A stretch of DNA of 35,636 nucleotides. Source: Anaeromyxobacter terrae. GTDB taxonomy: Bacteria > Myxococcota > Myxococcia > Myxococcales > Anaeromyxobacteraceae. Each line of letters begins with the position of its first letter. The first letter of the stretch is position 1. A program made the position numbers and the translations under genes. This document shows, in pieces, positions 1 to 35,636 of the stretch. The notes under the pieces were generated by a model. That model had not been told where the DNA came from. It was given only the letters and a program-made list of their open reading frames with translations, and made no database searches. The stretch spans positions 1 through 35,636 of the forward strand of contig NZ_JALCYY010000051.1 of assembly GCF_022690685.1 (NCBI RefSeq), in the 5' to 3' direction.

Positions 1-1521
1 GTCGCCGAACGCGCGCGCGACGCGGGAGGCCTCGGGCGCGCGGCCGAGCACGCTCACGAGCGGGAGCACGGCGAGCGGCACGAGGGTCGCGATGGCGCCG
101 GCGAGGGGAACGCCGTCGGCGCCCCAGGCCGGGAAGAGCAGGAAGGCGGCGGCGAGCCCGGCGACGATGGCCGCCCAGGCGCCCGCCCGCGTCGCGCGCC
201 TCCAGAAGAGGCCGTAGACGAAGGGCGCGAGGAACACCGCCGACAGCGTGCCCCAGCTCATCACCATGAGGTTCACGATGACGGCGGGCTTCGCGAGCGC
301 GATCGCGAGCGAGAGGCCGACGAACACCGCGCACAGCGCGCGCAGCACCGCCATCTGGCGCCGCGGCGCGCGCTCCCGCCCGGCCACCGCGCCGTAGAGG
401 TCGATCCCGATCGCCGAGCTCGAGACGAGCACGAGCGACGAGAGGCTCGACATCGAGGCCGAGAAGACCATGAGCACGATCACGAGCACGAGCGTCTCCG
501 GCAGCCCGGAGGTCGTGATGAAGTGCGGCATGATCTTGTCCCAGATCGGCCCCGAGGGCCCCATGAGCTCGGCCGGCAGGCGCGCGCCGTACCGGAGGTG
601 CGTGAGCGCGCCGCTGTAGTACGCGCCGAAGGCCATGAAGAGGGCGAAGACGCCGGCGATGACGAGCGCGCGGTCGACGTCGGCGCGAGAGCGGATCGAG
701 TAGAACTTCTGGACCATCTGCGGGAGCGCCCACGGCCCGAGGCTCGTGATGAGGACGAGCGCGGCGAGGGTGAGCCAGCCGGGCACGGCGAGCGCGAGCG
801 GCGTCCCCGCGCCGACGTGCTTCACCGCGACGAGCCCCGGCGCCATCGCGGCGGGATCGCCCAGGAGGCGCCGCGTCGCCTCGACGAAGCCCCCTGCCTC
901 CGGGCGGTGCGCGAGCAGCCACACCATGAGCATCACGCCGGCGAACTCCACGATGCCGCGCAGGAAGTCGCTCACCGCGACCGCGAAGTAGCCGCCCATC
1001 ACGAGGTACACGGCGGTGATGGCGGTGAGGAGGTAGAGCGCCGTCTCGTAGCGGATGTGGAGCGTCAGCTCGAAGAGGTACGAGAGCCCCATCAGCACGG
1101 ACGCGGAGTAGGGGACGAGGAACACGAACACCACGAGCGCGGCGACGACCTGGAGCGCGCGCGAGCCGTAACGCGCCGCCAGGAACTGCGGCATCGTGAT
1201 GGCGTCGAGCCGCGCCGTCATCTCGCGCGTGCGGGCGGCGAGGAGCTTCCAGGCGAGGATCGTCCCGACCACGACGTTGCCGAGGACGATCCAGAGGGTG
1301 TGGATCCCGAAGCCCCAGCCGAGCTTGCCGGCGTAGCCGATGAACAGCACCGCCGAGAAGTAGGTCGTGCCGTAGGCGAACGCGCTCATCCACGGTCCCA
1401 GGCTGCGGCCGCCGATGAAGAAGTCGTGCACGTCGCGCGTGCGGCGCATGGCGAGCCAGCCGACGGCGACCATCGCGAGCACGTACGCCACGACGATCCC
1501 CACATAGACCCATGAAGGCAT
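1..1521 (-). CDS. Sodium/solute symporter (SSS family), 3' end outside the window
   Basis: This is an inner-membrane secondary transporter of the sodium:solute symporter (PutP/PanF-like) superfamily. The 507 codons visible read without a stop from the window edge. They encode a succession of hydrophobic helices, beginning just after the N-terminal MPSWVYVG, and the first cytoplasmic loop carries the family-typical DFFIGGRSLGPW segment followed by a serine/threonine/glycine-rich TM2 (AFAYGTTYFSAVLFIGYAG). The mid-protein GPWALPQMVQKFYS and SASMSSLSSLVLVSSSAIGIDLY segments are characteristic of the sodium-binding region of the family. An ATG three codons upstream (1530) is an alternative start; neither has a strong ribosome binding site. 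The C-terminus lies beyond position 1. The gene diverges from tryptophanase, so an amino-acid substrate is conceivable, but specificity cannot be read from the sequence. Confidence 0.88.
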   Translation of the reverse strand, partial: MPSWVYVGIVVAYVLAMVAVGWLAMRRTRDVHDFFIGGRSLGPWMSAFAYGTTYFSAVLFIGYAGKLGWGFGIHTLWIVLGNVVVGTILAWKLLAARTREMTARLDAITMPQFLAARYGSRALQVVAALVVFVFLVPYSASVLMGLSYLFELTLHIRYETALYLLTAITAVYLVMGGYFAVAVSDFLRGIVEFAGVMLMVWLLAHRPEAGGFVEATRRLLGDPAAMAPGLVAVKHVGAGTPLALAVPGWLTLAALVLITSLGPWALPQMVQKFYSIRSRADVDRALVIAGVFALFMAFGAYYSGALTHLRYGARLPAELMGPSGPIWDKIMPHFITTSGLPETLVLVIVLMVFSASMSSLSSLVLVSSSAIGIDLYGAVAGRERAPRRQMAVLRALCAVFVGLSLAIALAKPAVIVNLMVMSWGTLSAVFLAPFVYGLFWRRATRAGAWAAIVAGLAAAFLLFPAWGADGVPLAGAIATLVPLAVLPLVSVLGRAPEASRVARAFGD

Positions 1522-1585
1522 GCCCCGCATGGTAGTCGGGCGACACTCATCCGTGAACACCCGGCGCGCTGGGGAGTGACGCCGG

Positions 1586-1620
1586 CGGAGCTATGCTCCG
1601 CGCGCGGGGGCGCAGCCCCC
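1586..1620. repeat. Tandem-hairpin intergenic element, copy A
   Basis: Two perfect inverted repeats lie back to back between the symporter and tryptophanase. The first (1586-1600) has a 6-bp stem CGGAGC/GCTCCG with loop TAT. The second (1606-1620) has a 6-bp stem GGGGGC/GCCCCC with loop GCA. A reverse-complemented relative with the same two-hairpin order occurs at about 30616-30651. It is likely a dispersed REP-like element; no role in the neighbouring genes is established. It lies upstream of the tryptophanase ribosome binding site, so it could sit in that leader. Confidence 0.45.
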
Positions 1621-1707
1621 GTCGAAGCGTCGCCGGACGACCGCCCGATTCGCGAGTCAGCGGCGGCGTCGTCCAGCCCGCAGCCCACCCCGGCGGAGGT
1701 TCATCGC

Positions 1708-3078
1708 GTGCCACGCACCATCATCGAGCCGTTCCGGATCAAGTCCGTCGAGCCCATCCGCATGACCACGCGGGAGGAGCGGGCGCGCTTGCTCGAGGCG
1801 GCGCGTCTCAACCCGTTCCATCTGCGGGCCGAGGACGTACTCCTCGACTTCCTCACCGACTCCGGCACCGGCGCGATGTCGGCGCGCCAGTGGGCTGCGC
1901 TCATCGAGGGGGACGAGAGCTACGCCGGGGCGCGGAGCTTCTTCCGCTTCGAGCGCGCGGTGCAGGAGCTCACCGGCTACCCGCACGTCATCCCGACGCA
2001 CCAGGGGCGGGCGTCGGAGCGGATCCTGTTCTCGGTCGCGACGAAGCCGGGCGACGTCGTCCCGTCGAACACGCACTTCGACACCACCCGCGCGAACCTC
2101 GAGTACGACGGCGTCGAGCCGCTCGACCTGGTGGTGCCGGAGGGGCTCGAGCCGAGGAGCCGCCACCCGTTCAAGGGGAACATCGACCTCGCCAAGGTCG
2201 AGCGCCTCCTCGCGGAGAAGGCGGATCGGGTGCCGTTCGGCATGATCACCCTCACGAACAACTCCGGCGGCGGGCAGCCGGTCTCGCTCGAGAACGTCCG
2301 GGCGTACGCGGCGCTGCTCCGCCGGCACGGCAAGCCGCTCGTGCTCGACGCCTGCCGCTTCGCCGAGAACGCCATGTTCGTGAAGCTGCGCGAGCCGGGC
2401 CAGGCGGACCGGACGCCGCGTGAGATCGCGCGGGAGTTCTTCTCCCTCGCCGACGGCTGCCTCGTGTCGGCGAAGAAGGACGGGCTCGCCAACATCGGCG
2501 GCTTCATCGCGCTGCGGGACGAGCGGTGGGTGGAGGCGGCGCGGAACCTCCTCATCCTGACGGAGGGCTTCCCGACCTACGGTGGCCTCGCGGGGCGGGA
2601 CCTCGAGGCGATCGCCGTCGGGCTCGAGGAGGTCCTGCACGAGGACTACCTCCGCTACAGGCTCCGGACCGCCGAGTACCTCGGCGAGAAGCTCCTCTCC
2701 GCGGGCGTCGGCATCGTCGAGCCCACCGGCGGCCACGCCGTCTACCTCGACGCGAGGAGCTTCCTCCCGCACCTCTCGCCCGCCGACTATCCGGCCTGGT
2801 CGCTGTCGCTCGCGCTCTACCTGGAGGGCGGCATCCGCGGCGTGGAGATCGGCTCGGTGATGTTCGGGAAGCGGCTCGACGACGGGACGGAGACCTACCA
2901 CCCGCTCGAGCTCGTGCGGCTCGCCTTCCCGCGCCGCGTCTACACCCAGAGCCACTTCGACTATGCGGCCGAGGTGATCTGCGAGCTCAAGGCGAAGGCG
3001 CGCGAGGTGCGCGGCGTGCGCTTCACGCGCCAGGCGAAGTTCCTCCGCCACTTCACGGCGGAGTTCCGCTGGGCGTGA
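1708..3078 (+). CDS. tnaA: Tryptophanase (PLP-dependent beta-elimination lyase)
   Basis: This enzyme cleaves L-tryptophan to indole, pyruvate and ammonia in the cytoplasm. The 456-residue product matches the tryptophanase/tyrosine phenol-lyase family end to end: PFRIKSVE at 8-15, LTDSGTGAMS, IPTHQGRASE, the PLP lysine pair SAKKDG (Lys256/257), EGFPTYGGLAGRD and a C-terminal LRHFTAEF. Overall wording resembles tyrosine phenol-lyase, but the three positions separating the two activities read Asp125, Ile381 and His448, the tryptophanase residues, where tyrosine phenol-lyase has Thr124, Arg381 and Phe448. The GTG start at 1708 has a GGAGG eight bases upstream (1695-1699) and gives the family's usual length; the frame is open further upstream without support. 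No TnaC-like leader peptide with a regulatory Trp was seen. It converges on the lipoprotein gene. Confidence 0.93.
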   Translation: MPRTIIEPFRIKSVEPIRMTTREERARLLEAARLNPFHLRAEDVLLDFLTDSGTGAMSARQWAALIEGDESYAGARSFFRFERAVQELTGYPHVIPTHQGRASERILFSVATKPGDVVPSNTHFDTTRANLEYDGVEPLDLVVPEGLEPRSRHPFKGNIDLAKVERLLAEKADRVPFGMITLTNNSGGGQPVSLENVRAYAALLRRHGKPLVLDACRFAENAMFVKLREPGQADRTPREIAREFFSLADGCLVSAKKDGLANIGGFIALRDERWVEAARNLLILTEGFPTYGGLAGRDLEAIAVGLEEVLHEDYLRYRLRTAEYLGEKLLSAGVGIVEPTGGHAVYLDARSFLPHLSPADYPAWSLSLALYLEGGIRGVEIGSVMFGKRLDDGTETYHPLELVRLAFPRRVYTQSHFDYAAEVICELKAKAREVRGVRFTRQAKFLRHFTAEFRWA

Positions 3079-3108
3079 GTCGTGGCGCGCAAGGCGCACG
3101 AGACCGGA

Positions 3109-3217
3109 GCCGAGGCGGGCTACCGCAGCGACGCGCGCCGAGGCGTACTGCCTCCGTACGCCGCAGGCGCAAGGAGCGAGGACGCCCGCCGCAGGCCCGG
3201 TATCGTGCGCCGAGGCG
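3109..3217. repeat. Structured spacer with three GCCGAGGCG repeats and a bulged hairpin
   Basis: This is the non-coding gap between the convergent tryptophanase and lipoprotein genes. GCCGAGGCG occurs three times in the same orientation (3109-3117, 3137-3145, 3209-3217), the last abutting the lipoprotein stop codon. The middle copy forms part of an inverted repeat at 3135-3170: outer stem GCGCC/GGCGC, inner stem GGCGTAC/GTACGCC, 7-nt loop. It probably serves as a bidirectional transcription end, but has no U-tract, and may be a dispersed repeat. Confidence 0.4.
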
Positions 3218-3457
3218 CTACTTCGGGACCTTCCGGTTGAACTCCTTCAGGTCGTCGGCTGTGGGCGCGGTGGTCGCGTCCGGCTCCTGCGCAGGCGCGG
3301 CGGCGACGACGGGCTTCGCCGGCTCCTCCGCGACGGCGAGGGGGATGGCCGGTGGGATGAGGCGCGTCTCGGGCTCGCGCGGCTTCGAGCAGGCGGACGC
3401 CGCCGCGATGGCGGCGAGCAGGGTGACGGGGACGAGCGGCAGGTAGAGGCGGGGCAT
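3218..3457 (-). CDS. Small predicted lipoprotein
   Basis: A 79-residue exported protein of unknown function. The N-terminus MPRLYLPLVPVTLLAAIAAA is a signal peptide followed by SAC, a type II signal peptidase site, so Cys would be the lipidated residue and the mature chain only about 58 residues. The mature part is rich in Pro, Ala, Glu and Lys with no recognisable domain and ends in a charged DDLKEFNRKVPK. The start at 3457 is chosen because it begins the signal peptide and has GGAG five to six bases upstream; an open extension to 3565 lacks these. It is probably a membrane-tethered periplasmic peptide; the partner is unknown. Confidence 0.72.
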   Translation of the reverse strand: MPRLYLPLVPVTLLAAIAAASACSKPREPETRLIPPAIPLAVAEEPAKPVVAAAPAQEPDATTAPTADDLKEFNRKVPK

Positions 3458-3640
3458 CGGGGCTCCTCGGTGCTTCGGGTTCGAGGAGCGCTGGTGCAGC
3501 CGGCGTGCCCGCTGCTCGACCGCGCTCGGACGCGCGAATCCCCGGCGCGGTGGACGGCGGGACACGGCCGGCGTGTCCCGACGCCCACGGCCGCGGTTCC
3601 CCGGCCAGGGCGGCGCCGGCCCGGTCGCGATCGGCTATTC

Positions 3641-4411
3641 ATGGCGCCCTCCGTGTTCATCGCTCTCTCGAAGACCCTCGACCTCGCGGTCGCGCCCCTC
3701 ACCTGGACCCTCGCCCTGTTCCTCCTTGCGGCGCTCCTCCACCGCCGCCCGCGCGCGCCCTGGGCGCTCGGGCTCGCCGCCGCCGCCGTACTCGTCACGT
3801 TCTCCGTCGCGCCGGTGGCGAACGGGATCCAGCGCTTCGCGGAGTCGGGCGCGGAGCGCACCTTCCGGCCCGACGTCGTGTACGACGCGGCCATCGTGCT
3901 CTCGGGACAGGTGGACGCGGACGCGTCGCGCGCGAGCGGCGAGACCGAGTTCCAGGATGCGGTCGATCGCGTGCTCCGCGGGCTCGAGCTGTGGCGCGCG
4001 GGCCGCGTTCGTCACCTCGTCCTCTCCGGTGGCCCGGTGGAGGCGGCGCCGCGCGAGCCGTCCGAGGCGGAGCGGCTGCGGGACAAGCTCGTCGAGTGGG
4101 GCGTCCCCGCGGCGGCGATCGTGGTCGACCCGCGCAGCCGCAACACGCGCGAGAACGCCATCGAGTCGGCGCGACTCGCGGCGGCGCACGGGTTCCACTC
4201 GCTCCTGCTCGTCACGAGCGCGGCGCACGTGCCGCGCGCGCTCGGCTGCTTCCGGGCGGTGGGGCTCTCGCCGGACGTGCTGCCGGTCGATCGGCGCGCC
4301 GGGCGGGGCGGGAGCTGGCTGCCGCGGGCGAGCGTGCTCGCGCAGAGCACGAAGGCCCTGCACGAGCTCGCGGGGAGGGTGGTCTACAGGCTCGCCGGCT
4401 ACAGCCGCTGA
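3641..4411 (+). CDS. ElyC/YdcF-like DUF218 membrane protein
   Basis: A 256-residue inner-membrane protein with two N-terminal hydrophobic helices (roughly residues 5-33 and 40-60) followed by a DUF218 domain exposed to the periplasm. Family hallmarks are DAAIVLSGQVD, the RHLVLSGG strand-loop, a SRNTRENA segment and LLVTSAAHVPRAL. The layout resembles E. coli ElyC, linked to undecaprenyl-phosphate and envelope-precursor metabolism, and YdcF; the exact reaction is not established for the family. The ATG at 3641 begins the first helix; its Shine-Dalgarno sequence is poor, and an in-frame GTG at 3653 is possible. It stands alone between the divergent lipoprotein gene and the convergent hemerythrin gene. 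Confidence 0.82.
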   Translation: MAPSVFIALSKTLDLAVAPLTWTLALFLLAALLHRRPRAPWALGLAAAAVLVTFSVAPVANGIQRFAESGAERTFRPDVVYDAAIVLSGQVDADASRASGETEFQDAVDRVLRGLELWRAGRVRHLVLSGGPVEAAPREPSEAERLRDKLVEWGVPAAAIVVDPRSRNTRENAIESARLAAAHGFHSLLLVTSAAHVPRALGCFRAVGLSPDVLPVDRRAGRGGSWLPRASVLAQSTKALHELAGRVVYRLAGYSR

Positions 4412-4432
4412 CGGCGGCGAGCGAGCAGGGCG

Positions 4433-4876
4433 CTACTGCACGCGATCGGCGGCGACGCGCGCGGTGAGCGCGGGCGCGGCGCGCGAGGGGCCGAGCGACG
4501 CGAGATCGCCGTGCGTGCGCGCGACGTGGATGTCGATCCAGCGCGGAAGCCAGGAGGTGAAGCGGACCTCCTGCAGCGCGACGAGGCCACGGCGCGTGAC
4601 GCTGTCCACGAGCTCGTCGAGATCGGAGAGGAAGCGCTCGTGCTCGTGCGCGTGGCGGGAGAGGCTCTTCGCGCCGGCATCCCGGAGCTTCGCCTCCTCC
4701 TCGATGAACTGGGCCTCGGCGGCGACCCGCAGCAGCTCGAGCCGCGTCACCGCCTCGTCCACGCGCCCGGCCCGGACGGTCTCTACGAGGCGGTTGGTGC
4801 GGTGCAGGAGATCGCGCTGCTTCGCGTCGATCGAATCAATCCCGACCGCGTGACCCGAGTGCCACTGAATCCACAT
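4433..4876 (-). CDS. Hemerythrin-fold protein with altered metal ligands
   Basis: A 147-residue cytosolic four-helix protein of the bacteriohemerythrin family. Order and spacing of the helices are standard: VGIDSIDAKQRDLLHRTNRL, AQFIEEEAKL, SLSRHAHEHERFL and WIDIHVARTHGDL. Compared with canonical di-iron hemerythrins, the two histidines that bind only the second iron are both Gln (KQRD, AQFIEE) and the bridging Asp five residues after the WxxxH histidine is His. The bridging Glu and the three first-iron histidines (HAHEH and WIDIH) are kept. I infer a mononuclear or otherwise altered site, so oxygen storage should not be assumed. The ATG at 4876 has an AGGAGG nine bases upstream; longer starts have none. 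Two adjacent inverted repeats sit in the leader. Confidence 0.85.
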   Translation of the reverse strand: MWIQWHSGHAVGIDSIDAKQRDLLHRTNRLVETVRAGRVDEAVTRLELLRVAAEAQFIEEEAKLRDAGAKSLSRHAHEHERFLSDLDELVDSVTRRGLVALQEVRFTSWLPRWIDIHVARTHGDLASLGPSRAAPALTARVAADRVQ

Positions 4877-4899
4877 GAGGCGCGCCTCCTGCCGTGGTG

Positions 4900-4940
4900 G
4901 GCTCCGGTGCGTTGGAGCCGTGTCGAGTGGGAACGACACG
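4900..4940 (-). promoter_or_regulatory. Two adjacent inverted repeats in the hemerythrin leader
   Basis: Directly upstream of the hemerythrin Shine-Dalgarno are two perfect inverted repeats, each with an 8-nt spacer and overlapping by one base. One is GGCTCC/GGAGCC (4900-4905 and 4914-4919), the other CGTGTCG/CGACACG (4919-4925 and 4934-4940). They could be a dimeric regulator's operator or a structured RNA leader. No known riboswitch consensus was recognised. Confidence 0.4.
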
Positions 4941-5205
4941 CCGAATTACCACGCTGACTCCGTGCGGCGCGAGGCCGCATGGGGGATTTCTCGACATCGC
5001 GAGCGAACCGTCGTGTTCACGCGGATCTCGCGATCTCGACCGGAGGGCTCTGCAAAGCGATCGATTCGCGGGTCGGAAGAAGACCGCTCCGCTCGATCTC
5101 GGAGATCCAGGCGGGCGAGCGGCCGGGCGATCCGGGGCGTAGCACGAACCGTGAATCACCGCGCCGCACCTCCTTCGCCACCCCGGGTGAACGGCCGCGG
5201 CGGCT
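4941..5205. other. Non-coding spacer upstream of the hemerythrin gene
   Basis: With the leader (4877-4940) this is about 330 bp without a supportable gene. It lies between the hemerythrin gene and the 3' end of thiD, both leftward, so it should hold the hemerythrin promoter and the thiD transcription end. Base composition is less GC-extreme than the surroundings. Short open frames on the plus strand have no ribosome binding site or recognisable protein. No RNA gene was recognised. Confidence 0.5.
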
Positions 5206-5988
5206 TCACCGCAGCGGGTGAAGGTGATCGACGACGCCGCGGCCGCGGCCGACGGCGTAGGAGCGCCTGAGCCCCTCCGTCAGGTAGGCCTTGGCGGCGC
5301 GCACCGCGTCGAGGAGCGCGTCGCCGAGCGCCAGGCGCGCGCAGATCGCGGCCGAGAGCGTGCAGCCCGTGCCGTGCGTGTTCTCGGTCTCGACGCGCGG
5401 AGCAGCGAGCTCGACGAGCGCCGCGCCGTCGAAGAACACGTCCACCGCGTCGCCCTCGAGCGCGCCGCCCTTCACGAGCACGGCTCGCGCGCCGAGCGCC
5501 GCGAGGTCCCGCGCGGCGGCGCGCATCGCGGGGACGTCGCGCACCGGGCGGCCGAGCAGCACGGCGGCCTCGTGCAGGTTCGGCGTGACGAGCGCCGCGT
5601 GCGGGAACAGGCGCTCGACGTAGGCGCGCTCGGCCGCCGCGTCGAGCAGCCGATCGCCGCTCTTCGCCACCATGACCGGATCCACGACGAGCGGCCCGAG
5701 CGGCAGCCGCGCCGCCGCCTCGGCGACCGCCGCGATGATCCCCGCGCTGGCGAGCATGCCGGTCTTCGTCGCGGCGACCGTCATGTCCGTCGCGACCGCC
5801 TCGATCTGCGCGACGACCATGGCGGGCTCGAGGGCCACCCAGGCCGTCACGCCGACGGAGTTCTGAGCGGTGATGGCGGTGAGCGCCGAGGTGCCGTGGA
5901 GGCGGTGGGCTGCGAACGTGCGGAGGTCCGCCTGCACGCCGGCGCCGCCGCCGGAGTCGGAGCCCGCGATGGTGAGGGCGACCTTCAT
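5206..5988 (-). CDS. thiD: Hydroxymethylpyrimidine / phosphomethylpyrimidine kinase
   Basis: A cytosolic ribokinase-family enzyme of thiamine biosynthesis that phosphorylates 4-amino-5-hydroxymethyl-2-methylpyrimidine and then its monophosphate. The 260-residue length is normal for stand-alone ThiD. Diagnostic segments are the N-terminal ALTIAGSDSGGGAGVQADL, TAITAQNS, ATKTGMLA, DPVMVAKSGDRLL, TPNLHEAAVL and the anion-hole/catalytic motif ENTHGTGCTLSAAI near residue 210. The start at 5988 begins the canonical MKVALTIAGSDS; upstream in-frame codons are not family-like. No other thi gene is in the window and the neighbours are unrelated, so it appears monocistronic. It diverges from the GH57 gene across about 110 bp. 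Confidence 0.95.
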   Translation of the reverse strand: MKVALTIAGSDSGGGAGVQADLRTFAAHRLHGTSALTAITAQNSVGVTAWVALEPAMVVAQIEAVATDMTVAATKTGMLASAGIIAAVAEAAARLPLGPLVVDPVMVAKSGDRLLDAAAERAYVERLFPHAALVTPNLHEAAVLLGRPVRDVPAMRAAARDLAALGARAVLVKGGALEGDAVDVFFDGAALVELAAPRVETENTHGTGCTLSAAICARLALGDALLDAVRAAKAYLTEGLRRSYAVGRGRGVVDHLHPLR

Positions 5989-6101
5989 GGCGCGGCAACA
6001 TAACCGAAAGGCCCCGGCCGGGCGGGTCCCGATGCCGGCGCCGCGCGCCGGGGCCCACCGGGGGGCGGGGCCCCGGGTCCGGGCGCGCCTAACATGCAGC
6101 G

Positions 6102-8564
6102 GTGACGCGCCGCCTCCTCTGCCTGCACGGCCACTTCTACCAGCCACCGCGCGAGAACCCCTGGATCGAGGCGATCGAGGTCCAGGACTCCGCGGAGCCG
6201 TTCCACGACTGGAACGAGCGGATCGCGGTGGAGTGCTACGCGCCGAACGGCGCGGCGCGCCTCAAGAACGCGGGAGACCGCATCGTCGACATCGTCAACA
6301 ACTACGTCCACCTGTCGTTCAACTTCGGGCCGACCTTGCTCGCGTGGCTCGAGCGGGAGCGGCCGGACGTGCACGCGCGCGTCGTCGAGGCGGACCAGAA
6401 GAGCGCGGACCGGCGCGGTCACGGGAACGCGCTCGCGCAGGGCTACAACCACGCGATCCTCCCGCTCGCGTCGGCGCGCGACCGGCGCACGCAGATCCGC
6501 TGGGGCATCGCCGACTTCCGCCGCCGCTTCGGCCGCCCGCCGGAGGGCTTCTGGCTGCCGGAGACCGCCGCGGACACCCCGACGCTCGAGGCGCTCGCGG
6601 AGGAGGGGATCCGCTACACCGTGCTCTCGCCCTACCAGGCGCGCCGGGTGCGGCCGCCCGGCGGCGAGTGGCTGGACGCGACCGACGCGCGGTTCGATCC
6701 CACCCGGCCTTACCGCGTGCGCGCGGGCCAGCGCGAGCTCGCCGTGTTCTTCTACGACGGGCACATCGCCCGCGATCTCGCCTTCGGCGACGCGCTCTCG
6801 TCGCCCGACGCGCTCCTCCGCCGCCTCGAGGGCGGGTTCGACCCGGCCCGCGAGCACGACGAGATCCTCACCATCGCGCTCGACGGCGAGACGCTCGGTC
6901 ACCACAAGAAGGGCGGCGACGAGGTGCTCGCGGCGGCGCTGCGCCTCCTCGGGAAGCGCGACGATCTCGAGCTCGTGAACCTGGGTCAGGCGCTCGATCG
7001 GATCGAGCCGGAGTGGGAGGCGGAGATCGCGGAGGGCTCGTCCTGGAGCTGCGCGCACGGGATCGAGCGCTGGCGCTCCGACTGCGGCTGCAGCGTGGGG
7101 GCGGAGCCCGGCTGGAACCAGGCGTGGCGCGCGCCCCTGCTCGCCGCGCTGGAGACGCTGCGCGGCGCGCTCGGGGACGTGTTCGAGCGCGAGGCGGCGG
7201 GCCTGCTCTCCGATCCGTGGGGCGCCCGGGATCGGTACGTGGAGGTCGTGCTCGACCCCGACCGACGCGACGCGGACGAGGTCCTGCGCCGCGAGGCGGG
7301 GCGGCCGCTCGGGCCGGACGAGACGGTGAAGGCGCTCCGGCTCCTCGAGATGCAGCGCCAGTCGCTGCTCATGTTCACGAGCTGCGGCTGGTTCTTCGCG
7401 GAGCTCTCCGGGCTCGAGACCGTCCAGGTCATGAAGTACGCCGCGCGCGCCATCCAGCTCGCACGGGACGCGTCGGGGGTGGACCTCGAGCCCGGGTTCG
7501 TCGAGGCGCTCGCGCGCGCGCCCTCCAACGTGCCGGCGCTCGGGGACGGGCGGCACGTGTACGAGAAGCTGGTCCGCCCGAGCGTGGCGTCGCTCGAGGG
7601 CGTGGGCGCGCATCTGGCCGTCGCGAGCTCCGTCCGCGACATGCCGGAGGAGGGGCGCCTGTTCTGCTTCCGGTACCGGCTGAACGGGGGGCGCCGGGCG
7701 CAGTCGGGGCCCGCGACGCTCGCGACGGGACGGATGCACCTCGAGAGCGTCATCACGCGCGAGTCCCTCGACGCGCTCTACTGCGTCGTCCACTTCGGCG
7801 CGGCGGACTTCCGCTGCGGGCTCGTGGCGTACCCGGGCGCGGAGGCGCACGCCGAGATCGAGCGGGTCCTGTTCGCCCGGCTCGAGCGGATCTCCTTCGC
7901 CCGCCTGCTGCGCGAGGTCGATCGCGCGTTCCCCGGCCGCGACTACACCCTGCGCGACCTGTTCCTCGACGAGCGCCGCCACGTCGCGGACGTGCTGCTC
8001 GAGGGGGCGATGCGGCGGTACGAGGACGACTACCTGCGGGTGTTCGAGGACAACCGGCGCCTCATGGAGTTCCTGCGGGAGATCGACTCGCCGGTCCCGA
8101 CGCCGCTCCGGGTCGCCGCCGACGTGACGCTCACCCGCCGCATCCTCGACGTCACCGGCCGCGCGCGCACGGGAGCGGTGGCCATCGACGAGGGGATCGC
8201 CGAGCTCCTCGCGACCGTCCAGCTCGCCAGCGCGCTGGGGGCGCACTTCGACATCGTGAAGGTTCGCCGCGAGGTCGAGGCGCTCGTGCGGTCGCGCGTC
8301 GAGACGCTCATCGCGGGTCACGGCGGCCCGGCGCGCGCGGACGAGCTCATCGCGATCCTCGAGCTCGCCCGGCGCGTCGGCCTGTGGCTCGACCTCTGGG
8401 AGCCCCAGAACCGCTTCTGGGAGTGGGCGGGCGCGCGGGGGATCACGCTCGACCGGGAGCGGACCGCCGGGCTCGCCCGGCGGCTCTGGTTCGACGAGGC
8501 GACGCTCCTCCTCCGCGCCGGGTACGCCCCGCGCCGGACCGAGGCGCCGCGCCCGCTCCGCTGA
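6102..8564 (+). CDS. Family 57 glycoside hydrolase with DUF3536 C-terminal region
   Basis: An 820-residue cytosolic protein (no signal peptide) of the GH57/COG1449 group, whose members act on alpha-glucans as amylases, branching enzymes or glucanotransferases. The N-terminal barrel has the typical HGHFYQPPRENPW opening (residues 9-21), GHGNALAQGYNHAI, EGFWLPETA and LTIALDGETLGHHKKGG. In the last, Glu263 occupies the position of the GH57 nucleophile. The remaining part is the alpha-helical DUF3536 region, ending near the WLDLWEPQNRFWEW segment. GTG at 6102 starts directly before the motif; an ATG at 6094 is in another frame and stops at once. Exact substrate is unknown; glycogen-type storage polymer is likely. 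Confidence 0.9.
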   Translation: MTRRLLCLHGHFYQPPRENPWIEAIEVQDSAEPFHDWNERIAVECYAPNGAARLKNAGDRIVDIVNNYVHLSFNFGPTLLAWLERERPDVHARVVEADQKSADRRGHGNALAQGYNHAILPLASARDRRTQIRWGIADFRRRFGRPPEGFWLPETAADTPTLEALAEEGIRYTVLSPYQARRVRPPGGEWLDATDARFDPTRPYRVRAGQRELAVFFYDGHIARDLAFGDALSSPDALLRRLEGGFDPAREHDEILTIALDGETLGHHKKGGDEVLAAALRLLGKRDDLELVNLGQALDRIEPEWEAEIAEGSSWSCAHGIERWRSDCGCSVGAEPGWNQAWRAPLLAALETLRGALGDVFEREAAGLLSDPWGARDRYVEVVLDPDRRDADEVLRREAGRPLGPDETVKALRLLEMQRQSLLMFTSCGWFFAELSGLETVQVMKYAARAIQLARDASGVDLEPGFVEALARAPSNVPALGDGRHVYEKLVRPSVASLEGVGAHLAVASSVRDMPEEGRLFCFRYRLNGGRRAQSGPATLATGRMHLESVITRESLDALYCVVHFGAADFRCGLVAYPGAEAHAEIERVLFARLERISFARLLREVDRAFPGRDYTLRDLFLDERRHVADVLLEGAMRRYEDDYLRVFEDNRRLMEFLREIDSPVPTPLRVAADVTLTRRILDVTGRARTGAVAIDEGIAELLATVQLASALGAHFDIVKVRREVEALVRSRVETLIAGHGGPARADELIAILELARRVGLWLDLWEPQNRFWEWAGARGITLDRERTAGLARRLWFDEATLLLRAGYAPRRTEAPRPLR

Positions 8565-8715
8565 CGCGGCCCGCGGCCGCCGCGCGGCTCACGCGCGACC
8601 ACATCGGTCCCGTCCGTCGCACCCCCGGCGTGCGGGGCCGCATCGCGTCCGCGTGGCGCCCGCGTGTAGAATCCGCGCCCCCGGCGGCTCCTCGCCGGCG
8701 AGCAGGGAGGCACGG

Positions 8716-9288
8716 ATGACGAAGACGGAGCGGACGGTCGCGCTTTACGTGGCGGCGAGCCTCGCGGGTGCGCTCGCGCTCGTGCTCCTCCAGGCGATCG
8801 CGGGTGGCGTGCTCTCTCGCGCGCTGGAGCTCTCCGAGGAGTCCGTCTGGCGGGGCCTCGGCGTGGCGCGGTTCGGGCTCTTCAAGCTCGGGCTCTTCTT
8901 CGCGGTGTTCGGCGTCTCGTGGTTCGTGCTCCGGGGCGAGAGCCTCGCGCGGCGCGTCGGGGCGGGGCTCGTCGCCACGGCCGTGCTCGGGTGGGTCGCG
9001 AAGGAGCTGGTCTTCGCGGATCGCGGCCTCGCGGCGCTCTACGTGCTGCTGGGGCTCGCGGCGACGTTCGCGTCCGCGTTCGAGGCCTGGCGCCGCTGGG
9101 CGGCGGCGGTGGTCCTCGGGCTCGTGGTCGCCGCGACGGCGCTCGCGTCGCAGGGCGACTCGCTCGTCGAGGGCCGGAACTTCTTCGCGGCGATCGTGGT
9201 GGGCGTGCTCTTCTGCGCGCCCGCCATCGCCTGGGTGACCGCCACGGGCGAGGCGGTCGACCGGGCCGGCAGCGCGCTCGATCGCTGA
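8716..9288 (+). CDS. Polytopic membrane protein of unknown function
   Basis: A 190-residue integral membrane protein with about six hydrophobic helices (near residues 8-32, 50-72, 78-98, 102-122, 127-143 and 155-176) and short connecting loops. No catalytic or transport motif was recognised. An AGGGAGG five bases before the ATG at 8716 makes the start secure; an upstream in-frame extension to 8653 is unsupported. It follows the GH57 gene by about 150 bp on the same strand, so co-transcription is possible but not evident. Confidence 0.75.
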   Translation: MTKTERTVALYVAASLAGALALVLLQAIAGGVLSRALELSEESVWRGLGVARFGLFKLGLFFAVFGVSWFVLRGESLARRVGAGLVATAVLGWVAKELVFADRGLAALYVLLGLAATFASAFEAWRRWAAAVVLGLVVAATALASQGDSLVEGRNFFAAIVVGVLFCAPAIAWVTATGEAVDRAGSALDR

Positions 9289-9466
9289 GCGACGCCTCGC
9301 GACTCGCGAATGACGCCTGTTCGATCGCCTTCGGCGTGTCGCGAGCGGGCACGAGAACAGGAGGGCCGGTCGCGCGGCGCGGAATCACTGGCGCGATGGC
9401 GACCCGGGTGTCCGGCATTCGCCCGAGCCTGACCCACCGTTGATTCCAGGGCCACGCGGGGCGACG

Positions 9467-10522
9467 ATGTCCGCCATGTCGACGCTCGTCGCCCTGACCG
9501 CCGTGCTCCTCGCGTCCGGCTCCGCACCTGCCGCGTCGGTCGAGCCGCCCGCCGCGCCAGCTCCCACGGCCGCGCGGGCACCGCCGGCCGTCGTCGTCCA
9601 CGGCGGCGCGGGGAGCGCGCGCGTCCGGATGGACGCGACCGGCCCGGCCGCGCAGCGGGGCCTCGAGGTGCTGCGCGGCGGCGGCTCCGCGCTCGATGCG
9701 GCGATCGCGGCGGTGGTGCGGCTCGAGGACGACTGCCGGTTCAACGCGGGCACCGGCGCGAACATCCGGATGGACGGGAAGACCGTCCAGATGGACGCGG
9801 CGGTGATGGACGGGGCGACGGGCGGCTTCGGGGCGGTCGCCGCGATCGAGCGGGTGAAGAACCCCGTGCTCGTCGCGCGCAAGGTCATGGAGACGCCGCA
9901 CCTCCTCGTCGTGGGCGACGGCGCGACGCGGTTCGCGCGCGCGATGGGCTTCCGGGACCACGACCCGATCTGCCCGGAGAGCCGCGCCCGGTACGCGCGC
10001 GTGCGGCGGATCCTGTCGGGCAAGGAGCAGGGGACGGTCCCGGCCTGGCGCCGCTACGACTGGCGCAAGGCGTGGAACTTCCCGGGGCCGATCCCGGCGG
10101 AGCTGAAGGAGGCGCTCGGGACGCCCGACACGGTCGGCGCGGTCGCCCGCGACGCGCAGGGCCGCTTCGCGGCCGCCATCAGCACCGGCGGCACGACGAT
10201 CACCTTCTACGGCCGCGTCGGCGACGTGCCCATCTACGCGGCGGGCATCTACGCCGGCCCGCACGGCGCGGTCGCGTGCACGGGCAACGGCGAGGACATC
10301 GTGAAGCGGCTCGTCGCGAGGACGGTCTACGACGACCTCGCGCGCGGGACGCCGGCGCAGGAGGCGGTGGAGCGCGCGCTCGCGGCGTTCCCGCCCGACG
10401 TGGACCTCGGGCTCGTCGCGCTGTCCGCGGACGGCGAGGGCGGCGGCTGCAACTACTCCGCGGAGCGCAAGGCGTTCGACGTCCGCTACCGCGAGAACAT
10501 GGCCTGGAGCGTGGCGCGGTGA
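9467..10522 (+). CDS. Exported type-2 asparaginase / isoaspartyl peptidase (Ntn hydrolase)
   Basis: A 351-residue plant-type L-asparaginase homologue that would cleave itself to expose an N-terminal catalytic threonine and then hydrolyse asparagine, isoaspartyl dipeptides or glycosylasparagine. PAVVVHGGAGS starts the alpha subunit; RFNAGTGANIRMDG is the family loop. The autocleavage site is PDTVGAV with Thr222, preceded by Asp as in glycosylasparaginases rather than Gly as in E. coli IaaA. STGGTTITFYGRVGDVPIYAAG follows and holds the oxyanion and substrate residues. About 45 residues before the domain form a hydrophobic leader and a Pro/Ala linker, so export to the periplasm is likely. An ATG at 9476 is an alternative start, and the ribosome binding site is weak. 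Confidence 0.87.
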   Translation: MSAMSTLVALTAVLLASGSAPAASVEPPAAPAPTAARAPPAVVVHGGAGSARVRMDATGPAAQRGLEVLRGGGSALDAAIAAVVRLEDDCRFNAGTGANIRMDGKTVQMDAAVMDGATGGFGAVAAIERVKNPVLVARKVMETPHLLVVGDGATRFARAMGFRDHDPICPESRARYARVRRILSGKEQGTVPAWRRYDWRKAWNFPGPIPAELKEALGTPDTVGAVARDAQGRFAAAISTGGTTITFYGRVGDVPIYAAGIYAGPHGAVACTGNGEDIVKRLVARTVYDDLARGTPAQEAVERALAAFPPDVDLGLVALSADGEGGGCNYSAERKAFDVRYRENMAWSVAR

Positions 10523-10614
10523 GCGCGCTCGCGCCCGCCGAGGCGTGCGCGGTCACGAAACCGTCACACGGGGCGTCGTTGCCCGCGCCGCCGCGCGGGT
10601 CTAGGCTGCGCGCC

Positions 10615-10857
10615 GTGCCGGGGGGCCGATCGAGGGGGGACGTCATCGCGACCGCGCTCGCGAGGTGGATCGGTCCGGACACGGCCCGCGCGGTGGTGCG
10701 TACGTTCTCCGACCGCGTGCTCGGCATGAGACCGGACGAGATCCGGCCCGAGGACGTCCCCCGGCTCCTCGACGCGCTCCGCCCGATGTTGCGGACGCTG
10801 CTCGGGCAGGGCCCGGCCGAGCACGTCCTGGCCGAGCTCGAGGAGGCGCTCCGGTGA
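10615..10857 (+). CDS. Hypothetical 80-residue helical protein
   Basis: A short cytosolic protein I do not recognise. It is predicted mostly helical, with the segments WIGPDTARAVVRTFSDRVLGM and PRLLDALRPMLRTLLG and an acidic C-terminal helix. Support for coding comes from G/C-biased third positions and from a GTGA overlap with the next gene (start GTG at 10854, stop TGA at 10855-10857), typical of translational coupling. The GTG at 10615 is the best available start, though its Shine-Dalgarno is weak. It probably works with the membrane protein encoded immediately downstream. Confidence 0.6.
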   Translation: MPGGRSRGDVIATALARWIGPDTARAVVRTFSDRVLGMRPDEIRPEDVPRLLDALRPMLRTLLGQGPAEHVLAELEEALR

Positions 10858-11684
10858 GCACGCGCTACGGACGGCTCGCCGCGATCCCCGTCGCAGGCGC
10901 CGCTGCGGTGGCCGCGCTGGCGGCGGTGACCGGCAGGGAGCACGAGCTCTGGTTCACGACCCAGCTCGTCGCGCAGTCGCTCGCGACCGCGGGGTGCCTC
11001 GTGGCCGCGGCGGCGTTCGAGCGGCGGGACTTCATGTTCCGCGCCTGGATCCTGTCCGCCGTGTCGTTCCTCCTGCCCGTCGTGAACAAGCTCACCACGG
11101 GCCCGCACGGCGACTGGCTCCTGGGCCCCGGGGGGCGCGCGCTCCAGGTCGGGTACATCCTCGCGGTGAACGTCGCCGCCGTGGGGAGCGCGCTCCTCTT
11201 CGTCGGCGCGTTCTTCCGCGCCGGGCTCGCGCTCACCGGCTCACGGGTGGAGGACGCGCTCGACGTCGCGGCGGTGCTCGTGGTGGGGCTCGGGCTCGGG
11301 GTCCCCACGCTCCTGCGCGACGGCGCGGACGCGCTCGTCGCGGGAGGCGCCTCGCAGGCGTTCTTCGACGCGGTCTCGGTCGCGGGCGACATCGTCTGCT
11401 TCGTGCTGGTCGCGCCGCTGTTCCGCATCGCCCGGCAGTTCCGCGGCGGCGCGCTCCAGTGGCCGTGGGGGCTGCTCGCCGCCTCCAACCTGTGCTGGCT
11501 CTTCTACGACGCGGCGGCGACCGGCGCGCGGGTCGCGCACTCGGGTGCGCTCCGCGCCGTGAGCGAGGTGGTGCTCGCGCTCGCGAGCCTCTGCGCGCTC
11601 TCGGCTGCGCTCGCCCACCGGCAGGTCGTCGCGGAGTCCCGCAGCGCGCGCACGCCGGCCGGCCCACCGAGCGTGACGCGGTAG
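10854..11684 (+). CDS. Polytopic membrane protein coupled to the 80-residue protein
   Basis: A 276-residue membrane protein with about seven hydrophobic helices (starting near residues 8, 33, 60, 98, 130, 180 and 245). There are no recognised catalytic residues; a conserved-looking NKLTTGPHGDWLLGPGG loop sits between helices three and four. It begins with GTG at 10854, overlapping the preceding stop by four bases, with GAGGAGG upstream inside the previous gene. Size and topology recall sensory or carrier membrane domains, but I cannot name the family. The hybrid histidine kinase starts 55 bp downstream on the same strand. Confidence 0.72.
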   Translation: MSTRYGRLAAIPVAGAAAVAALAAVTGREHELWFTTQLVAQSLATAGCLVAAAAFERRDFMFRAWILSAVSFLLPVVNKLTTGPHGDWLLGPGGRALQVGYILAVNVAAVGSALLFVGAFFRAGLALTGSRVEDALDVAAVLVVGLGLGVPTLLRDGADALVAGGASQAFFDAVSVAGDIVCFVLVAPLFRIARQFRGGALQWPWGLLAASNLCWLFYDAAATGARVAHSGALRAVSEVVLALASLCALSAALAHRQVVAESRSARTPAGPPSVTR

Positions 11685-11739
11685 ACGCCCCGCGGGGCGG
11701 TGTCACGGGCCTCACTTTCCTGATAGCGTCAGCCGTTCG

Positions 11740-14511
11740 ATGACGCGCCCCGTTCGCCCAGGCGTCGGAGGGGACGCGCCGCCTTCGCCGTCCGGCGGTG
11801 TCCTCGCCCGCGCCGTCGCCTTCTTCGTCGCCTACGTGCTGCTCGCAGCAGCGGGCGACGCGTTCTCCGCCTACCCGGGCGCGTTCGCGACGTACTGGCC
11901 CCCGGTCGGGCTGTACGCGGGCGCGCTGCTCCTCTTCCGCGGCCGCGAGCGGCTCGTCCTCGTCGCCGCCGCCGTGGCGGCGGAGATCGTCGCGAGCGCC
12001 GCCACCGACCGCAGCGCGACGCTCATCGCCGTCAACACAGTGGTGGACCTGCTCGACGCCGCCATCGCCGCGGCGCTCGTGTCGAGGCTCGCCGGGCCGC
12101 GGCGCTCGACGGCGAGCGTCCGCGGCGTCGCCGCGCTCGTACTGCTCGGGGCGTTCGCCGCGCCGCTCGTGCCGTCCGCGCTGGGCACGGCGAGCGCCAT
12201 GGCGCACTACGGCTGGTCGGGGACGGAGCGGTTCTTCCACGCGTGGCGGGCGTGGTGGACGGGTGACGCGCTCGGGATCCTCGTCTTCGCGCCGCTCGTC
12301 GTGTCCTGGATGCCCGGCCGGCGCCGCCCGCGCCCGCTCACCCTCTCTCGCGCGCTCGAGGCGGTCGTCGTCACCGCCGCGCTCGGAGGCTCGGCGGTGC
12401 TCGTCTTCACGGGCGGGGTCAGGCTCGAGCGGAGCTACCTCCTCCTGCCGCCGCTCGTCTGGGCGGGCTCGCGCTTCGGCGTGCGGGGCGCGTCGGCCGG
12501 GGCCGCGATCGTGTCGCTCGTCGGGGCTGCGCTCACCTCCCGGTCGCGCTACTTCGACCCGGGCTCCACGATCACGGCCGCGGACGTGCAGATCCAGCTC
12601 CTCGTGTTCATCGCCGTCGCGACCGCGCTCGTCCTCGGCGCGGCGCTCGCGGAGCGGGAGCGCACGCTCTCCGCGCTCGCCGAGAGCGAGGCGCGGTTCG
12701 AGGCGTTCCTGCGCCACACGCCGGCCGTCATCTTCATCAAGGACGCCGTGGGCCGGATCGTCACCGGGAACCCGAGCTTCGCGCGCGCGCACCGCGCCCG
12801 CCTGCCCGAGCTCCAGGGCAAGTCGGCCGCGGAGATGTTCCCGCCCGCCGTCGCGGAGCGGGTGGCGTCCGTCGACCGGACCGTCCTCGAGACGGGCGAG
12901 ATCGCCCGGGAGGAGATGGAGCTCTCCGGGCGCTCGTTCGTCACGCTCAAGTTCCGCATGCCGCGCGACGAGGAGGCGCCGCTCCTCGGCGGGGTGGCGC
13001 TCGACGTGACCGACCTCCGCCGCGCCGAGCGCGCGCTGCGCCTCGCGCAGACGGCGCTCGAGCGCGGCTACGCTCCCGTGCTCATCCTCGACCCGGGAGG
13101 CCGCGTCACCTATGCGAACGATGCGGCGCAGCGGCTGTTCGGGTGCGGCGCCGCGGAGCTCGTCGGGCGCGCGGTCTGGGACGTGGACGGCGGGTTCGTG
13201 GAGGCGGGCTGGCCGGCGCGATGGGAGGAGATCCGGACGCACGGCGCGGCGGTGCTCGACGGGATGGTTCGGCGGCCGGACGGCCGGGCCGACGCCGAGG
13301 TGGCGCTCTCGCACCTCGCCTTCGACGGCGCCGAGTACGCGATCTACACGGCCCGCGATCTCACCGACCGTCGCCGCGCCGAGGCCGCCGAGCGGCTCGC
13401 GGCGGTCGGGACGCTCGCCGCGGGGATGGCGCACGAGATCAACAACCCGCTCACCTTCGTCTCGGCGAACCTCGGCTGCGCGCGCGAGGCGCTGGGGGCC
13501 CGCGCGGGCGAGCCGGAGGTGTCGGAGGCGCTCCAGGCGCTCGAGGACGCCGCCGAGGGGACGCGCCGGATCGCGCGCATCATCCGGGACCTCGGGATCG
13601 TCTCGCGATCGCGGCGGGAGGGGCGGCGGCCGATCGACCTGCGCGACGAGATCGGGGGGGCCGCGAAGCTCGCCGAGCACGAGATCCGCCACCGCGCGCG
13701 GCTCGTGCTGCGGCTCGATCCCGTGCCGCCGGTCCTCGCGTCCGAGTTCCAGCTCGGCCAGGTGGTGCTGAACCTGCTCGTCAACGCGGCGCACGCGATC
13801 CCGGAGGGCGACGCGGCCACGAACGAGATCCGCGTGACCTCCCGCACCGGGGCGGAGGGGGAGGCGATCGTGGAGGTCTCGGACACGGGCGCCGGCATCC
13901 CGGCGGAGCTGGGGCGGCGGGTGTTCGAGCCGTTCTTCACGACGAAGCCGCCGGGCCAGGGCACCGGGCTCGGGCTCTCGGTCTGCCACGGGATCGTCTC
14001 GGGGCTCGGCGGGAGGATCGAGCTCGAGAGCGAGCCGGGGAGGGGGGCGCTGTTCCGGGTCGTCCTCCCTGCTGCCTCCGAGGCGCGGCGCCCCGAGCCG
14101 GCGACCCCGCCCGCCGGGCGGGCCGAGCGCGCGCGCATCCTCGTCGTGGACGACGAGCCGCTCATCGGGAGCACGGTCCGGCGGGTCCTCGCCGATCACG
14201 ACGTCGACAGCGTGACGGACGCGCGCGCCGCGCTCGCGCGCCTCGCGGGCGGCGAGCGCTTCGACGTGGTCCTGTGCGACCTGATGATGCCGGACCTCAC
14301 CGGCATGGATCTGTACGAGGCGCTCGCGCGCGCGGCGCCCGGCATGGCCGCGCGGATGGTGTTCATCACGGGGGGCGCGTTCACCGAGCGGGCGCGGCGG
14401 TTCCTCGAGGGGAGCGGCCTGCCGCGCATCGAGAAGCCGTTCGCGCCGGCGGCGCTCCGCGAGGCGGTGGGCGCGCTGCTCGCCCGCGAGCCGGATCGCC
14501 GGGCCGGGTGA
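11740..14511 (+). CDS. Hybrid histidine kinase: MASE1-PAS-PAS-HisKA-HATPase-REC
   Basis: A 923-residue membrane-bound sensor kinase. Residues about 20-300 form a MASE1 sensor with some eight helices and its typical TYWPPVGLYAGALLLF and WWTGDALGILVFAPLVV motifs. Two PAS domains follow (about 315-430 and 435-550). The HisKA H-box MAHEINNPL places the phospho-accepting histidine at 565. The ATPase domain shows an N box (LNLLVNAAHAI), VSDTGAGIP and GTGLGLSVCHGIV. The C-terminal receiver (about 798-915) has ILVVDDEP, the phospho-acceptor Asp847 in CDLMMPDLTG, and the conserved EKPF lysine. The start ATG at 11740 has no clear ribosome binding site. No separate response regulator or output gene is adjacent, so the downstream partner is unknown. 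The ligand cannot be deduced. Confidence 0.93.
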   Translation: MTRPVRPGVGGDAPPSPSGGVLARAVAFFVAYVLLAAAGDAFSAYPGAFATYWPPVGLYAGALLLFRGRERLVLVAAAVAAEIVASAATDRSATLIAVNTVVDLLDAAIAAALVSRLAGPRRSTASVRGVAALVLLGAFAAPLVPSALGTASAMAHYGWSGTERFFHAWRAWWTGDALGILVFAPLVVSWMPGRRRPRPLTLSRALEAVVVTAALGGSAVLVFTGGVRLERSYLLLPPLVWAGSRFGVRGASAGAAIVSLVGAALTSRSRYFDPGSTITAADVQIQLLVFIAVATALVLGAALAERERTLSALAESEARFEAFLRHTPAVIFIKDAVGRIVTGNPSFARAHRARLPELQGKSAAEMFPPAVAERVASVDRTVLETGEIAREEMELSGRSFVTLKFRMPRDEEAPLLGGVALDVTDLRRAERALRLAQTALERGYAPVLILDPGGRVTYANDAAQRLFGCGAAELVGRAVWDVDGGFVEAGWPARWEEIRTHGAAVLDGMVRRPDGRADAEVALSHLAFDGAEYAIYTARDLTDRRRAEAAERLAAVGTLAAGMAHEINNPLTFVSANLGCAREALGARAGEPEVSEALQALEDAAEGTRRIARIIRDLGIVSRSRREGRRPIDLRDEIGGAAKLAEHEIRHRARLVLRLDPVPPVLASEFQLGQVVLNLLVNAAHAIPEGDAATNEIRVTSRTGAEGEAIVEVSDTGAGIPAELGRRVFEPFFTTKPPGQGTGLGLSVCHGIVSGLGGRIELESEPGRGALFRVVLPAASEARRPEPATPPAGRAERARILVVDDEPLIGSTVRRVLADHDVDSVTDARAALARLAGGERFDVVLCDLMMPDLTGMDLYEALARAAPGMAARMVFITGGAFTERARRFLEGSGLPRIEKPFAPAALREAVGALLAREPDRRAG

Positions 14512-14575
14512 CCGCCCGGGGCGCGCCGCGAAGGGCTCGAGCCGCTCCGGGCGCGCCGGTATGGATGAGGGTGGG

Positions 14576-15253
14576 ATGGAGCCGGTCGTCACCTTTCGTG
14601 AAGTCACCCGGGAGTACCGCACGGCGGGCGGCGCCGTGCTCCGCGCGCTGCGCGGCGTGTCCGGCGAGGTGCCTGCCGGGCGCATCGTGGCGGTGACCGG
14701 CCGGAGCGGCTCCGGGAAGTCCACGCTCCTCCACCTCGCCGCCGGCATCGACGCCCCCACCTCCGGCGAGGTCGTCCTGCTCGGCCGGCCGCTCGCGGCG
14801 CTGCCGGATCGCGAGCGGACGCGCCTCCGGCGCGACCACGTCGGGCTCGTGTTCCAGTTCTTCCACCTGCTGCCCCACCTCTCGGTGGAGGACAACGTGC
14901 TCGTGCCCGCGCTCGTCGCGGGAGATCCGCTCCGGGAGGCCGCCGTCCGCGCCCGGGCCCTGCTCGAGCGCGTGGGCCTCGAGGAACGCGCCGGGGACGC
15001 CGTGCAGAAGCTCTCCGGCGGGGAGATGCAGCGGGTCGCGCTCTGCCGGGCGCTCCTGCGCCGGCCGCGCCTCCTCCTCGCGGACGAGCCGACGGGGAAC
15101 CTCGACGAGGAGAGCGGCGAGCGCGTCATGGATCTCCTGCTCGGGCTCGCCCGCGACGAGGGGAGCGCCGTGCTGTTCGTGACGCACAGCCGCGAGCTCG
15201 CCGCCCGCGCCGACGAGGCCTGGACGCTCCACTCCGGCCTCCGGGAGCCCTGA
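14576..15253 (+). CDS. ABC transporter ATP-binding protein (LolD/MacB type)
   Basis: A 225-residue cytosolic ATPase of the MacB/LolD/AttE class that powers an FtsX-type permease. Walker A is GRSGSGKST, the signature LSGGEMQR, Walker B LLLADEPTGNLD and the switch histidine lies in VTHSRE. The Q-loop region VFQFFHLLPHLSVEDNV is also typical. The ATG at 14576 has GAGG five bases upstream; an in-frame ATG at 14561 would add five residues without a ribosome binding site. The permease starts three bases after its stop, and a lipocalin-type protein follows, so the three form an operon. Confidence 0.93.
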   Translation: MEPVVTFREVTREYRTAGGAVLRALRGVSGEVPAGRIVAVTGRSGSGKSTLLHLAAGIDAPTSGEVVLLGRPLAALPDRERTRLRRDHVGLVFQFFHLLPHLSVEDNVLVPALVAGDPLREAAVRARALLERVGLEERAGDAVQKLSGGEMQRVALCRALLRRPRLLLADEPTGNLDEESGERVMDLLLGLARDEGSAVLFVTHSRELAARADEAWTLHSGLREP

Positions 15254-15256
15254 GGC

Positions 15257-17782
15257 GTGAGGCGCTACCTCGTGCGCGCGATCGCGAAGGAGCTGCGCGC
15301 GTCGCGGGCGCTGTTCATCCTCGCGGTCGCCGGGGTGGCCCTCGGCGTCGGCTCGGTGCTCTCGATCCAGATCCTGAACCGGAGCGCGCTCGGGGCGTTC
15401 GCCGGCTCCGTCCGCGCCCTCTCCGGCGAGGCCGACCTCTCGGTGCTGGGCTGGGCCGGGTTCCTCGACGAGCGGCTCCTCGACGAGGTGCTGTCCGTGC
15501 GCGGGGTGGCCGCCGCGATCCCGCTCTGGCGCGCGGAGGCGGCCGTGGATGGCCGCACGGACGCGAGCCTGGAGCTCGTCGGCGCCGATCTCCTCCAGGC
15601 CGCGGTGCGCGCGCCGTGGCGGCTGCCGGAGGGCGGTCTCGGCGACGCGCTCACGCGGCGGGGCTGGGTGGCCGTGACGCCGGCCCTCGCGGCGGAGATG
15701 GGCTGGCGCGTGGGCGATCGGATCCCGGTGTCGCTCGGCTCGCGCCGCGCGACGCTCGTCGTCGGCGCGCTCGTGGACCTCCAGCGCATCGCGCCGCTCG
15801 CGAGCCGGCGGCTCGCGGTGATGGACATCGCGCAGGCGCAGGCGCTCCTCGGCGAGCGCGGGCGCATCCACCAGCTCGACGTGCGGGCGGCGGAGGGGGT
15901 CTCGCTCGCGGAGCTCCGCGCGCGGCTCGAGGCGCGGCTCGGCGGGCGCGCGCGGGTGCTCACCCCCGAGCAGCGCACCGCCGAGGCCGAGGGGCTCCTC
16001 GCCGCGTTCCGCCTGAACCTCACGGCGCTCTCGCTCGTGTCGCTCCTCGTCGGCGGCTTCCTCGTCTACGCCTCGGTCCGGGCGTCCCTCGCGCGGCGGC
16101 GCGAGGAGCTCGGCGTGCTCCGCGCGGTGGGAGCGACCCGCGCGCAGGTGCTCCGGCTCGTGCTCGCCGAGGCCGCGCTCCTCGGGGCCGCCGGCACCGC
16201 GGCGGGCATCCCGCTCGGCTGGCTCGCAGCGCGCGCGAACGTCGCGGCCGTGAGCGGCACGATCCGGAACCTCTACCTGCTCGAGGGGATCGAGGCCGTG
16301 ACCCTCGGCCCCGGGCTCGTCCTGCTCGCGGTCGCCACCGGCGTCGCGGGCGCGGTGGCGGGCGCGCTCGGGCCGGCGATCGACGCGAGCCGGGAGGATC
16401 CACGCGCGCTCCTCGCCTCCATCACGCTCGAGGAGCGGGTGCGCGCCCGCTCCGGGCGCACGCTCGCCGCCGGCCTCGCCGCGCTCGCCGCGGCCGCGGC
16501 GGCGCACGTCGCGCTGCGAGGCCGCTGGGCGCCCTCCGCGTTCGTGCTCGCGCTCGGGGTCCTCGTCGCCGTCCCGCTCGCCGCGCCCGCCGCGATCCGG
16601 CTCCTCGCCCGCGCGGGGCGGCCGCACCGGCTCGGGGTCGCGTACGGCGTCCGCACGCTCGGGGCGAGGCTCGGCTCCTCCGCGGTCGCGGCGGGCGCGC
16701 TCGCCGTCGCGGTGGCGATGCTCGCCGGGGTGACGGTCATGGTCGGGAGCTTCCGGGGCTCCGTGGAGCGCTGGCTCGACGCGACGCTCCGGGCCGACGT
16801 CTACGTGTCGACCCCCTCCTGGCGCCGCGCGCGCAGCGACGCGACGCTCGCGCCGGAGGTGATCGCGCGCCTGCGGCAGGCGCCGGGGCTCGTCGGCCTC
16901 GACCTCCTCCGCCAGGTGCAGGTCCAGGCGGCCGGCCGGCGCATCTCGCTCTCCGGGCTCGACGGCGCGCTGCCCGGAGGCGAGCGGCGCGTCGAGCTCC
17001 TCGCCGGAGACCCCGCCGCGGCGATGGCTGCCCTCCGGGGCGGGGCGGCCCTCGTCTCCGAGCCGCTCGCGCGGAAGGCCGGGCTCGCGCCCGGGTCCCG
17101 GCTGGCGGTGCGCGGCCCGGGAGGAGAGACCGCGCTGCCGGTCGCGGGCGTCTACCGCGACTACGGCACCGAGGGCGGCGCCGCGCTCGTGGACCTCTCC
17201 ACCTTCGCGCGCCTGTTCGGGCCGGGCGCGCCGTCGAACGCGGCGCTCTACCTCGCGCCGGGCGCGGACGCGGAGGCGGAGGTCCTCCGGCTCCGCGCGG
17301 CGCTGCGCGATCACGCGGTCCAGATCCGCTCGAACCGCACGCTCCGCGGGGAGGTGCTCGCCCTCTTCGAGCAGACGTTCGCGGTGACCCGGCTCCTCCA
17401 GGCGATGGGGCTCGTCATCGCGGCGGCCGGGGTGACGCTCTCCCTGCTCGTCCTGGCTCGCGAGCGGCGGGGCGAGCTCGCCCTCTACCGCGCGCTCGGC
17501 GCCACGCGGCCGCAGCTCTTCGCGGTGTTCCTCGGCCGCGGCCTCGGCATCGGCCTCGTCGGGCTCGCGCTCGGCGCGGCGGGCGGCGCCGGGCTCGCGC
17601 GCGTGCTCGTGGACGTCGTGAACCCGGCGTTCTTCGGGTGGAGCATCGCCCTCCATCCTCCCTGGGGCGCGCTCGGCGGGCAGGCCCTCGCGATCCTCGC
17701 CGCCGCCGCGGCGGCGAGCCTCTACCCTGCGCTCACGGCGAGCCGCACCCCGGCCGCGGAGCTCTCTCGCGATGCGCTGTAG
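15257..17782 (+). CDS. FtsX/MacB-type ABC permease, fused two-unit form
   Basis: An 841-residue inner-membrane permease with two FtsX units in one chain. Unit one: a first helix at about 17-38, a large periplasmic domain, then three helices (about 250-365) containing the RREELGVLRAVGATRAQVLRL coupling motif. Unit two: a helix near 475-495, a second periplasmic domain, and three C-terminal helices with RRGELALYRALGATRPQLF. This mechanotransmission class moves lipoproteins, peptides or lipids rather than bulk solutes. The GTG start lies three bases after the ATPase stop. The last 11 bp overlap the lipocalin gene, indicating tight coupling. The organisation resembles AttE/AttF-AttG/AttH loci. 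Confidence 0.92.
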   Translation: MRRYLVRAIAKELRASRALFILAVAGVALGVGSVLSIQILNRSALGAFAGSVRALSGEADLSVLGWAGFLDERLLDEVLSVRGVAAAIPLWRAEAAVDGRTDASLELVGADLLQAAVRAPWRLPEGGLGDALTRRGWVAVTPALAAEMGWRVGDRIPVSLGSRRATLVVGALVDLQRIAPLASRRLAVMDIAQAQALLGERGRIHQLDVRAAEGVSLAELRARLEARLGGRARVLTPEQRTAEAEGLLAAFRLNLTALSLVSLLVGGFLVYASVRASLARRREELGVLRAVGATRAQVLRLVLAEAALLGAAGTAAGIPLGWLAARANVAAVSGTIRNLYLLEGIEAVTLGPGLVLLAVATGVAGAVAGALGPAIDASREDPRALLASITLEERVRARSGRTLAAGLAALAAAAAAHVALRGRWAPSAFVLALGVLVAVPLAAPAAIRLLARAGRPHRLGVAYGVRTLGARLGSSAVAAGALAVAVAMLAGVTVMVGSFRGSVERWLDATLRADVYVSTPSWRRARSDATLAPEVIARLRQAPGLVGLDLLRQVQVQAAGRRISLSGLDGALPGGERRVELLAGDPAAAMAALRGGAALVSEPLARKAGLAPGSRLAVRGPGGETALPVAGVYRDYGTEGGAALVDLSTFARLFGPGAPSNAALYLAPGADAEAEVLRLRAALRDHAVQIRSNRTLRGEVLALFEQTFAVTRLLQAMGLVIAAAGVTLSLLVLARERRGELALYRALGATRPQLFAVFLGRGLGIGLVGLALGAAGGAGLARVLVDVVNPAFFGWSIALHPPWGALGGQALAILAAAAAASLYPALTASRTPAAELSRDAL

Positions 17783-18881
17783 CCCCCTCGCCGCGCTCAT
17801 CGCCGCGACGCTGGCCGCCGCGCCGGCATGGCGCCCGGCCGATCCCGCGCACCGGTGGGAGCTCCCCCGCGATCACTTCGCGCACCCGGATCACCGGAAC
17901 GAGTGGTGGTACTTCACCGGGACGCTCGCCGCGGTGGATGATCCGGCGCGGCGGCTCGGCTACCAGCTCACCTTCTTCCGCGTCGGGCTCTCCCCGGAGC
18001 CCCCCGCGCTCGACTCCGCCTGGGCGGCGAGCCAGGCGGTGATGGGCCACGCGGCCGTCACGGACCTCCGGTCCCGGACGCACCGCTTCTCGGAGGTGCT
18101 CTGGCGCGCGTCGCCGCTCCTCGGCGGGTTCGGCGCGCCGCCCGGCCCGGGAGTCGCCTGGGCGCGCGCGCCCGCCGGCACCCCCGGTCGCTGGACGCTG
18201 CGGCTCGAGGGCGGCGCGTTCCACCTAGCGATGCGCGACGACGCGCGCGGGATCGCCCTCGACCTCGTGGCTCGCCCGACGAAGCCGCTCGTGCTGCAGG
18301 GGCCGAACGGCTACAGCCGCAAGGCCGCGCAGGTTGGCTACGCGAGCCTCTACTCCTCGTACACGCGGCTCGCGACCGAGGGCACGGTGACGGTGGGGTC
18401 GGAGACGCTGCGGGTCACCGGCGAGAGCTGGATGGACCAGGAGATCGGGTCGTCGCAGCTCGCGCCCTCGCAGGTCGGCTGGGACTGGTTCAGCCTCCGG
18501 CTCGCGGACGGGCGCGATCTCATGCTGTACGTCCTGCGGCGCGCGGACGGGAGCGTGGACTGGCGGAACGGGACGCTCGTCGCGCGCGACGGCGCGGCGC
18601 GCTCGCTCGCGCCGCAGGAGTGGAGCGTCTCCGCGCTCTCGACGTGGCGGAGCCCGCGCGGCGTGACGTACCCGGCCGGCTGGAGGATCGACGTGCCGGG
18701 CGAGGGGCTCCGCCTCGTCGCGGCGCCGGAGGTCGCGTCTGCGGAGAACCGCTCGACGCTCGCCGGCGGCATCTCGTACTGGGAGGGGCCAGTGCGGCTC
18801 ACCGGGGCGGACGGGAGCGCCGCGGGCGAGGGGTACGTCGAGCTCACGGGCTACGGCGAAGGCACGCGGCCGCCGCTGTAG
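17772..18881 (+). CDS. AttH/CrtC-type lipocalin-like secreted protein
   Basis: A 369-residue protein of the AttH family (COG5621, distantly related to carotenoid 1,2-hydratase). A short hydrophobic N-terminus (MRCSPLAALIAATLAAAPAW) acts as a signal peptide; Cys3 is too early for a lipobox. The family signature HRNEWWYFTG occurs near residue 41, with the paired lipocalin-like domains following, and SWMDQEIGSSQL and GWDWFSLRLADGRDLMLYVLR in the second half. The gene overlaps the permease by 11 bp, matching the known linkage of AttH-like proteins with FtsX-type exporters. I infer a periplasmic partner that binds a hydrophobic ligand handled by that transporter; the ligand is unknown. Confidence 0.88.
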   Translation: MRCSPLAALIAATLAAAPAWRPADPAHRWELPRDHFAHPDHRNEWWYFTGTLAAVDDPARRLGYQLTFFRVGLSPEPPALDSAWAASQAVMGHAAVTDLRSRTHRFSEVLWRASPLLGGFGAPPGPGVAWARAPAGTPGRWTLRLEGGAFHLAMRDDARGIALDLVARPTKPLVLQGPNGYSRKAAQVGYASLYSSYTRLATEGTVTVGSETLRVTGESWMDQEIGSSQLAPSQVGWDWFSLRLADGRDLMLYVLRRADGSVDWRNGTLVARDGAARSLAPQEWSVSALSTWRSPRGVTYPAGWRIDVPGEGLRLVAAPEVASAENRSTLAGGISYWEGPVRLTGADGSAAGEGYVELTGYGEGTRPPL

Positions 18882-18947
18882 CCCGGGAGGCCGCCGGACC
18901 CCAGAGGGCGCCGCGCCGGGGGGTGGCACCTCGGTTACCGTCCAGGG

Positions 18948-20693
18948 ATGGCGCAGCCCGACGACCCCTCCGCCACGGGCGCCCTCGCCGCGGCGGGCGC
19001 CGACGCCATCGCGGCGAGCTTCGAGGCCTATCACGACGAGCGGGCTCGCATCACCGCCCGGGCGCGCGCCCGGTTCGAGGCGAAGGACTGGGCCGGCGGC
19101 CAGGCCGACGCGCGTGAGCGGCTCGATCTCCGCGACTGGCTCGTGAACGCCTGCGTCGGCACGGTGCGGGCCGAGCTCGGGGCGGCGGTGCACGACCACG
19201 GCCTCTGGCGGGGCATGAAGGAGCTCTACGAGGCGCGGGTGGCGGCCAGGCCGGATCGGGAGATCGCGCAGTCGTTCTTCAACTCCGTCACTCGCCGCGT
19301 GTTCGTGACGGTGGGCGTGGATCCCGCGATCGAGTTCCTGGCGGCCGACGGCCCGGCGGTCAGGGAGGGGCCCGTGCCCGTCTACGGGAGCTTCCGGCGC
19401 GAGGTCACCACCGAGGCGCTCCTCCGCACGATCCTCCGCGCGTACGCGTTCTCCGTCCCGTACGAGGACCTCGAGCGGGACGCGCGCATCGCGGCGGTCG
19501 AGCTCGACGCGCACCTGCGCGAGCTCGACGACGGCCAGCCGATCGAGACGGTCGAGCTCGCGAAGGCCGTCTTCTACCGCGGGAAGGGCGCCTACCTCGT
19601 CGGGCGGCTCCGGCGCGGACGGTTCACGACCCCGCTCGTGCTGGCCCTCGTGCACGGCGCTCGCGGCGTGGTCCTGGACGCGATCCTCTTCACGGCCGAG
19701 GACATCTCGATCGTGTTCAGCTTCACGCGCTCGTACTTCCACGTCGAGGTGGAGCGGCCGCGGGAGCTCGTGGCGTTCCTGTCCACGCTCATCCCGCTGA
19801 AGCGGGTCTCGGAGCTCTACATCGCGCTCGGCTTCAACAAGCACGGCAAGACCGAGCTGTACCGGGAGATCGCGCGCCACATCGCCGAGACCGGCGAGTC
19901 GTTCGTCCCGGCGCGAGGGGACAAGGGGCTCGTGATGAGCGTGTTCACGCTGCCGGGCCTCGACGTCGTCTTCAAGGTCATCAAGGACGAGTTCAAGCCG
20001 CCCAAGCAGACGACGCGCCGCGAGGTGATGGACAAGTACCGGCACGTGTTCCGCCACGACCGCGCCGGCCGGCTCGTGGACGCGCAGGAGTACGAGCACC
20101 TCGCGTTCCCCGCCGATCGCTTCTCGCCGGAGGTGCTGCGCGAGCTCCGGGAGGAGTGCGCCGGCAGCGTCGAGATCGGGCCGCGCGAGGTCGCGGTGCG
20201 GCACCTGTACGCCGAGCGGCGCGTGACCCCGCTGAACCTCTTCATCCGCGAGGCGGACGAGTGGACCGCGCGGCAGGCGGTGCTCGACTTCGGCCGCGCC
20301 CTGAAGGACCTCTCCGCGACGAACACCTTCCCGGGCGACCTGCTCCTCAAGAACTTCGGCGTGACGCGGCACGGGCGCGTGATCTTCTACGACTACGACG
20401 AGCTCACGCGCGTGACGGACTGCGTGTTCCGCGACCTGCCGACCGCGTCGGGCGACGACGAGGAGATGAGCGGCGAGCCCTGGTTCTACGTGGGGGAGGA
20501 CGACATCTTCCCGGAGGAGCTGCTCCCGTTTCTAGGCCTCACCGGGCGGCTCCGGGAGGTCTTCCTCCACGCCCACGGGGACCTGCTCACCGGGCGCTAC
20601 TGGCGCGGCATCCAGGAGCGGATCCGGGAGGGGGAGATCGTCGACATCTACCCGTACCGCGAGGAGCAGCGGCTCGTGCACGGGTACGCGTAG
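18948..20693 (+). CDS. aceK: Isocitrate dehydrogenase kinase/phosphatase
   Basis: A bifunctional cytosolic enzyme that phosphorylates and dephosphorylates isocitrate dehydrogenase, setting flux between the TCA cycle and the glyoxylate shunt. The 581-residue chain has the AceK-specific N-terminal regulatory half, then the atypical kinase domain: FKVIKDEFKPPKQ with the nucleotide-binding lysines near 343-346, GDLLLKNFGVTRHGRVIFYDYDEL with a catalytic/metal aspartate near 482, and the C-terminal GDLLTGRYWRGIQERIREG. Length and motifs match full-length enzyme, with no sign of decay. aceA and aceB are not in this window, so the gene is apart from the enterobacterial aceBAK arrangement. The ATG at 18948 is the best start. 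It converges with the pseudokinase gene, 28 bp away. Confidence 0.95.
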   Translation: MAQPDDPSATGALAAAGADAIAASFEAYHDERARITARARARFEAKDWAGGQADARERLDLRDWLVNACVGTVRAELGAAVHDHGLWRGMKELYEARVAARPDREIAQSFFNSVTRRVFVTVGVDPAIEFLAADGPAVREGPVPVYGSFRREVTTEALLRTILRAYAFSVPYEDLERDARIAAVELDAHLRELDDGQPIETVELAKAVFYRGKGAYLVGRLRRGRFTTPLVLALVHGARGVVLDAILFTAEDISIVFSFTRSYFHVEVERPRELVAFLSTLIPLKRVSELYIALGFNKHGKTELYREIARHIAETGESFVPARGDKGLVMSVFTLPGLDVVFKVIKDEFKPPKQTTRREVMDKYRHVFRHDRAGRLVDAQEYEHLAFPADRFSPEVLRELREECAGSVEIGPREVAVRHLYAERRVTPLNLFIREADEWTARQAVLDFGRALKDLSATNTFPGDLLLKNFGVTRHGRVIFYDYDELTRVTDCVFRDLPTASGDDEEMSGEPWFYVGEDDIFPEELLPFLGLTGRLREVFLHAHGDLLTGRYWRGIQERIREGEIVDIYPYREEQRLVHGYA

Positions 20694-20721
20694 CGGGGAT
20701 CGAACCGGGCGGAAAGCGCCA

Positions 20722-22380
20722 TCAGTTCGCAGGCGCCCGCTCCCCCTGGCGCGTCGCCACGATGGCGCGGTCGATGGCGTCGCCCGTGCAGAACCAGGAG
20801 AAGAGCCCCCCGGCGCGGCGCGCCGACTCGAGCGCCGGCAGGGCCGCGGGATCGCGCAGCTCGCCGAGGAGCTCCGCCGCCGCCCGGCGCGAGCCGCAGC
20901 TCTCTGCGCCGGCGAGGAGCCTCCGGGCGTTCTCGCGGAGCGCCGGGTCCTCGCGGAGCGCGGGCCGGGCGGCGAGCGCGACGCGGTAGCGCCGCAGGCA
21001 CTCGCCGCTCGCGCCGCGGGCGCAGGCGACGTCGCCGCGGAGCTTCTCCACGAGCGGGTCGCCGGGCCGGACCCTCGCGGCCTGGTCGAGCTTCGCGCGC
21101 GCATCCGCCAGCCGGCCGCTCGCGACGAGCGAGGCGACGTCGCCCGCGAGCGACGCCTCGCTCCGCGGCAGGTACAGCGCGGCGAGCGCGAGGGCGGCCA
21201 GCGCGACGAGGGCGGCGCGGCGGGGCGAGGCGAGGAGGGCGCGGGCCAGGGAGGACGCGCGGGTGAGCGCGAGGAGGATGGCGGGAGGCGAAGGGGGAGG
21301 GGTCGCGGTCGCGGTCGGGGTCGCGGTCGGGGTCGGGGTCGGGGTCGCGGTCGCGGTCGGGGTCGCGGTCGGGGTCGGGGTCGCGGTCGGGGAGGCGGTC
21401 GGGGTCGCGGTCGGGGTCGAGGTCGAGATCGAGGTCGCGGTCGGGGTCGGGGTCGTCGCGGTCGGCGTCGGGGTCGGGATCGGGGTCGAGGTCGGGGTCG
21501 GGGTCGGGGTCGGGGTCGAGCCCTGGGCCGGGATCGCGTTCGAAATCGGGACCGCGTGCGCGCTCGCCGTCACCTCCCCGAGCCGCTGGGTGGCCTGCGC
21601 GACCCGGACCTCCTCGGCGATCTCCGCCGCGGACGCCCGCCTCCATGCGCTGCGGGCGAGCCCGCGGGTCACGGCCGCCGTGAGCCCCGCGGGGAGATCC
21701 GGACGAAGCACGCCGAGCGGGACGGGATCCTCGTGGAGCACGCGGCGGATGGTCTCGAGCGGCGCGTCCGCGGGGAAGGGAGGGCGCCGGGCGAGGAGCG
21801 CGTAGGTCATCGCGGCGAGCGCGAACGTGTCGCCGCGGCGGGACGGCGGGCCGCCGCGAAGGAGCTCGGGGGCGGCGAAGCCGAGCGCGGTCGCGGCGGC
21901 GGGGTCCTCGACGTCGGGATGGAACGGCAGCTCGCCGTCGATGAGCATCACCGACCCGTCCGCCGCGACCACCACGTTGCCGGGGTGGAGCCGTCCGTGG
22001 ACGCGGCCGCGAACGTGCAGCGCGAGGACGGCGCGCGCGAGCGTCCCGGCGAGGTCGAGCGCGGTGGCGCCCACCGGCGGCGCGGCGAGGACCTCCGCGA
22101 GCGTCCGCCCGGGCGCGAAGGGCCGGAGGAGGTGCGCGGCGCCCTCGTGCTCCAGCACCGCCGCCGCGGCGCCGGCGCACGCGCGCGCCCGGCGCTCGAG
22201 CTCTCCTCTCCCGACGCCCGCGCGGCGGAGCACGGCGAGCGTGCCGGCCGACTCCGTCCGCACGAGCAGCGTGCGCCCGGGGCGCAGCACCGAGACGAGG
22301 GCGTGGCCGGGAATGACGAGGCCGGGCGTTCGTACCGCCCCGCCGCTGCTCGCCGTGCTCGCCTCGCGCGTGGGAGTCAT
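20722..22380 (-). CDS. Membrane pseudokinase with Thr-Pro-rich linker and TPR-like tail
   Basis: A 552-residue protein. Residues about 20-270 follow the bacterial Ser/Thr kinase fold (VHGRLHPGN catalytic-loop position, an APE-like [28 protein letters not shown]), but the essential residues are missing. The beta-3 lysine position reads LAVLRR, the HRD aspartate is Arg (HGRLHP), and DFG reads DGE. I infer no phosphotransfer, hence a scaffold or regulator. A Thr-Pro/Thr-Ala/Thr-Ser linker of about 75 residues (287-361) follows, then a transmembrane helix near 385-402 and a C-terminal TPR-like domain that would be periplasmic. It starts 10 bp after the TPR-barrel gene, as third gene of the glucan operon. 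Confidence 0.85.
21301..21520. repeat. Degenerate hexanucleotide tandem repeat inside the pseudokinase gene
   Basis: About 36 copies of the hexamer GGTCGS (mostly GGTCGG and GGTCGC on the plus strand) run almost without interruption, with a few substituted units near 21391, 21420-21432 and 21454-21480. On the coding strand they read as alternating ACC with CCG or GCG codons, giving the Thr-Pro/Thr-Ala linker. Because the unit is two codons, gain or loss of units changes linker length without breaking the frame. It is not a CRISPR array. Confidence 0.9.
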
Positions 22381-22390
22381 CGCCGGCCGC

Positions 22391-24469
22391 TCACGGGAAG
22401 AGCAGCGCCGCGGTGAGCGCTGCCTCGAGCCGGGTGTACACGTCCGCCACCCGCTCAGCGCGCGCCTCGCCGCCGAGCCGGAGCCGCTCGCCCACCCGCT
22501 GCGTGAACGCGAGCCGCGCGTCGCCCCCGGCGCGGACGCCGCCGCCCGCGCCGCCCACGACCTGCAGCGCCGGCCCGGCGTCGAGCGAGAGCCAGCCGCG
22601 CGCGCCCGCGTCGCGGGTCACGACGAGGCGAGGAGAAGCCGAGAGGAAGAGCCGCGGTGAGAACACGCCCGGCGACGGATCGAGCGGGTCGCCCGTCGCG
22701 GAGAGATCGCGGGCGTGGTGGAGCGCGTCCGCCGAGAGGCCGGCCGCGATCGTGAAGCCGCGGGCCCGTGTGAGCGCTCGATCGACGCGCGCGCCCAGCG
22801 CCGACGCGAAGACGGGCGAGATCCCCTCGGCGGAGATGGACCCGGCGCGTGCGGTCAGCTCGATCCGAGTGCCGGCGCCGCGCGCGAGGCGCAGCTCCAC
22901 GAGGTTGTCGCTCGCCGCGCCCGCGCGAGCGTCCCCGACGCGCTCGCCCGCGTAGGCGCGGAAGGAGTCGAGGCGCGCCGCGCGGCGCACGCCGAGGGCG
23001 CCGCGGCCGGCCTCCGTGGCGCGCGGGAGGGCGATCGCGCCCGACAGGGCGGCGCCCCCCCGGCGGACGCCGTCGAGCGCGCCCTGGAGCTCGAGGCGCG
23101 TTCCAGGCGCCGGCCGCCACTCGCCCTGGACCGTGACGTTCGCCCCCGACGCCTCGGCGCCGGCCTCGCCGCGCGCGACGGCGAACCCCGCCTCGACCGC
23201 GCTCGAGGTGAACGGCGTCGGCTCGGCGGCGCCGGACACGAAGGCGCCCACGCGCGAGAGCGCCGCGCCGCCCGGCTGGGCCAGCACCCGCGCGCCGGCT
23301 CCCGCGGACGGCTCGCGCCCGACCCGGAGCGAGCGCTCCAGCGCCGCGACGTCCGGGCGCGCCCGGCCATACCGCTCGGCGAGCTCCCCGTGCGCGAGGG
23401 CGCGATCGGCGTCGCCGTTCCAGGCGTAGGCGTGCGCGAGGCCGCGGTGCGCCTCCGCGTCATCGGGCGCCTCGGCGAGCACGGTCTCGTAGACCGCGAT
23501 GGCGGCCTTGCTCGTCTCCCTGCGCGCGCCGAGCACGCGCGCGAGCCCGACCCGGGCACGCCGCGAGCGCGGGCGCTCGCGCAGCACCGCCTCGTACTCC
23601 CGGCGGGCGGCGTCCGCCGAGGCGGGATCGGCGGCGAGCACGTCGGCGTACTCGAGCCTCGCCTCGGCGGAGGAGCGGAGCGCGAGCGCGCGCGCGTACT
23701 CGCCGCGGGCCTCGTCGCGCCGACCCGCGCGGGCGAGCGCGCGGGCGCGGCCGAGCCGCAGGTCGGGATCGCCGGGGTTTCGCTCGACGAGCGCGGCGTA
23801 GCGCTCCGCCGCCTCTCCCGCCCGGCGCGGATCCTCGGCGGTGATGCGGGCGAGCTCGCGCGAGGCGCGCTCGTCCCCCGGGCTCGCGGCGAGGCGCCGC
23901 TCGAGCTCGCGGACCGCCTCGTCGCGGTGCCGCCGGTCCCAGAGGAGGAGCTTCAGCCACTCGTCGCGGAGCGCCGCGTCGTCCGGCGTGGCCGCGAGGA
24001 GGGTGCCGTACTCGGCGAGCGCGTCGTCGAGCGTGGCGCGGTCACGGCCGAGGAGCCGCGCGAGCTCGCGGCGGCGGGCGGGATCGTCCCGCCACGCGAG
24101 GCCCATGCGCAGGTACCTCACCGCGTCCTTCGACCGGTACGCGTAGCGGGACCACTGGAGCAGCCGCGCCTGCTCGAACGCGAGCTGCCAGTCGTCGGGG
24201 AAGCGCCCGAGGTGGCGGTCGAGCTCGGCGACCGCGCGGTCCGTCTCGCCGTTCCGGAGCAGCGCCCAGCAGAGGTTGCGCGAGGCCTCGCGGCCGTTCG
24301 GGTTCAGCTCGAGCGCCTTCCGCCACGCCTCGATCGCGGCGCCGTAGTTCTCGATCTGCATGTTCGCGCGGCCGCGCGACAGGTACCAGGACTCGGCGAG
24401 GCCGGCGCGGGCCGCCGGCGCGAGCGCGAGCGCGACCGCGACGACGGCGGCGCGGAGGGAGCGGGACAT
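22391..24469 (-). CDS. TPR protein with C-terminal outer-membrane beta-barrel (BcsC/PgaA-like)
   Basis: A 692-residue exported protein. A signal peptide (MSRSLRAAVVAVALALAPAARA) precedes about ten TPR-like helical repeats (roughly 28-385), beginning with NYGAAIEAWRKALELNPNGREASRNLCWALL. The C-terminal 300 residues alternate polar and hydrophobic positions, are rich in Gly, Arg and Ala, and end in VYTRLEAALTAALLFP, as expected for a beta-barrel. Periplasmic TPRs plus an outer-membrane pore is the design of BcsC and PgaA, which export polysaccharide. It lies 32 bp downstream of the GH8-glucan synthase fusion and 10 bp upstream of the pseudokinase. The barrel is shorter and less certain than the TPR part. 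Confidence 0.85.
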   Translation of the reverse strand: MSRSLRAAVVAVALALAPAARAGLAESWYLSRGRANMQIENYGAAIEAWRKALELNPNGREASRNLCWALLRNGETDRAVAELDRHLGRFPDDWQLAFEQARLLQWSRYAYRSKDAVRYLRMGLAWRDDPARRRELARLLGRDRATLDDALAEYGTLLAATPDDAALRDEWLKLLLWDRRHRDEAVRELERRLAASPGDERASRELARITAEDPRRAGEAAERYAALVERNPGDPDLRLGRARALARAGRRDEARGEYARALALRSSAEARLEYADVLAADPASADAARREYEAVLRERPRSRRARVGLARVLGARRETSKAAIAVYETVLAEAPDDAEAHRGLAHAYAWNGDADRALAHGELAERYGRARPDVAALERSLRVGREPSAGAGARVLAQPGGAALSRVGAFVSGAAEPTPFTSSAVEAGFAVARGEAGAEASGANVTVQGEWRPAPGTRLELQGALDGVRRGGAALSGAIALPRATEAGRGALGVRRAARLDSFRAYAGERVGDARAGAASDNLVELRLARGAGTRIELTARAGSISAEGISPVFASALGARVDRALTRARGFTIAAGLSADALHHARDLSATGDPLDPSPGVFSPRLFLSASPRLVVTRDAGARGWLSLDAGPALQVVGGAGGGVRAGGDARLAFTQRVGERLRLGGEARAERVADVYTRLEAALTAALLFP

Positions 24470-24501
24470 TCGGATCTCTCTCGGGTCTTTGCGAGGGCTC
24501 T

Positions 24502-27500
24502 CTAGGCGGCAAGGTACTCACGCGCCTCGCCGCCCGGGAGCGGCGCAGGCAGGTAGGCGAGCCCTGCGCGCCACACGCCCGGGAGCACCCGGCGCGCGTG
24601 CGCGACGCGCGCCCAGCGCACGCCCTCGCGCAGCACGATGGGGAGCGCGTCGGAGGGCGGCCGCCCGAGGAAGAGCGCGCCGAGCCCACCCGGCGAGGTG
24701 TCGAGCACGACGCCGCGGACCCGCCGGGAGGCGCCCACCCACGCGAGCCCGCGCAGCGCCCCGTGGCGGGGCGTGAGGCGACGGCGCGCGCGGAGCGGAA
24801 GGAACGCGCGGGCGATCCCGGCGAGGAGCTGGAGCGCCATCGCGACCTGGCTGCGGGTCCGCCCGTCGTGGGCACCCGCGAACGCCTCCTCGGAGGAGAA
24901 GGCGATCCGCGCGAGCGCGCGCCGCGCCTCCGCGGGGAGCCCCTCGAAGGCGAGGCCGGCCCGGACCGCGCCCTGCACCTCCTCGCGCCACGCGACGCGG
25001 GCGCGCACGCGCAGGGGCTCTCGCGTCCCGAAGGAGAGCTCGACGGCGGCGGGGAGCGCGGCGCCCGCGGGCAGGCGGAGCCCCGCCCCGGTGGTGGAGA
25101 GATCCACCGTCTCGGCGGAGAGCGCGAGCTCGGGCGCCTCGACGCGCACGGGTACGCGCCGCCGCACGCGCTCGTCCTCGCGGCGCTGCGGCCGCTCCCA
25201 CGCGACGAGGAGCGCAGCGAGCACGGCGGCGAGGTTCGCGCCCGCCCAGAACAGGTTGAACGCGTACGCCTCGACCTCGATCCCGAACGCCACGAGCTCG
25301 AACGCGCCCTTCCCGAGCGCGACCGCGGCGAGCGCCGCGGCGGCGATCGTGAGCCGCGACGACGACGCGTCGAACCGCCGCCGGTTCGAGACGATCCCCT
25401 TCGGCGTCACCTTGAACCCGAGGCTCTTCGGGAGGAGGAGGTCGAGCGTCGCGCGCGCGAGCGGGAAGGCGACCGCGGCCTCGTAGACGGTGCCCCACAG
25501 GAGCCGCGGCCAGCCGGGGAGGAGCGCGTTCGCGGCGAGCGTGGAGAGCAAGAGGTGCGGGACGAGGTACGCGAGGAGGACGGGGAGGTCCGCGAAGAGG
25601 GGGTGGAGGTGGAAGAGCAGGTACCAGAGCGGCGTCAGGAAGAACGCCACCCGCGCGAGCGGGAAGAAGAAGTACCAGAGCGAGGCGAAGTAGCCGACGC
25701 GGTGCCGGAGCGGGAGGCCGCGCTCGAGCAGCGGGTTGTCCTTGAAGAAGATCTGCAGGCACCCGAGCATCCAGCGACGCCGCTGCACGAGGTAGCTCTG
25801 CACGTTCTCGGCGGAGAGCCCGACGGCGAGGTCCTCGTCGACGAACGCCGAGCGCCAGCCCTTCGCGTGGAGCTTCTGGCTCGTGTGGATGTCCTCGGTG
25901 ATCGAGAGCAGGTTGAAGCCGCCCACCGAGGCGATGGCGGCGCGCCGGAACACCGCGCCCGAGCCGACGAAGAACGCGCCGCCCCAGCGATCGCGGCCCG
26001 CCTGGATGGCGTGGTTGAAGAGGTCGGCCTCGTTCGGGACGGCGGGGCCGGTCCCGAAGGCGCGCTGGAAGACGTCCGGGTTGTAGAAGTGATGCGGCGT
26101 CTGGACGACGCCCATGCCCGCGTCGCGGAAGTGCGGGACCGTGCGCTCCAGGAACGCCGCGCTCGGCACGTGGTCGGTGTCGAACACCACGACGAGGTCG
26201 CCCGCGGTGAGCGAGAGGGCGTTGTTGAGGTTGCCGGCCTTGGCGTGCCGCTTCGGGCCGGCGATGTAGCGCGCGCCGTGCTCGGCGGCCAGCCGCGCGA
26301 CCGCCTCGCGGTGCGAGTCGTCGCAGACGTGGACCGTCTTCCTCGGGTAGCGCATCGCTGCGCAGGCGGCGAGCGTCTTGTCGAGGATCTCGAGGGACTC
26401 GGAGTAGATGGGGACGAACACGTCGACCGAGGGGACCTCCTCGCCCGGCGCGAGCGGCGCGGGTGGCTCGCGCCGGCGCCGCGAGACGCCCACCTGCACG
26501 ACGAGGAAGAGGACGGTCGAGAACGCGTACGCCTCGGCGGCGAGCAGGGACAGGCTGATGACCGGCCCGAGCGGCTCGATGAAGTTCAGCGTCTCCCGGG
26601 CGCGCCAGCCGAGGTAGCGCGCGGAGATCGCGACCGCGAGCGCGACGAGGCCCGCGCGCGCCCAGGTGAAGCGCCGCGCGAGCGGCGCGAGCGCGAGGGC
26701 GGCGAGCACCGGGAGGAGCGGGAAGCGCTCCTCGAACGGGCTCCAGTCGATCCCGAGCAGGAACGCGAGCGGCTCGTCGAACCGGCGCGCGACGCCGAGC
26801 TCGAGCGCGCGGCCGAGCCAGAGCCAGTTGTGCAGGTAGTAGGGGGTCTCCTCGCCCGCGAGCGCGCGCTCGAAGAGCGCGTCGAGCTTCCCGTGACGCA
26901 GCTCGGAGGCGAGCGCCGGGTCCTCCACCGCAGCGAGCGCCGCGACCGACGCCATGTGCGGCTGGCCGTCGAGCTCCGACAGGGCGCGGCCCCCCGTGGT
27001 GTAGCGATCGCGGAGCCGCCCCTCGGCGCGGATGGCCTCGCGCGGGAACGCGAGCATGCGGGCGCGCAGGTCCGCCTCGCCGCGCCGCCCGAACCAGCGC
27101 GCGTCGAGCGCGACGCGCCAGAAGATCGGCACGGCGTCGTAGCCGAAGACCTGGGGCGCGCCGCCGCCGGGCTTCTCGAGGAGCAGCGCACCCGACCGCG
27201 GATCCACCCAGATCCGCTCCGGCGGCAGCACGAGGCCCTTGTCGAAGTAGAGGAAGCGGAGGACCTCGTAGCTCCCGCGCACGAGCTCCTTCCACGGGTG
27301 GGCCGGGTCGACCTCGGCGAAGACCTCGTAGGCGTACGGGGCGAGGTAGGCGACGTGGATGGTCGGGTAGCGCTCTCGCGGCGCCCAGTTCCCGCCGGTG
27401 GGCAGGAACCGGCCGCCCGCCTGGATCACCTCGCGTTCCCAGACGTCGGCGAGGAGGCGCCGCGCCTCCTCGAGGTAGCGCGCCTCGCCGAAGCGGCGCG

Positions 27501-27894
27501 AGGCGAGCACGAGCGCGAGGGCGCTGTCCTGATCCGCGTCGGTCGCGGCGTTCCGGTCCTCGACGCCGTCCTTCCACTTCCAGGCGAGGAGCCGATCGTC
27601 GCGGACCTGGAGGTTCTCGCGCGTCCAGCGCCAAACCTCCTCGAAGGTGGCGCGGTCGCCGGCCCAGACCGCGCGGAGGAGCGCGTACGACTGCCCCTCG
27701 GACGTCGTGATGCCGCCCTCGTCACGCGCCACGACGCGGCCGTGGTCCACGTGCGCGTAGCGGTAGAAGCTCCAGAGGGCGGAGAGCTCGTCGCGCTCGC
27801 GGGCCCGCGCGTCGTTCGCGCGCCCCGCGTCGCCGTGGCCACAGGCCAGGAGGGCCGAGACGGGGAGGAGGGCGATCCAGGCGAGGGCTCGCAT
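24502..27894 (-). CDS. Fused GH8 endoglucanase - BcsA-like GT2 glucan synthase - tandem PilZ
   Basis: A single 1130-residue membrane protein. Residues 1-18 are a signal/lipobox-like segment (SALLAC). About 35-375 form a GH8 domain like BcsZ, with SEGQSY (acid Glu66), ATDADQD (Asp119/121) and GYDAV (Asp253), so hydrolysis of beta-1,4-glucan is plausible. Membrane helices (about 392-470) lead to a BcsA-type GT2 domain with CDDS, FDTDH (Asp572/574), ITED (666-668) and QRRRW (704-708). More helices follow (about 736-900). PilZ 1 has R913-xxx-R917 and D931-x-S-xx-G936; PilZ 2 has R1039-xxx-R1043 and D1065-x-S-xx-G1070, both complete c-di-GMP motifs. GH8 would be periplasmic, the rest cytosolic. 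The polymer is probably cellulose-like or mixed-linkage glucan. No BcsB is encoded nearby. Confidence 0.93.
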   Translation of the reverse strand: MRALAWIALLPVSALLACGHGDAGRANDARARERDELSALWSFYRYAHVDHGRVVARDEGGITTSEGQSYALLRAVWAGDRATFEEVWRWTRENLQVRDDRLLAWKWKDGVEDRNAATDADQDSALALVLASRRFGEARYLEEARRLLADVWEREVIQAGGRFLPTGGNWAPRERYPTIHVAYLAPYAYEVFAEVDPAHPWKELVRGSYEVLRFLYFDKGLVLPPERIWVDPRSGALLLEKPGGGAPQVFGYDAVPIFWRVALDARWFGRRGEADLRARMLAFPREAIRAEGRLRDRYTTGGRALSELDGQPHMASVAALAAVEDPALASELRHGKLDALFERALAGEETPYYLHNWLWLGRALELGVARRFDEPLAFLLGIDWSPFEERFPLLPVLAALALAPLARRFTWARAGLVALAVAISARYLGWRARETLNFIEPLGPVISLSLLAAEAYAFSTVLFLVVQVGVSRRRREPPAPLAPGEEVPSVDVFVPIYSESLEILDKTLAACAAMRYPRKTVHVCDDSHREAVARLAAEHGARYIAGPKRHAKAGNLNNALSLTAGDLVVVFDTDHVPSAAFLERTVPHFRDAGMGVVQTPHHFYNPDVFQRAFGTGPAVPNEADLFNHAIQAGRDRWGGAFFVGSGAVFRRAAIASVGGFNLLSITEDIHTSQKLHAKGWRSAFVDEDLAVGLSAENVQSYLVQRRRWMLGCLQIFFKDNPLLERGLPLRHRVGYFASLWYFFFPLARVAFFLTPLWYLLFHLHPLFADLPVLLAYLVPHLLLSTLAANALLPGWPRLLWGTVYEAAVAFPLARATLDLLLPKSLGFKVTPKGIVSNRRRFDASSSRLTIAAAALAAVALGKGAFELVAFGIEVEAYAFNLFWAGANLAAVLAALLVAWERPQRREDERVRRRVPVRVEAPELALSAETVDLSTTGAGLRLPAGAALPAAVELSFGTREPLRVRARVAWREEVQGAVRAGLAFEGLPAEARRALARIAFSSEEAFAGAHDGRTRSQVAMALQLLAGIARAFLPLRARRRLTPRHGALRGLAWVGASRRVRGVVLDTSPGGLGALFLGRPPSDALPIVLREGVRWARVAHARRVLPGVWRAGLAYLPAPLPGGEAREYLAA

Positions 27895-27911
27895 GAGCGA
27901 CTGGAGGGTGG

Positions 27912-27943
27912 GGGCGGGCGAGCGCCCGAGGAAGCACCCGCCC
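27912..27943 (-). terminator. Hairpin in the spacer before the glucan synthase fusion
   Basis: The 159-bp gap between the phosphodiester glycosidase and the fusion gene contains a 7-bp inverted repeat, GGGCGGG (27912-27918) with CCCGCCC (27937-27943). A competing small hairpin GGGC-GAGC-GCCC lies at 27916-27927, so the two folds exclude each other. It may be a terminator or attenuator controlling read-through into the glucan operon. No U-tract follows and no c-di-GMP riboswitch consensus was seen. High GC makes chance pairing common. Confidence 0.3.
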
Positions 27944-28053
27944 GGATCACGGACGAGCGGGGCGCCGAACGGGGGACGTCAGCGCGGGCGCGGGCTCGCG
28001 ATCGACCGGTCCGAACCCGGGCCCCGCCGGGAACGCGGCCGGGACCGCGATCC

Positions 28054-28899
28054 TCAGCGCCGCCGGACCGCCGCCACCACGTTGGGCACCGGCCAGGGCT
28101 CCCTGTTCTCGGCCTGCGGCAGGTGCTCGAACCCGCCCACCCACTCGTGCTCGCTCCCGCCGCCGCGCACGTAGAGCTGGGCCTCTGGGCCGCCCTCGAC
28201 GTACATCGCCTGGCGCAGATCGATGGGGAGCGCGAGGAGCGCGTTCACGAGGTCGTAGACCGGCCACGGCGTCCGCGCGTGGATGAAGAGGACGCGCCCC
28301 TTCCCGTCCACGCCGATCGCCGCCGCCGAGAACCGGCGCTGCGAGGGCTCCCACACGTTCTTCCGCTCGCACGAGACGAGCCGGATCGACTGCACGAGCG
28401 TGCCGTACGCCCTCGCCACGGTCTCGAGATCGTCGCAGTCGCGGTCGATCATCCGGACCGGCGCGGCGCCGCGGGCGAGCGGGTCGAACGCGAGCACCGA
28501 GCGGTCCTTGGACACGCGCCGCTGGTTCACGTGGTCGCGCGTGCGCATGAGCGACACGCTCGTGCGGTAGTCCTGCTGGTACATGCTCGCGTTGATCGCG
28601 GCGACCGCCCCGGCGCGCGCGGCCCACGCGCGCGCGCTGCGCAGGGCGCCCTCGCCGGGTGCGGAGGCGTTGAGCAGCTTGAGCTCGAAGCGGGCCGGGT
28701 CGATGCGGACGATCGCGATGGGGCGGGCGCCGGCCTCGGCGGCCGGGCCGTCGAACTGGCCGAGCTCGAGGCCGGGCTCGAGCGCCCGGAAGCCGCCATG
28801 GGCCGCGTCGCTGGCGCGGGGAGCGGGCGCCGGCGCCGCCGCGTGCGCGGGCGGCGCCGAGAGCGCGAGGAGCAGGGCAGCCGCCGCCGGGAGGCGCAT
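28054..28899 (-). CDS. Exported phosphodiester glycosidase (NAGPA-domain) family protein
   Basis: A 281-residue protein with a signal peptide (MRLPAAAALLLALSAPPAHA) and one NAGPA/phosphodiester-glycosidase domain. Family-typical features are a FELKLLNAS segment, the AAINASMYQQDYRTS substrate loop, a central RVLFIHARTPW strand and DLRQAMYVEGGPEAQLYV near the end. The domain removes GlcNAc from phosphodiesters in the mammalian uncovering enzyme; bacterial substrates are mostly unknown. It is periplasmic or secreted. It is on the same strand as, and 159 bp upstream of, the glucan synthase operon, and its start is 62 bp from the divergent phosphoglucomutase start, so a polysaccharide-related role is plausible but inferred. 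Confidence 0.85.
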   Translation of the reverse strand: MRLPAAAALLLALSAPPAHAAAPAPAPRASDAAHGGFRALEPGLELGQFDGPAAEAGARPIAIVRIDPARFELKLLNASAPGEGALRSARAWAARAGAVAAINASMYQQDYRTSVSLMRTRDHVNQRRVSKDRSVLAFDPLARGAAPVRMIDRDCDDLETVARAYGTLVQSIRLVSCERKNVWEPSQRRFSAAAIGVDGKGRVLFIHARTPWPVYDLVNALLALPIDLRQAMYVEGGPEAQLYVRGGGSEHEWVGGFEHLPQAENREPWPVPNVVAAVRRR

Positions 28900-28961
28900 C
28901 GGTCCATTGTCGGGCCCGTTCGTGACGGTGACAAGACCGGGGAGAGTGCGAGATTCCCGCC

Positions 28962-30605
<1,644 letters not shown>

Positions 30606-30771
30606 TGATCTCACCGGGGGCTGCGCGCCCCGCCCCGCCGAGCAGAGCTCGTCGGGCCCCACCCCTGCTCGCCGGGTCCCGTGCGCCGGCCGCGTGGCGG
30701 CTTCGCCGCGAACGCGTCGGCGCCCCGGCGGGCTCGCTTCGCTCACCTGTTCGTTCGCGACCATGATCGTT
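30606..30771. repeat. Hairpin-rich spacer with copy B of the tandem-hairpin element
   Basis: This is the gap between convergent pgm and the small P-loop kinase. At 30616-30651 it holds a reverse-complement relative of the element at 1586-1620: in the opposite direction it reads GAGC-TCT-GCTC and then GGGGC/GCCCC around GCGCA, with eleven identical bases (GCGCAGCCCCC) at that end. Further hairpins follow, including GCGGC-TTC-GCCGC near 30697-30709. It probably ends both transcripts, although no U-tract follows. Confidence 0.45.
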
Positions 30772-31248
30772 TTAGCTCGCCGCGAGGTCCGGGCGGGCGG
30801 TGACGAGGAACGCGCCCTCCGGCGCGGGGCGCACCTCGTACACCGCCGCGAACCCCTCCGTCGCCTCCGGCGGCTCGAGCCGCCTCGCCGTGGCGAAGAT
30901 CGCGACCTTCGGCACCTGCGCCCGCCCGCTGCGTCCCGCGTTGCGCGCGAGCGAGGCGCGCACGTCCGGCGGGAACCAGTACAGCACCGGGCGCATGCCG
31001 AGCGCGCGCGCGAGCTCCACCAGGACGGCGCGATCCTCGCGCCGTGGGTTCGTGTCGTCGATGACGACCGGCAGACCCGCGGCCGCCGCAGCCTGGACGA
31101 GCTCGCGCTGCCTGCGGCCCTTGTCCCGGGCGCTCCGGAAGAGATCCTTCGACACGTGCGCGTGCGTCGCGGCGAAGCGGGCGCGGTGAAAGCTCGACTT
31201 GCCGGCGCCCTGCAGGCCGGCGAGGACGACGAGGTCCGGTCGGTCCAT
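30772..31248 (-). CDS. Small P-loop kinase (T4 polynucleotide-kinase-like, AAA_33 type)
   Basis: A 158-residue cytosolic P-loop protein with Walker A GLQGAGKSSF near residue 10, VSKDLFR, and the VVIDDTNPRREDRAVLVELA segment typical of the small kinases related to the 5'-kinase of T4 polynucleotide kinase. The lid region contains RNAGRSGRAQVP. The phosphate acceptor is unknown; nucleic-acid ends or a small metabolite are possible. A zeta-toxin role is unlikely as no antitoxin gene is adjacent. The start at 31248 has GGAGG close upstream and begins just before the P-loop; upstream in-frame codons lack support. It diverges from the epimerase-like gene. Confidence 0.8.
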   Translation of the reverse strand: MDRPDLVVLAGLQGAGKSSFHRARFAATHAHVSKDLFRSARDKGRRQRELVQAAAAAGLPVVIDDTNPRREDRAVLVELARALGMRPVLYWFPPDVRASLARNAGRSGRAQVPKVAIFATARRLEPPEATEGFAAVYEVRPAPEGAFLVTARPDLAAS

Positions 31249-31337
31249 GCGCCTCCGGGCGCGGCACGATGAGGAGCGGCTGCACGCGCGCCGCCCGGCG
31301 GTCATAATCCGCCCGGACCCTTCTCGCGAGGTGAGGC

Positions 31338-32186
31338 ATGCACGTCCTCGTCGCAGGCTGCGGCTGGCTCGGGACGGCGCTCGCGCGCCGGCTCGTCGAG
31401 CGAGGCGATCGCGTGACCGGAATACGCCGCGATCCGGGCCGCGCCGAGGCGCTGCGCGCGCTCCGGGTGGAGCCGCTCGCGGTCGATCTCGCCGTCCGCG
31501 GCGCCGCGGCGCGGCTCCCGGACGTGGACGCGATCGTCGCCTGCCAGGCCGCCGGAGCGGACGGAGCCCTCGCGTACCGCGCGGCGTACGTGGAGGCGAA
31601 CCGCGCCCTCCTCGCCGCCGCCGCTCGGGGGGGCGCGCGCGCCTTCGTCTACACCGGCTCGACGGGCGTGTTCGGGCAGCGCGACGGGTCGGACGTCGAC
31701 GAGGCGACGCCGCCCGCGCCCGCGAGCCCGGGCGCCGAGGTGCTCGTCGAGGCGGAGGCGCTCGTGCGCGGCGCGTCCACCGGGACGCTCCGGACGGCCG
31801 TGGTCCGCCTCTCCGGGCTCTACGGGCCCGGCCGGGCCGGAGTCCTCGACCGCGTGCGCAGCGGGCGGCTCGCGCTCGGGCCGGGCGACGACGCGTGGAT
31901 GAACTTCTGCCACCGCGACGACGCGATCGCCTTCGTCCTCGCGGCCCTCGAGCGTGGCGCGCCCGGGGCCGTCTACCACGGCAGCGACGCCGAGCCCGCG
32001 CGGCGCCGAGACGTCGTCTCGTGGATCTCGGGCCGGCTCGGGATCCCGCCGCCCGTCTCGGAGGCCCCGGCCGGCGGCCCCAGCCGCCGCATCCTGTCCG
32101 AGCGCACCCGCGCCGCGCTCGACGTCACGCTCGCGTATCCGTCCTTTCGCGACGGGCTGGCGCCGCTCCTCCAGGGCGACGGATAG
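31338..32186 (+). CDS. NAD(P)-binding epimerase/dehydratase-like protein (YeeZ type)
   Basis: A 282-residue cytosolic extended short-chain dehydrogenase relative. The Rossmann dinucleotide motif is VAGCGWLGTALARRL at the N-terminus; DAIVACQA, VYTGSTGVFGQ and VVRLSGLYGPGR follow the normal fold. The SDR catalytic Tyr-x-x-x-Lys is not visible: the corresponding stretch reads EVLVEAEALV. This is usual for the YeeZ-like subgroup, which binds nucleotide but has no established reaction. The ATG at 31338 has GGTGAGG immediately upstream. Neighbours do not form a nucleotide-sugar pathway, so the substrate is unknown. It converges with the HIT gene. Confidence 0.85.
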   Translation: MHVLVAGCGWLGTALARRLVERGDRVTGIRRDPGRAEALRALRVEPLAVDLAVRGAAARLPDVDAIVACQAAGADGALAYRAAYVEANRALLAAAARGGARAFVYTGSTGVFGQRDGSDVDEATPPAPASPGAEVLVEAEALVRGASTGTLRTAVVRLSGLYGPGRAGVLDRVRSGRLALGPGDDAWMNFCHRDDAIAFVLAALERGAPGAVYHGSDAEPARRRDVVSWISGRLGIPPPVSEAPAGGPSRRILSERTRAALDVTLAYPSFRDGLAPLLQGDG

Positions 32187-32216
32187 CGCGCGCCCGGCGG
32201 ACTGCCGACCCGCGGC

Positions 32217-32660
32217 TCAGCGCGTCGGTCGGAGCGCCGCGGCCACGGCGGCGGCCGCCGCCGCGAGCTCCGGCTCCGGCCGCATGTCCTCCGGCTGCCC
32301 CTCGAAGCAGCGGCGGCCGCGCAGTCGGTCCGGCGTCTCGGCGAAGCGCGGGACGAGGTGCAGGTGGAAGTGCCGGAGCACGTCGCCGATGGCGAACGCG
32401 TACACGTGCTCCGCCCCGAGCGCCTCGCGCTGCGCAGCCATGACGCGCGCGGCGAGCGGCCCGATGGCAGCGAGCTCGTCCTGGGGGAGGTCGTACCAGG
32501 CGCGCGCGTGGCGCTCGCTCGTCAGGACGAGCCAGCCTCGGAGCGGCGATGGGTCCGCGAGGGCGTGCAGGACGAACCCTCCCTCGCGCCGCAGGATGCC
32601 GCCGGGAACCCTGTGAAGGCCGCGCGCGATCGCGCAGCCGATGCACTGTTCGTCAACCAT
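32217..32660 (-). CDS. HIT-family nucleotide hydrolase/transferase
   Basis: A 147-residue cytosolic histidine-triad protein. The active-site motif is RHFHLHLVPR, fitting H-phi-H-phi-H-phi-phi, whose middle histidine attacks the alpha-phosphate of nucleotide substrates. The N-terminus has CIGCAIA, a CxxC that with downstream histidines could bind zinc as in Hint/FHIT-related proteins. WLVLTSERHARAWYDLP matches the conserved second strand and helix. The start at 32660 has GGAGG three bases upstream, somewhat close. It converges with the epimerase-like gene, and its start faces a 278-bp spacer shared with the four-cysteine protein. Substrate unknown. Confidence 0.9.
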   Translation of the reverse strand: MVDEQCIGCAIARGLHRVPGGILRREGGFVLHALADPSPLRGWLVLTSERHARAWYDLPQDELAAIGPLAARVMAAQREALGAEHVYAFAIGDVLRHFHLHLVPRFAETPDRLRGRRCFEGQPEDMRPEPELAAAAAAVAAALRPTR

Positions 32661-32812
32661 GGGCCTCCGTGGCGCTTCGTCGCAGCATCGCGCCGCGTCC
32701 CGGAGCGTACACTTACAGCAAATACCGGTTGGAGTGAGCCCGTCAGCGGCACAGCGTGAAAGGCGCCGTTATACCGGGACCTGTACCGATTCGCGCATCG
32801 GTCTGTCCCGTC

Positions 32813-32842
32813 GGGGGCTACCGTCCTCGCGGGGTAGCCCCC
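32813..32842 (+). promoter_or_regulatory. Strong 10-bp hairpin in the leader of the four-cysteine protein
   Basis: A perfect 10-bp inverted repeat, GGGGGCTACC (32813-32822) and GGTAGCCCCC (32833-32842), encloses a 10-nt loop. It lies in the 278-bp spacer between divergent genes, about 100 bp upstream of the plus-strand start, with a run of five T about 22 bp after it. Since no gene ends here, it is more likely a leader attenuator, operator or small-RNA element than a plain terminator. No known riboswitch consensus was recognised. Confidence 0.5.
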
Positions 32843-32938
32843 AAGTTGCGCGCTTTCGAACGACTTTTTCCGCGCGGGCCCCCGGCCCGGGAATCGACCG
32901 GCCGCATGCCTGTTCCGAACGAGACCAGGAGCACCCAG

Positions 32939-33169
32939 GTGGAACCGAATCCGACCCCGCTCACCCAGCTCATCCGCTCCGAGACGACCGTGGCCGGTCA
33001 CCGGAATCTCTACTGCCTTCACTACGACGCCTGCCTCGACGTCGCCGTGAAGCTCGACTGGGACAGCTGGTCCTGCGAGAAGTGCCCGCTGTTCAAGCTG
33101 CACGAGGAACCGCGCTCGTTCGCGGGGATGTTCGCGAACGACCGGCGCGGCGGGGGCCAGCCGCACTGA
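32939..33169 (+). CDS. Small four-cysteine (probable zinc-binding) protein
   Basis: A 76-residue cytosolic protein with the core YCLHYDACLDVAVKLDWDSW and then SCEKCPLFK. The four cysteines (C-x5-C and C-x2-C, with a His after the first) could bind one zinc or iron ion as a small knuckle. I recall similar short proteins in related bacteria but know no function. The GTG at 32939 has AGGAG seven bases upstream; the upstream ATG at 32906 is in frame but lacks such a site. Low complexity is absent from the core and the motif spacing looks conserved, supporting a real gene. A strong hairpin precedes it. Confidence 0.75.
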   Translation: MEPNPTPLTQLIRSETTVAGHRNLYCLHYDACLDVAVKLDWDSWSCEKCPLFKLHEEPRSFAGMFANDRRGGGQPH

Positions 33170-33283
33170 CTCGTGGGCGGCGCGCGCCTGCCCGGGTGTC
33201 GCGCGGCCCAGCCCGGATCAGGCGCCTGGGGCGGCGTGCGCGCGCTGGCGCGCCGAGCGGCGCGCTCGTAGGATCCGCGCCCC

Positions 33284-35158
33284 ATGAGACCCACCCCGTT
33301 CGTCCCGCTCCTCTCCGCGTGTCTCCTGGCCGGCGCGCCCGCGCGCGCGGCCACTCCCGCGGCGGCGCCAGAGCCGCGCGCCGTGGTCGTCGCGCCCTCG
33401 GCGCCCGCGAAGCCCAGCGCCGCCGACGCGAAGGCCTTCGTCGACGGCGTCAACTCCGAGCTGAAGCGGCTCTGGATCCGCTCCTCGACCGCCGACTGGA
33501 TCAAGGCCACCTACATCACCGACGACACCGAGCGGAACGCCGCCGCCCTCAACGAGGACGTGATGGCGTACCTGTCCGGCGCGATCGCGGCGTCCGTGCG
33601 GTTCGACGGCGTCGACGTCGACGCGGACACCGCGCGCATGCTGCACCTGCTCAAGGTGGCCACCTCGCTGCCCGCGCCGAGCGATCCGGCGCGCCGCCGC
33701 GAGCTCGCCGAGATCGCCGCCAAGCTCGAGGGCATCTACGGCAAGGGCAAGTGGTGCGGCACGCCGGTGCCGGGCAAGCCGGCGCCCCGCTGCCGCGATC
33801 TGCAGGAGCTCGAGGAGGTCCTCGCGAAGAGCCACAGCTATCCCGAGCTGCTCGACGCCTGGACCGGCTGGCACACGATCTCCCGCGAGATGCGGCCGCT
33901 CTACACGCGCCTCGTCACGCTCGGCAACGAGGGCTCGAAGGAGATCGGCTTCCGCGATCTCGGCGACCTCTGGCGCGCCGACTACGACATGCCGCCCGCC
34001 GAGTTCGAGGCGGACGTCGACCGGCTCTGGACGGAGGTGAAGCCGCTCTACGACGAGCTGCACTGCTTCGTCCGGGCCCGGCTCCAGAAGCTCTACGGGA
34101 AGGACAAGGTCCCGGACGGCAAGCCCATCCCGGCGCACCTGCTCGGGAACATGTGGGCGCAGGACTGGTCGAACCTCTACCCGCTCGTCGAGCCGTACAA
34201 GGGCGCGGGGAGCCTCGACGTGGACGCGGCGCTGAAGCGCCAGAAGTACGATCCGGTCCGGATGGTGAAGCTCGGCGAGGCGTTCTTCTCGTCGCTCGGT
34301 CTCGCCCCGCTCCCGGCGACGTTCTGGCAGCGCTCGCAGCTCGTGAAGCCCAAGGACCGCGAGGTGGTGTGCCACGCGAGCGCGTGGGACGTGACCTACG
34401 ACGCCGACCTGCGCGTCAAGATGTGCATCCGGCCGACCGAGGAGGATCTCGTCACGATCCACCACGAGCTCGGGCACAACTACTACCAGCGCGCCTACGT
34501 GCACCTGCCGGTGCTCTACCAGGACAGCGCGAACGACGGGTTCCACGAGGCGCTCGGCGACGCGATCGCCCTCTCGGTGACTCCCGGCTACCTGAAGCAG
34601 GTGGGGCTCGTCCCGTCGGTCGCGAAGGACGACCACGGCGTCATCAACTTCCAGATGAAGAAGGCCCTCGAGAAGGTCTCGTTCCTGCCGTTCGGGCGCC
34701 TCATCGACCAGTGGCGCTGGGACGTGTTCAGCGGGAAGATCGCGCCTGACCGCTACAACGCCGCGTGGTGGGACCTGCGCCGCAAGTTCCAGGGGGTCGA
34801 CGCGCCGGTGGCCCGGACCGAGGACGACTTCGACCCGGGCGCGAAGTACCACGTCCCGGCGAACGTGCCGTACACGCGCTACTTCCTCGCGCACGTGTAC
34901 CAGTTCCAGTTCCACAAGGCGCTCTGCGAGGCGGCCGGGTGGAAGGGCCCCCTGCACGAGTGCTCGATCTACGGCTCGAAGGACGCGGGGAAGCGGCTCC
35001 AGGCGATGATGGAGCTCGGCGCCTCGAAGCCTTGGCCGGAGGCGATGGCGGCCCTGACCGGCACGAAGAAGGCGGACGCTTCCGCGCTGCTCGAGTACTT
35101 CGCGCCGCTGCGCGCGTGGCTCCGCGCGCAGAACGCGGGCCAGCAGTGCGGCTGGTGA
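33284..35158 (+). CDS. Exported M2 peptidyl-dipeptidase (ACE-like)
   Basis: A 624-residue zinc metallopeptidase of family M2, which removes C-terminal dipeptides from oligopeptides. A signal peptide (MRPTPFVPLLSACLLAGAPARA) and a Pro/Ala linker indicate export; the cysteine at 13 does not form a convincing lipobox. Zinc ligands are the two histidines of HELGH (394-398) and Glu422 in NDGFHEALGD, exactly 24 residues after the second histidine. The preceding VCHASAWDVTYDADLRVKMC and the helical N-terminal lid region also match ACE. The ATG at 33284 begins the signal peptide. It is probably a periplasmic scavenger of peptides. The gene is apparently monocistronic and ends before a strong hairpin. 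Confidence 0.94.
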   Translation: MRPTPFVPLLSACLLAGAPARAATPAAAPEPRAVVVAPSAPAKPSAADAKAFVDGVNSELKRLWIRSSTADWIKATYITDDTERNAAALNEDVMAYLSGAIAASVRFDGVDVDADTARMLHLLKVATSLPAPSDPARRRELAEIAAKLEGIYGKGKWCGTPVPGKPAPRCRDLQELEEVLAKSHSYPELLDAWTGWHTISREMRPLYTRLVTLGNEGSKEIGFRDLGDLWRADYDMPPAEFEADVDRLWTEVKPLYDELHCFVRARLQKLYGKDKVPDGKPIPAHLLGNMWAQDWSNLYPLVEPYKGAGSLDVDAALKRQKYDPVRMVKLGEAFFSSLGLAPLPATFWQRSQLVKPKDREVVCHASAWDVTYDADLRVKMCIRPTEEDLVTIHHELGHNYYQRAYVHLPVLYQDSANDGFHEALGDAIALSVTPGYLKQVGLVPSVAKDDHGVINFQMKKALEKVSFLPFGRLIDQWRWDVFSGKIAPDRYNAAWWDLRRKFQGVDAPVARTEDDFDPGAKYHVPANVPYTRYFLAHVYQFQFHKALCEAAGWKGPLHECSIYGSKDAGKRLQAMMELGASKPWPEAMAALTGTKKADASALLEYFAPLRAWLRAQNAGQQCGW

Positions 35159-35192
35159 GCGCGGGCCGCTGAGGTCAGGGGAAGGCGACGAA

Positions 35193-35223
35193 GCGCCCCG
35201 GCGGCTCCTGGCCGCCGGGGCGC
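35193..35223. terminator. 13-bp perfect hairpin between convergent genes
   Basis: GCGCCCCGGCGGC (35193-35205) pairs perfectly with 35211-35223 around a 5-nt loop TCCTG. It sits 34 bp after the M2 peptidase stop and 22 bp after the CsbD stop on the other strand. This placement fits a bidirectional terminator; there is no U-tract on either side, which is common in very GC-rich genomes. Confidence 0.75.
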
Positions 35224-35245
35224 CGTCGTCTCGGATGCCCGTTCG

Positions 35246-35458
35246 TCAGATGTCCCGGCCGACGTCGTCGCTCGGATGGCGCTCGTCCTCGCGCTTGACC
35301 TCTTCCTTGAGGTCGCCGACGCCCTTGCGGATCTGGCCCTTCTTCTCCTCGAGCCACCCCTCGCCCTGGGTCGAGCGATCCTTCGTGGCGCCGCCGATGC
35401 GCTGCTTCACGTCGCCCTTGATCTCCTCGATCTTGCCCTTGATCTGGTCCTTGTTCAT
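35246..35458 (-). CDS. CsbD-family stress protein
   Basis: A 70-residue, highly charged cytosolic protein of the CsbD/YjbJ family. The opening MNKDQIKGKIEEIKGDVKQR and the repeat-like KGQIRKGVGDLKEEVKRE are typical; the family is abundant in general stress and stationary phase, but its molecular role is unknown. The start at 35458 has GGAGGG five bases upstream, inside an inverted repeat that could hide it. The gene stands alone, convergent with the M2 peptidase. Confidence 0.92.
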   Translation of the reverse strand: MNKDQIKGKIEEIKGDVKQRIGGATKDRSTQGEGWLEEKKGQIRKGVGDLKEEVKREDERHPSDDVGRDI

Positions 35459-35460
35459 CG

Positions 35461-35489
35461 AACCCTCCCTTTGACGTCAAGGTAGGGTT
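35461..35489 (-). promoter_or_regulatory. Inverted repeat overlapping the CsbD ribosome binding site
   Basis: AACCCT (35461-35466) and AGGGTT (35484-35489) flank a perfect palindrome TTGACGTCAA (35471-35480). On the coding strand the 3' arm contains the Shine-Dalgarno GGGAGGG, so folding would sequester it. It could alternatively be a dimeric operator or a -35 TTGACG box. The remaining 147 bp to the window end contain no feature I can support. Confidence 0.45.
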
Positions 35490-35636
35490 CGCGGCCGGAC
35501 GTGGCCCGCGCGAGGGCCCGCGGCGGGGGCGAGGGAGCAGGCGCGCGGCGCGCCGCCCCGGGCCGGCGAACGAGGCTCCGCGCGAAGCCGGGACTGAGGG
35601 CGCGCCTCGTGCGGGCGCGCGCGCGTCAGGGCTGCG

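Follow-up and report, generated by a model that had tools for sequence, protein, structure and literature searches.

A hemerythrin-fold paralogue of Anaeromyxobacter that keeps the ligands of one iron site and lacks the histidines of the other

Analysis of a 35,636-nucleotide stretch of Anaeromyxobacter terrae DNA (hereafter the window) revealed a gene for a hemerythrin-like protein, in which the losses of metal ligands are confined to one of the two iron sites. On balance, we moderately favor the reading that it is a paralogue specialized for one metal at the position of the first iron (Fe1), devoid of the O2-binding second iron (Fe2) and maintained by selection. Rather than decaying, the gene is probably being maintained in a one-metal form.

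Gene and genomic context

The open reading frame at 4433-4876 shows GC contents of 0.76/0.46/0.92 at the three codon positions, as expected for a coding frame in a GC-rich genome, and encodes a single-domain hemerythrin paralogue, presumably located in the cytosol (Table 1). A GTG start at 4939, corresponding to a product of 168 aa, was rejected, as the ATG at 4876 is served by a Shine-Dalgarno motif and protein similarity starts there. A further neighbor of the gene encodes a beta-eliminating lyase of the tryptophanase type. Operon or partner logic applied to thiD, the DUF218 gene, the lyase, and the GH57/DUF3536 gene as neighbors points to no function, and no conserved partner gene was found in the neighborhoods of the six related genes described below. 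A role as sensor or metal carrier had been considered in the original prediction; since the protein consists of a single domain and a conserved partner gene is missing, the neighborhood gives no backing to the sensor role.

Table 1. Location of the hemerythrin gene, its ligand codons, and neighboring features in the window
Feature	Position	Strand	Remark
DUF218 (YdcF-like) gene	3638..4411	+	neighbor converging on the hemerythrin gene
Site-2-less hemerythrin gene (P0001)	4433..4876	-	single domain, 147 aa plus stop
H122, at bridging Asp (D106) position	4511..4513	-	His restricted to the window gene and its orthologues in G005 and G007
H117, Fe1 histidine (H101)	4526..4528	-	invariant in the clade
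H79, Fe1 histidine (H77)	4640..4642	-	invariant in the clade
H75, Fe1 histidine (H73)	4652..4654	-	invariant in the clade
E60, bridging Glu position	4697..4699	-	invariant in the clade and 79 other domains
Q56, at second Fe2 histidine (H54) position	4709..4711	-	Q in 5/6 clade members, L in G022
Q20, at first Fe2 histidine (H25) position	4817..4819	-	Q in 4/6 clade members, R in G006 and G003
Shine-Dalgarno AGGAGG	4885..4890	-	serves the ATG at 4876
thiD (phosphomethylpyrimidine kinase) gene	5206..6006	-	upstream neighbor of the hemerythrin gene
GH57/DUF3536 gene	6102-8564		

Family membership and predicted fold

Comparison with protein families yielded matches of the window protein to the NCBIfam bacteriohemerythrin model NF033749 (9.3e-13, 48.4 bits) and to TIGR02481 (1.6e-12, 47.6 bits), lying under the respective cut-offs of 84 and 51.75 bits, as well as a weak match to Pfam Hemerythrin PF01814 (0.0053, 17.7 bits, under the gathering score of 25.3). 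No RIC or ScdA_N match was detected in Pfam and NCBIfam, and membership in the RIC/YtfE group is not indicated. An AlphaFold2 model calculated with no template and five sequences in the alignment reached a mean pLDDT of 80.8 and predicts an up-down four-helix bundle (helices 14-35, 39-66, 72-96, and 106-126), its tail beyond residue 130 being of low confidence; a two-sequence run gave a pLDDT of 61.2 and a poor helix D. The PDB structures closest to the model are DcrH-Hr and McHr (VIA Z ~18, 128-129 residues, rmsd 1.9-2.2). Matches to these two range from Z 17.8 to 18.3, apart from deoxy-DcrH-Hr at 16.9. Hemerythrins occupy each of the first 14 VIA rows (Z 15.5-18.3), with the best non-hemerythrin bundle at Z 14.1. 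Judged by its predicted structure, the window protein is a member of the hemerythrin fold and HHE superfamily.

Apart from the window gene, the host genome (5.65 Mb) has 24 hemerythrin matches in Pfam, 22 of them above cut-off. The Pfam search finding these loci (L001-L024) missed the window gene entirely. Two of the loci, L009 (G000:C2:126413-129748) and L010 (G000:C77:97427-100762), share a hemerythrin-domain stretch of 3,336 bp with 100% identity, which points either to duplication in the recent past or to a duplicate created in assembly.

Metal ligands of the window protein

Ligand positions were assigned by alignment to McHr and DcrH, using a correspondence of window to canonical residues that we take to be Q20/H25, Q56/H54, E60/E58, H75/H73, H79/H77, H117/H101, and H122/D106. 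The resulting ligand motif reads Q-QxxxE-HxxxH-HxxxxH. According to PMC9388753, Fe1 of hemerythrin is held by three His and Fe2 by two His, with Glu and Asp bridging the metals, and O2 binds to Fe2. Translation and alignment agree with the original prediction that both Fe2 histidines are Gln (Q20 and Q56) and that the Fe1 histidines (H75, H79, and H117, within the motifs HAHEH and WIDIH) are kept along with the bridging Glu60. The expectation that the usual reversible O2 binding is unlikely stands as well, because O2, as described in PMC9388753, binds to the very iron whose histidines are missing. Two further claims hold for a narrow range of proteins. The change of the bridging Asp to His is true of the window protein but confined to three close orthologues, and a site of up to four His and one Glu would likewise apply to the window protein and two close orthologues, whereas the clade-wide core is of the 3-His/1-Glu type. 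This common core follows from the deeper members carrying Asp at position 122 (G022) or having it displaced by a one-residue deletion (G006 and G003).

The window protein contains four extra histidines (H6, H9, H25, and H77), which count in favor of a still dinuclear protein, where a weaker second metal would be held by these residues or by Gln20/Gln56, carboxylates, and water. Gln can indeed coordinate a metal via its oxygen. However, Leu and Arg, neither being a common ligand, also occur at the Fe2 positions in sister members. The clade shows no conservation of H6, H9, and H25, and at residue 77 its members carry H, H, H, H, Q, and S. We therefore regard a dinuclear site as improbable.

Origin of the clade

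A protein search across 193 related genomes turned up a close orthologue each in G005 (97%) and G007 (90%) and, at greater distance, homologues in G022, G006, and G003. Together with the window gene these form a clade of six members from Anaeromyxobacter, to which five belong, and one related genus. Written in the order of the two Fe2 histidines, Glu, the three Fe1 histidines, and Asp, the signature is QQEHHHH in the window protein, G005, and G007, QLEHHHD in G022, and RQEHHHD in G006 and G003. In the latter two, a one-residue deletion in helix D between H117 and Asp places the Asp one residue closer than normal. The standard seven ligands occur in none of the six aligned proteins; both Fe2 histidines are missing and the three His and Glu are present in every one of them. 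Hence the proposal that ligand loss is concentrated at one metal position was borne out, the losses being common to all orthologues found, with an intact Fe1 set.

For the tree and signature analysis, 88 distinct hemerythrin domains were gathered and 85 kept, a sample skewed toward relatives of the query. Absence of both Fe2 histidines was seen in 6/6 clade members vs 0/79 other hemerythrin domains. Of these 79, 69 are fully canonical (HHEHHHD), the others showing replacement of H73 by Q (three; L082, L093, and L050), of H54 by N (two; L022 and L091), or of H25 by L (one; L075), a gap at H25 (three), or a cut-short domain (one). Without the seven ligand columns, the six-member clade received support of 97/99, and of 98/97 on an independent MAFFT alignment, values that rest on about 120 columns and include G022 as a long branch; 98% of 200 bootstrap trees required a single change of state. 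The clade sits among canonical paralogues, the nearest canonical rows including L029, L059, and L068 (89/83, not starred; the root was not inferred). As far as sequence comparison can tell, the window gene descends from within the bacteriohemerythrins, and the loss of the site would have a single origin within canonical paralogues of the Anaeromyxobacter family. Independent convergent losses in three lineages are disfavored, since the clade holds on two alignments without ligand columns.

The L029/L057 locus (G006:C1:5001584-5003022) encodes three tandem hemerythrin domains, one of which, L029:1156-1899, belongs to the canonical domains most closely related to the clade. Tandem hemerythrin pairs are present in G001, G002, G004, and G008 as well.

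Profile searches differed in their power to delimit the clade. A profile built from the trio of close orthologues failed to separate it, scoring G022 at 76.8 bits, the canonical L029 at 71.5, and G006 at 70.9, with G003 (63.2 bits) ranking under four canonical domains, which counts against a single origin. A six-member profile run over 195 phylum genomes placed only the six above 190 bits, leaving a gap between 196 and 112 bits to the next match, which is partly circular because all six members built the profile. TIGR02481 gave 68 matches on nine genus genomes, 62 of them above cut-off; the six failures comprise the five clade members of the genus and one contig-edge match in the 66%-complete G008. 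Strict peptide patterns searched over genome contigs matched only in Anaeromyxobacter soli (97% identity), a search of viral contigs for clade members gave no match, and a plasmid search, as part of a limited search outside the phylum, returned one remote Azospirillum match.

Distribution and selective constraint

The gene order lyase, DUF218, hemerythrin, thiD, GH57 is unbroken in G005 and G007. In G003 the hemerythrin gene lies ~1.4 kb from the GH57 gene, and in G006 ~1.4 kb from the lyase gene with GH57 within ~12 kb, so that the neighborhood is wholly or partly kept in 4/5 other clade members. The gene of G022 has different neighbors. Adjoining it there are genes for a VIT1-family and a PilZ protein (L079 3899-5485). 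G001, G002, and G004 possess the thiD-GH57 pair, and no hemerythrin match was found at E 1e-3 in the stretches examined there. Across the genus, the gene is present in 5/9 genomes examined, one of the nine being 66% complete. It is absent from 3/7 near-complete genomes other than the host and is thus dispensable; this, along with the helix-D deletion and higher dN/dS of G006 and G003, weighs against the one-metal reading.

This patchy presence could be taken as a sign that the gene has lost its function and is in early decay, as could the raised dN/dS of 0.34 for G006 vs G003. Against this stand the intact frame in 6/6 members, the concentration of changes at one metal position, and the degree of constraint. 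Calculated by NG86, dN/dS among the three close orthologues amounts to 0.08, 0.22, and 0.18, matching a canonical paralogue in the same genomes (0.08, 0.17, and 0.20). As the constraint equals that of the canonical paralogue, the site-2-less gene is not decaying, and this alternative is largely refuted and retains a very small probability. In agreement with the original prediction, random decay is disfavored by purifying selection (dN/dS about 0.08-0.22) in combination with the shared losses.

Among the columns at least 95% conserved in other domains, leaving M1 aside, L49, E60, H75, H79, W113, and H117 are retained in 6/6 clade members, H20, H56, and M64 are lost in 6/6, and W5, G12, D17, and D122 are missing from some members. 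In terms of the canonical pattern, H20, H56, Q19, Y52, M64, and Y69 are lost in all six. Given 28/126 invariant columns, the chance of the four named ligands all being invariant if free to vary is about 0.002, a rough guide from simple drawing that ignores shared ancestry. Within the aligned sequences, Glu60 and the three Fe1 His are invariant, and lability is seen at the position of the bridging Asp, a residue that also belongs to the Fe2 site.

These columns bear on a further explanation, according to which the protein is an apo pseudo-hemerythrin carrying no metal in vivo and acting as a helical scaffold or partner of canonical subunits, its His and Glu residues forming a hydrogen-bonded core. 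The 24 other Pfam hemerythrin matches in the host genome would allow such mixed assemblies. Loss of ligands may yield an apo protein, because the single changes H11A and H110A in MXAN_7204 of Myxococcus xanthus abolished the diiron band at 330-370 nm, as reported in PMC12753109, and the H2 hemerythrin-like motif of Arabidopsis BTSL2 is without a diiron centre (PMC12022348). On the other hand, 28/126 columns, among them E60, H75, H79, and H117, are invariant in the clade, including lineages that share only 36-38% identity with the window protein. In a metal-free protein, buried histidines should drift, as has happened at positions 20, 56, and 122. We consider the apo state rather unlikely, and the one-metal paralogue remains our preferred reading.

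Proposed one-metal site

In the preferred one-metal reading, a single metal, most likely Fe(II/III), would occupy the old Fe1 position with three His and one Glu as ligands, and His122 may supply a fourth nitrogen ligand in the window protein and two close orthologues. The former oxo-bridge position would then face the emptied Fe2 cavity lined by Gln20 and Gln56, where water or a small ligand could enter. The emptied site appears to be filled in various ways, by Gln/Gln with the Asp-to-His change, by Arg/Gln, or by Gln/Leu, and the missing second cation might be partly offset by the Asp-to-His change of the trio and, in G006 and G003, by the Arg at position 20. With Fe2 missing, no diiron O2 chemistry would be expected, and the protein could serve in one-electron redox, respond to NO, superoxide, or peroxide, or act as a metal buffer. 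More tentatively, and as a possibility we hold with limited confidence, it may be a natural mononuclear non-heme metalloprotein on the hemerythrin fold, which arose when a diiron carrier had its O2-binding iron deleted, first with a 3-His/1-Glu and then, in the Anaeromyxobacter soli-like lineage, with a 4-His/1-Glu site. Instead of carrying O2, it would perform one-electron redox or NO/superoxide chemistry. The proposed ligand set resembles that of the 4-His/1-Glu iron in type II photosynthetic reaction centres.

The clade offers a clean natural test, as the O2-binding iron site is removed and the other site is under normal constraint, with sister members differing in the filling of the emptied position. 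Metal content would tell whether the hemerythrin fold can work on one metal in nature.

Comparison with known systems

Ligand loss and Gln replacement are shared with the "altered" hemerythrins of two earlier surveys. The 2008 survey counted 58/327 bacterial hemerythrins as altered, with Gln as the commonest replacement (24/71) and 45/71 alterations in helix C, affecting Fe1 ligands (counts as given in PMC2556348). Here, in contrast, both helix A and helix B carry alterations and helix C has none, a comparison made by survey totals in which individual proteins may overlap. The 2016 survey, as far as presented in PMC4919030, comprised 106 single-domain variants, took in Anaeromyxobacter genomes including strain Fw109-5, and asked whether altered variants have lost their function, gained a new one, or bind iron by an alternative mechanism. 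Among the matches listed in the literature searched, no natural one-iron hemerythrin was found.

The single-domain bacteriohemerythrin McHr (PDB 4XPX) resembles the window protein in size and four-helix fold (Z 18.0, 128 residues), with aligned Fe1 histidines and bridging Glu, but the window protein lacks both Fe2 histidines and has His in place of the bridging Asp. The Desulfovibrio chemoreceptor domain DcrH-Hr (PDB 2AVK) shares the fold (Z 18.3, 129 residues, 21% identity); DcrH is described as carrying five His with Glu/Asp and being fused to a receptor (PMC9388753), whereas the window protein is a free single domain without the Fe2 site. A natural non-canonical motif, H-HxxxE-HxE-HxxxxD, is reported for the hemerythrin-like domain of P1B-5 ATPases (PMC9388753), which differs in keeping both Fe2 histidines and in being part of a membrane transporter. 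The crystal structure of the E159L variant of YtfE/RIC contains mononuclear iron according to PMC8117158, so that a hemerythrin-like bundle can hold one iron. This variant differs in being engineered and in binding the iron by another ligand set of H84, H204, and E208 (PMC8117158), and YtfE itself, as described in PMC12753109, by another motif and an N-terminal ScdA_N domain.

Follow-up and report, generated by a model that had tools for sequence, protein, structure and literature searches.

Why cellulose makers need a cellulase, and where that cellulase acts, is a question on which a locus of Anaeromyxobacter terrae bears. In the window, by which we mean the whole stretch of 35,636 nucleotides analysed here, positions 24502-27894 of the minus strand form a single open frame of 1130 amino acids, which runs from an ATG to its stop codon without any internal stop, as an earlier note on this DNA had maintained. 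From the N- to the C-terminus, the frame encodes an exported N-terminus with a lipobox, a GH8 domain, three helices, a BcsA-type GT2 domain, four helices, a PilZ domain and a second PilZ-like barrel (Table 1). The G+C content of the source DNA is near 75 %. The lipobox, the count of three helices ahead of GT2, the second PilZ-like domain, the BcsC-like partner gene, the absence of BcsB and the loss of the first helix of BcsA are additions to what that note had described.

Table 1. Features of the fusion gene and of the adjoining genes (positions in the window; residues are those of the fusion protein)
Feature	Position	Strand	Details and basis
GH8-GT2-PilZ-PilZ' fusion	24502..27894	-	1130 aa, one frame; Pfam, NCBIfam, alignment, AF2 model
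Signal sequence and lipobox, predicted lipid anchor	27841..27894	-	residues 1-18, ...SALLAC-G; sequence reading
GH8 domain	26761..27819	-	residues 26-378; catalytic E66, D253, D119/D121; Pfam, fold match
GH8-to-membrane linker	26743..26799	-	residues 366-384; invariant E374, F378, L379, D383; at BcsA TM1 position
Three N-terminal membrane helices, BcsA TM2-TM4 equivalents	26491..26742	-	residues 385-468; AF2 model, BcsA structure alignment
GT2 domain	25765..26433	-	residues 488-710; DTD/TED/QRRRW; Pfam and alignments
C-terminal membrane helices and FKVTPK gating-loop-like motif	25201..25710	-	residues 729-898; AF2 model, BcsA alignment
PilZ domain	24898..25188	-	residues 903-999; RRxxxR and DLSTTG present; Pfam, BcsA alignment
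Second PilZ-like barrel	24553..24765	-	residues 1044-1114; model strands, weak profile cross-hits, Pfam silent
TPR and predicted outer-membrane barrel, BcsC-like exporter	22391..24469	-	32 bp downstream of fusion; TPR by Pfam
Kinase-like protein with TP-rich stretch, probably same operon	20722..22380	-	Pfam Pkinase

The domain assignments come from several sources. Pfam places GH8 at residues 41-331 (E 2.4e-32), GT2 models at 488-777 (E to 5.7e-25) and PilZ at 903-999 (E 1.9e-15; 57 bits). The NCBIfam CelA/BcsA model TIGR03030 matches residues 396-1023 with 515.6 bits, under its equivalog cut-off of 699.1, and the BcsZ model matches residues 40-213 with 99.3 bits, under its equivalog cut-off of 299. 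The best sequence matches of the fusion are cellulose synthases and cellulases. Among solved structures, the synthase part is closest to BcsA of E. coli (E 1.4e-95) and of C. sphaeroides (E 1.7e-86), and the N-terminal part to GH8 endoglucanases of acetic acid bacteria (E to 2.5e-24). In an AlphaFold2 model of the fusion built from 50 sequences (mean pLDDT 89.5, pTM 0.77), the GH8 domain (26-378) matches the folds of CelA, BcsZ and CMCax with Z scores of 34-40, with the GH8 lichenase 5xd0 tied with CelA among the top matches, and residues 384-1034, the synthase part, resemble BcsA (Z scores of 31-47), in agreement with Foldseek.

The catalytic motifs announced in the earlier note are all in place, namely SEGQSY (E66), ATDADQD (D119, D121) and GYDAV (D253) in the GH8 domain and FDTDH (572-575), TED (666-668) and QRRRW (704-708) in the GT2 domain; alignment and Pfam likewise bear out the GT2 and PilZ assignments. 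The full set of D, DxD, TED, QxxRW and FxVTxK motifs is present in a membrane GT2 fold of the BcsA type. Across 10 aligned fused homologues, E66, D119, D121, D253, D572, D574, E667, D668, Q704, R707 and W708 are invariant, and E66 and D253 align with the general acid Glu and the base Asp of separate BcsZ-type GH8 enzymes. Both the GH8 and the synthase domains are under purifying selection, with dN/dS of 0.09-0.15 for GH8 and 0.08 for the membrane helices and GT2 when the window is compared with its two nearest relatives. Where BcsA has FFCGS, the fusion has FFVGS. The RxxxR and D/NxSxxG motifs of the PilZ domain align with those of BcsA. The second barrel, to which Pfam is blind, has six strands in the same order as PilZ in the AlphaFold2 model, and weak profile cross-hits link the two in the Nitrospira homologues.

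A lost stop codon, or two proteins that are translated separately, would explain the frame as an artefact, the more so as spurious frames stay open in high-GC DNA. However, the join is conserved at the protein level in two phyla, single-contig genomes included, and no conserved start codon was found between GH8 and GT2 in the fused homologues. Genome searches recovered the fusion in 27 distinct genomes, 12 from Myxococcota and 15 from Nitrospirota. Nine further genomes of the window's family carry it at 65-95 % identity (two copies are truncated at contig ends, and four of the genomes are single contigs), as do, among the 195 genomes analysed from the phylum, two more distant ones (59 % identity and, in Myxococcota bacterium bin.157, 56 %). 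Relatives at 95, 90, 73, 65, 59 and 56 % identity show the same join, and the genomes of several of these are single contigs. In Nitrospirota, three Nitrospira MAGs surfaced in a scan of one genome per species (84,980 species), near-full-length copies with open frames of 1133-1441 codons occur in 12 of 296 sampled genomes, and the fusion is present in Nitrospira UBA5699 and on the complete chromosome of Nitrospira moscoviensis NSP M-1 (NZ_CP011801.1). In a plasmid collection, 516 records match the fusion, none spanning 80 % of it. An Acidobacteria locus that looked fusion-like by its span was discarded, since it consists of a GT2 gene followed by a separate GH8 gene, with bcsB in convergent orientation. 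The earlier note had named a hidden stop or frameshift, and homologues that are separate with an intervening start, as findings that would overturn it. Because relatives and the N. moscoviensis chromosome have the join in common, and the homologues are fused with no conserved start in between, we reject separate translation and regard an artefact as extremely improbable.

The order of the domains has consequences for topology. The N-terminus, MRALAWIALLPVSALLAC-G, fits a lipobox (C18), whose cysteine 9 of 10 aligned proteins retain, 2 of these in the form LAGC; the fusions of bin.157 and Nitrospira have signal sequences without a lipobox. Three helices (385-406, 410-434 and 443-468) precede GT2 in the AlphaFold2 model, and, as we read the model, four membrane helices (729-761, 770-791, 847-870 and 874-898) follow it. 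The exported N-terminus and the three helices before GT2 therefore support the previously suggested placement of GH8 in the periplasm and of GT2 in the cytosol, a topology predicted for the living cell from the model. The linker between GH8 and the membrane (366-384) is short, about 18 residues, and partly invariant, so that it is plausible that the nascent chain comes out next to the enzyme that cuts it; a short conserved linker would further point to a defined geometry, as opposed to a loose tether. The forced 1:1 ratio of synthase to cutter, also proposed earlier, is supported by the single-chain architecture.

The structure alignment to C. sphaeroides BcsA starts at BcsA residue 36-37, which we take to be the start of TM2, and the fusion lacks the TM1 of BcsA, with GH8 standing in its position. 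Among 106 synthase sequences from loci, which are related and hence not independent trials and for which BcsB was sought in the fetched stretch only, 66 of the 68 that come from BcsB-containing loci have a hydrophobic peak resembling TM1 immediately ahead of TM2, and none of the 16 fused rows has it (one genome is represented twice); of the 22 remaining rows, in which BcsB is missing from the fetched stretch, 6 have the peak. On these counts, TM1 and BcsB appear to go missing together. BcsB is absent from the window's genome, where the fused GH8 is the sole one, and none of the 27 fused genomes has BcsB above the Pfam cut-off; among the 15 from Nitrospirota, one match reaches 19.1 bits against a cut-off of 21. 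Within the window's phylum, BcsB is present in 10 of 195 genomes, none of which is among the 12 fused ones, and the nine relatives that have separate BcsA-type synthases all have BcsB; their loci, where complete, have the order bcsA-bcsB-bcsZ. Two considerations count against independence from BcsB: to our knowledge, BcsB is needed in the bacterial synthases tested so far, and divergence could hide another BcsB-like protein.

With respect to origin, in a tree of GT2 domains (73 rows, quick search, SH-aLRT support only), all fused proteins form one clade (100) with a long stem (1.29), which groups (96) with unfused, TM1-less synthases of Nitrospira, Myxococcota and Elusimicrobia. The genomes of these sister synthases lack BcsB, and some of the genes adjoin BcsS-like or BcsG genes. 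Descent from the bcsABZ operons that the closest unfused relatives carry was rejected because those synthases group with Pseudomonadota BcsA. That GH8 replaced BcsB, and so caused its loss, is weakened as an explanation by the neighbouring BcsB-less synthases, which lack TM1 without having a fused GH8. The simplest reading of the tree would be that TM1 and BcsB were lost first, that an exported GH8 was joined once to the periplasmic N-terminus, and that transfer between the two phyla followed.

The next gene appears to complete the system. In the window protein at 22391-24469, TPR alone exceeds the Pfam threshold; in those Myxococcota and Nitrospirota loci for which flanking sequence is available, a homologue of this exporter comes after the fusion, and the kinase-like gene adjoins the exporter gene in most of the Myxococcota loci. 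A Nitrospira homologue matches TPR families and, weakly, the C-terminus of BcsC, the BCSC_C model staying below its cut-off in the homologues. For the bin.157 homologue, structure prediction gives 16 strands together with a TPR solenoid, with E. coli BcsC as its best fold match (9b8a, 9b8h; also 6tzk). Since the TPR/barrel gene stands next to the fusion and its homologues are BcsC-like, the two-gene cassette is predicted to hold synthase, cutter and a BcsC-like exporter. In bin.157 (L066:5989-10974), the fusion and the exporter form one frame of 1661 codons. This frame has lost the stop along with the second PilZ-like domain, and PilZ runs straight into the TPR part through NLAMFWHLTRGIARALLPALLVMGVCSSAHA-EGIRESWY. 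The hydrophobic junction could serve as an eighth membrane helix at which signal peptidase cleaves; alternatively, the chain may stay in one piece. Model confidence for the junction helix is low (block pLDDT 43-61). This single-gene form is known from one MAG only and is absent from the 7 other genomes of its class. We tentatively consider, as a possibility well short of even odds, that the family represents a minimal, BcsB-free machine that synthesises, trims and exports its polymer from two genes and, in bin.157, from one chain of 1661 residues, leading from cytosolic GT2 and PilZ via the inner membrane, with a periplasmic GH8 and a TPR solenoid, on to the outer-membrane barrel; this chain would either span both membranes intact or be cleaved by signal peptidase at an internal site (SSAHA/EG).

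Compared with the BcsA-BcsB-BcsZ-BcsC systems of E. coli, Cereibacter sphaeroides and Komagataeibacter, the fusion locus has the same BcsA-type GT2 with PilZ, GH8 endoglucanase and TPR/barrel exporter, but BcsZ and BcsA are one chain, TM1 and BcsB are missing and a second PilZ-like barrel is added. Bcs fusions as such are known, BcsAB in many cases and BcsZC in Zymomonas (PMC7112194, PMC9693552), and they likewise place neighbouring subunits in one frame; the present fusion differs in the pair joined (Z-A, with Z first), in its BcsB-free locus and, in bin.157, in the union of Z, A and C. To the earlier statement that BcsZ and BcsA are separate in known loci it has to be added that BcsZ itself is not always a separate protein, as the Zymomonas BcsZC shows (PMC7112194). 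Among the results listed by searches of open-access literature, there was neither a published BcsZ-BcsA fusion nor any work on this locus from Anaeromyxobacter or Nitrospira. The cyanobacterial XcsABC system is a BcsB-less synthase with an HlyD-type partner (PMC12430437), and Rhodobacterales plasmid loci have the order GH8-HlyD-GT2 with no clear TM1 peak. Both share a BcsA-like GT2, an endoglucanase (theirs separate) and the absence of BcsB with the fusion, but are unfused, have the HlyD-type partner and are far off in the GT2 tree. RiGT2 of Romboutsia ilealis is a synthase without TM1 and BcsB that makes a mixed-linkage glucan; what it lacks is the N-terminal helix by which other synthases coil with BcsB (PMC10374906). 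Like the fusion, it has seven membrane helices (TM2-TM8), PilZ and no bcsB neighbour, whereas it comes from a Gram-positive bacterium, with GH8 not fused and the outer-membrane exporter absent. The nearest GT2 relatives, four unfused TM1-less BcsA proteins of Nitrospira and related bacteria, come from genomes without BcsB and differ by having no fused GH8 and, in some, a BcsS-like neighbour.

We propose, with a probability of roughly 65 %, that the fusion is a PilZ-regulated, BcsB-independent beta-glucan synthase with a built-in endoglucanase held at the channel exit. Under this model, the N-terminus would be exported, and in most myxobacterial members the conserved cysteine would probably serve as a lipid anchor too, so that GH8 would fold in the periplasm, and the three helices would lead into the cytosol, where GT2 would polymerise UDP-glucose to a beta-1,4-type glucan that leaves through a channel of seven helices. 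Synthesis would be gated by c-di-GMP via PilZ, and perhaps via the second PilZ-like barrel too. The PilZ serine is missing in some fused homologues (DLARGG and DLGLGG in the 10-protein alignment), which counts against this explanation. On its short conserved linker, at the place of the BcsB-coiling helix, GH8 would cut the emerging chain, probably to clear stalled or misdirected chains, as is thought for free BcsZ in E. coli, and the chain would then pass along the TPR solenoid and the barrel encoded by the next gene. Free BcsZ of E. coli forms tetramers, and its interaction with BcsC was not detected. Cellulose secretion there depends on cellulase activity (E55, D243), and cellulases unrelated to BcsZ can take its place, an observation that favours the clearing of stalled chains over a structural role (PMC11379886). 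A tethered GH8 that has kept its catalytic residues would fit such clearing.

The identity of the polymer is less certain. Within the same architecture, and compatibly with trimming, the product may be a mixed-linkage (1,3;1,4)-beta-glucan or another beta-glucan, with a GH8 of the lichenase type, a possibility that we take seriously while considering it distinctly less probable than not. It draws on RiGT2, which makes such a glucan without TM1 and BcsB (PMC10374906), on the tie between lichenase 5xd0 and CelA, on the sub-threshold score with the CelA model and on FFVGS in place of FFCGS. Nevertheless, GT2 groups with BcsA-type synthases and not with the HlyD-partnered set, the best sequence matches are to cellulose synthases and cellulases, and the partner gene product resembles BcsC. 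The role of GH8 could also be read differently. That it is mainly a scaffold which takes over from BcsB at the exit of the channel, to guide the chain or to hold the exporter, with hydrolysis secondary, would accord with its position at TM1, the absence of BcsB and the conserved linker; we consider this unlikely, given that the catalytic carboxylates are invariant in the aligned homologues, that unfused synthases lacking both BcsB and TM1 exist, so that GH8 is unnecessary to replace BcsB, and that the role of GH8 in E. coli is hydrolytic (PMC11379886). A tethered cutter near the exit could, on the other hand, act on every chain and so set product length, or release short oligosaccharides as the real product, instead of clearing stalled chains, and neither BcsD nor another fibre-assembly gene was noted in the operon; the dedicated long-polymer exporter gene conserved next door makes this improbable as well.

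If, as we propose, the cutter is fixed 1:1 to the synthase by the channel mouth, then its position, its ratio to the synthase and the need for hydrolysis would become testable by point mutations in one protein. Because TM1 of BcsA and BcsB appear to go missing together, the fusion family also provides a way to test BcsB independence, and it gives a reduced form of the machinery for cellulose export that can be studied.

In Myxococcota bacterium bin.157, a metagenome-assembled genome, the fusion and the exporter form one frame, containing GH8, GT2, PilZ, a TPR solenoid and an outer-membrane barrel; where PilZ meets the TPR part, the chain may hold an internal signal-peptidase site.

The nearest unfused synthases (L103, L071, L078, L114, L077, L141 and L068) lack TM1, the first membrane helix of BcsA, and BcsB is absent from those of their genomes that were tested. 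Downstream of some of these synthases lies a BcsS-like gene, and they represent another BcsB-free arrangement. The window's own genome encodes, besides the fusion, a second BcsA-like GT2. An unusual bcs arrangement is found in Acidobacteria gp11 AA57, where GT2 precedes GH8 with a one-base overlap and BcsB lies convergently on the opposite strand. The elusimicrobial BcsA relative, followed by BcsG, carries an N-terminal extension of ~400 residues with two similar repeats (VWLNGKVFGPF and AWLNSGVFGPF).

Features of the compared loci and of the cluster surroundings
Feature	Position	Strand	Source or setting	Details
All-in-one frame	L066:5989-10974 (L066 same as L053)		Myxococcota bacterium bin.157	1661 codons
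Second BcsA-like GT2	G000:C62:28181-29899 (L003, L004)		Window's genome	789-codon frame; ~33 % identity
GT2 + GH8 gene pair	L073:4374-11551		Acidobacteria gp11 AA57	
Unfused BcsA relative	L069:4795-8208		Elusimicrobia	
NAGPA (phosphodiester glycosidase)	Window 28054-28899	-	Directly upstream of fusion	Same strand
Phosphoglucomutase	Window 28962-30605	+	Divergent from fusion cluster	
Kinase-like protein	Window 20722-22380	-	Downstream of exporter gene	TP-rich repeat

Because HGRLHPGN occupies the position of the expected HRDLKxxN, the kinase-like protein may, judging from its sequence, be a pseudokinase; homologues lie near most Myxococcota fusions. The NAGPA gene keeps its place within the window's genus and was not found adjoining more distant fusions among the loci compared. 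The phosphoglucomutase gene, kept in most loci of the genus, could be a source of glucose-1-phosphate for UDP-glucose.
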